A stretch of DNA of 38,967 nt from Candidatus Solincola quzhuomuensis (GTDB lineage Bacteria > Actinomycetota > Geothermincolia > Geothermincolales > RBG-13-55-18). Below are positions 1 through 38,967 of this stretch, piece by piece; position 1 is the stretch's first letter, and every line of letters begins with the position of its first letter. A program made the position numbers and the translations under genes. The notes beneath the pieces were generated by a model. It was not told the origin of the DNA. It did not search any database and saw only the letters and a program-made list of their open reading frames with translations. The stretch covers positions 1-38,967 of the forward strand of contig JACVJF010000016.1 in NCBI GenBank assembly GCA_015711855.1, read 5' to 3'.

Positions 1-50
1 GAAGCCTGGTGTGATAGATACTGGTAGTGGTTCCAACTGAACCCTTCATT

Positions 51-105
51 TGGACACCTCCTTGCTTCGCTTCTTGTACTACAAAGCAAGTATAGGGGGT
101 GTCCA
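51..105. repeat. Inverted repeat, possible insertion-sequence end
   Basis: TGGACACC at 51-58 is answered by GGTGTCCA at 98-105, and TTGCTT at 62-67 by AAGCAA at 84-89, so the stretch can fold into an interrupted hairpin. TGGACACC-type termini are common on insertion sequences. A short open frame running in from the window edge stops at 38-40, so this could be the right end of an element whose transposase lies outside the window. No transposase residues are recognisable, so this stays a suggestion; a free-standing palindrome is the alternative. Confidence 0.3.
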
Positions 106-504
106 CCATGTTTCTGAACCTGGGCAGAAAGTGAGGCCGCGGCGAACGGAAAGCTTCAGGGCGGAAGGGATTTAGAGCCGATCCTTTTCTTTTGACCGGA
201 CCAAGGTTTCGAGGAAAGGGAAACAAAAGGGCCTCTTAGCCCGAAATGCGTGCCTACTTCTCATGGCTGGTGGGCTTTTACAGGATGGCTCATAAAGGAT
301 TTGTCGAGGAGCAAGAGGGCTTCCTGGCCCGAAAAGCGCGTCGACCCTGTCTTGCAAATCCGGCCTTAAGCGGCCCTTACGGGGAAGCGCAGGCTCTTCG
401 GTTGCTCAGAACGGCAGCGCCGGCTGTCCCCCGTACGTGCCCCCCGTCTCTTCCGAAAGCTTGGGTTTTACGGCCTGGAGAACCGGTCCGGCATCCGGAT
501 GGAA
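106..504. other. Gene-free stretch, nothing recognised
   Basis: About 400 bases lie between the inverted repeat and the stop codon of the DUF763 gene. Short frames exist on both strands, but none has a ribosome binding site, a recognisable domain or a convincing composition. No tRNA-like arms or clear terminator were seen. It may be decayed sequence next to a mobile element. Confidence 0.5.
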
Positions 505-1593
505 CTAGTCCGGCCGAGACAGGAAACCCCTGAGTCTCCGCCACGCCGCCTCTCTCTCGCTCCTTTCCGTCCGGGAGGCGCGCAGGGCCCTCTCCAGGAA
601 ATCTATGGAAGCGTCGTAGGTCTCCCGGTCCACGGGATAAGGATGCCCGTCCTTACCCCCGTGGGCGAAGCTGTAGGCGGCGGGGTCCCTCCAGCTCAGG
701 GAGGTCCCGTAGACCAATTCCCCGATGAGGGCCAGGGCCCGCAGCGTCTTGGCGCCCACACCGGGCATGCCCAGGAGGGCGGCGAAGTCCTCCGGCTGCC
801 TCTCGTAGGTGGAGAGGAGCACCTTGCGCAGGGACTCCGGGTGCAGGTCCCGGAGCAGCAGCTGGTGGCGACGGGGCAGGTCCAGGGAGAGCAGTCTTTC
901 CAACTCCCTCAAAGTCTTGTCGGGGCGGCGCGAGGAGAGCTGCGCCGCGACCTCCCTGGTCTCGCGGCTCTCCACGGCCACCAAGTTCAGTACTGGGGAA
1001 CCACCTGCGTCCGAGCAGATGGCGGCGTGGGGCTCCTCGGTGAAATCCCGCACCCGGCTGGAGATCCAGTGGTAGCGCCGGGCGTAGCCGTTTTCCTCGT
1101 TCATACCCTGTTGGACCACCGCCCAATCGCCGCTCGAGGTGAAGAGGAAGAAGTGGTGGTAGATCTGGTAGCCGTCCTGGAGCGCGTTGCTGTCCACCTT
1201 GGCCGACATCCGGCTGGCATGCACCAGGGAGGGAATTCTCTCGCCCAACCCCGCCCTCTCCCCCTTTTCCTCTATCTCCCGTGGGGTGCGGCGGGAGGCG
1301 GCACCTTTGCCCCCGGCGGCGTAGAGGCCCAGGTCGCCGCGTTCGCGGAGGGCTTCCTTAACCGCTCCGCAGGTGGTGGTGGTCAATCCCGAGCTGTGCC
1401 AATCGAAGCCCAGGACGCACCCCAGGGCCTGGAACCAGAAGGGGTCGGAGAAGCGTTTAAGGGTGGCGCACGGACCGATCTCCTCCACCATCCAGGCCAG
1501 GATATCCCCGGATAGACGCACCATGCGCTCGAACAACCAGCGGGGCGCTTTCCCGCCGTGCAGGGGCAGGTCGGCGAATCCCGTGCGAGGCAT
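505..1593 (-). CDS. DUF763 family protein
   Basis: A 362-residue protein of the DUF763 family (COG1415), known from archaea and some bacteria and of unproven biochemical function. The family opening is present (MPRTGFADLPLHGG, residues 1-14), followed by the segment with paired Thr residues and a Cys around residues 65-75. A GMPGVGAKTLRALALIGE stretch near residue 260 looks like a helix-hairpin-helix, which suggests nucleic-acid binding. I chose the ATG at 1593 because it matches the family N-terminus and has GGAGGTG just upstream; the frame stays open for another 210 codons, but that extension is low-complexity and unlike the family. It is transcribed away from the zinc-ribbon gene at 1816. 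The family assignment is firm; the role is not known. Confidence 0.9.
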   Translation of the reverse strand: MPRTGFADLPLHGGKAPRWLFERMVRLSGDILAWMVEEIGPCATLKRFSDPFWFQALGCVLGFDWHSSGLTTTTCGAVKEALRERGDLGLYAAGGKGAASRRTPREIEEKGERAGLGERIPSLVHASRMSAKVDSNALQDGYQIYHHFFLFTSSGDWAVVQQGMNEENGYARRYHWISSRVRDFTEEPHAAICSDAGGSPVLNLVAVESRETREVAAQLSSRRPDKTLRELERLLSLDLPRRHQLLLRDLHPESLRKVLLSTYERQPEDFAALLGMPGVGAKTLRALALIGELVYGTSLSWRDPAAYSFAHGGKDGHPYPVDRETYDASIDFLERALRASRTERSEREAAWRRLRGFLSRPD

Positions 1594-1815
1594 CTCACCA
1601 CCTCCGTGGATCATCGTATCTCGCCGGGATGACAAGGAGCGCGAAAGCCGGCAGAGGTTGGGGCGAAGCGGAGTCGAGGTGGTGGTCATCGTTGGACAAG
1701 GCATGGACGACGAGGGACCCCCGCCATCGCCGCCCCGGAATTCGCCGGAAGTATTACTATAAAAGGTGTCGGGCGAAAGAATGTCGAGCGAGGAGACCAC
1801 AAGGCGAGGCGCATC

Positions 1816-2208
1816 ATGAGGGAGTTCATCAGCGGTAGGCTGGTGAGCGGGGGCGGCGTATGCGAGGGATGCGGGCGGACCCTCCGGACGGGGGAGAAGG
1901 TCTATTCCCTGGCCGCCGAAGTGGAGGAGATGCGGGAGTATCTCTACTGCCAGGGATGCCGCCCTTCGGAGGACGAGCTTCCCGACGGGGTCCTCAGCCT
2001 GGAACCCGCTCTGGCCGTCGAGGAACCGGGTGCCGAGGAGCGCACTTTGGGTATCGAGATCCGGGCCGGTTCCACCTGTACCCGCTGCGGGCATTCCTTC
2101 GAGGCTCGGGAATGGCTCTTCGTGGGGGTGGTGGAGGGACTCCACTCCGGCTTCATCTACTGCCGGGAATGCTACCTGCAGGAGAAGGCCGAGGCCGAGG
2201 AGGAGTGA
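1816..2208 (+). CDS. Tandem zinc-ribbon protein, hypothetical
   Basis: A 130-residue soluble protein built from two copies of one zinc-binding unit. The first has Cys16/Cys19 and Cys45/Cys48; the second has Cys88/Cys91 and Cys116/Cys119. Spacing inside each unit is nearly the same (CxxC, about 25 residues, CxxC), and the residues before each second pair are alike (EYLYCQGC and GFIYCREC), so an internal duplication is likely. An acidic, Pro/Glu-rich linker joins them and the C-terminus is acidic. There is no signal peptide. The start has only a weak AGGCGAGG ribosome site; a TATAAA at 1758-1763 may be its -10. Its stop lies 11 bases from that of the convergent permease gene. Such ribbons often act as protein or nucleic-acid adaptors; no specific function can be assigned. 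Confidence 0.75.
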   Translation: MREFISGRLVSGGGVCEGCGRTLRTGEKVYSLAAEVEEMREYLYCQGCRPSEDELPDGVLSLEPALAVEEPGAEERTLGIEIRAGSTCTRCGHSFEAREWLFVGVVEGLHSGFIYCRECYLQEKAEAEEE

Positions 2209-2219
2209 GCCACCCGTCT

Positions 2220-4586
2220 TCACAGCGAGCGGCGTTTGGTGGACTGGGCCAGGTTGAGCTTCCTTATGTACCGCAGGGAGGGGAACTCCGAGAGCACCAT
2301 CAACGCCGTCACCAACACGGCCACTATGATATGGGTCTGGGCGGAAACGGAGGGGGTAAAGGTGAAGAGGTCGCTCTGATAGAGCCGCATGGCCTGGTTG
2401 ATGACGATATGGGCGGCTACGTAGCCGGGGACGAGTCCCAACAGTCCCATGAGGACGTTCTCCAGGGTCAAGGCGAGGGAGGCCTTCCAGTGAGGGACGC
2501 CCAGGGTGAGCATGGTGGCCACCTCCTGCTCCCGCTCCATGATGTTGATGGTAGAGGTGTTGAAGACCAGGGTGAAGGCCATGGTCATACCGAATATCAG
2601 CATCACCGTGATCAAGAGGTACATCAGACCCATGTAGGAGTTTATCTCCGCCTTGATATGTCCCAGGTCCACCAAGGTGAGGACGTTGGGCATGGCGTAC
2701 AGGGCGTCCCTCACCTGCTGGTAATAACCGTGGTCCACCTTTAGATAGAAGGCGCTGGAGCGGGTTCCGTAGCCCAGCAGGTCCCGGGCCTCGTCCACGG
2801 GCACGTAGACGAAAGAGCCCAAGGGCTCCATGATGAAGCTCCCCACGATGAAGTTCTTCGACCGCCTACCGGAGGAGATGGTCACCAGGTCCCCTTCCCG
2901 CACTCCCAGCTGGTCCCGGTAGTTGTTGCTCAGCAGGCAGTGGAAAGGTTCAAGCTTTACTTTACGGTTATTCTCGTCCAGGAAGCCCCTCACGGCGGTG
3001 TCCGTGAGTAGGCCCATGACGATGCTCTCCACGTCCCGGTCCCCGGAGCTTATGGTGCAGGGATGTCCCGCCGTAGGCTCCACCTTGGTCACGCCGGTTA
3101 TCTTCTCCAGCTTTCTCTGGGTGACCAGGGTCTGGGGCTCCAGGAAGAGCACGGCTATGTCGAAGGTGAAGAGGTGGTTGAAGGCCCGGTCCATGTTCAG
3201 GTGCACGGTGTCGCTTATTCCCAGGTTGAGCATGATGAGCACGATGGCGAAAACGATTCCCACCACGGTGAATGCCGTGCGTCTGCGGTTGCGAAAGACG
3301 TTGCGCAAGGGGAGTCTCCAGAAGACCTTCAGGCGGTCCAGGACGGGAAGCAGCCTTTCCGCCCAGCTGGGACGGGAGTAATGAGTGATGTCCACCGTCC
3401 CCCGCAGGGCCTCGGTGGGGTGCACGGAGGCGGACTGGCGGGCGGGGACGAATCCCGCCAGAAGGCAGAAGGCCATGGCTATGAAGAACCCGTAGGCGAA
3501 GACCTGAGGATACAGACCGAAGTGCACGAAGGGGATGTCCATGGCCCCGGCGTAGATCTTGGAGACAAGCCAGGTGGCGAGTATGCCGAGGAGGCTCCCC
3601 AGGAATATGCCGAAGAGGCCCACCACCAAGGCGAAGGAGAGATAGTGACGCAGGATGTCCCGGGCCGGGTAACCGATGGCCCTCATCAGCCCGATGATGG
3701 GCCTTTGCATGCGGACCATGCGGGAGAGGATCATGTATATGCTGAAAGCGGCGATGGAGAAGAAGAGGATGGGGAAGAAGAGGGCGAAATTGTGGAACTG
3801 TCTCACGTCCATCTCCAGGAGGGTCTTGGATATCTGGTTGTCCCGGGTGGTCACCTCCTCGATGCTGTAAGGGGATAGTATGTTCTTCACCTGCTCCTGG
3901 GTGGTCTCCAGGAGGGAGTAGTCCTTGAGGACGAAGGCGAACTCGTTGTAGGAGCCGGAGGGGAAGCCGACCAAAGCGCGGGCTTGGTCCTCGTTGAAGT
4001 AGAACACCCCGTACACCGAGGCGGAGGTCATGGGGAACTGCCGGTTGCGGAAGACGACCAGGTATTCAGGGCTGGAGACCACCCCCGCTATCCGCACCGG
4101 AAGGCGCCGCCCGTTCTTCACCGCGTAGATATGGTCCCCTTCGCCCAGTCGGTTGAAGCCGGCGAAGTGGTTCTCCACCAGGCAGGTGAGCTCCTTCTCC
4201 CGGCCGGTAAGCTCGTGACCCTGGAGGAGGTGGAGGATGTTCACGTAGGGCTTTTCCGCGGGCACGCTGATCACCTGGCCGGTGATGCGGGTCCCGTCCT
4301 CCAGCTCCATGCTCATGGCCTCGCTGATGCGCGGCGTGATGATGCGCATGTTGGGAAGGGAGGAGAGCCTCTCCGTCACCCGGTCGGGGGCCCTCTCCAC
4401 CCGGACCAGGAGGTCTTCGAAGTTGAGCCTACGGTAGGTGTCTTCGTAGGACCTGGAGAGGTTGAGGTAGGACATGTAGGAGGAGGTGAAGAGCACGATG
4501 CCGATGGCCACCACCAGGCTCACGGCAAGGAAGCGGAACTTGGCCTGGCGTATCTCCCTCCACAGCTTCCTGCGCAGAAGCCTCAT
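2220..4586 (-). CDS. FtsX/MacB-type ABC transporter permease
   Basis: A 788-residue permease with the duplicated FtsX architecture. One membrane segment lies near the N-terminus (about residues 16-38), followed by a large outer domain, a three-helix FtsX block (about 260-400), another anchor after an FRNRRRTAF motif, a second outer domain, and a final three-helix FtsX block ending near the C-terminus. This is the layout of LolC/MacB-like and DUF214 permeases, which extrude lipoproteins, peptides or other envelope molecules by mechanotransmission. The ATG at 4586 has GGAGGCGAGAT in front; upstream in-frame codons are Arg/Gly-rich and unlikely to be translated. No ATPase gene and no membrane-fusion gene is adjacent, so its partner must be encoded elsewhere. 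The substrate is unknown. Confidence 0.85.
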   Translation of the reverse strand: MRLLRRKLWREIRQAKFRFLAVSLVVAIGIVLFTSSYMSYLNLSRSYEDTYRRLNFEDLLVRVERAPDRVTERLSSLPNMRIITPRISEAMSMELEDGTRITGQVISVPAEKPYVNILHLLQGHELTGREKELTCLVENHFAGFNRLGEGDHIYAVKNGRRLPVRIAGVVSSPEYLVVFRNRQFPMTSASVYGVFYFNEDQARALVGFPSGSYNEFAFVLKDYSLLETTQEQVKNILSPYSIEEVTTRDNQISKTLLEMDVRQFHNFALFFPILFFSIAAFSIYMILSRMVRMQRPIIGLMRAIGYPARDILRHYLSFALVVGLFGIFLGSLLGILATWLVSKIYAGAMDIPFVHFGLYPQVFAYGFFIAMAFCLLAGFVPARQSASVHPTEALRGTVDITHYSRPSWAERLLPVLDRLKVFWRLPLRNVFRNRRRTAFTVVGIVFAIVLIMLNLGISDTVHLNMDRAFNHLFTFDIAVLFLEPQTLVTQRKLEKITGVTKVEPTAGHPCTISSGDRDVESIVMGLLTDTAVRGFLDENNRKVKLEPFHCLLSNNYRDQLGVREGDLVTISSGRRSKNFIVGSFIMEPLGSFVYVPVDEARDLLGYGTRSSAFYLKVDHGYYQQVRDALYAMPNVLTLVDLGHIKAEINSYMGLMYLLITVMLIFGMTMAFTLVFNTSTINIMEREQEVATMLTLGVPHWKASLALTLENVLMGLLGLVPGYVAAHIVINQAMRLYQSDLFTFTPSVSAQTHIIVAVLVTALMVLSEFPSLRYIRKLNLAQSTKRRSL

Positions 4587-4781
4587 ATCTCGCCTCCGTC
4601 CTCGGCTTTCGTCCTCTCCCTTGTCTCCGAGCGCGGCCGCCGGCGACGATCTCTTACCCGCTACAGGCTTGCGGGCACCTTGGCGACCGGTGTGCGGGCC
4701 GCGCACACGCGAGCACGTCCGGGTTTCGTACCCATAATTATGTTGGTTGCCGCTCGGGATTTCCATGAGCGGCGAAGCTTT

Positions 4782-4812
4782 TGCCGTTGACGACCCCTTT
4801 TCCGTATATAAT
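4782..4812 (+). promoter_or_regulatory. Putative sigma70 promoter
   Basis: TATAAT at 4807-4812 lies 34 bases ahead of the small membrane protein gene. TTGCCG at 4782-4787 could be the -35 at 19 bases; TTGACG at 4787-4792 is a better hexamer but only 14 bases away. The -10 is convincing; the -35 choice is uncertain. Confidence 0.4.
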
Positions 4813-4845
4813 CAGGTATGAGGCGACCGGAGAAAGGAGGCCGGC

Positions 4846-5229
4846 ATGATCCCCTACGACAGTTTCCTCATCGATCCTCCCTGGCTGGTGTCCATCGGGT
4901 ACCTGTACGCCAAGGCCACCAAAAGGCTGGTGGGGGACGAGGAGAAGAGGGCCCGGGTGAGAAGGCTCCTCGACCTCGCCACCATCGGTGCCTTCTATAT
5001 CACCAGCGTGAGCCTGTACTTCAACCTGGAGTGGACGCGCTGGATATGGGAGATGTGCCGGGCGAAGTCCGGCCGGGACTGGATGATCAACTCCGGCGTC
5101 TTCAGGTTCGACCCGGATCACGTTTCCCCGCGGGGGCACGCTCTGGCTGCGGCCATCTTCGCCACCTATCCCCTGTGGTTGAGACTGGGTTACCTCCTGG
5201 CAGAGCGTTCCCGTCGGGAAGAGGGTTGA
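4846..5229 (+). CDS. Small membrane-associated protein, hypothetical
   Basis: A 127-residue protein with a strong ribosome site (AAAGGAGG, 6 bases before the ATG). Hydrophobic stretches occur at about residues 12-22, 46-60 and 100-116; the middle one is followed by a Trp-rich run (WTRWIWEMC). Charged, basic segments separate them, which suggests a small integral or peripheral membrane protein. I do not recognise the family. It is followed after 24 bases by the EamA transporter gene on the same strand, so the two are probably cotranscribed from the promoter near 4807. Confidence 0.7.
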   Translation: MIPYDSFLIDPPWLVSIGYLYAKATKRLVGDEEKRARVRRLLDLATIGAFYITSVSLYFNLEWTRWIWEMCRAKSGRDWMINSGVFRFDPDHVSPRGHALAAAIFATYPLWLRLGYLLAERSRREEG

Positions 5230-5253
5230 ACGGGACAGCCGGGGGAAACCGCT

Positions 5254-6174
5254 TTGGGGTCCCGTCTCAGGTACCACCTGCTTCTCTTCTCCGTCTGCTG
5301 GGTATGGGGCCTGGCCTTCGTGGGAGTTAAGGTCCTCGTGGAGGAAGTCTCCTACCTGACCCTTAACCTGGCCCGGTTCTTCCTGGCCGGCCTCTTTTTC
5401 ATTCCCGTCCTCTTCCTTTACCGCCGCCGACGGCCTCGCCTGAGTGCGGGGGAGTGGACCCTGGTCTTCCTGGCCGGGGTGAGCGCGGTCTACGGCTACC
5501 ACCTGGCCCTGACCTATGGGGAGACCATGATCCCCGCCGGGACGGCGGGACTCGTCGCCAACACCACGCCGGTCTTCGCCGCCGTCTTCGCCCGCGTGGC
5601 GCTCCAAGAGAGGCTGGGCATATGGAAGATATTGGGAAGCGGGGCGGCGCTCGGCGGGGTGGCGGTGATCACCTTCTACGGGGGGGAGGCGGAGCTTCGC
5701 GGGGGAAGGGTGGAGGGCGTGCTCTTCGTGGTCCTGGCCGCCGCTTCCTGGGCCGCGTACACGGTGCTCATCAAGCCCCTGGTGGAGGAGCACGACCCGG
5801 TTTACATCACCGCTTACGCCGTATTCTTGGGCACCCTGGCCCTTCTCCCCCTGGCCCTCACCCGCGGAGAATGCGTGGGGGAGCTGAGAGAGGTCTCCGT
5901 CGCCGGTTGGGGTTGGCTGCTCTTTTTGGGCTTGGGTTGCACGGTACTGGGGTACTTGCTCTACTCCAAGGGGCTGGAGGGACTGGGCGCGGGCCAGGCC
6001 GCCTTCTACATCTACCTCATCGCCCCCATCTCCCTCTTCTGGGGCTGGTTGCTGCTCGAGGAAAGGGTGAACGCGGGGCTTCTCCTGGGCACGGGGATGA
6101 TCCTGGCCGGGCTGGCCGCCGTGGGATGGGAGGAGAAAAGGAGCCTGCTCAGTCCCCGGGAGCGCGCTCCCTGA
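5254..6174 (+). CDS. EamA/DMT-superfamily transporter
   Basis: A 306-residue inner-membrane protein with about ten hydrophobic helices arranged as two EamA halves (roughly residues 5-140 and 150-295). The first half has the usual A-TYGETMIPAGTAGLVANTTPVF pattern of drug/metabolite exporters at its fourth helix region; the second half has the matching GLGAGQAAFYIYLIAPISL pattern. Members export amino acids, nucleobases or other small metabolites; the substrate cannot be read from sequence. The start is a TTG with a GGGGGA site 5 bases upstream; there is no suitable ATG nearby. Its last 26 bases overlap the 3' end of the convergent DUF1786 gene. Confidence 0.85.
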   Translation: MGSRLRYHLLLFSVCWVWGLAFVGVKVLVEEVSYLTLNLARFFLAGLFFIPVLFLYRRRRPRLSAGEWTLVFLAGVSAVYGYHLALTYGETMIPAGTAGLVANTTPVFAAVFARVALQERLGIWKILGSGAALGGVAVITFYGGEAELRGGRVEGVLFVVLAAASWAAYTVLIKPLVEEHDPVYITAYAVFLGTLALLPLALTRGECVGELREVSVAGWGWLLFLGLGCTVLGYLLYSKGLEGLGAGQAAFYIYLIAPISLFWGWLLLEERVNAGLLLGTGMILAGLAAVGWEEKRSLLSPRERAP

Positions 6175-7231
6175 AGGCCCGCACCAAGCCCAGGGGACCG
6201 GTCATCATCATGTCCCCTCCCGGGGCGGGATAGTAAAGGTCCAAGCCGAACCCTCCGAACATGCCGCGGCGGGGCCCGGTCACCGCCATCAATTCCATAT
6301 TATTCCAGCCGGGCGCTTCCCCCACGTAGAAGAGGCCGTGGCCCTCGGCCATGAAGGGGTCATCGTCCTTCGCCTCGCCGTCGGCGAATTTTTGCAGATA
6401 GGCCAGGAAGGAAGCGGGCTCCAGCCTGCGGGTGTGATGCTCCAGCACTCCCACCACCCGTCCGCGGGAGAGCAGACAGGCCATGGCGTGGCCGTTCCCG
6501 GCGTTCACCAGGAGGAGGTTGCCGGAGGCCTGCGCCGCGACCACCGGGTCCTCCAGGCAGCCGGCCACCGCCGCGGGGGAGGTGTCCATGACCAGGACCC
6601 GGCAGGCGGGAAAACGCCCCTCGGCGCGCCGGGCAGCGGAGCGGAGGCGGGGGAAGGTATCCGGGACCTCCTTGGAGAGGAAGGCCAGGGCCGTGGGCCG
6701 AGGGTCCGCCTCCAAACGGGCTCTCATGTGGGCCAGGCGGGTCTTGCGGTTGGACTCTCCGGTACGGTAGGTTCCGTGGTCCTGCACGGCCACCGCCACC
6801 CCGTAGAGGTCGTCCAACCGCTCGCCCCGCTTGGCCATGAATTCCGCCAGGGAGTCCAGATCCAGCTCGTCGGCGTGGACGCTCACCCCGTTGAACCTTG
6901 GGGGAGGGGAGTCGGCGATATCTATTCCCAAGGAGGCCACGTCCTCCGGGTTGTTGCGGACGGAAAGGGCCGCCTGGGGGGTCATGTACACCTTGATGCC
7001 TGCGGCCAGGGCCCGCATGATGGCGCGGGAGAAGGGACCTCCCCCCACCGTGTACCCGTATATGAAAATGCCCTCCTTGCCTGCCGCCTCCACGGCGCGG
7101 TCCACCTCTGCGGCCAGAAGGCGGGTGGGGCTGGGGAGCACCATGCGGGTGCAGTTCTCCAACTCCCGCCCGGAGTCGTAGAGGAGGACGTCGCAGGTCC
7201 CCACGCCTATGTCCAGGGCCAGTACCCTCAC
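6149..7231 (-). CDS. DUF1786 family ASKHA-like protein
   Basis: A protein of about 360 residues of the DUF1786 family (COG4012), found in archaea and scattered anaerobic bacteria and sometimes loosely labelled as related to pyruvate-formate-lyase activation. The N-terminus (VLALDIGVGTCDVLLYD) is a phosphate-1-like loop of the ASKHA sugar-kinase/Hsp70 fold. A Gly-rich loop (GYTVGGGPFSRAI) follows near residue 70, and NAGNGHAM near residue 245 resembles a second phosphate loop. It is probably a cytosolic nucleotide-binding protein; the reaction is unknown. Two GTG codons sit in tandem; the one at 7231 is 6 bases from GGAGG and was preferred over the one at 7234. It is convergent with the EamA gene and overlaps it. 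Confidence 0.85.
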   Translation of the reverse strand: MRVLALDIGVGTCDVLLYDSGRELENCTRMVLPSPTRLLAAEVDRAVEAAGKEGIFIYGYTVGGGPFSRAIMRALAAGIKVYMTPQAALSVRNNPEDVASLGIDIADSPPPRFNGVSVHADELDLDSLAEFMAKRGERLDDLYGVAVAVQDHGTYRTGESNRKTRLAHMRARLEADPRPTALAFLSKEVPDTFPRLRSAARRAEGRFPACRVLVMDTSPAAVAGCLEDPVVAAQASGNLLLVNAGNGHAMACLLSRGRVVGVLEHHTRRLEPASFLAYLQKFADGEAKDDDPFMAEGHGLFYVGEAPGWNNMELMAVTGPRRGMFGGFGLDLYYPAPGGDMMMTGPLGLVRAFRERAPGD

Positions 7232-7561
7232 CACCGACCTCCGTCCACCTTTTAAGACCGGTGTGTGGTATATGATAGCAGAGGGCTGGGGTCGGAAGGG
7301 CGGTTCAAGGGCGCTTGATTCGCGAAAAAAGAGGTACGTTTTTATATCGAGGATGTCGTTACGAAGAAGATGTCGGTGCTGGTGTTGGGAGACCGCAAAA
7401 CGGGGTTGATCCCATCCGTTTCTCCCTAAAGGAAATCGCTTCTTTTTCCGAAAAAAAAATGAGGCAAAAGGTATGGCTGCGAGAAGGGAGGTGAGGACCC
7501 GCTCCGTAAAGAATCGGACCTTTGACCATTTAAATCTCTAATGAAAGGAGGTGAGAAAGGA
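7232..7561. other. Pilin upstream region with hairpin
   Basis: This 330-base stretch has no supported gene. It becomes A/T-rich towards the pilin. An imperfect hairpin spans 7387-7426: GGGAG pairs with CTCCC, AAACGG with CCGTTT, and an inner GGG with CCC. A run of T then A follows at 7440-7459. It could be a leader element or an old terminator. The conserved bases of c-di-GMP riboswitches, which often control pilins, could not be found here. Confidence 0.35.
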
Positions 7562-7939
7562 ATGGCTAAGCGGATACACAGGCAGGAGGGTTTCACCCTC
7601 ATCGAGTTGATGATCGTCATCCTCATCATCGGTATCCTGGTAGGTATCGCCGTGCCCGTGTTCCTGGCCGCGCAGAACAACGCCAAGAAGAAGACCTGCC
7701 ACTCCAACCAGAGGAACTTCGTCGGCGCGGCCGACATATATGCCGCCGACGCGGAAGGGTATCCTACCGCTGCGGGTGACGTGTCACCGAGCGGGCGGAC
7801 ATGGCCTCAGGATTATTATGACGGTGTGCTGGTGAACGATGCGCCTTCTTGTCCCTCCGGAGGTACTGTGGACGTTGCTTATGGTGCGGACAACGAGGTG
7901 CGGCCGACCACCAGCTGCTCGAGCCACGGGTCCTATTGA
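7562..7939 (+). CDS. Type IV prepilin / major pilin-like protein
   Basis: A 125-residue prepilin. It has a short basic leader, the prepilin peptidase site G10|F11, and the N-methylated helix FTLIELMIVILIIGILVGIA with Glu at mature position 5. The mature protein has about 115 residues with a small globular head. One Cys follows the helix and two lie near the C-terminus (CPSGG and TTSC), which could form a closing disulfide. The ATG at 7562 follows AAAGGAGGTGA, the best ribosome site in this area; an upstream in-frame ATG at 7541 lies within that site. The processing enzyme is encoded at 12794-13570. No assembly ATPase, platform protein or minor pilin gene is in the window. It may be a structural pilin or a pseudopilin. 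Confidence 0.9.
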   Translation: MAKRIHRQEGFTLIELMIVILIIGILVGIAVPVFLAAQNNAKKKTCHSNQRNFVGAADIYAADAEGYPTAAGDVSPSGRTWPQDYYDGVLVNDAPSCPSGGTVDVAYGADNEVRPTTSCSSHGSY

Positions 7940-7957
7940 TGAAAGGATAGCGTTTCG

Positions 7958-7988
7958 GGAAGGAGGGACGGAATACGCCCCTCCTTCC
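7958..7988 (+). terminator. Strong hairpin after the pilin gene
   Basis: GGAAGGAGGG at 7958-7967 pairs perfectly with CCCTCCTTCC at 7979-7988 around an 11-base loop, starting 18 bases after the pilin stop. The T-run expected of an intrinsic terminator is missing, so it may instead protect the 3' end of the pilin mRNA. Confidence 0.45.
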
Positions 7989-8019
7989 GCTTGCGGTGTA
8001 AAAGTCGTTTGGGGCGAAA

Positions 8020-8158
8020 GTGCATTATTGGAGAGACGGGGTATCCCCGCTGAACGCCACGTGCTCTTCGAGCTCTACTGCTCTCCATACCTCGACAACG
8101 GCGACCTGAAGGTTCCGGCCACCTGCCGGCGGCTTACCTGACGAAGGCCGCTGGGTAA
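8020..8158 (+). pseudogene. Decayed DUF3786 C-terminal fragment
   Basis: This stretch aligns with the 3' end of the intact DUF3786 gene at 14999-15688. The peptide HVLFELYCSPYLDNGDLKVP corresponds to RVLFDRCCSRYLNTDDLKVL in the intact protein. After the next codons the match jumps frame and continues as AAYLTKAAG followed by a stop at 8156-8158, against AAYLMKAAG in the intact copy. A second frame change lies near 8035, where WRDG matches WGDE. No N-terminal half was found, so this is a truncated, frameshifted remnant. The remaining sequence to 8307, where the convergent YfhO gene ends, holds nothing recognisable. Confidence 0.7.
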
Positions 8159-8307
8159 AGGAAAAAATTGGCCCTCGAGTGTCATTGGCCGTAAGAGTAT
8201 GAGAGAACACTCTAAATAACAGAATAGTAGCGGGACACCCCACCATCTCAGGTCAAGACATAGATAAGAGGTAAAGCTTAACCAGCCCGATCGCAAGGTT
8301 TTGTAAA

Positions 8308-10551
8308 TTACAAAGCACGCTTTTTTCTTCCGGAGATGGCGTAATATGAAAGGAGCAAGAGGAGCAACAGCCCGGCCGCGGCCACGGCTAGTCCGTAATA
8401 CAGGGAATCGGGGCGATATCTGAACTCCACCAGGTGCTCTCCAGGCTCCAGTTCGACTCCCATGAGGCTTAAGTTGGCCCGGAGGAGCTCTTTTTCCACC
8501 CCATCCACGAAGACGTGCCATTCGGGATAGAAGGTCTCGTTGAGCACCAGTATTCCTCCTGGAGAACTCGCTTCTACCCGAATGTAGAGGTCCTCGCGCC
8601 TTGTTATGCGTGCTTCCCCTCCGCTGCCGGAGCCGAAGTTCACCAGGGGGAACCTTTCGAGTATCACGAAGTTCCTTCTCTCTTCGATGTCGCGGAAGGC
8701 CTCTACAAGCAACCGATAATCAAGCGATTCGCCGCCTTGGTAGATCTGGAAATGTTGCACGATATAGGCGGGTTTGAGAGAGCCGGCGATTTCGTATACG
8801 CGGATCTTCACGCCGCGAATGCCGCTCTCCCAGGACGCCCGTTCTATCAGGCCTTCTTGTTCGAGTTCGAAAGGAGTGACGAGATAACGCACGCTATGAA
8901 GGGCCAGGATATTGAGCGCCGCCTGCAAAACAGTGGCTTTCCAACCTTCTTTTAAGAAGCCGAAGTGAGCCAGCTCATGTATCGCCTGGTGGCGGTATAT
9001 GCCGTAATCGCCGTATTGGGTGAAACTTCTTAAGCCGAAAAGCAGGTTGTGATTGGGGGAGAGGGATTCCATGAAGGAATAAAAAGGTTCCTTGTCGCCC
9101 ATCCATCCGCGAGCCTGATTCATCGCGGTGTTCCAGAGAGCCTCTTCTCCTATGGACTCGATACGGTTCGGGGTGTTGAGGTCTTTCGACAGGTTGTCCT
9201 CGAGCCAGGCGGCCACCCGATTTTCCTGCAGCATGCGGTCGGCTTCTATGGTGGAATACTGGTCGTGGGCGAAGAGCAACAGGTCGGCCAGCAAAACGCC
9301 CGTGAGGAAGAAACACATCGCCAACGCGGCGAAGCGCCGACTCCGGAAGCGCGTGATTATAAGGTCAAAACCCAGACCTCCCAGGAAGGAGAGGGAGAGC
9401 ACGGTGAGAATCAGGTAACGTTGCCAGAAACGGAACAACTTGAAGCCGGGAACGTACCTCCACATGAATTCGGCGAGCGGGGTGTTCTTTCCCATGGATA
9501 TGGCCAGCGCCAGGAACCCTATGCACGACCACATATGTACTGAGCGGTTTTTCTTGCGGAGGAAGAGAAGGGCGACCAGGGCGAGGATCAAAGTGAGCAA
9601 GCCGGGATAGGCAATGTTTTCCCAGAAAAAACTGTCGCTACGACCGTAAGTGTTTCGTGCGGGGTTTCCGCGTTGGAACGGTGATACGAAAAGGGAAAGG
9701 TCTCCGGGCTGTAAGCTCATGCCTATCGATTCGTCCAAGTAAAACCCTTTCCCCCGGGTGGAAACGGACAACCCTTTTAGTCCGGGGACAAGCTGCGGCG
9801 CGGACAGTGCCGCCGCAAGGAGGCAGGCTAAGAATAGACTTGCGACGGGAGTGAGAACTTCCCTATAATCACGGCTCTTGACCCAGCCGCCGTTAAATAG
9901 GCTTGGAAGGTACCGCCACATGAATATGAAGAGAACGGCGGAAAGGGTAATGTATACGATCTGTGGGCCGCCGGCAAGGAGCTGCAGGGTCAGGGCCAGG
10001 GTCGTTAGACCCAAGTGGCCGTAGTTGTTTCGGGCGAAACTCTTCTCCACACCGTAGATGGCCAATGGGATCCAGGACATACAGCAGACAAGATAGGTGA
10101 ACTTGAGTTTGGACGTGGTGAAACCGGAGAAGGTGAATGCGATTGAGGAAAAAAGGGAAGCAGGCCGTGAAAACCCGTAGAGCCTGAACAAAAGATAAGA
10201 GAAAATCAAGGCCAGAAGCAGGCTTAGGATTATCGTGAGGTTGAAGGCCAATACGGGGTTAAACACAAAGAATAAAGCGAGGTTTAGAGGATAAAGCATA
10301 CCCGCTTGACCCTCGGCAAGCTGCGGGAAGCCCGACCCGATGTATGGGTTCCAGATCGGCAACTTCCGTTCTTTAAGGTACTTGGCAAGAAGGAAACGGG
10401 CGGGAAAATTCAACTCCGTGACGTCGCTGTTTATTAAATCTCCCTGATAAGGGATGCGGCTTGAGTTCCAGATAGGGAAGGTGAAGAGAAACAGTACGGC
10501 TATCAGCACCGCGAAGACGGGCAAAGTCCTATTAAAAAGCCTCTTACTCAT
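8308..10551 (-). CDS. YfhO-like GT-C membrane protein
   Basis: A 747-residue integral membrane protein of the YfhO type, related in fold to GT-C glycosyltransferases that use lipid-linked sugars. The first outer loop carries the family signature (D near residue 38, ...NSDVTELNFPARF..., then LPIWNPYIGSGFPQLAEGQ). About ten or more hydrophobic helices occupy residues 10-430, followed by a soluble outer domain (about 440-710) and a final helix near 715-735 with a basic tail. In Bacillus, YfhO-type proteins take part in glycosylating lipoteichoic acid; here the acceptor is unknown. Its ATG overlaps the stop of the upstream DUF2723 gene (ATGAGTAA), so the two are translationally coupled. Its GC content looks lower than that of flanking genes. 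Confidence 0.85.
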   Translation of the reverse strand: MSKRLFNRTLPVFAVLIAVLFLFTFPIWNSSRIPYQGDLINSDVTELNFPARFLLAKYLKERKLPIWNPYIGSGFPQLAEGQAGMLYPLNLALFFVFNPVLAFNLTIILSLLLALIFSYLLFRLYGFSRPASLFSSIAFTFSGFTTSKLKFTYLVCCMSWIPLAIYGVEKSFARNNYGHLGLTTLALTLQLLAGGPQIVYITLSAVLFIFMWRYLPSLFNGGWVKSRDYREVLTPVASLFLACLLAAALSAPQLVPGLKGLSVSTRGKGFYLDESIGMSLQPGDLSLFVSPFQRGNPARNTYGRSDSFFWENIAYPGLLTLILALVALLFLRKKNRSVHMWSCIGFLALAISMGKNTPLAEFMWRYVPGFKLFRFWQRYLILTVLSLSFLGGLGFDLIITRFRSRRFAALAMCFFLTGVLLADLLLFAHDQYSTIEADRMLQENRVAAWLEDNLSKDLNTPNRIESIGEEALWNTAMNQARGWMGDKEPFYSFMESLSPNHNLLFGLRSFTQYGDYGIYRHQAIHELAHFGFLKEGWKATVLQAALNILALHSVRYLVTPFELEQEGLIERASWESGIRGVKIRVYEIAGSLKPAYIVQHFQIYQGGESLDYRLLVEAFRDIEERRNFVILERFPLVNFGSGSGGEARITRREDLYIRVEASSPGGILVLNETFYPEWHVFVDGVEKELLRANLSLMGVELEPGEHLVEFRYRPDSLYYGLAVAAAGLLLLLLLSYYAISGRKKRAL

Positions 10552-12601
10552 TTAAATATTCCCCCATGAGCAGGTTTTCCATCTTCAGCAGAACGGGGGC
10601 TCTTTGTTTGCGGTCTTCCATTTGCGAAAGCACCATGCTTAGACATTCCATGGCCTTTTCTTCCTGTCCCATCCGTAGGTAAAGCTCGCTGAGGTCGCTT
10701 AATGTTTTCGTGTAAGGAAACATATCACCTGCCATTATGTACCAATATATTATTTTCTCCACGGGTAGTTTGTCTTTCAGGACAGTTCCCGTCTCGTAGA
10801 GGAAAAGGGACATGTAAGGGGCCGTCTCCTTCTCCCTGCGGTTGGAGTCGTAGAATCTGTGGTCCAGGCCCCTATAGTCGAATTTACGCCAGTAGTCGAG
10901 CTGCTTTCGTTGATAGGAGATGTAATCCAATGGCTCGTCCCGTGGGAGTATCTTGAAGGTTATTCCCCAGGGAATCAACTGGTATTTCTTCTGCAGATAT
11001 CTGGGCTTGACGTTCAGGTAAAACCCGCTGACCTGGGGGTTGTGTTCGATAAGGTAATCGACGTACAGGGCCTTGATGTCCTGGAGTGTGTCCCGGTAGT
11101 CGAAGTAAAGCGAGCCGGGAGACGGAAAGTCAAGGTCGGGATACCAGGTCCTGACCGTATCGGCGTACCAGTCGTTGGCGAGAAACGGCTCGATGAGGAA
11201 ATATATCTTCTTCTCGTGTTCGACGCAGGTCTCGTAGTACTCCATGAGCTGTATATGGATATCGCCTCCGAGGAATACCACCGACCCTTCCTCCACGGAA
11301 GCGACCAGGTTCTCGATATGGGCCTCGCCAACCTGGTCGTAATTCAAGCTGACCTTGTCCGCCGTCGCCGTGGTGGGCAGCAAGAAAGGCAATGCCAGGA
11401 GCAGCAAGAGTACCCAGAGGACAGCGTTTACGACGTCCTTTCTCACGTCTAGAAGGCTGATCTTATCCCTGAGCCAACCCGAGGCCGCCGCCACGCCGCC
11501 GGCGATGAAAAAGGCATAAAGGATTAAAGGAGAGAGATAGAACCTTTCGATGGTGCCGATGAGAAAGGTGCTGGTTATCTTGACGTTGGCCATTAAAGGA
11601 AAAACGATCCCGGCAAGAACAAGGGCCGTGAACAAGGGCCAGAAATCGCCACTTCTTTTACGTGCCAAGTAGAAAATGCCGAGTATTCCCAAAGCTATTC
11701 CCGCTATGTGGACTTGATTGCCGAGGGTCTTTATGAAGTCGAATACCAGGTCCAGCCGATGGTCGGCGGCGGGTCCCTTCCAGAGGCGGGAAGTGCCGTA
11801 GTATTGGCGGGTGATCACCTTGACGAAGTTGCTCAAGCTTGAAGGGTTCTGGAAATTGATGTAGGGGCCGGACGACGCCCTCAAGGGAAGATATAGATAA
11901 GGCAGAAGACCGAGTAGGAACGCCGCTATGGAAGCCAGGAGGTAACGCGGCCTTTTAAGGGCTTGCAATATGGGATAGAGGACGAAGAGCACGAGAGCGG
12001 GGAAGAGCAAGACGATGGTGTGGTGGTTGCATAGGCTCAAACCGCAGAGAAAGGCCAAGGCCGCAAGGGATCGCATGGAATCCCTGACCTTCCCCTCCAA
12101 CCATTTGTCCCTGGTTCGGAGGGCCGCATAGAGGAGAAGGACGACGAACAGGTCGTTCAGCGGGAAAACTTCCGCTATCAGGGAATAGAACCAGAAGAGC
12201 GGTGAAAAGCCGAGAGCCGCCGTGGCTATGGCCGAGGCCGCTCGATGGCGGGTCATTTTTACGGCAATCACATAGAAAAGGAGAAGAGTTATCGAGTGAT
12301 AGACAACGGAGGAGAAATTGGCCCGGAAGGCGATGCTTCCCACGGGAATGCGGGTGAAGAGGTATCCGAGTATAGTGTAAAGAGGATATCCCGGGGGGTG
12401 AACGATGCCCAGCGAATACGAGGCGCCGATGAGCTCCGCGGAGTCCCCGGCCATGTTGGGACCGTGGCTGCAGGTGTAAAGGTAGAGGAAGAAGAAGAAA
12501 AAAGTCAAAGCAATCCCAACCGCCTTGTCCTTCCGGGAAAGGTGGTAAGGCGAAGCCTGGTGGTAGTAACGATGCAGTCTCTCCTTTAAGTCGGCCCACA
12601 T
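10544..12601 (-). CDS. DUF2723 GT-C membrane protein (PMT-like)
   Basis: A 685-residue protein with the DUF2723 signature near its N-terminus: GDSAELIGASYSLGIVHPPG, with Asp53 and Glu56 in the first outer loop, as in protein O-mannosyltransferases. About ten membrane helices fill residues 28-420; a soluble outer domain follows (about 425-685) with TPR-like helices at the end. The family is presumed to transfer a sugar from a polyprenyl carrier to a surface protein or glycan, and the pilin nearby is an obvious possible target, though that is inference. I chose ATG 12601; a GTG at 12640 extends the frame by 13 residues and neither has a strong ribosome site. It forms an operon with the YfhO-like gene. 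A hairpin in its leader lies at 12665-12682. Confidence 0.85.
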   Translation of the reverse strand: MWADLKERLHRYYHQASPYHLSRKDKAVGIALTFFFFFLYLYTCSHGPNMAGDSAELIGASYSLGIVHPPGYPLYTILGYLFTRIPVGSIAFRANFSSVVYHSITLLLFYVIAVKMTRHRAASAIATAALGFSPLFWFYSLIAEVFPLNDLFVVLLLYAALRTRDKWLEGKVRDSMRSLAALAFLCGLSLCNHHTIVLLFPALVLFVLYPILQALKRPRYLLASIAAFLLGLLPYLYLPLRASSGPYINFQNPSSLSNFVKVITRQYYGTSRLWKGPAADHRLDLVFDFIKTLGNQVHIAGIALGILGIFYLARKRSGDFWPLFTALVLAGIVFPLMANVKITSTFLIGTIERFYLSPLILYAFFIAGGVAAASGWLRDKISLLDVRKDVVNAVLWVLLLLLALPFLLPTTATADKVSLNYDQVGEAHIENLVASVEEGSVVFLGGDIHIQLMEYYETCVEHEKKIYFLIEPFLANDWYADTVRTWYPDLDFPSPGSLYFDYRDTLQDIKALYVDYLIEHNPQVSGFYLNVKPRYLQKKYQLIPWGITFKILPRDEPLDYISYQRKQLDYWRKFDYRGLDHRFYDSNRREKETAPYMSLFLYETGTVLKDKLPVEKIIYWYIMAGDMFPYTKTLSDLSELYLRMGQEEKAMECLSMVLSQMEDRKQRAPVLLKMENLLMGEYLNE

Positions 12602-12664
12602 AACTACCGATTCCCAAACGGCCTTTCCGTCCCAAACCACGGAATACGCGAACGTAACATTGGA

Positions 12665-12682
12665 TCGGCTTTCAAAAGCCGA
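12665..12682. repeat. Leader hairpin upstream of DUF2723 gene
   Basis: TCGGCTTT and AAAGCCGA form an almost loopless perfect palindrome about 65 bases ahead of the DUF2723 start. It could be an operator or an mRNA hairpin. No T-run follows in either direction. Confidence 0.3.
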
Positions 12683-12793
12683 AGGGTTACAAAGATTATT
12701 TTAAACGCGGTTCTCATACATTCCTTTTCGGAACGACCTCGGCCTTCTTTAACGGAAAACCGGATATGTGTAAGCTGGGGCATGTAGATCGCC

Positions 12794-13570
12794 TCAAAGC
12801 AGGTTTAGGTATAAGTCGGCCAGGGTTCGTCCCCAGAAGAGGGCGATCAAGGCCCCCAGGGCCAGGAAGGGGCCGAAGGGTATGCGGGACTTGCGGCTTT
12901 TCTTCCCGGCGACAATCATGGCTAGCCCCCCCAGGGAACCGGTCAAGAAGGCGAAGAAGAAGGCCACCAGCTGGTGATACCCCAGGAAGATGCCGGTGAA
13001 GGCGGCCAGCTTGGCGTCCCCCATACCCATGCCCCGGGGGATCAAGAGGGCCAGGAGCGCCAGGGGGACGCCCCCGATGGCCAGGCCGGCCAGGCTGCGC
13101 AGGAAGATGCCTCCGTCACTCCGGGCCAAGGCCACGGCTCCCATGGCCGCGAGGCCCAGAGGGATGGAGGGGTACATAACCCGGTTGGGGATCATCTGTT
13201 CCCTCAGATCGATGGCCGAGACGACGAGGAGGACGGTGACCAGGAAAAGATAGGGAACGAGCTCGGCCCTCCACCCGAAGCCGAGTTTGGCGAAGACGGA
13301 AAGGAACAACAGGCCGCTGGCGAGCTCCACCAGGGGATAGCGTAAGGAGATGGCCTCCCCGCAGCGGCGGCAGCGTCCGCGCAGCAGGACGTAGCTGAAG
13401 ACGGGGATATTGTCGTACCAAGCGATCTGGGACTTGCAGTGCGGACAGAAGGAGCGCGGAGACCACAGGGACATCCCCTCGGGGATGCGGTAGACGGCCA
13501 CGTTGTCGAAGCTTCCCACCACCAGCCCGAAGAGGAAGACCACCACCGAGGCGTATATCTTCCAGCCCAT
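12794..13570 (-). CDS. pilD: Prepilin leader peptidase / N-methyltransferase
   Basis: A 258-residue integral membrane aspartic protease that cuts prepilins after the leader Gly and methylates the new N-terminus. The N-terminal methyltransferase domain is complete, with zinc-binding Cys42/Cys45 and Cys67/Cys70. Catalytic Asp121 lies in SAIDLREQMIPNR and Asp185 in the GMGMGDAK motif. About eight hydrophobic helices fit the family. ATG 13570 has GGAGGTAGC in front and starts at the usual MG-WKIY...VVGSF segment; earlier in-frame codons lack a ribosome site. The pilin at 7562 is an evident substrate. The gene stands alone rather than in a pilB-pilC-pilD operon. The name pilD is by function; comC or gspO would be equally apt. 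Confidence 0.92.
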   Translation of the reverse strand: MGWKIYASVVVFLFGLVVGSFDNVAVYRIPEGMSLWSPRSFCPHCKSQIAWYDNIPVFSYVLLRGRCRRCGEAISLRYPLVELASGLLFLSVFAKLGFGWRAELVPYLFLVTVLLVVSAIDLREQMIPNRVMYPSIPLGLAAMGAVALARSDGGIFLRSLAGLAIGGVPLALLALLIPRGMGMGDAKLAAFTGIFLGYHQLVAFFFAFLTGSLGGLAMIVAGKKSRKSRIPFGPFLALGALIALFWGRTLADLYLNLL

Positions 13571-13877
13571 GCTACCTCCGGCCCCGCTCGTCAAGGGTTC
13601 ACCATCTATCGGTTCCGCGTGAACTTGGCTTTGCCGCGCATGGAAGACCAAGCGACCGCCTCACTCGGCGAGCTTATGCATTTATCGGTCTTTTCCGGAT
13701 ATCGTTTAACCGTATTCGCCCTCGACTTCGGTAGCCGGGTTCGCCGATCGCGGCGCCGGCCGCCTCTCTTCCGCAGGGCTTCGGATGAGAATGCGGAAAG
13801 CTGGTGTGGGAACGGATTCCGAGAGATTCTCGGGAGAGAGCGGTTCCTCTATGCCTCTTGCGGTCCATGCGCTCTCC
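13571..13877. other. Intergenic stretch, no gene seen
   Basis: This stretch lies between the start of the prepilin peptidase gene and the stop of the DUF2889 gene, both on the minus strand. A weak minus-strand promoter for the peptidase may lie near 13680-13710 (TTAAAC, 17 bases, GATAAA). No other structure was recognised. Confidence 0.4.
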
Positions 13878-14381
13878 TCATTCGCCCCTTTCCTTGCGCA
13901 TGCGCCTCATGAGCGGTCCGTCCTCGCGCCAGGTATAGCAGCTCCCCATTATCCCCAGCTGCAGAGCCTGTTCCCGCATCAGCCTGACCGCCCTCTCGCC
14001 CCCGCCGAACCGGTGCACCAGGAGGGCGCCCCTTCCCTGCACGCTGGCGTGTCCCAGGTTGGTCACCAACACGGCGAGGTGGGTGCATCCCTCCGGGGAG
14101 CCCACCACGTCGCGGACCAGCTGGGTGAACCCCGGCTTAATCTCCGCCCCCACCAGGCGCTCCAGGGTCAGGAGGGCGTGCCGGCAGTCCTCGTGAGGGA
14201 CGTGGGGCATCTCCCCCTGGAGAGAGTGGATACGCCCGTCCACCAGGTCCACGGTGGCCTTCACCACCATATGGTGCACGGGGCTTCCCAGGCGGGTATC
14301 CCGCAGCGTGCCGACGAGGAATACCCGGCCCTGGGGGTCCTCCTCTATATCGAACTCTATGCGACGCTGGAAGATGCCCAT
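13878..14381 (-). CDS. DUF2889 family protein
   Basis: A 167-residue soluble protein of the DUF2889 family. The family features are present: an HHM motif near residue 36 followed by a beta-rich segment, a conserved Cys at about residue 66 (HEDCRHAL), the LERLVGAEIKPGF stretch, and the GCTHL motif near residue 99. DUF2889 proteins are uncharacterised and occur in bacteria that handle aromatic or CoA-linked carbon. The ATG at 14381 follows GGAGG by about 10 bases. The C-terminal 40 residues are basic and Met/Arg-rich. Upstream is an A/T-rich divergent region shared with a small gene on the plus strand. Confidence 0.8.
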   Translation of the reverse strand: MGIFQRRIEFDIEEDPQGRVFLVGTLRDTRLGSPVHHMVVKATVDLVDGRIHSLQGEMPHVPHEDCRHALLTLERLVGAEIKPGFTQLVRDVVGSPEGCTHLAVLVTNLGHASVQGRGALLVHRFGGGERAVRLMREQALQLGIMGSCYTWREDGPLMRRMRKERGE

Positions 14382-14400
14382 TTCCGCTTCCTCCGTTTCA

Positions 14401-14490
14401 TCTCATGAAAATGCCGCTCTATGAAAATCTTGTTGCAATTTTAATTTAAATTATATTATTTTTCATATAAGTTGAAATATTATAAAGATG
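14401..14490. promoter_or_regulatory. A/T-rich divergent promoter region
   Basis: This is the most A/T-rich segment in this part of the window and separates the DUF2889 gene (minus) from a small gene (plus). It holds two direct ATGAAAAT copies at 14405-14412 and 14421-14428, 16 bases apart centre to centre, a TTGCAA at 14433-14438 and TTGAAA at 14472-14477 with several TATA-like hexamers. The ATGAAAAT pair could be an operator. Exact promoter elements cannot be fixed by eye. Confidence 0.4.
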
Positions 14491-14514
14491 TTACGAAACG
14501 GGGAGGTGGTGGAC

Positions 14515-14643
14515 TTGCAGATGTTGGAACCGGACTTCTGGAAGGGAAGGGGCAGGTATTCCAAGCAGGCCACCTGCCGCAAGGTGAAGGACGAGCCTCC
14601 CTATAGCCCCCAGCAGGAGCAGGGCTCGGAGGAGGAGGATTAG
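14515..14643 (+). CDS. Putative 42-residue microprotein
   Basis: A short frame with a strong ribosome site: GGGGAGGTGG ends about 5 bases ahead of a TTG at 14515. The product would be 42 residues, charged and without membrane segments. It starts MQMLEPDFWKGRGRYSK, has one Cys and ends in a Gln/Glu-rich acidic tail (EEED). An ATG at 14488 in the same frame would give 51 residues but has no ribosome site. The A/T-rich upstream region supports a dedicated promoter. I do not recognise the family, and such a short frame in GC-rich DNA could be chance. Confidence 0.5.
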   Translation: MQMLEPDFWKGRGRYSKQATCRKVKDEPPYSPQQEQGSEEED

Positions 14644-14998
14644 GCTTCCGGCGCGGACGCCGAGCCGGCGCCTCACCCGTGGCGAGCCTCATCTTCCCTC
14701 GGCCTCCGATCCCCGATGGCCCTCTGCCGTCACGCCCCCGCGTTTGCGGCTGTGCAGCTCGGTTTTTTTAATCATCCTCGGTTCCGTAATCGCATTTTAC
14801 CCTTTCCCTTGCCGCCCGTGCGGCCGTGCTTCAAGTCGCCGCCTTCGCTTACCTGACTCGCCTTGATCCCTTGGTCGCTTCTTTGCCCCTCTCGCGGCTT
14901 GTTTTACGTCCTGCCCTAAATGTCGGATGAGGTTATCCTCGATGCCGGATGCGGTTATAATACTCCCGGTCCCGGCAAAGGGTGGAGGAGGGCATCCC
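14644..14998. other. Intergenic stretch ahead of DUF3786 gene
   Basis: Between the microprotein stop and the DUF3786 start there is no supported gene. Only a putative promoter near its right end was recognised. Confidence 0.4.
14933..14961 (+). promoter_or_regulatory. Putative promoter of the DUF3786 gene
   Basis: A perfect TATAAT lies at 14956-14961, 37 bases before the chosen TTG start. The best -35 at 17 bases is TTATCC at 14933-14938, which is weak. The position argues against translation starting at the upstream in-frame ATG at 14927. Confidence 0.4.
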
Positions 14999-15688
14999 TT
15001 GATTATCGGGGAGAGGTGGGCGGTGGAGAGAGGAAACGAACGAGGACGGCGGGAGGCCGCTTTCCGCCAGGCTATGGAGGATTTGAAGGGCTTGGACCTC
15101 GCCCGCCAGGCGGAACTGGGAGGATTTTCCTGTGAGGAACTGGGCAGCGGCAGGCGGCGAGTAGTTCTCCCTTCCTTCAACGGGAACATCGAGATCCTCA
15201 TGCCCGAGGGCCACATATCCATGCCCTCCCACCTGGACAGCTTATCCCTGCGCGTCCTGGCCCTGCGTTACGTGAAGCTCTCCTGCGGGGTTCCGGTGAG
15301 CGGGGAATGGATAGCTTACCGAGACCTGCCGGGAGGGAGGTTCTACGCCGCCACCCTCGCCCCCACCATCGAGCAGCCGCTCGCCTCCCTGTACGGTTAC
15401 CGGAGAGGTGCCTTGAGCGAGGCGGCGTCCGAGCTGGGAGGCGAGAGGGCGGACTTCGGGGACGAGTCCTTCGTCTTCCACGCCTTTCCCCGCGTCCCGC
15501 TTCTTTTGGTCCTGCACTGGGGAGACGAGGAGTTCCCCCCGGAATGCCGCGTCCTTTTCGACCGCTGCTGCTCCCGCTACCTCAACACCGACGACCTGAA
15601 GGTGCTGGCCACCCAGCTCGCGGCCTATCTGATGAAGGCGGCCGGGCGGGAGGAGGAGGCGGAGAACCTGCTCTGGATGGTGGATTGA
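14999..15688 (+). CDS. DUF3786 family protein
   Basis: A 229-residue soluble protein of the DUF3786 family, uncharacterised, found mostly in anaerobes. Visible family features are the N-terminal segment with AFRQAMEDLKGLDLARQAELGG, a central VLALRYVKLSCGVPVSGEW block, the HAFPRVPLLLVLHWGDEEFP strand pair and the C-terminal helix pair RYLNTDDLKVLATQLAAYL. TTG 14999 was preferred because GGAGGAGGG precedes it and a TATAAT lies just upstream; GTG 15029 is a possible alternative and the ATG at 14927 would overlap the promoter. It lies directly upstream of the hdr-fdh operon on the same strand but has its own hairpin and an intervening promoter. A broken relative lies at 8020-8158. Confidence 0.8.
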   Translation: MIIGERWAVERGNERGRREAAFRQAMEDLKGLDLARQAELGGFSCEELGSGRRRVVLPSFNGNIEILMPEGHISMPSHLDSLSLRVLALRYVKLSCGVPVSGEWIAYRDLPGGRFYAATLAPTIEQPLASLYGYRRGALSEAASELGGERADFGDESFVFHAFPRVPLLLVLHWGDEEFPPECRVLFDRCCSRYLNTDDLKVLATQLAAYLMKAAGREEEAENLLWMVD

Positions 15689-15729
15689 GCCGCTTTCTTG
15701 GCGGCAGGTCAAACCGATTATAAAATCGG
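15689..15729 (+). terminator. Two hairpins after the DUF3786 stop
   Basis: GCCGC at 15689-15693 pairs with GCGGC at 15701-15705 right after the stop codon, and CCGATT at 15714-15719 pairs with AATCGG at 15724-15729. Neither is followed by a T-run on the plus strand. They may slow transcription or protect the mRNA end; calling them a terminator is tentative. Confidence 0.3.
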
Positions 15730-15760
15730 ATATCTAAAAAAACTAATCGGTCAAATACAG

Positions 15761-15789
15761 TTGCTTTCTTGTGATTTGGCACTTATAAT
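15761..15789 (+). promoter_or_regulatory. Promoter of the hdr-fdh operon
   Basis: TTGCTT at 15761-15766 and a perfect TATAAT at 15784-15789 are separated by exactly 17 bases, in a locally A/T-rich stretch. This is the best sigma70-type promoter in the window. Transcription would start near 15796, giving a leader of about 220 bases before hdrC. Confidence 0.6.
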
Positions 15790-15904
15790 TTATGCTGATC
15801 CGTTATGGCGTGGAGAGATTTAGCGAATTGTTTATATGGAAACTTATCGATGGTTTGGCTTCAGGTTAGACCCGAAGACCCGCGATGGCGATTTAAACCT
15901 TGGT

Positions 15905-15924
15905 CTTTCGGCCATTGCCGAAAG
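15905..15924 (+). promoter_or_regulatory. Leader hairpin before hdrC
   Basis: CTTTCGGC at 15905-15912 pairs perfectly with GCCGAAAG at 15917-15924 around a CATT loop. It sits inside the long leader between the operon promoter and hdrC. It may be part of an attenuator or a protein-binding site. A second TATAAT at 15963-15968, with no good -35, lies between the hairpin and the gene. Confidence 0.4.
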
Positions 15925-16018
15925 GATTGAGCTTCGACGGTGGCCCGGCGGCCTCGGGCGAATATAATATCTACGACATCCAAAAGGATGGTTCCGGCGA
16001 CTTCCTCGGGGAGGGAGG

Positions 16019-16573
16019 ATGATAAGCGTAACCGGCTCCGGGCTGGAGAAGGAGATCGAAAGGCGCTGCGGAGAGAAGGTCCGTCTATGCTTCCAGTGCG
16101 GGAAATGCAGCACGGGGTGCCTCTTCAGCCCGGCTATGGATTTCCTTCCCCACCAGGTCATGAAACTGGTCCAACTGGGGGTTGAGGAAAGGCTGCTCTC
16201 CAGCCGGACCGTATGGATCTGCGCCTCCTGCGTCACCTGCACGGCGCGCTGCCCCAACGACATCGACGTGGCCCGGGTCGTCGACACCCTGCGAGAGATG
16301 GCTTTGGAGAGGGGCGTAAGGCCGGCCGAGAAGAACATACCCCTCTTCCACTCCTGTTTCCTGGCCAACATCCGGGCCACGGGGAGGATAAGCGAGCCCG
16401 TGCTCATGGGGGCCTATAAGTTGTTGTCCGGCGACCTCACAAGCGACGTCGGGCTGGCCGTGAAGATGCTCCGCAAGGGGAAGATAAAGCTCGTCCCCAG
16501 CCTGGTCCGAGGGCGGCGCGAGATACGGCGCATCTTCCGGGAGAGCCGGAGGAAGGAAATGGCGAGAAGGTGA
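16019..16573 (+). CDS. hdrC: HdrC-like iron-sulfur subunit
   Basis: A 184-residue soluble ferredoxin-type subunit of a heterodisulfide-reductase-like complex. It carries two [4Fe-4S] motifs: Cys24/27/30/34 (CFQCGKCSTGC) and Cys68/71/74/78 (CASCVTCTARCP). HdrC passes electrons between the flavin subunit HdrA and the catalytic subunit HdrB. There is no membrane helix, so this is the cytosolic HdrABC type, not HdrDE. The ATG follows a purine-rich GGGGAGGGAGG directly. The C-terminal 50 residues are basic. It is the first gene of the operon, 7 bases before hdrB. Confidence 0.92.
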   Translation: MISVTGSGLEKEIERRCGEKVRLCFQCGKCSTGCLFSPAMDFLPHQVMKLVQLGVEERLLSSRTVWICASCVTCTARCPNDIDVARVVDTLREMALERGVRPAEKNIPLFHSCFLANIRATGRISEPVLMGAYKLLSGDLTSDVGLAVKMLRKGKIKLVPSLVRGRREIRRIFRESRRKEMARR

Positions 16574-16580
16574 AACGGGC

Positions 16581-17504
16581 ATGAGAACTTACGGCTATTA
16601 CCCCGGGTGTTCCCAGTTTTCCTCCGCGGAGGAATACGGAGACTCGGCGGTCAAGGTGGCCGAGGCCCTGGGCTTACGGCTGGAGCCCCTCCCCGACTGG
16701 AGTTGCTGCGGGGCCTCCTCGGCTCATATGACCAACCACCTACTCTCGGTCTCCCTTCCGGCCAGGAACCTCGCGCGGGCGCGGGAGCGGGGCGGGGACC
16801 TGGTGGTTGTCTGCGCCGCCTGCTACCACAACCTCAAGTCCGCCCAGAAGGCGCTCCTCGAGGACGAGGCCCTGGCTTCCCGTGTGGAGAAGATCATAGG
16901 TTCTAACCCCCGCTTCCGGGGCCGCATCGTGCACCTTTTGGACGTGATTTACGAGGAGGTGGGGGTGGAGGCCTTGCGGGAGAGGGTGGTGAACCCGTTG
17001 CGGGGGCTCGAGCCGGTCTCCTATTACGGATGCCTCATGGCCCGCCCGCCGGAGATGATGGAGGGCGACAACCCGGACAACCCCCGGCGCATGGACGAGC
17101 TGCTCGCCGCCCTGGCAGCCGAGGTGAAGCCCTGGTCCTACAAGACGGACTGCTGTGGAGGCAGCCTTTCCCTCACCCGCGCCGACGTGGTCGTCGGTAT
17201 GGTGAACCGCCTCTTCGAGGCCGCGGAGGAGGCGGGTGCCGACAGCCTGGTCACCGCCTGTCCCATGTGCCTGGCCAACCTGGAGATGCGCCAGCGGGAG
17301 GGCAAGCTGCGCTTCGCCCACGAGCACGACCTCCCGGTGTTCTTCTTCACCGAGCTCATCGGGTTGGCCTTGGGGATGGAGGAGGCCGAAGCGTGGTTCT
17401 CCAAGCATCTCTTGGACCCCCGTCCCCTCCTGTGGAGGAAAGGGGTGGCTACGGGAAGCGTTAGAGGCTTGCCCGGAAGCGGAACGGTGAAAGCAAGGAG
17501 ATAA
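16581..17504 (+). CDS. hdrB: HdrB-like subunit with two CCG domains
   Basis: A 307-residue subunit with both cysteine-rich CCG domains complete: Cys10, Cys42/43, Cys78/81 and Cys151, Cys191/192, Cys227/230. In methanogens these hold two noncubane [4Fe-4S] clusters that reduce CoM-S-S-CoB; a bacterium lacks those thiols, so the physiological disulfide or other acceptor is unknown. The first 280 residues match normal HdrB; the last 25 are a basic, Gly/Arg-rich tail. It starts 7 bases after hdrC and ends 29 bases before hdrA. Retention of all cysteines argues for a working catalytic site. Confidence 0.92.
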   Translation: MRTYGYYPGCSQFSSAEEYGDSAVKVAEALGLRLEPLPDWSCCGASSAHMTNHLLSVSLPARNLARARERGGDLVVVCAACYHNLKSAQKALLEDEALASRVEKIIGSNPRFRGRIVHLLDVIYEEVGVEALRERVVNPLRGLEPVSYYGCLMARPPEMMEGDNPDNPRRMDELLAALAAEVKPWSYKTDCCGGSLSLTRADVVVGMVNRLFEAAEEAGADSLVTACPMCLANLEMRQREGKLRFAHEHDLPVFFFTELIGLALGMEEAEAWFSKHLLDPRPLLWRKGVATGSVRGLPGSGTVKARR

Positions 17505-17533
17505 AAGGAAAAAGGAAAGAACGGCAAAAGCGA

Positions 17534-20500
17534 GTGCTTAAGGTCATGTCCGGCAACGCGCAAGAGAAGAGGGATAACCGCGAAAAGGACGCCGGCCGTC
17601 CGCCGCTTGGGTCGGTCATGGTGGTGGGGGGTGGCGTGGGGGGCATCCAGGCCTCCCTGGAGCTCTCCGGACTGGGATACAGCGTATACCTGGTGGAGTC
17701 CTCTCCCTCCATCGGCGGGGTCATGGGCATGCTGGACAAGACCTTCCCCACCAATGAGTGCTCCATGTGCATCCTCTCTCCCAAGATGGTGGAGGTGGCC
17801 TCGGACCTGAACATCGAGGTCCTCACCCTTGCGGACGTGCTCTCCGTGGAGGGACAGCCGGGAGACATGCGCGTGCGGCTGCGCCTGCGGCCCCGCTACG
17901 TGGACGCGGAGAAGTGCACCGGATGCGGGGACTGCACCGCCAAGTGCCCGGTGAAAATACCGGATCCATACAACGCGGGCCTGAACGTCACCCGCTGCAT
18001 CCGAGTGCCCTTCCCCCAGGCGGTCCCCGGGGCGGCGGTCGTGGAGGGTTCGGTCTGCCGCTATCTACAGAAGGGAAAGTGCGGCAACTGCGTCAAGGTC
18101 TGTCAGGCAGGGGCCGTGAACTTCGAGGACCGGGAGAGGGAGGAAGTGTTCCGAGTGGGCATGGTCATCGCCGCCCCCGGTTACCGTCCCTTCGACGCCT
18201 CCCGCAAGACGGAGTACGGATACGGCATCTATCCCAACGTGGTCACCTCCCTGGAGTTCGAGCGCATCCTGGGGGCCAACGGCCCCACCCAGGGGCACGT
18301 GATCCGGCCCTCCGACGGGCGGGAGGTCCGTAAGCTGGCCTTCATCCAGTGCGTGGGGTCGAGGGACGTCACCGTGGGCAACGGGTACTGCTCCAGCGTG
18401 TGCTGCATGTACGCCACCAAGCAGGCCCTCATTGCCAAGGAGCACCTCCCCACCGTGGAGCCCACCATCTTCTTCATCGACCTGCGGGCCTACGGGAAGG
18501 ACTTCGAGAAGTACTACACCGAGGCGGAGGCCCGCCACGGGGTGCGCTACGTGCGGGGCCTGGTCTCCGGGATTAGGGAGAGGCAGCGCACCAAAAACCT
18601 CCTCCTGCGCTACCTGGACGAGGGGGGCTGCATGCGCGAGGAGGAGTTCGACCTGGTGGTCCTCTCCATCGGCCTGGAGCCCCCCTGTGGGCTGGCCGAG
18701 GGGCTGGGCCTGGAGCTGAACGATCACGGGTTCGCTCGCTCCGACCCCTTCCTGCCCGTGCTCTCCTCCAAGCCGGGAGTGCTGGTCTGTGGCGCGGCCC
18801 AGGAGCCCAAGGACATCCCGGATACCGTCACCCAGGCCACGGCGGCGGCGGGGGTGGCCTCCCTCGAGTTGCACCAGGCGCGGGGAACCCTTCTCACCCG
18901 CCGCGAATATCCTCCGGAGAGGGACGTGCGCGGCGAGGAGCCCCGGGTGGGGGCCATCATCTGCCGCTGCGGGTCGAACATAGGCGGCTTCGTGGACGTG
19001 CCCGCGGTGGTGGAATACGCCCGCACCCTTCCCGGGGTGGTCTTCGCCGAGGAGAGGCTCTACGCCTGTTCCCAGGACGCCCAGGAGTGGATACGCCGGC
19101 TGGTGGAGGAGCACCGACTGAACCGCCTGGTGGTGGCCTCCTGCACTCCCCGCACCCACCAGCCCCTCTTCCGGGAGACCCTACGCTCGGCGGGGATTAA
19201 CAAATACCTCTTCGAGATGGCCAACATCCGCGAACACTGCTCCTGGGTGCACATGCAGGAGCCGGAGAAGGCCACCCGCAAGGCCAAGTACCTGGTGAAG
19301 ATGGCCGTGGAGAAGGCCAGGCGCCTGGAGCCCTTGGCCGAGGGGGAGAGCGAGGTCATCCCCCGCGCCCTAGTTATAGGGGGCGGGGTGGCGGGGATGA
19401 ACGCTGCCCTGCATCTGGCCGGTTCCGGCTTCCCGGTCTACTTGGTGGAGAAGGAGGCGGAGCTGGGCGGCCTGGCGCGCAACGTGCACTTCGACTACCG
19501 GGGAGAGGACGTGCAGGCCTACCTCCGCCAGCTCATAGAAGGGGTTCGGAGGGAGGAATTGATAACCGTCTTCACCGGGCATCGAGTGGCGGACGTCTCC
19601 GGCTTCGTGGGCCAGTTCCGCACCCTGATACAAGACGACGAGGGGCGGGAGACCCTCCTCGAGCACGGCGCGGTCATCGTGGCCACCGGTGGAGGGGAGT
19701 ACCGGCCCGCCGAGTACCTCTACGGGGAGGACGAGCGCGTCCTGACCCAGTGGGAGCTGGAAGCGAGGATCGCGGCCCGGGACGCGGGGCTGCGCAGGCT
19801 CCGCCGCGCGGTGATGATCCAGTGCGTCGGTTCGCGGGACGAGGAGAGGCCCTACTGCTCCAAGGTCTGCTGCACGGAAGCGGTGAAGAACGCCCTAGCC
19901 CTCAAGGAATTGAAACCCGAAGCGGAAATATACGTTCTCTACCGGGACGTGCGCACCTACGGTTTCCGGGAGGACCTCTACCGGAAGGCGCGGGAGGCGG
20001 GGGTGGTCTTCCTCCGCTTCGACGACGGATTGCGGCCGCGGGTGGCCCGTTCCGGGGGAAGCTTGAGGGTCACGGTTCCCGAGGCCGGCCTGGGCGAGGA
20101 AGTGGCCATCCATGCCGACCTGGTAATACTTTCCACGGGGATAATTGCCAACCCGGACAACTCCGAGCTGGCCCCCATGCTCAAGGTCCCTCGGAACGCG
20201 GAGGGTTTCTTCCTGGAGGCGCACATGAAGCTTCGCCCGGTGGACTTCGCCACCGACGGCGTCTTCGTGTGCGGCCTGGCCCACGCCCCCAAGTCCATCG
20301 AGGAATCCGTGGCCCAGGCGGTGGCCGCGGCGGCCCGGGCGGAGTCCGTGCTGTGCAAGGAGAAGATCGTCACCGAGGGCGTGGTGGCCGTGGTGGACGA
20401 GGAGAGGTGTTCCGGGTGCGGGATTTGCGTGCGGCTCTGTCCTTTCGAGGCGATAACCTTGGACCGGGAGAGGAGGAAGGCCGCGGTCAACCCCTCCCTT

Positions 20501-20620
20501 TGCAAGGGATGCGGGACGTGCACGGCGGCCTGCACGGCGGGGGCCAGCCGCCTGCAAGGGTTCCGAGCCGACCAGATATGCGAGCAGATAGAGGCGGCGG
20601 CCACCGCCTGGGAGGGATAG
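17534..20620 (+). CDS. hdrA: Fused double-flavin HdrA-like protein
   Basis: A 1,028-residue flavoprotein, far longer than the roughly 650 residues of methanogen HdrA. The N-terminal FAD module has GGGVGG at 32-37 and a Cys77/Cys80 insert (NECSMCILSP), then ferredoxin-type clusters Cys128/131/134/138 and Cys175/183/186/190. A central HdrA block follows (CRCG near 480, then LVVASCTPRTHQPLF). A second FAD module begins near 615 (VIGGGVAGMNAALHL) and repeats the IQCVGSRD motif of the first. The C-terminus has two more [4Fe-4S] motifs (CSGCGICVRLCP and CKGCGTCTAAC). HdrA is where flavin-based electron bifurcation takes place. GTG 17534 is used; ATG 17546 is an alternative. Long fused forms are known in bacteria, but their electron path is less studied. 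Confidence 0.93.
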   Translation: MLKVMSGNAQEKRDNREKDAGRPPLGSVMVVGGGVGGIQASLELSGLGYSVYLVESSPSIGGVMGMLDKTFPTNECSMCILSPKMVEVASDLNIEVLTLADVLSVEGQPGDMRVRLRLRPRYVDAEKCTGCGDCTAKCPVKIPDPYNAGLNVTRCIRVPFPQAVPGAAVVEGSVCRYLQKGKCGNCVKVCQAGAVNFEDREREEVFRVGMVIAAPGYRPFDASRKTEYGYGIYPNVVTSLEFERILGANGPTQGHVIRPSDGREVRKLAFIQCVGSRDVTVGNGYCSSVCCMYATKQALIAKEHLPTVEPTIFFIDLRAYGKDFEKYYTEAEARHGVRYVRGLVSGIRERQRTKNLLLRYLDEGGCMREEEFDLVVLSIGLEPPCGLAEGLGLELNDHGFARSDPFLPVLSSKPGVLVCGAAQEPKDIPDTVTQATAAAGVASLELHQARGTLLTRREYPPERDVRGEEPRVGAIICRCGSNIGGFVDVPAVVEYARTLPGVVFAEERLYACSQDAQEWIRRLVEEHRLNRLVVASCTPRTHQPLFRETLRSAGINKYLFEMANIREHCSWVHMQEPEKATRKAKYLVKMAVEKARRLEPLAEGESEVIPRALVIGGGVAGMNAALHLAGSGFPVYLVEKEAELGGLARNVHFDYRGEDVQAYLRQLIEGVRREELITVFTGHRVADVSGFVGQFRTLIQDDEGRETLLEHGAVIVATGGGEYRPAEYLYGEDERVLTQWELEARIAARDAGLRRLRRAVMIQCVGSRDEERPYCSKVCCTEAVKNALALKELKPEAEIYVLYRDVRTYGFREDLYRKAREAGVVFLRFDDGLRPRVARSGGSLRVTVPEAGLGEEVAIHADLVILSTGIIANPDNSELAPMLKVPRNAEGFFLEAHMKLRPVDFATDGVFVCGLAHAPKSIEESVAQAVAAAARAESVLCKEKIVTEGVVAVVDEERCSGCGICVRLCPFEAITLDRERRKAAVNPSLCKGCGTCTAACTAGASRLQGFRADQICEQIEAAATAWEG

Positions 20621-20646
20621 GATGCTGTAGGAAGCGAGGTGCGGAG

Positions 20647-21132
20647 ATGACGGAGGAGAAGAAGGAAGGGCGGGCCGAGGCGGGCGGCGAAGACGACGTA
20701 CGCATCCTGGCCTTCCTCTGCAACTGGTGCTCCTACGCCGGGGCAGACCTGGCCGGGGTCTCCCGCCTCCAATACCCGCCTAACGTCCTCGACGTACGGG
20801 TGATGTGCACGGGCACCATCAGTCCCTACTTCGTGGTCAAGGCCTTTCAGGAGGGAATGGACGGGGTGCTCATCGCCGGCTGCCACATCGGGGACTGCCA
20901 TTACCTGAAGGGGAACTACATGACCGCCAAGCGCTTCCAGGTCCTGCGCGAGGCGCTGAAATTCATGGGGTTGGAGGAGGGCCGCCTACGCCTGGAGTGG
21001 GTTTCCGCTGCGGAGGGTGAGAAATACGCCGAGGTGGTGCGTTCCTTCACCGAGCAGGTGAAGGCCCTGGGTCCCTCGCCTTTGCGCAGGAAGCGGGCAC
21101 GGGCGGTAAAGGGTGAGAAAGGGGCCGCTTAG
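20647..21132 (+). CDS. mvhD: MvhD/FlpD-like [2Fe-2S] subunit
   Basis: A 161-residue protein that links HdrA to a hydrogenase or formate dehydrogenase. The family cysteines are all present: Cys25 and Cys28 (CNWCSYAGAD), Cys54 (VMCTG), and Cys79 and Cys84 (GCHIGDCHYLKGN). These hold the [2Fe-2S] cluster that delivers electrons to HdrA. The N-terminal 17 residues are charged and extra to the core, and the C-terminal 15 are basic. ATG 20647 has GAGGTGCGGAG in front. Its stop overlaps the GTG of the next gene by one base. Followed here by FdhB- and FdhA-like genes, it most likely serves formate dehydrogenase rather than a [NiFe] hydrogenase. Confidence 0.92.
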   Translation: MTEEKKEGRAEAGGEDDVRILAFLCNWCSYAGADLAGVSRLQYPPNVLDVRVMCTGTISPYFVVKAFQEGMDGVLIAGCHIGDCHYLKGNYMTAKRFQVLREALKFMGLEEGRLRLEWVSAAEGEKYAEVVRSFTEQVKALGPSPLRRKRARAVKGEKGAA

Positions 21133-21980
21133 TGGAGGTCAGGAGAGCGGGTTTGGTGGATGCGGAGGAGCTGAAAGCCCTTATAAGGAAGAAACTGGAA
21201 GAAGGGGCGGATGCCTTCCTCTGCCTGGTGGACGAGGAGGGGAGCCTCGTTCCCGCGCTGGTGACCGGCGCCGATTCCCCGGACTTGGAGAGGATCCGGG
21301 TGGGCGGGGTACGTTATCCCCTTGCGAAGATCCTCGTGGAGCTCCTCCGCGAATACCCGGGGAGGCGCTTCGCCGTGCTGGCGCGGGGATGCGACGAGAG
21401 GGCCCTGGTGGAGCTGGCCAAGCTGGAACAGGTGGACCCGGACCGGGTGGAGCTGGTGGGCCTGGCCTGCACCGAGGAGGAGGCAAGGGCCTGCGGCTGT
21501 CCGAAGCCCTACCCCACCAGAGTGGATTTGGGGGAAAGGGCGGAACCCGCCCCGGAGCGGGAGGTCATCGAGGAGGCGGAGTTCCTCCCCGATCCCGAGC
21601 GCCTGCGCTTCTGGGAGGAGCACTTCTCCCGGTGCATCAAGTGCTACGGGTGCCGGAACGTATGTCCCATGTGCTTCTGCGAGGACTGTGCCCTGGAGAA
21701 CCCCCAGCTGGTGGAGCCCGGAGTCGTCCCCCCGGAGTTTCCCTCTTTCCACCTGATAAGGGCTTTGGACATGGCCGGCCGATGCGTGGATTGCGGGTTG
21801 TGCGATGAGGCCTGCCCGGCGGACATCCCTTTGCGCTCCATCTACCGGAGGATGCAGGAGGTCATGGAGGAACGCTTCGGCTACCGCCCTGGCGAGGACC
21901 CGGAGCGCCGTAACCCCCTGAGCGAGCTGGGCACCGAGGCCGAAATAAAGAAAATCATGGGGTCAGGTCTTGAAATTTGA
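21132..21980 (+). CDS. FdhB-like iron-sulfur electron-transfer subunit
   Basis: A 282-residue iron-sulfur protein between mvhD and fdhA. The N-terminal half resembles the FrhB/FdhB region of F420-linked enzymes (RGCDERALVELAKL near 86, Cys113, Cys121/123) but is probably not an F420 enzyme in this setting. The C-terminal half has cluster motifs Cys168/171/174/178 (CIKCYGCRNVCP), Cys181/183/186 and Cys218/221/224/228 (CVDCGLCDEACP). It would carry electrons from the molybdenum or tungsten site to MvhD and HdrA. The start GTG overlaps the mvhD stop. The last seven residues (MGSGLEI) and the stop codon are encoded by an inserted REP-like repeat, so the native C-terminus has been replaced. Confidence 0.88.
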   Translation: MEVRRAGLVDAEELKALIRKKLEEGADAFLCLVDEEGSLVPALVTGADSPDLERIRVGGVRYPLAKILVELLREYPGRRFAVLARGCDERALVELAKLEQVDPDRVELVGLACTEEEARACGCPKPYPTRVDLGERAEPAPEREVIEEAEFLPDPERLRFWEEHFSRCIKCYGCRNVCPMCFCEDCALENPQLVEPGVVPPEFPSFHLIRALDMAGRCVDCGLCDEACPADIPLRSIYRRMQEVMEERFGYRPGEDPERRNPLSELGTEAEIKKIMGSGLEI

Positions 21981-21996
21981 TACCCTTGGGGGTATC
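21958..21996 (+). repeat. REP-like repeat, copy A
   Basis: Copy A reads TGGGGTCAGGTCTTGAA from 21958, then ends in a hairpin: GATACCC (21979-21985), loop TTGG, GGGTATC (21990-21996). It starts inside the last codons of the FdhB-like gene and supplies its TGA. It lies in the same orientation as copy B and opposite to copy C, inside the hdr-fdh operon. Confidence 0.85.
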
Positions 21997-22036
21997 CGAG
22001 TAAATCCGAGGCGGCATGAGCGAACGAGGTAAAGTC

Positions 22037-24097
22037 ATGGCGGACAAGGAACTCGATTTCCGGCTCGTCCCCTCCACCTGCGTGTATTGCGGCACGGGAT
22101 GCGGGGTGCTGCTGCAGGCGAACAACGGGCGCCTCACGGGCACGCTTCCCTTGAAGGACCACCCCGTCTCCCGCGGTGAGCTGTGCATCAAAGGTTGGGC
22201 GGTCCACGAGTTCGTGCACAGCCCGAGCCGCCTCACAAAACCCCTTGTCCGCCGAAACGGGGAGCTGGTGGAGACGGACTGGGACACGGCGCTCCGAGCG
22301 GTAGCGGATGGTTTGCGGAGGACACGAGACGAACACGGACCGGATGCCGTGGGATTTTTGGCCTCCGCCCGCTGCACCAACGAGGAGAACTACCTTCTCA
22401 TGAAGTTGGCCCGCGCGGTGATCGGTACCAACAACGTCGACCACTGTGCCCGCTTGTGCCACAGTCCGACGGTCGCCGGCTTGGCGAGGGTGCTGGGCAG
22501 CGGGGCCATGACCAACTCCATCGAGGACCTGGCGGAGGCGGAGGTCATCCTGGTGGTTGGCTCCAACACCACGGAGCAGCACCCCATCATCGGGGAGCGG
22601 ATCCTTTCCGCGGCGAGGAAGGGCACCCGACTCATCGTCATCGACCCCCGGGCCATCCACTTGAGCCGCTTCGCCCGCATTTTCCTGCGGCCCCGTCCGG
22701 GAACCGATGTCGCTTACCTCAACGGGCTGGCCAACGTCATCCTGGCGGAGGGATTGCAGGACGAGGCGTTCATCGCCTCCCGCACGGAGGGTTTCGAGGA
22801 ATTCCGCCGGGCGGTGGCCGAGTACACCCCGGAGAGAGTGGAGCAGATAACCGGCATCCCGGCTGCGGATCTTGTGGAGGCCGCCCGCCTCTATGGGAGG
22901 GCGGAAAGGGCGGCCATCGTCTATTGCATGGGTATCACCCAACACGTCGCGGGAACGGACAACGTGCTGGCCGTGGCCAACCTCGCCCTCCTCACCGGGA
23001 ACCTGGGGAAGCCGGGCACGGGGATCAACCCCCTGCGGGGCCAGAACAACGTGCAGGGGGCCTGCGACATGGGGGCCCTCCCCAACGTCTTCACTGGCTA
23101 TCAGAAGGTGGACGACGAGCAGGCGGCGCAGAAGTTCGAGGTCGCCTGGGGGGTGGAAGGACTTTCCAGGAAGCCGGGTCTAACCGTGGTGGAGATGACC
23201 GAAGCCGCCGCAGAGGGAAGACTGCGGGCCATGTACGTCATGGGGGAGAACCCCATGGTCTCCGACCCGGACATCAACCACGTGCGCGAGGCCCTTTCCT
23301 GTCTGGACTTCCTGGCCGTGGCGGACATCTTGGAAAACGAGACGCTGCGCTATGCGCACGTGGTGCTTCCGGCCGCCTCCTACGCCGAGAAGGAGGGGAC
23401 CATCACCAGCACCGAGCGTCGGGTGCAGAGGTTCCGCCGGGCGGTGGAGCCTCCCGGAGAGGCCCGCCCGGACTGGGAGATCGTTTGCGAGCTGGCCCGG
23501 CGCCTGGGGGCGAGCGGCTTCGACTTCGCCTCACCCGAGGAGGTCTTCGAGGAGATACGTAGGCTAACCCCCAGCTATGCGGGTATGACCTACAGACGCC
23601 TGGGAACCAAGGGTTTGCAGTGGCCCTGTCCCTCCGAGGAGCATCCGGGCACGCCCATACTGCACATGGAAAGTTTTCCTATAGGAAAGGCCAGGTTCAC
23701 GCCGGTGACCTATCGCCCGCCGGCGGAGGAGCCGGACGAGGAGTACCCTCTCATCCTCACCACAGGGCGCATACTCTTCCAGTATCACACGGGGACCATG
23801 ACCCGTCGCTCTCCTTCCCTGGTGAAGGAGGCCGACCGACCCTTCGTCGAGGTGAGCCCGGAGGACGCCGGGGAACTGGGTATAACCGACGGCGAGCGCG
23901 TGACCGTCTCCTCCCGGCGGGGGAGCTTGGAAGTGGAAGCTCGAGTGACCGATCGGGTGGGTAAGGGCCTGGTCTTCATGCCCTTCCACTTCGCCGAGGC
24001 GGCGGCCAACCTGCTCACCATAGCCGCTCTGGACCCGGTGGCCAAGATTCCCGAACTCAAGGCCTGCGCCGTCAAAATCCAAGGGGTCAGGTCTTGA
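22037..24097 (+). CDS. fdhA: Molybdopterin formate dehydrogenase, catalytic subunit
   Basis: A 686-residue Mo/W-bis-MGD oxidoreductase that interconverts formate and CO2. Cys15/18/22/50 (CVYCGTGC ... CIKG) bind one [4Fe-4S] cluster. The active site is in NNVDHCARLCHSPTVAGL with Cys141 and His142; it lines up with Sec140-His141 of E. coli FdhF, so this is a cysteine, not selenocysteine, enzyme. The MGD-binding C-terminal domain is complete (about 575-685). ATG 22037 has GAGGTAAAG in front; ATG 22016 (seven residues longer) is nearly as good. No twin-arginine signal is present, so it is cytosolic. The final residues (GVRS) and stop lie in repeat copy B. It is the last gene of the hdr-fdh operon. 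Confidence 0.94.
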   Translation: MADKELDFRLVPSTCVYCGTGCGVLLQANNGRLTGTLPLKDHPVSRGELCIKGWAVHEFVHSPSRLTKPLVRRNGELVETDWDTALRAVADGLRRTRDEHGPDAVGFLASARCTNEENYLLMKLARAVIGTNNVDHCARLCHSPTVAGLARVLGSGAMTNSIEDLAEAEVILVVGSNTTEQHPIIGERILSAARKGTRLIVIDPRAIHLSRFARIFLRPRPGTDVAYLNGLANVILAEGLQDEAFIASRTEGFEEFRRAVAEYTPERVEQITGIPAADLVEAARLYGRAERAAIVYCMGITQHVAGTDNVLAVANLALLTGNLGKPGTGINPLRGQNNVQGACDMGALPNVFTGYQKVDDEQAAQKFEVAWGVEGLSRKPGLTVVEMTEAAAEGRLRAMYVMGENPMVSDPDINHVREALSCLDFLAVADILENETLRYAHVVLPAASYAEKEGTITSTERRVQRFRRAVEPPGEARPDWEIVCELARRLGASGFDFASPEEVFEEIRRLTPSYAGMTYRRLGTKGLQWPCPSEEHPGTPILHMESFPIGKARFTPVTYRPPAEEPDEEYPLILTTGRILFQYHTGTMTRRSPSLVKEADRPFVEVSPEDAGELGITDGERVTVSSRRGSLEVEARVTDRVGKGLVFMPFHFAEAAANLLTIAALDPVAKIPELKACAVKIQGVRS

Positions 24098-24120
24098 AAT
24101 TTGATACCCATACGGGTATT
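24083..24120 (+). repeat. REP-like repeat, copy B
   Basis: Copy B reads GGGGTCAGGTCTTGAA from 24083, identical to copy A through GATACCC, and ends in the hairpin GATACCC (24103-24109), loop ATAC, GGGTATT (24114-24120). It overlaps the end of fdhA and, in a different reading frame from copy A, supplies its TGA at 24095-24097. Confidence 0.85.
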
Positions 24121-24224
24121 TAACTTTGACTTCACATATTCAACTCTTACCCACATTTTTCTCGGACCGGGAACATCGCTTGCCGTGAAACTTTCCCGGG
24201 GCGGCGGCTTGACCAATATGCATA

Positions 24225-24254
24225 ATTTTATTAAGTTATATAACATAATAAAAT
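24225..24254. repeat. 30-bp A/T palindrome upstream of the transposase
   Basis: ATTTTATTA at 24225-24233 pairs with TAATAAAAT at 24246-24254, and GTTATATAAC at 24235-24244 is itself a perfect palindrome; only a symmetrical A:A pair interrupts the 30 bases. It lies 61 bases before the transposase ATG. It could be a transposase recognition structure, an operator or a bidirectional terminator shielding the gene from operon read-through. TTGACC at 24209-24214 just upstream may be part of a promoter. Confidence 0.6.
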
Positions 24255-24315
24255 AATCAATAACGTAAGGATGACCGGATAGGCGAGCCGCTTTATGGGA
24301 TCGACTGGGATTCCG

Positions 24316-25188
24316 ATGGCCAGACCACTGAGGTTACAGATGGAAAACGCTCTCTACCACATAACATCGCGTGGCAACGAGAGGGGAAGCATCTTCCTGG
24401 ACGATCAAGACCGTTACGTCTTTCTGAAGAAGGTCTCCGAGGTCGCGGCGCGGTATGCATGGTCCATCTACGCTTATTGCCTTATGGGCAACCACTACCA
24501 CCTCCTCCTACGAACCGAGCAGCCGAACCTCTCACGGGGTATGCGGCAGTTGAACGGCACGTATGCGCAGTATTTCAACCGGCGCCATGAAAGGGCGGGT
24601 CACTTATTCCAGGGAAGGTTCAAGGCCATTCTCATCAAGGACGAGGAGAGGCTCCTGACCGTTGCCCGCTACGTGGTTCTCAATCCGGTAAGAGCGGGCA
24701 TCGTGGATGGACCGGCGGATTGGAAATGGTCGTCCTATCGGGCGACGGTCGGTCTGGACAAGGCCGCCGATTTTATGGGCATCGACCAATTGCTGTGCTT
24801 TTTCTCCAACCGGCGCGATGTAGCCCGTAAGCTCTACGACTCCTTTGTCCATGAGGGCGTCGGGAAACCGTCACCCCTTACGGATGCACGCGGAGGGATT
24901 CTTCTGGGAGAAAAGGAGGCGGCGAGAACGGTCTTCGAGGAGATTGGCCGGAAGATCGACCCGGAGATACCCAAAAGGGAAAGGTTCGCCGCGAGGCCCG
25001 ACCTGGAGGAGATATTTTCGCTCCACGATAGAGAAACGGGAATATACGAGGCGATACACAGGTATGGATATACATTGAAATCGGTCGGAAGTTTCCTGGG
25101 AATACATTATTCGGCTGTGAGCAGGATCGCCAAAAGGGCGACCGGATGCGACGATTGTGAATCCATTCCCTCCCAACGATCTGTTTAA
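24316..25188 (+). CDS. REP-associated tyrosine transposase (Y1_Tnp)
   Basis: A 290-residue single-strand transposase of the IS200-like HUH group. The N-terminus (MARPLRLQMENALYHITSRG) is typical of RAYT/TnpA-REP proteins. His60 and His62 (GNHYHLLL) form the HUH metal site, and the catalytic Tyr is one of Tyr83 or Tyr86 in LNGTYAQYFNRRH. VARYVVLNPVRAG and WKWSSYRA also fit. The C-terminal 50 residues (YEAIHRYGYTLKSVGSFLGI...) form a helix-turn-helix like the DnaA C-terminal domain seen on many longer RAYTs. ATG 24316 matches the family start; ATG 24295 has no ribosome site. All catalytic residues are intact, so it may be active. Confidence 0.92.
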   Translation: MARPLRLQMENALYHITSRGNERGSIFLDDQDRYVFLKKVSEVAARYAWSIYAYCLMGNHYHLLLRTEQPNLSRGMRQLNGTYAQYFNRRHERAGHLFQGRFKAILIKDEERLLTVARYVVLNPVRAGIVDGPADWKWSSYRATVGLDKAADFMGIDQLLCFFSNRRDVARKLYDSFVHEGVGKPSPLTDARGGILLGEKEAARTVFEEIGRKIDPEIPKRERFAARPDLEEIFSLHDRETGIYEAIHRYGYTLKSVGSFLGIHYSAVSRIAKRATGCDDCESIPSQRSV

Positions 25189-25349
25189 TTATTGTCCATC
25201 GGCCACGGCACAGATCATAACCTCGTCAATCCCGTATGCTACGAGAGCTTTGCATACCCATCGGGCAATGTATTTGGTCGGTCGCCCTCAAGGACGACAC
25301 GAGTTAAATCGTCAAGGCGCCTGTAGGCATTTTTCCGCCCCCACTCGCC

Positions 25350-25388
25350 GATACCCCCCCGGGTATCAAAATTCAAGACCTGACCCCA
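25350..25388 (-). repeat. REP-like repeat, copy C
   Basis: On the minus strand this copy reads TGGGGTCAGGTCTTGAA then a T-rich spacer and the hairpin GATACCC/GGGTATC (25350-25356 with 25361-25367) around CCCC. It begins directly after the TAA of the phosphoglycerate mutase gene at 25389, so again the repeat lies flush with a gene's 3' end. It differs from copies A and B by one base in the spacer (ATTTTGA for ATTTGA-type). Confidence 0.85.
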
Positions 25389-26600
25389 TTAGGCGCCGAA
25401 CTTGGTGAGGCGCTGGGCGCAGGCCAGCATCATGGGCAGCAGATCCACGGCCGGGAAGGTCCCCAGGATACCGCGGGAGCAGGCCCTTTCCCCGAAGGAG
25501 TCCACGTCGTCTTTCCTCTCCCACTGGGAGAAAAAGATCAGCGGGGAGGGGTGCCAGCTGTGGGCCTTGAGGAGGGCGGGCGTGGAATGATCGCCGGTGA
25601 CCACCAGCACATCGGGTTGGAGCTCCCTTATGCGGGGAACGGAGGCGTCCACCTCCTCGATGCAGGCCACCTTGGCGTAGAAGTCGCCGTCCTCGCCCCG
25701 GCTGTCCGTGTACTTGTAGTGGACGAAGAAGTAATCGTACTTATCCCAAACCCCGGCAAGGGCCTCCACCTGGTCGGCGAAGGAGGGGCCGGTCTCCACC
25801 AGTTCCATGCCCACCAGGCGGGCTACAGCGCGGTACATGGGATAGGTGGCCACCGCGCCTGCCCGCATCCCGTAAAGGTCGGTCATGAGCGGGATGTCCG
25901 GCCTCTTGGCGAAGCCTCGGGTGAGCAACATGTTGGCGGGGCGCTCGTCGGACAGCACCTTGGAAGCTTCTTCCAGGTAGCGGTTGACCAGCGCCGCCGT
26001 CCTCTCCGCCGCCTCGTCTCCCTCCGTGAGGGGCCGGCAGGGCAGGGGGGGCAGGCCCGTCTTCTGGGGATCGGTGTCCGTGACGCGCTCGGAGAGGCCC
26101 TCGCCGCGCAGCACCAGGGCGGCACGGTGTTCCTTCTCCGGGCGGATGACCACCTCGACGCCGTCCAGCCTTATGGAGGAGAGCTTCTCGCAGAGGCGTG
26201 CGTTCTCCTCGGTGGATATGCGCCCGGCGCGCCGGTCGGTCACCACCCCGCCCTCCACGGTGCAAAAGTTCACCCGCGCCGCCAGGTCCTCGGGGCCGAG
26301 GTCCATGCCCACCCCCAGGGCGGAGAGCACGCCCCTCCCCACCTCGTAACGCACGGGGTCGTAACCGAAGAGGGCCATGTGGGCGGGACCGCTACCCGGG
26401 GTGATACCCGGCCCCACGGCGTGGATGAGCCCGCAGGCGGAGTCCCGGGCCAGGGCGTCCAGGTGAGGTGTCCGTGCGGTCTCCAGCTCGGTTAGGCCGG
26501 TTTCCGGGTGGGGCAGACCTCCCAGCCCGTCCAGGACCAGGAGCACCATGCGGGCCCCGGAGGGGATGACCAGGCTGGATAAAAATTCCATATCGATCAA
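25389..26600 (-). CDS. apgM: Archaeal-type iPGM (phosphoglycerate mutase)
   Basis: A 403-residue 2,3-bisphosphoglycerate-independent phosphoglycerate mutase of the archaeal class, interconverting 3- and 2-phosphoglycerate in glycolysis and gluconeogenesis. It belongs to the alkaline-phosphatase superfamily. Metal-binding Asp24 is in VLLVLDGLGG, the phosphorylated Ser70 in TPGSGPAHMALFGYDP, and the second metal site in VVTGDHSTPALLKAHSWHPSP near 340. The start is a TTG with AAGGAGGT 5 bases upstream; an ATG three codons later is spaced less well. A TATAAT at 26627-26632 lies just ahead. The gene stands alone on the minus strand and ends against REP copy C. Confidence 0.93.
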   Translation of the reverse strand: MIDMEFLSSLVIPSGARMVLLVLDGLGGLPHPETGLTELETARTPHLDALARDSACGLIHAVGPGITPGSGPAHMALFGYDPVRYEVGRGVLSALGVGMDLGPEDLAARVNFCTVEGGVVTDRRAGRISTEENARLCEKLSSIRLDGVEVVIRPEKEHRAALVLRGEGLSERVTDTDPQKTGLPPLPCRPLTEGDEAAERTAALVNRYLEEASKVLSDERPANMLLTRGFAKRPDIPLMTDLYGMRAGAVATYPMYRAVARLVGMELVETGPSFADQVEALAGVWDKYDYFFVHYKYTDSRGEDGDFYAKVACIEEVDASVPRIRELQPDVLVVTGDHSTPALLKAHSWHPSPLIFFSQWERKDDVDSFGERACSRGILGTFPAVDLLPMMLACAQRLTKFGA

Positions 26601-26626
26601 TTCGACCTCCTTCCTTCCTCGCCTAC

Positions 26627-26656
26627 ATTATATATCCGAGGGACGAGTGGCTGGAA
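26627..26656 (-). promoter_or_regulatory. Putative promoter of apgM
   Basis: On the minus strand a perfect TATAAT (26627-26632) lies 18 bases from TTCCAG (26651-26656). Transcription would start about 20 bases ahead of the TTG start, just enough to include the ribosome site. The -35 is weak. Confidence 0.45.
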
Positions 26657-26669
26657 AAAGGATGAAGGG

Positions 26670-26797
26670 AGTAACGGCCTTGGCCGCCGGTGACGATAAT
26701 AAGGAACGGTCGGCCACCTTCTTGGTAGCACCCCGGAGGGTTGGCTCCAACCGAGACCCGCGGGGTAGAATCCTTTTAGGTCGACCTTTTAGGTCGG
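26670..26797 (+). promoter_or_regulatory. Possible structured leader with tandem repeat
   Basis: Several nested pairings lie upstream of the His-rich protein gene: CGGCC/GGCCG at 26675-26686, ACCCCG (26730-26735) with CGGGGT (26761-26766), and inside it GGTTG (26739-26743) with CAACC (26748-26752). They are followed by a perfect 12-base tandem, CCTTTTAGGTCG, at 26772-26783 and 26785-26796. No known riboswitch consensus was matched. It could be a metal- or protein-sensing leader, or chance folding of GC-rich DNA. Confidence 0.3.
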
Positions 26798-26874
26798 CGG
26801 ATCTCCGGAAGGGCGGAAGAAGGATCGCGGGATCAAGCCCGTCTTGGAGACGCGACCGGGAAAGGCGTGGCGAA

Positions 26875-28074
26875 GTGGAGAGATTGAAAGGATTTTTCCG
26901 GAAAAACCTCCTTTTGGCGGTGGTTCTCGCCGCCTTGGCCCTTTCCGTGCCCTTCCAGTACCTGGTGCGCAGGGAGGTGGTGGTGGGACTGGCCTCGGAG
27001 CACGCCCATTCCCATGCCCACGAGCACGAGGAGCACGCGGAGGGAGAACACGAGGGAGAGGAGCATGAGGAAGGAGGCGCGGCATCGGAGGCGGTCGCCG
27101 GGGAGAACCTCATCGACAATTACAGCTTCGAGGTGGGCACCCGAGAGACCATCTGGGGCTGGAATAAGAGAGGAGAGGAGTGGGGCGCCTACGTCTTCCG
27201 CGACGAGAGTCGGTCCTTCAAGGGTTTCGCCAGCGCCGCCGTCAGTTCCCAGCAGAGCGGTTTCGTGGACGCCGGCTGGTATATGTACGTGGGTCCCGTC
27301 CCTTCCGATCACGACTTGGTATTCCGGGGGCAGGTGCGGGCGCAGGACCTCCAAGGCCGGGCCTACCTGGGGATAACCATCCTCGGGGAGGTCGACGAAA
27401 AAGGACAAAGGGAGATACTGGTAAAGGCCTATTCCGACGACGTGGGGGGGACCTGCGAATGGACCCCCGGCGAACTCCGCTGCCGCGTCCCTCCCGGAGC
27501 CGGTATCATCTTCGTGGAGTGCGGTATTTACGGGAAGGGAAGGGCCTGGTTCGACGAGGTCTCTTTGGTGGTGGAGGAGAAGAAGGAAGGTCCCGCGGAA
27601 GGGGTCAACCTCTTGCGCAACCCATCTTTCGAGGAGGGCGTCAACAGCTGGCACCTATTCCTCGAGGGCTCTGCCGCCCCGCCCTCCTATGGGCCGAGCG
27701 CAGGCTGGACCGGCGCCGGATACTCCCTGCGCGTGGAGAACCCGGCGGGAAGCGACGCCGCCGCTCACACGGGATTCTACCAATCCTTGTGCGGCTTTTC
27801 CGGTCGAGAGGGGAGCCTGCTCGTGCGGGGTAAGGCGCGGGGCGAGTCGCTGGCCTCCAGGGCCTGGGTGGACGTGGTGGCCTTCCGGGCCTCCGGTTCC
27901 CTGGGATTCATGGTCACGCGGGAGTTCGCCGGGAGCACGGGTTGGGAGGACTTCAAGGTCCGGCTGCCCCTCGACGGACAGGCGGCGAGCCTCATGGTGC
28001 GTATCAACGTGGAGGGTGCCGGCGCGTTCTTGGTGGATGAGCTGGAGGCGGTCTACCTTCCCTCCGCGCAGTAG
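26875..28074 (+). CDS. Secreted His-rich protein with two jelly-roll modules
   Basis: A 399-residue exported or membrane-anchored protein. A basic N-terminus and hydrophobic helix (about 11-29) act as signal or anchor. Next comes a segment with eight His and many Glu (about 42-66, e.g. HAHSHAHEHEEH), able to bind Zn, Ni, Cu or Co. Two carbohydrate-binding-like beta-sandwich modules follow, each opening with the typical phrase (ENLIDNYSFEVG near 77; VNLLRNPSFEEG near 244). No catalytic domain is present. The GTG at 26875 is chosen because it gives a normal signal segment; a TTG at 26884 is possible and both ribosome sites are weak. The role is unknown: surface binding, matrix or metal capture are options. 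Confidence 0.75.
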   Translation: MERLKGFFRKNLLLAVVLAALALSVPFQYLVRREVVVGLASEHAHSHAHEHEEHAEGEHEGEEHEEGGAASEAVAGENLIDNYSFEVGTRETIWGWNKRGEEWGAYVFRDESRSFKGFASAAVSSQQSGFVDAGWYMYVGPVPSDHDLVFRGQVRAQDLQGRAYLGITILGEVDEKGQREILVKAYSDDVGGTCEWTPGELRCRVPPGAGIIFVECGIYGKGRAWFDEVSLVVEEKKEGPAEGVNLLRNPSFEEGVNSWHLFLEGSAAPPSYGPSAGWTGAGYSLRVENPAGSDAAAHTGFYQSLCGFSGREGSLLVRGKARGESLASRAWVDVVAFRASGSLGFMVTREFAGSTGWEDFKVRLPLDGQAASLMVRINVEGAGAFLVDELEAVYLPSAQ

Positions 28075-28122
28075 GCTGTAGCGCCGGGACCGCGAGGAAG
28101 GATCCCGATCTCCGGACGCCGG

Positions 28123-29124
28123 TCATACCCGGGCGCCGCTCAGCTTCTCCAGCTCCACCAGGTCGTCCACCCTTCCCAGGGCGATGAGCAGGTCCCCGAC
28201 GCCCAGGCGGGTGTCCTTGTTGGGGCTGGTGATGAACTCTCCGTCCGACGCGCGGCGCACGGCGACGATGAGCGCTCCGGTGCGAGCCCGGATGTCCGAC
28301 TCCCCGATGGTCCTTTCGGCCAGCTCCGATCCATGCCCCACCACCAGCTCCTCCAGGCGGTAGTCCAGGGAGACGCCGTGGGCCATCAGGTCCAGGTAAT
28401 CGAAGACGCCGGGTCGCAGAAGGAAGGTGGCCATGCGTTTTCCGCTCAGGGCGTAGGGGGATATCACCCGGTCGGCCCCGGCGTAGAGCAGCTTGTCGAC
28501 GGAGTCGCGGCTCACGCAGCGGGTGACGATGGTTATCCCGCGGTTTAGGGTACGCGCGGAGAGAGTGGTGAAGAGGTTGTCGGCGTCGCTCTCCAAGGCG
28601 CAGACCAGGCCGCGGGCCCTGGGGACTCCGGCGTTCATCAGGGTTTCCGTGGAGGTGGCGTCGCCTTCCAGGCACAGGTAGCCCCGGTCGACCGCCTCCG
28701 CGGCTCGGAGGGGGTCCTTCTCGATGACCACGAAGTCCGCACCGGCCTCGGCCAAAGTCTCGCAGACCGCCTCGCCCACCCTGCCGAAACCGCAGACCAC
28801 GTGGTGCCCGCTGAGCTTCTTTATGCGCAGGTCCATCCTTCTCCTCCCCATTATCTCCCGCAGGGCTTCCCCGAAGGTGTAGGTTATGAGGCTGGATATT
28901 ATGAAGAAGAGGCTGAAGACGCCGGTGAAGATCACCATTATGGTGAAATACATCCCCGCGGGGCTTAGGGGCCTCACCTCGCGGAAGCCCACGGTGGTGA
29001 TGGTGATGACCGTCATGTACAGGGCTTCCGTGTAGGACATGCCCTCGATGAGCATGTACCCCACGGGAGCGAGGGCCAGGAGTAGGACGACCAGGCCCAC
29101 GGAGATTATCAGTCGTCTATGCAT
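28123..29124 (-). CDS. TrkA-type (RCK) potassium channel
   Basis: A 333-residue two-helix potassium channel with a cytosolic gating ring subunit. Helices lie at about 6-27 and 58-82, with the pore filter TTVGF at 43-47. The RCK/TrkA-N domain starts at 106 (HHVVCGFGRVGEAV, a nucleotide-binding Rossmann loop), and a TrkA-C domain occupies about 245-330. The layout is that of MthK. TVGF replaces the common TVGY/TVGFGD; the residue after it is Arg, so an acidic residue follows one place later. It likely mediates regulated K+ flux. The ATG at 29124 has only a GGGTGA ribosome site. It is convergent with the His-rich protein gene, 48 bases away. Confidence 0.9.
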   Translation of the reverse strand: MHRRLIISVGLVVLLLALAPVGYMLIEGMSYTEALYMTVITITTVGFREVRPLSPAGMYFTIMVIFTGVFSLFFIISSLITYTFGEALREIMGRRRMDLRIKKLSGHHVVCGFGRVGEAVCETLAEAGADFVVIEKDPLRAAEAVDRGYLCLEGDATSTETLMNAGVPRARGLVCALESDADNLFTTLSARTLNRGITIVTRCVSRDSVDKLLYAGADRVISPYALSGKRMATFLLRPGVFDYLDLMAHGVSLDYRLEELVVGHGSELAERTIGESDIRARTGALIVAVRRASDGEFITSPNKDTRLGVGDLLIALGRVDDLVELEKLSGARV

Positions 29125-29395
29125 TCTTCACCCGCCGAGAAGCATGATTTCAATTTCCCCGCTCCGTGGGAGAATTGATGTGTTCCAGCTCTGGGTTCCG
29201 TTCAATTCGGACCACTCGTTCCGGCGGCACGGCGAGTTCCGGTGAACCCGCTATTACTTTAAACGTCGCACCGCCGATGTCCTTCCGCGACGGATGCTCA
29301 TCGGGTCGATCCGGCGACCGCGTTTGGAGGTTCGGTCGCGTCGAGGTCCTCTCGAGTAGGATGCCGCGAGCCGAGGAAGCAATGTCCGCTACGCC

Positions 29396-30025
29396 TCAGA
29401 TGCCGATAAGGAACGGGTTGGTGCGTTTCTCCCACCCCACCACGGTGGCGTCCAGGTGCCCGGGAAGTATGCGGGTGTCGCTGGGGAGGGTAAAGACCTT
29501 TTCCTTCACCGAGCGGAGGAGGGTCTGCATGGAACCGCCGGGAAAATCCGTCCTCCCTATGGAGCCCCGGAAGACCAGGTCACCGGCGAAGAGCACGCCG
29601 TCGGCGAGGAAGCAAACGCTTCCCTCCGAGTGACCGGGGGTATGGAGCACCTTGAACTTCATGCCCGCCAGCTCCAGTTCTTGGCCGTCCTCCAGGGGCA
29701 GGAACTCCTCCGGGAGCTCCAGGTCCTCCAGGCCCAACATCCTGAGGAAGAGGGGCGGGATGGACTTCACCATTTGGGCGTCGGCCGGGTGCATGTAGGC
29801 CGGAACCCCGGTGGCGTCCACCACTTCCTTGAGGCCCAGCAGATGGTCGGGATGCCCGTGGGTGAGAAGGACGGCCACCAGCTCCAGACCGTTCTCCTCC
29901 AGGTGCTTGAGAATCTGGCTTCCCACCACGCCGGCGTCCACCAGGACCGCTTTCTTCTCCTCCTCGTTCACCACCAGATAGGTGTTGCTCCCGAAGGAAT
30001 AATCGGTAAAGGTAACTACCTGCAA
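29396..30025 (-). CDS. MBL-fold metallo-hydrolase (glyoxalase II-like)
   Basis: A 209-residue cytosolic metallo-beta-lactamase-fold hydrolase. The two-metal site is complete: His56/His58/Asp60/His61 (THGHPDH), His132 (HTPGHSEG), Asp149 (FAGDLVF) and His190 (LPGHLDA). The GSIGRTDFPGGS segment is typical of YcbL/GloB-type hydrolases, which cleave small thioesters such as hydroxyacyl-glutathione analogues or acyl-CoAs. TTG 30025 follows AGGAGGTCGGAGC and matches the family N-terminus; the frame continues upstream without a ribosome site. It lies downstream of the FadH-like gene on the same strand, with its own TATAAT near 30122, so shared function is possible but not shown. Confidence 0.88.
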   Translation of the reverse strand: MQVVTFTDYSFGSNTYLVVNEEEKKAVLVDAGVVGSQILKHLEENGLELVAVLLTHGHPDHLLGLKEVVDATGVPAYMHPADAQMVKSIPPLFLRMLGLEDLELPEEFLPLEDGQELELAGMKFKVLHTPGHSEGSVCFLADGVLFAGDLVFRGSIGRTDFPGGSMQTLLRSVKEKVFTLPSDTRILPGHLDATVVGWEKRTNPFLIGI

Positions 30026-30121
30026 GCTCCGACCTCCTGAGACGGTTAACCTTTTTCCCTCCGAACCGCGGCGGTCCGTCCGGGACCTTCTCTCGCCCTT
30101 CCGCTCCGGGCGCCTTAAGGA

Positions 30122-30127
30122 ATTATA
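30122..30127 (-). promoter_or_regulatory. Putative -10 of the MBL-hydrolase promoter
   Basis: A perfect TATAAT on the minus strand, about 95 bases ahead of the TTG start. The expected -35 position (30145-30150) falls on the arm of an inverted repeat and is a poor hexamer, which would suit a regulator-dependent promoter. Confidence 0.35.
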
Positions 30128-30145
30128 AAACATGGGCTGCGCCAC

Positions 30146-30179
30146 GGTTCATGAGCAAGACCGACCCACGACATGAACC
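30146..30179. repeat. Inverted repeat, candidate operator
   Basis: GGTTCATG at 30146-30153 and CATGAACC at 30172-30179 form a perfect 8-base inverted repeat with an 18-base spacer. It lies between the FadH-like stop and the MBL-hydrolase promoter, with one arm over the expected -35. It may be a dimeric regulator site or a weak hairpin ending the FadH-like transcript. Confidence 0.4.
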
Positions 30180-30209
30180 AGGACGCGAGCAGAAACCGAC
30201 CGAGACCCT

Positions 30210-32213
30210 TCAGATCTTCAGCGCCGCCTCGTATCCTTCCTGGATGGCCTCGACGGCCTTACGGGGTTCCCTGGCGTCACCGACCAGGTGGACCTCCAGG
30301 CCGGAGGCCTTGAGCCGCTCATAGAGCTCGTTTTCCGGGCAGGAGCCTACGGCGATGATCACCGTGTCCGCAGGTATGGACTCCTCCCTCCCCTCCACCT
30401 CCACGACCACGCGGTCCTTCTCGATGCGCTTGGCCGAGGCGTTGAGCCGGACGTCTATGCCCAGGTGGCGCATGTCCTGGAGGATGGTCCAGCGGGTGGA
30501 TATACCCACGTCCCGGCAGGCTTTCTCCAGCATCTCCACCACGGTTACCCGCTTGACCCCGCGGGTGCAGAGTTCCCGCAGGGTCTCCACGTCCTCGGCG
30601 TCGTTGGTGAACAGGAAGAAGAGGGTCTCCGGGGAGATGGTGCCCATGCTGGCCACGTACATGGCCGTCTCCGAGCCCACCGCCCCGCCGCCGATGATGA
30701 CCACGTCCCGGCCCTCGGGGTCGCGGATTCCTGCCAGTATTTCCCAGGCGGTGACCACGTGCGGCTGGTATATGCCCGGGATGTCGGGGACCGCCGGGCG
30801 GGCGCCCGTGGCCACCACCACCGCCTCGAAGCCCTCCTCGAGGAGGAGGTCCGGGGTGGCTTCCGTCTCCAGGCGCAGCTCCACGGAGGAGTTGTCCAGC
30901 TGGGCCTCCAGGTCCTCTATGGCTGTCCAGAACTCCTCCCTTCCGGGAGGCACCGCGGCCAGGTTCAGCTGACCTCCCAGCACCGCGCTCTTCTCGAAGA
31001 GGGTAACCCGGTGACCGCGCTCCGCGGCGGTCAGGGCCGCCTTCATGCCCGCCGGACCGCCCCCCACCACGGCCACCTTCTTGGGCTTTTTCGCCCGCGT
31101 GATCCGGTATTCCAGCTCCCGCCCGGCGCGGGGGTTAAGCATGCAAGTCACCGGCTGCAGGTAGAAGACGTGGTCGAAACATCCCTGGTTACAACCGATG
31201 CAGTGAATGATCTCCTCGTACCTCTCCTCATAGGCCTTCCGGGGGAGGTCGGGGTCGGCGATGAGGGCCCGGGCCATGGCCGTCAGGTCGGCCATGCCCA
31301 TGCGCAGTATCTCGTCGGCCACGAAGACGTCGTTGATGCGGTTGGAGGCGATGACCGGCACGCTGACCTTCTCCTTGACACGGGCCGCCAGGTAGGCCAG
31401 ACCGCCCCGAGGTACGGACATGGGCAATTGGGGAACCCGGGTCTCATGCCACCCGCCGGTCACGTTGATGATGTCCACCCCGTGCTTCTCCAGCTCGGCG
31501 GCGAAGAGGGCCCATTCCCGATTGGTGTTCCCCCCTTCCATGTAGTCGTGGCCGGCGATGCGGAAGCCGACTACGAAGTCGGGACCTACGGCTTCGCGAA
31601 CGGCGTCGGCCACCTCCATACCGAAGCGCATGCGGTTCTCCAGCGAGCCGCCGTACTCGTCCGTGCGGAGGTTGATGGTCGGGGAGAAGAACTGGCAGAT
31701 GAGATAGCCGGTACAGGCCAGCACCTCCACCATGTCGTAACCTGCTTCCCTCACCCTCCTCGCGGCCTCGGCATAGGCGCGGATGGTGCGGCGGATGTCT
31801 TCCTTGGTCATCTCCCGGGGCTCCTCCTTGGTGAGGCGGGAGGGGATGGGGCTGGGCGCCAGGGCCTGCATCCCGCCCATGGCGAAGGAGTGCGAGTAAC
31901 GGCCGGCGTGGTATAGCTGGCAAGCGGCCGCCGCCCCGTGCTTCTTGATGGTCCCGGCCAGTATGCTGTGACCCTCGATGCAGGAATCGTCCCGCATGTC
32001 CAGGAGCCAGTGGGGGCCGGCTTGGTCGTCGATGATGCACCCGCCGACGATGATCAGTCCCGCGCCTCCGCGTGCCCTTTCCTCGTAGAAGGCGACTATG
32101 CGGTCGTTCACCCGTCCGTCTGGGGTGAAGTTGAGGTGCATGGCGGTCATGACGATGCGGTTGCGCAACGTCACGTCCTTCACACGCAGGGGTGATAACA
32201 ATTTCTTCAGCAC
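30210..32213 (-). CDS. FadH-like NADH:flavin oxidoreductase
   Basis: A 667-residue iron-sulfur flavoenzyme of the 2,4-dienoyl-CoA reductase/old yellow enzyme group, close to E. coli FadH (about 670) in length and layout. Residues 1-330 form the FMN TIM barrel (MTAMHLNFTPDG near 23, CQLYHAGRYS near 100, GFRIAGHDYMEGG near 220). A CIGCNQGC...C cluster motif lies at about 336-358. The rest is an FAD/NAD(P) module (VAVVGGGPAGMKAAL and VVIIGGGAVGSETAMYV). It reduces an activated C=C bond; the actual substrate is unknown. GTG 32213 has AAGGAG at the right distance; upstream in-frame codons are unlike the family. It is divergent from the CoA-transferase gene, which suggests a joint acyl-CoA or ring-compound pathway. 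Confidence 0.92.
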   Translation of the reverse strand: MLKKLLSPLRVKDVTLRNRIVMTAMHLNFTPDGRVNDRIVAFYEERARGGAGLIIVGGCIIDDQAGPHWLLDMRDDSCIEGHSILAGTIKKHGAAAACQLYHAGRYSHSFAMGGMQALAPSPIPSRLTKEEPREMTKEDIRRTIRAYAEAARRVREAGYDMVEVLACTGYLICQFFSPTINLRTDEYGGSLENRMRFGMEVADAVREAVGPDFVVGFRIAGHDYMEGGNTNREWALFAAELEKHGVDIINVTGGWHETRVPQLPMSVPRGGLAYLAARVKEKVSVPVIASNRINDVFVADEILRMGMADLTAMARALIADPDLPRKAYEERYEEIIHCIGCNQGCFDHVFYLQPVTCMLNPRAGRELEYRITRAKKPKKVAVVGGGPAGMKAALTAAERGHRVTLFEKSAVLGGQLNLAAVPPGREEFWTAIEDLEAQLDNSSVELRLETEATPDLLLEEGFEAVVVATGARPAVPDIPGIYQPHVVTAWEILAGIRDPEGRDVVIIGGGAVGSETAMYVASMGTISPETLFFLFTNDAEDVETLRELCTRGVKRVTVVEMLEKACRDVGISTRWTILQDMRHLGIDVRLNASAKRIEKDRVVVEVEGREESIPADTVIIAVGSCPENELYERLKASGLEVHLVGDAREPRKAVEAIQEGYEAALKI

Positions 32214-32521
32214 GTCGATCACTCCTTCTTCACGAAGTCCGTTCGCGTTCCGGGCACCCCCGATTTTTTGAGGAACGGGATTCTTCCTAGGAAGGGCCGG
32301 AAACCGGCCGGAAGTATCTCCGGAAATCCCTTCGCCTCTGAGTTTGGATCCCCGGATGCGACGGGTCGGCGCATCCTCTTTGCCGGCGCATCCTTCCTCC
32401 CTCACCTCGCGTCGTCGAAAACCGCCTCCGCCGTAAAATTAGCTTGTTCTGCTGTAGGGCGGAAAAGGTGTGATATAGTATAGCAGAAAATCCGCCTTGA
32501 CCTCGCCAGAAGGGGGTCCGC
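32214..32521. promoter_or_regulatory. Divergent control region, FadH-like and CoA-transferase
   Basis: This 308-base gap separates two divergent genes. On the plus side an extended -10, TGATATAGT at 32471-32479, lies 43 bases before the CoA-transferase ATG, without a good -35. On the FadH side a hairpin of GGCCGG (32295-32300) and CCGGCC (32304-32309) and a CTTCCTAGGAAG palindrome (32283-32294) fall in the presumed leader. A shared regulator is plausible. Confidence 0.4.
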
Positions 32522-34318
32522 ATGGAGGGCCTGTTCGGGTTATTCACGGATAGGGTGCGGGACAAGATATCCCTGGCGGAAAGGGAGACTTCCGAGGATA
32601 AGGTCCTCGACCTGCGCCGAGCCGTGGCCGAGTTGATCCGCCCGGGTATGCATCTTCACGTGGGGCATGCCTACATGCGGCCCAACGCCGCCCTCTACGA
32701 GATATGTAGGAGATACTGGGGGAAGGATCCCGGGTTCACCGTATCCTCTTTGGGTTTCATCGCCAACATGGTCCTCCTCGTGTATGGGGGTCTGGCCCGC
32801 AAGCTGATCACCACCTTCTGCGGCGATTCCTATCCCTTTCCCGGTCCCAACCGGGTCTACCAGGAGGCCTATCGGGAGGGACGGCTGGAGATAGAGAACT
32901 GGACGGTGCTCACCCTAACCCAACGTCTTTTAGCGGGGGCCATGGGCGTGGAATGGATGCCCACCCATTCTCTCGTGGGCAGCTCCATGGAGGAGGAGAA
33001 CGCCGGGGACTTCCGGGTGGTGGAGATGCCGGACGGGAGCCGGGTGGGCATGGTGCGCGCCCTCCGCCCCGATCTCGCCCTCTTCCACGCTTGGGCCGCG
33101 GACCGGGCGGGGAACGTACTCATGACCCCGCCCTACGCGGAGAACGTGCTCGCCGCCTTCGCCTCCCGGGAGGGGGTCCTGGTGACCGTGGAGAAGGTGG
33201 TCCCCACCTCCTTCTTGCGGGAGCTCTCCCATTTTGTGAGGATTCCTGGCTACTTGGTGCGGGCGGTGTGCCCGGCGCCCATGGGCGTACATCCCTCGGG
33301 GGCCTCCAACCAGGGGATAAAGGAGTTCGAAGCCTACGCCGAGGACGAGGAGTTCATGCTGGAGCTGCGCGAGGCCTGCCGCCGGGAGGAGACCTTGGAA
33401 AGCTGGGTCAGGGAATGGCTGCTGGAGGTGGAGGACCACGAGGCCTACCTGGCCAAACTGGGGCACCGGCGGATATGGTTTCTCAAGGGGAGGGCGGCTT
33501 CCGATTCCTGGGTGTCCGAGCTCGCCGACCGGGTTCCCGTTATCCCCCACACGGATTTGTACACGCCGGTGGAGATGATGGTGGTGGAGGCCTCCCGCCT
33601 GGTCAGGGAGCGCGTCCGCGAGGCCGGTTACCGGACCATACTCGCCGGGATCGGCGCCTCCAACCTGGCCGCTTGGAAGGCCTGGTACGACCTGCGCCGC
33701 GAGGACTACCCGGTGGAGCTCATAGCCGAGGTGGGCTTTTACGGGTATACGCCGCGACCGGCGGACCCCTTCATCTTCAACTTCCGGAACATACCCACCT
33801 GCGCCATGCTTACGGACATCCTCACCGTTTTGGGTTCCATGGTGGGAGCGCGGAGCAGCAGGGCCATCGGCGTTTTGGGTGCCGGCCAGGTGGATCGCCT
33901 GGGGAACATAAATTCCACCAAGATACCGGAGTTGAAGCTCTTCCTGGTGGGCTCGGGAGGGGCCTGCGACGTCGCCCTGGGAGCGGAGGAGGTGCTGGTG
34001 ACCGTGGCCCAGGACAGGATGCGCACCCCCGAGAGGGTCTCCTATGTGACCGCTCCCGGAGAGAGGGTGCGCACCCTGGTGACCACGTCGGGTGTCTTCC
34101 AGAAACTGCCTGGCCGCGAGGATTTCACGCTCACCGCCTATTTCCCTCACCTGGGAGAGGAGGATAGGGAGGCGCTGGAGAGGATAAGGGCCGATTGCGG
34201 CTGGGAAGTGGAAGCCGTGGAGTCGCTGCGCCGCGTGGAGCCACCCACCCTTGACGAACTATACGACGTGCGTCTCTTCGACCCCCGGCGGTATTTCCTG
34301 GAAACCCCTCCGTCATGA
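32522..34318 (+). CDS. Fused alpha-beta CoA-transferase (IpdAB/Gct-like)
   Basis: A 598-residue protein that joins both halves of a family I CoA-transferase. Residues about 30-300 match the alpha subunit of glutaconate CoA-transferase/IpdA (IRPGMHLHVGHAYMRPNAAL), and about 335-590 the beta subunit (NINSTKIPELKLFLVGSGGA, then ACDVALGAEEVLVTV near 482). Most relatives are two separate chains encoded side by side; here a charged linker (about 290-330) connects them. The family moves CoA between acids or, in IpdAB, opens a ring of a steroid-derived CoA thioester. The catalytic Glu could not be pinned down by eye. The ATG has AAGGGGG in front. Divergence from the FadH-like gene suggests a shared pathway. 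Confidence 0.85.
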   Translation: MEGLFGLFTDRVRDKISLAERETSEDKVLDLRRAVAELIRPGMHLHVGHAYMRPNAALYEICRRYWGKDPGFTVSSLGFIANMVLLVYGGLARKLITTFCGDSYPFPGPNRVYQEAYREGRLEIENWTVLTLTQRLLAGAMGVEWMPTHSLVGSSMEEENAGDFRVVEMPDGSRVGMVRALRPDLALFHAWAADRAGNVLMTPPYAENVLAAFASREGVLVTVEKVVPTSFLRELSHFVRIPGYLVRAVCPAPMGVHPSGASNQGIKEFEAYAEDEEFMLELREACRREETLESWVREWLLEVEDHEAYLAKLGHRRIWFLKGRAASDSWVSELADRVPVIPHTDLYTPVEMMVVEASRLVRERVREAGYRTILAGIGASNLAAWKAWYDLRREDYPVELIAEVGFYGYTPRPADPFIFNFRNIPTCAMLTDILTVLGSMVGARSSRAIGVLGAGQVDRLGNINSTKIPELKLFLVGSGGACDVALGAEEVLVTVAQDRMRTPERVSYVTAPGERVRTLVTTSGVFQKLPGREDFTLTAYFPHLGEEDREALERIRADCGWEVEAVESLRRVEPPTLDELYDVRLFDPRRYFLETPPS

Positions 34319-34461
34319 TTCCCGATCCCCGCGCGAACCGTGCTTAATCGGCGTCGCAATCGTCCGGAGCGAGCCTATCTTTCCCCATTCCGACAAAGTC
34401 CACGCCTCTACGCCGGAGCACGGGCGTTATTAACCGTTTTCGATTCCAAAAAGGGGTAAAA

Positions 34462-34602
34462 TCAACCTCCGCCGATGGGGGTGAGGTTAAGGTTGATGTT
34501 CTCCAGGAGCTCGGCCACGCTTACCCTCTCGGCATCGATGTTGTTGTTCTTGATGTAACGGGTGAGCAGGTAGAGCAGGAATTCCACCTCCGGAGTCTCC
34601 AT
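34462..34602 (-). CDS. Putative 46-residue microprotein
   Basis: A short frame with AAAGGGGG about 8 bases ahead of its ATG. The product is METPEVEFLLYLLTRYIKNN followed by an acidic helix (AERVSVAELLENINL) and a TPIGGG end. It has no Cys and no clear membrane span; two amphipathic helices joined by a short turn are likely. It lies 123 bases downstream of the ADP-ribosylglycohydrolase gene on the same strand, preceded by an A/T-rich stretch (34645-34665) that may hold a promoter. Codon use resembles the neighbouring genes. I do not recognise the family. Confidence 0.6.
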   Translation of the reverse strand: METPEVEFLLYLLTRYIKNNNIDAERVSVAELLENINLNLTPIGGG

Positions 34603-34725
34603 CTTCGTTCCCCCTTTCCCGTGGATATGTCGATTTCGATCATCCCTTAATATATTTATTTCCTTCTGCCGGGGATCCGAAACGGGAGCTTCCTGAAGGC
34701 AGGAGAAGGCGCCGGGGTTGGCGGA

Positions 34726-35685
34726 TTATCCCTCGGCGACTATCAAATATATCTTCTCGGCAAGGACCCTTATCTCCTCCGCGGCCTCCACGCCTTCCCT
34801 CCACCTTGTGGGAATCTTTTCCAAGCCGTTGTAAGCACCGCTCACCGCTCCGGCCACCGCTCCGGTGGTGTCGGAATCCAGCCCTCCTTCCACGGCGCAC
34901 ATGACCGTTTCCTCGAAATCCTCCGGTGTGCGCAGGAAGCAGAAGAAGGCGCTGGCCACCGTCTCCACCACGTAACCGCTCGTGCCCAGGCGGGCCAGAG
35001 CCTCCGAAGGATCCATGTCCTGGGCAAGGAACTTTTCCGCCAATAGGAGTCGCTCGGAAACCCGGCTGGGACCGACGAAGGCGACGGTTTCCGGTATGAG
35101 GGTCGTGGGATCGAGGTCGCCCCTCGCCGCCCTGGCCACGGCGAAGGCCACCGCTTGTGCTCCGGCCACCGCCTCCGGGTTGTCGTGGGTGATTATGGAG
35201 ACCAAGCGGACGTCCTTTTTGAGCTTCTCCAGGTCCAGGCAGTCCACCAGGCCCACGGGCGCGATGCGCATGGCCGCACCGTTACCCGCCGCCATCTCTC
35301 CCCGCGCCCCGCTTTCCTCGACGGGAACGCCGGCCCGGAGACGCTGCATGGATTCGTAAGTGGAACTCCCGATGCCCCTCCAGTCGCCGGACGTGAACCA
35401 GGAAAGGAACTTGCGGGCGGTGTCCTCGGGGTCCACGCCCTTCCTGTCCACTATGCTGCGGGCATGACAGAGCATCATCTGGGTGTCGTCGGTCCATTGG
35501 CCGGCACGAAGCATCCTCCAGGGAGCGTCGAGGAAATCCCTCACCCGGCCGAATCTCTTCCTGATGGACGTGGCCCGCATGCCTTCCACAGGCATGCCCA
35601 GCGCATCTCCTATGGCCAGTCCCAGCAGGCAACCGGCGAATCTGGAAGGGCGGAGCTCGATAGATGTTTTCTCGTCTGCTTTCAT
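34726..35685 (-). CDS. ADP-ribosylglycohydrolase (DraG/ARH-like)
   Basis: A 319-residue dinuclear-magnesium hydrolase that removes ADP-ribose from proteins or nucleic acids, or a relative acting on similar substrates. Motifs are in the family order: GLAIGDALGMPVEG near 22, the metal-binding GQWTDDTQMM with Asp66/Asp67, AAGNGAAMRIAPVGL near 160, THDNPEAVAGA near 190, and the C-terminal GGLDSDTTGAVAGAV near 275 with further metal Asp residues. There is no DraT or toxin-type ADP-ribosyltransferase in the window. ATG 35685 starts close to the conserved fold; ATG 35757 (24 residues longer) is nearer the TATAAT at 35793 and cannot be excluded. It is divergent from the C45-type gene. Confidence 0.9.
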   Translation of the reverse strand: MKADEKTSIELRPSRFAGCLLGLAIGDALGMPVEGMRATSIRKRFGRVRDFLDAPWRMLRAGQWTDDTQMMLCHARSIVDRKGVDPEDTARKFLSWFTSGDWRGIGSSTYESMQRLRAGVPVEESGARGEMAAGNGAAMRIAPVGLVDCLDLEKLKKDVRLVSIITHDNPEAVAGAQAVAFAVARAARGDLDPTTLIPETVAFVGPSRVSERLLLAEKFLAQDMDPSEALARLGTSGYVVETVASAFFCFLRTPEDFEETVMCAVEGGLDSDTTGAVAGAVSGAYNGLEKIPTRWREGVEAAEEIRVLAEKIYLIVAEG

Positions 35686-35792
35686 ACCCGATTTGAAATC
35701 TCCCGCCCGACCCGGGCGGCGGTCGAGTCCTCTTGCGAATGCTAACTCTTCGGACATTCCCGGCGATCGCGACGGTGCTTGGCTTACGGTTT

Positions 35793-35798
35793 ATTATA
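35793..35798 (-). promoter_or_regulatory. Putative -10 of the ADP-ribosylglycohydrolase promoter
   Basis: A perfect TATAAT on the minus strand in the 242-base divergent gap before the C45-type gene. No good -35 is evident at 16-18 bases. Confidence 0.35.
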
Positions 35799-35927
35799 GC
35801 CTTTTTCCGGCGCGAACGGTCGGTGCGTACAAGTTTTCTTTGCACCGAAGAGTTCCTCCGCTCTCGCCCCGCACCCGTGAATGAGGTAATATATCCCAGG
35901 ATGTTAAACGCCGGGTGAGGGGCGGAC

Positions 35928-37166
35928 ATGTTTGGCGAACCGGATCTGGGAAACACGTTGGGGCAGGGCGATGCGCCGGGCAAGCGCCAGGTGCGTCTTT
36001 ACGATCTGCAGGGCAATCATTACGAGATGGGATATCAACAAGGTCTCCAGATGAGAGAGGCCATCCACCATCTCTTCTCCAACCTTAGCCAATGGGAGGC
36101 CCTGCGAAGGGAAAAGCCTTTCTTCCTGCCTTTTCGGCTCTTCCTCCTATTGGCGGCGAGGCGCTCGGAGAGGGAGATCGCTACGGACCTCGCCGAATAC
36201 TATCCCCGCCAGAAGACGCGGGCGGAGGCCATTGCCAAGGGAGCGGACGTCGACGAGTCCTTCCTTTATCTGGTCATGTCCCTGGAGAACGTCATGGCGG
36301 CCATCGATTACCGCCTGGGAGCCTGCACGGCGGTGGGGGTGGGGCCGGAACGAAGCGCCCTGGGAGAGGTGGTGGTCATCAAGAACTTCGATTACCCGGT
36401 TTTTTTTCAACCCTATTACGTCACCCGACTCAACCGTTCCACGGAGACCGCTTCGACCCTTGACGTGACCATGTCCCACTTGCCGGGATGCCACGACGGG
36501 ATGAACGAACACGGGTTGTGCCTATCCTGCAATACCGCCCTGGGTACGGACATGCCCTCCAACAACGTTCCGGTGACCGTGCTGGTCCAGGAAACCCTGG
36601 AAAACTGTTCTACCGTCGGAGAAGCGGTTGATTACCTGTGTGCGGGGAAGAGATCCGGAGGCGCCGTACTCCTGGTTGCCGACGCCACTGGAAGTATGGC
36701 CACCGTTGAACTCTCCCCCAATTTCAGTGGTGTGAGGGAACCCGAGGATGGGGTGCTCATCAACACCAACCATTACCGGTGCCGGGAGATGATCTCTTAC
36801 GACGTCCCCCGCAACGCCTTCTATACCAACCGGAACGTCCGGGCGCTGCGGGGCCGACGGGTGCACGAGTCCAGTGAGATGAGATATGCCCGGGTGGAAC
36901 AGCTCCTTTCCGATAAGGAGGCCTTCTCCCTGAAGGACCTCCTGGGGGTCTTCAGCGACCATGGGGAAAGTGGTAGGGGAGACGATAACACCGTATGTCG
37001 GCATGGGCCGTATTACTCCACCACCTGCTCCCTGATCATGATGCCCCGCACCCGCAGGATGCTGGTGACCTACGGGCATCCTTGTCAGTCCGTTTTCACC
37101 GATTTCCTCAATCCATTCCCCGCTGGGGAAGAGAAGGAGGATACCTCCGGGGGGGCCAAGGAGTGA
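35928..37166 (+). CDS. C45-family acyltransferase/peptidase-like protein
   Basis: A 412-residue protein of the acyl-coenzyme A:6-aminopenicillanic acid acyltransferase (peptidase C45) group. These are Ntn hydrolases that cut themselves before a Cys, which then becomes the nucleophile. Here that residue is Cys133 in GACTAVGV, followed by the expected VVVIKNFDYP strand, in which Lys-Asn-Phe-Asp stands for the usual R-N-x-D. NEHGLCLSCNTAL near 188 and NTNHY near 278 also fit. No signal peptide is seen, so it is cytosolic unless the N-terminal 20 residues target it otherwise. It hydrolyses or forms an amide of unknown identity. The ATG has GAGGGGCGGAC in front. Confidence 0.85.
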   Translation: MFGEPDLGNTLGQGDAPGKRQVRLYDLQGNHYEMGYQQGLQMREAIHHLFSNLSQWEALRREKPFFLPFRLFLLLAARRSEREIATDLAEYYPRQKTRAEAIAKGADVDESFLYLVMSLENVMAAIDYRLGACTAVGVGPERSALGEVVVIKNFDYPVFFQPYYVTRLNRSTETASTLDVTMSHLPGCHDGMNEHGLCLSCNTALGTDMPSNNVPVTVLVQETLENCSTVGEAVDYLCAGKRSGGAVLLVADATGSMATVELSPNFSGVREPEDGVLINTNHYRCREMISYDVPRNAFYTNRNVRALRGRRVHESSEMRYARVEQLLSDKEAFSLKDLLGVFSDHGESGRGDDNTVCRHGPYYSTTCSLIMMPRTRRMLVTYGHPCQSVFTDFLNPFPAGEEKEDTSGGAKE

Positions 37167-37354
37167 GCCGGCGCATTTAACGTCGGAAGGCAATTCGCAA
37201 TTGGCGGCTCGGCGGGGGAGCCATTAACATGGACGGCGTTGATTCGCGGTATCTTTAAGGTTGCGGGACAGACGGAAAAAGGATCGGAACAGTCCGGGAG
37301 GGACAAAGGACGTTGAAACGGGCGTCACCTAGGGAGGGAAAGAACGGGGATAGT

Positions 37355-38527
37355 ATGGCCGTCTCCGGGCTTTCCCGCAACACCTTCTTCCTGGGGCTGG
37401 TGAGCTTCTTCAACGATCTTTCCAGCGAGATGGTCTACCCGCTCTTTCCCACCTTCCTGACCGAATTCCTGGGAGCGGGAGCCTGGTTCTTAGGGCTGGT
37501 GGAAGGTCTGGCCGATTCCGTGGCCAGTTTGCTCAATTTCTTCTCCGGATGGATCTCGGACCGCCTGCGCAGGCGCAAGGGGCTGGTGTCCGGAGGTTAC
37601 CTTCTTTCCGCATTGTCGCGTGGCTCTCTGGCGGTGGCCTTCACGCCCTGGCAGGCCCTCCTGGGCTGGTTCTTCAACCGAGTGGGAAAGGGGATACGCA
37701 CGGCTCCCCGTGATGCCCTCATCGCCGATTCCTGCCGTCCCTGGGCCCGGGGCAGGGCTTTCGGATACCAGCGCTCCATGGATCACAGCGGGGCTCTCTT
37801 GGGCGCGGCCGCTTCCTCCCTCCTTCTGGCCGCCTTTTCCCTGGGCTATAGGACTATATTCGCCGTGGCCCTGCTCCCCATCGCCCTGGGGATCGTCCTT
37901 CTCCTCTGGCAGGTAAGGGAGAGGAGCGAGGGCGAATACAATTGTGATGCGTCCCCCGTCTTGCCGAGCCTTAACTTGCGCCCCTTCGACCGGCGCTTCA
38001 AGTGGCTGCTGGCCGCCGTCTTCATCTTCACCCTGGGAAATTCAAGCGATGCGTTCCTTCTCCTGCGCGCTCGCCAGGTGAGCGGTTTTCCCCTGGCCCT
38101 GCTGCCCGCCCTCTGGGGGGTACTGCACGTGGTCAAGGCGGGCGTTTCCATCCCCGGCGGCGTTCTTTCCGACCGAATAGGGCGCCGGAGGGTGGTCTTT
38201 CTGGGATGGGGCATATACTTTTTGGCTTATACCGGATTCGCTTTCTTCCGCGGCTATGCCCTTACCTGGCTTCTCTTCGTGTTCTACGGGTTCTACTACC
38301 TCACGGAGGGGGTGCTCAAGGCCTTCGTGGCCGACGTGGTGCCTTCCGAACTCCGGGGGAGCGCTTACGGCATATACAACTTCACGATCAGCGTCACCAT
38401 CCTTCCGGCCTCTCTGCTCATGGGGTTTCTCTGGAGCAGCCTCGGGGCGAAATACGCTTTCCTTTCCGGAGCCCTCCTGGCCCTACTGGCCACGCTCATC
38501 CTTGCCTTGGCTCCCCGGAGCCGTTGA
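37355..38527 (+). CDS. MFS transporter
   Basis: A 390-residue major facilitator with about 12 helices in two halves. Motif A appears in both halves (GWISDRLRRRKG near 68; GGVLSDRIGRRR near 285), and SFFNDLSSEMVYPLFPTFL near the N-terminus with GKGIRTAPRDALIADS near 125 marks a known bacterial subfamily of uncertain substrate. ATG 37355 with GGGG upstream is preferred; a TTG at 37313 after AAAGGA would add 14 charged residues. It follows the C45-type gene and is 11 bases ahead of the next gene, with which it is probably cotranscribed. Confidence 0.88.
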   Translation: MAVSGLSRNTFFLGLVSFFNDLSSEMVYPLFPTFLTEFLGAGAWFLGLVEGLADSVASLLNFFSGWISDRLRRRKGLVSGGYLLSALSRGSLAVAFTPWQALLGWFFNRVGKGIRTAPRDALIADSCRPWARGRAFGYQRSMDHSGALLGAAASSLLLAAFSLGYRTIFAVALLPIALGIVLLLWQVRERSEGEYNCDASPVLPSLNLRPFDRRFKWLLAAVFIFTLGNSSDAFLLLRARQVSGFPLALLPALWGVLHVVKAGVSIPGGVLSDRIGRRRVVFLGWGIYFLAYTGFAFFRGYALTWLLFVFYGFYYLTEGVLKAFVADVVPSELRGSAYGIYNFTISVTILPASLLMGFLWSSLGAKYAFLSGALLALLATLILALAPRSR

Positions 38528-38538
38528 GCGAGGTGGAC

Positions 38539-38967
38539 ATGAACTCAGATAACAGGGTCGAGAAGGCTTGCCGGCAGTTGGAGACCGTGGGTTCCCTGCG
38601 AGTCCTGGAAGGCCTTTCAGACGCCGAAGCCATACGGGTGTTGACCAGGTTTCTGGAGCAGGGCAAGATGGCGATGGCGCGGCGTATCCTCGACGCTGCC
38701 GCCCGCAACTTGTACGGTATGCGCCCCGAGTTCCGCTTTCGGGCTTGCCGTTTCCTGCAGGAAGCCTGTCGCGAGGTCCGTATGCGGGGGGGCGACCTGT
38801 CCGTGGTGGAGGACTTGGACCGGTTCCTGGGAGCCCTGGCCGGGGAGCCCGATCCCTTGGTCAAAAAATCCATGGTAGGGTTGCTCGGGGAGCTCTTACG
38901 ATTCTATCTGTCCTCCGGATATGGGGAGGAGTTCACCAAGTCCTTCCGTACGCTGCTCGCTTATGCC
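38539..38967 (+). CDS. Helical-repeat protein, truncated by window edge
   Basis: An open frame of 143 codons running off the right end. The ATG has GAGGTGGAC directly in front and lies 11 bases after the MFS stop. The sequence is almost wholly alpha-helical in character, with helices of about 15 residues such as EAIRVLTRFLEQGKMAMARR and a repeated Leu/Ala heptad feel, as in HEAT- or TPR-like proteins. No catalytic motif or signal peptide is visible. The family cannot be named from this part. Confidence 0.7.
   Translation, partial: MNSDNRVEKACRQLETVGSLRVLEGLSDAEAIRVLTRFLEQGKMAMARRILDAAARNLYGMRPEFRFRACRFLQEACREVRMRGGDLSVVEDLDRFLGALAGEPDPLVKKSMVGLLGELLRFYLSSGYGEEFTKSFRTLLAYA

Follow-up and report, generated by a model that had tools for sequence, protein, structure and literature searches.

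The window analysed here, a stretch of 38,967 nucleotides, carries a string of genes that all lie on the forward strand, in the order hdrC, hdrB, hdrA, mvhD, a short FdhB-like Fe-S gene, and fdhA:

16019..16573, + strand: hdrC-like gene, 184 aa, with two CxxCxxC...C cluster motifs (TIGR03290 at 68 bits, below the cut-off of 160)
16581..17504, + strand: hdrB-like gene, 307 aa, with two complete CCG motifs, the ligands of non-cubane clusters (PF02754; 9sfi_C, E = 4e-41)
17534..20620, + strand: hdrA, double-flavin (type II) HdrA, 1,028 aa, open reading frame with a GTG start
20647..21132, + strand: mvhD (FlpD family), 161 aa, [2Fe-2S] electron-entry subunit (PF02662, 178 bits; 9sw2_D, E = 7e-51)
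21132..21980, + strand: short FdhB-like Fe-S protein, 282 aa (partial match to 9t1s_M)
22016..24097, + strand: fdhA, formate dehydrogenase catalytic subunit, 693 aa, with HCARLCH (TIGR01591, 880 bits against a cut-off of 666)

The FdhA protein keeps the active-site Cys-His pair (HCARLCH), which aligns to the Sec-His of the solved F420-type FdhA, 9t1s_L. The FdhB-like protein resembles the 383-residue chain 9t1s_M convincingly only at chain residues 53-125 and 275-376, and it has no match to a FrhB/FdhB or F420/FAD family in Pfam. Judged from its sequence, this short FdhB lacks the bulk of the central region present in F420-type FdhB and does not classify as an F420-dependent FdhB; the missing part is presumably the FAD/F420 (flavin) site of the F420-type protein. 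The encoded complex probably couples formate oxidation to the reduction of ferredoxin and of a disulfide at HdrB, or runs in the opposite direction. The genome, which is 96% complete, has no match to DsrC (PF04358) or to the McrA N-terminal domain (PF02745), and CdhC/AcsB (PF03598, acetyl-CoA synthase) is present.

A search of solved structures with phmmer matched the window HdrA to that of M. thermolithotrophicus (5odc_A) in three stretches at E = 2.7e-201, so the likeness is no chance match. Residues 29-384 align to 147-498 of the solved chain, residues 468-640 to 2-174, and residues 853-1021 to 478-648, while the Pfam family Pyr_redox_2 matches in two stretches. The resulting domain order is FAD module 1 with its insert, the N-terminal cluster domain, FAD module 2, and the C-terminal ferredoxin domain:

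17603..18883, + strand: module 1, residues 24-450, TrxR-like FAD module equivalent to the HdrA core, with inserted ferredoxin domain (structural superposition)
17741..17782, + strand: Cys76/Cys79 loop, equivalent to Cys194/Cys197 of M. thermolithotrophicus HdrA (alignment)
17903..18109, + strand: inserted ferredoxin domain, residues 124-192, ligands for two [4Fe-4S] clusters (phmmer, cysteines)
18260..18421, + strand: module 1 E243 (equivalent to E356), cluster Cys273/286/290/291, and K296 (equivalent to K409) (alignment)
18935..19333, + strand: N-terminal cluster domain, residues 468-600, Cys477/479/512/537 (aligned to 5odc_A 2-174)
19349..20368, + strand: module 2, residues 606-945, TrxR-like FAD module with neither ferredoxin insert nor Cys76/79 loop
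19760..19888, + strand: module 2 E743, cluster Cys764/775/779/780, and K785 (alignment)
20387..20551, + strand: C-terminal ferredoxin domain, residues 952-1006, ligands for two [4Fe-4S] clusters (phmmer, Pfam, cysteines)

An ATG four codons 3' of the GTG (17546), with AAGG ahead of it, may by eye be the true start of the gene.

The first-pass annotation had described a double-flavin protein in which each FAD module has its own GGGV loop and IQCVGSRD motif, and this description holds: the Rossmann loops are GGGVGG near residue 32 and GGGVAG near residue 616, and IQCVGSRD occurs in both modules, at Cys273 and Cys764. The four ferredoxin-type cluster motifs that it reported are also found, as eight cysteines in the inserted domain (128, 131, 134, 138, 175, 183, 186, and 190) and eight in the C-terminal domain (959, 962, 965, 969, 990, 993, 996, and 1000), which together form four predicted [4Fe-4S] sites. 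The cysteine loop that it placed at Cys77/Cys80 is likewise present, although counted from the GTG it is Cys76/Cys79, and it belongs to module 1 only. In all, the ligands account for two FAD sites and seven predicted [4Fe-4S] clusters (four ferredoxin-type, two TrxR-type, and one N-terminal), and the N-domain ligands Cys477/479/512/537 are invariant in 66/66 aligned relatives. Because the N-terminal cluster domain sits in the middle of the chain, the two halves are unlike each other. The top-scoring NCBIfam models by far, NF040770, NF041778, and NF041891, are built on the single-FAD layout, and all score below cut-off (992/1100, 746/1400, and 669/1300 bits, respectively). From these features, the protein is assigned to the type II (double TrxR) HdrA proteins.

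Similar fused proteins are widespread. A genome scan returned at least 584 confirmed stretches, and the best 80 of these, which were kept, come from Lokiarchaeota, Thermoplasmata, Bathyarchaeota, Methanoperedens, Chloroflexota, Desulfobacterota, Planctomycetota, Armatimonadota, Bacillota, and others. Among 78 genomes near that of the window, many have window-type fused genes, canonical single-FAD HdrA, split pairs, and a second fused HdrA type of ∼50% identity. After clean-up, in which rows were dropped when module 1 covered <330 or module 2 <250 query residues and open reading frames with a GltD-like insert were removed, 116 distinct fused proteins remained from the sampled loci, representing many phyla. 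The order module 1, N-domain, module 2 is found in all 129 double open reading frames (duplicates and one read-through artefact included), and among neighboring split genes half 1 lies upstream of half 2 in 26 pairs (some loci counted twice), the only reverse-order case being two interleaved pairs.

The opposite fusion, in which the N-domain half would lead and which Chadwick 2022 (PMC9012536) gives in its text for HdrA3/4, does not occur among the 129, where the N-domain half is always second. L066 and L127, two loci from Methanoperedens, follow this order, as do those in 4/60 genomes of the class, one of the four being the genome of L127. The sampled loci do not knowingly include ANME-1 genomes, for which the published order is not disproved.

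We analyzed the ancestry of the modules in a tree of 92 rows and 291 shared columns, made by a quick method with the ligand columns left out. One side (98) unites the complete set of 24 first modules with 11 split first halves. The other (99) holds 24 second modules and 13 split second halves, and L119 and L130, both split first halves, also fall there, on long branches. Two window-type genes in broken frames (L057 and L060) count as split halves in the tree and module alignments. On both sides the fused forms branch apart from the split ones (support 85 to 96), the pattern expected from a single ancient fusion or a single ancient fission. Recent internal duplication is ruled out, as the modules share ∼35% identity over 245 residues and lie on opposite sides of the HdrA tree, which indicates joined lineages and not a local duplication. 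For the sampled modules, type II HdrA thus appears to be an old joining of two HdrA lineages; a tree of each half had been proposed at first pass as a way to learn whether the fusion is old, and by this measure it is.

Flavin-binding residues are retained on both sides. Comparison of 31 TrxR columns (at least 97% conserved across canonical, split-1, and first modules) showed that second modules keep the Rossmann and second-glycine positions, with G616, G618, G621, and G646 in 117/117 and G645 in 116/117. They differ mainly at the cysteine loop (M64, P72, T73, C76, and C79), at R244, and partly at E243 and K296. These 117-row counts contain one read-through artefact (L083:2991-6164, two genes of a split pair joined across a TGA and counted as fused in the 117-row sets and in the tree), which is dropped in the 116-protein set. 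The loss of FAD-binding residues from one module, against which the double-flavin reading was to be checked, is not seen in the alignment of the window HdrA.

The Cys79 position is occupied by Cys in 83 and by an in-frame TGA in 33 of the 116 distinct fused proteins, and in those 33 the replacement by Sec is confined to this position. The CxxU motif of HdrA is known from selenoproteins (PMC13188914), and Cys197, its methanogen counterpart, is described as a ligand of the N-terminal cluster supplied by the other HdrA (PMC9012536). By analogy, Cys79 is the putative inter-protomer (bridging) cluster ligand.

Electron-bifurcating HdrA proteins are recognized by equivalents of Glu356 and Lys409 (PMC9430772; PMC12054007). 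The window HdrA has both pairs, E243/K296 and E743/K785. Across the 116 fused proteins the pair is intact in every first module vs. 78 second modules, and it is kept in 34/34 canonical proteins, 19/19 split first halves, and 22/23 split second halves. The 38 proteins with second-module losses (31 of E, 27 of K, 20 of both) show 20 different residue pairs, and these losses require at least seven changes on a tree of the 116, with none in module 1; one case (L133), in which the E column is a gap, was scored as a loss because its K had also changed. The four TrxR-cluster cysteines of the second modules are nevertheless kept in 117/117, so loss of E or K is not general decay of module 2. In the clade to which the window protein belongs, 26/26 proteins retain E and K in module 2, and since the split second halves mostly do the same, FAD2 may still do redox work there.

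A structure of the HdrA chain was predicted with AlphaFold2 from the 66 aligned relatives (pLDDT 90.9, pTM 0.91), and a 583-residue fragment of module 1 plus the N-domain, predicted separately, also gave pTM 0.91, as expected if the N-domain of module 2 docks onto module 1; freely floating modules should give a value nearer the larger module's share. By VIA-align, module 1 superposes on the HdrA core 8rvu_a 150-576 with Z 53.0 and rmsd 1.4 Å over 421 residues. Module 2 matches full-length HdrA at 2.8 Å over 556 residues (5odc_A) and 2.3 Å over 553 (7bkb_A) but fits the state-1 conformer 8rvy_A poorly (8.4 Å), which puts the modeled arm in a pose resembling state 2; Foldseek agrees (target TM 0.79 for 8rvu_A, 0.61 for 8rvy_A). 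Judged indirectly from these scores and fits, the predicted chain seems to be one compact, lopsided dimer. This is in keeping with the earlier suggestion that a tandem arrangement could imitate the dimer within a single chain, since one half supplies what the other lacks, the full chain is predicted to fold as a unit, and the N-domain is confidently placed on half 1 alone. Because the halves complement each other, together they make one complete HdrA pair, and the window HdrA is very probably a tethered heterodimer.

In the solved homodimers, the mobile arm consists of the donor subunits with the N- and C-terminal HdrA domains, and it delivers to FAD' of the other HdrA protomer; HA4' is the exit of the high-potential electron, while the C-terminal cluster HA3 shuttles the low-potential one to HA5' (PMC12350162), which in our reading of that description belongs to the inserted ferredoxin. 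Since the arm serves the FAD of the other protomer, a fused chain is expected to contain a single complete trans site, located at FAD1, against two in a symmetric homodimer. Module 1 would be the receiving protomer, with FAD1, the TrxR cluster toward HdrC, the bridging cysteine, and the inserted ferredoxin domain that would hand electrons to ferredoxin. Module 2 would be the arm-bearing protomer, contributing the N-terminal cluster domain, the C-terminal ferredoxin domain, and the docking side for MvhD. In the formate-oxidizing direction, electrons would enter from FdhA through the short FdhB and MvhD to FAD1, from which the high-potential electron would leave via the Cys273/286/290/291 cluster to HdrC and HdrB, and the low-potential electron would travel by way of two ferredoxin domains, first the C-terminal one in module 2 and then the inserted one in module 1, before reaching ferredoxin.

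Only one set is complete, namely the module 2 arm together with the FAD, HdrC-side cluster, insert, and Cys79 of module 1, and on this argument FAD1 should bifurcate. FAD2, which would be served by no arm and whose module lacks the ferredoxin insert, probably has a structural or an auxiliary role. The best overall explanation, which we consider reasonably probable, is a type II HdrA of two anciently diverged lineages that forms its own dimer with one site at FAD1. For FAD1 as the main bifurcating site taken by itself, the balance tips slightly in favor. The first-pass annotation had noted that the identity of the bifurcating flavin is not settled; by experiment this still holds, and conservation and the trans-arm geometry of the solved homologs favor FAD1. 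The 25 Å step from MvhD to FAD' in the solved structures (PMC12350162) counts against this reading. We suggest tentatively, at a little under even chances, that the fusion converted a symmetric bifurcator with two sites into an enzyme with one, with FAD1 alone bifurcating and the module 2 arm acting in trans, and that the freed FAD2 repeatedly lost its bifurcation residues in other lineages.

The strongest competing explanation is that both flavins bifurcate, as Lyu et al. (2025; PMC12054007) suggest in describing two possible bifurcation sites in type II HdrA and a capacity for two FBEB reactions, from which our one-site proposal differs. The E/K equivalents and the complete sets of TrxR cluster cysteines in both modules of the window HdrA, as well as the 26/26 retention of E and K in its clade, would fit such a protein. 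However, module 2 is without the inserted ferredoxin and module 1 without the N-/C-terminal arm, which would leave FAD2 with neither a trans arm nor a ferredoxin exit, and E or K is lost from 38/116 second modules vs. 0/116 first modules; we therefore regard two working sites as doubtful. A series arrangement, raised at first pass, would run from the C-terminal ferredoxin through FAD2 to FAD1 with only one flavin bifurcating, and finds some appeal in the two FAD sites sharing one compact chain and in FAD2 and the C-terminal ferredoxin lying in the same module. The present analysis lends it no support and makes it quite improbable, given that the homodimer arm serves the other protomer's FAD (PMC12350162), that the literature found describes no FAD-FAD relay, and that the E/K losses hint at no such role for FAD2. 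Bifurcation at FAD2, with FAD1 non-bifurcating or structural, is hardly credible, as E and K are universal only in module 1 (116/116), many second modules are without them, and the ferredoxin exit belongs to module 1.

Several published systems are related to the window HdrA. Type II HdrA has been described in archaea (Lyu 2025; Chadwick 2022), where the HdrA of classes A3/A4 from methane- and alkane-metabolizing lineages has, as here, two TrxR/FAD modules per chain and halves on two independent branches, and is linked to HdrBC, MvhD, FdhB, and a molybdopterin protein (PMC12054007). Its first half is A6-like and its second A12-like, the same order as in the window, although these class names are those of Lyu et al. 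and our tree was made without their sequences. For the clade of ANME-2/3, Methanolobus, and Methanosarcina, published work reports a molybdopterin protein without catalytic activity and proposes F420H2 as the donor (PMC12054007), whereas the window FdhA keeps its Cys-His pair and the window FdhB is the short form. The ANME HdrA3/HdrA4 fusions and tandem HdrA5/6 and 12/13 show the same complementarity of N-terminal domain and Cys197, and the idea that a fused HdrA is its own heterodimer partner has already been published for ANME and Moorella (PMC9012536).

Among bacteria, the HdrA proteins of Sporomusa ovata (942 aa) and Moorella thermoacetica (1,487 aa, with an additional GltD insert) are double TrxR proteins of MetVF-HdrCBA-MvhD complexes and share with the window HdrA a methanogen-like C-terminal half without inserted ferredoxin, but their partner is MetVF instead of formate dehydrogenase (PMC9430772). 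The HdrBCA-MvhD-FdhBA complexes of Desulfobacula toluolica and the deep-sea Chloroflexi DscP3 match the window in gene set, though their FdhA, unlike that of the window, contains selenocysteine (PMC5736913). With the methanogen HdrABC-MvhAGD, Fdh-Hdr, and Elp-Hdr complexes (5odc, 7bkb, and 8rvu), all HdrA, MvhD, HdrB, and HdrC domains and cluster ligands are shared, but those are symmetric homodimers with one FAD per chain, two sites, and CoM-S-S-CoB as acceptor (PMC12350162). A limited literature search found no published structure-based assignment of the bifurcating flavin by module in such fusions; the nearest is the count for S. ovata HdrA, which has E and K in one module only (E160/K216), before residue 383 and hence in module 1 (PMC9430772). 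As far as these sources describe, double-flavin HdrA is already known from archaea and two acetogens, and this operon type from sulfate reducers and Chloroflexi. The window HdrA adds a further example, and the single site at FAD1 is the testable part.

HdrA-based bifurcation is a source of low-potential ferredoxin for many anaerobes, and the double HdrA proteins occur far outside the methanogens that yielded the structures of the single-FAD kind. Should each chain contain exactly one working site, these proteins would offer an easier system than the symmetric dimer for questions about the bifurcating flavin and the mobile arm, because the two sites could be mutated separately in one gene.

In 33 fused HdrA genes (among them those at the relatives' loci L071, L080, L105, and L109), an in-frame TGA codon occupies the exact position of the bridging cysteine, Cys79 of module 1, and the same is true of three split first halves, in which the module 1-type HdrA is a separate gene. 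No in-frame TGA occurs elsewhere in either module among the retained fused HdrA proteins. Because the codon falls precisely at the bridging cysteine, selenocysteine is probably a ligand of the inter-module cluster in these TGA-bearing proteins. In the C-terminal arm, 10 of the 66 fused HdrA proteins in the alignment of relatives have Asp instead of Cys at residue 993, which is the second cysteine position of the final ferredoxin motif, and this arm may carry an Asp-ligated or otherwise altered cluster in these proteins.

The arrangement of HdrA genes also varies among relatives. At six loci (L042, L043, L044, L046, L048, and L052), the gene after the fused HdrA is an MvhD fusion, and next comes a split HdrA pair with a fused MvhD on its second half, an arrangement encoding two predicted HdrA heterodimers side by side. 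Two other loci encode longer double HdrA forms:

Long double HdrA forms (~1,480–1,500 residues, with ~480 additional residues within module 1)
L138:1606-6102, long double HdrA
L139:2399-6841, long double HdrA

With this additional stretch they look like the Moorella GltD-insert form. In the Methanoperedens fusions (L066 and L127), the N-domain half is second, contrary to the HdrA3/4 text in section 15 of PMC9012536, which places it first, but matching PMC12054007 on archaeal type II HdrA.

Immediately 3' of fdhA in the window lies a transposase-like ORF (24295-25188), judged by eye to be of the REP-associated type. In the same genome, the locus G000:C79 (L061:2231-5685) encodes a canonical single-FAD HdrA of 677 aa, together with a separate MvhD belonging to it and a gene resembling FdhB, and this HdrA provides an internal control for the fused form.
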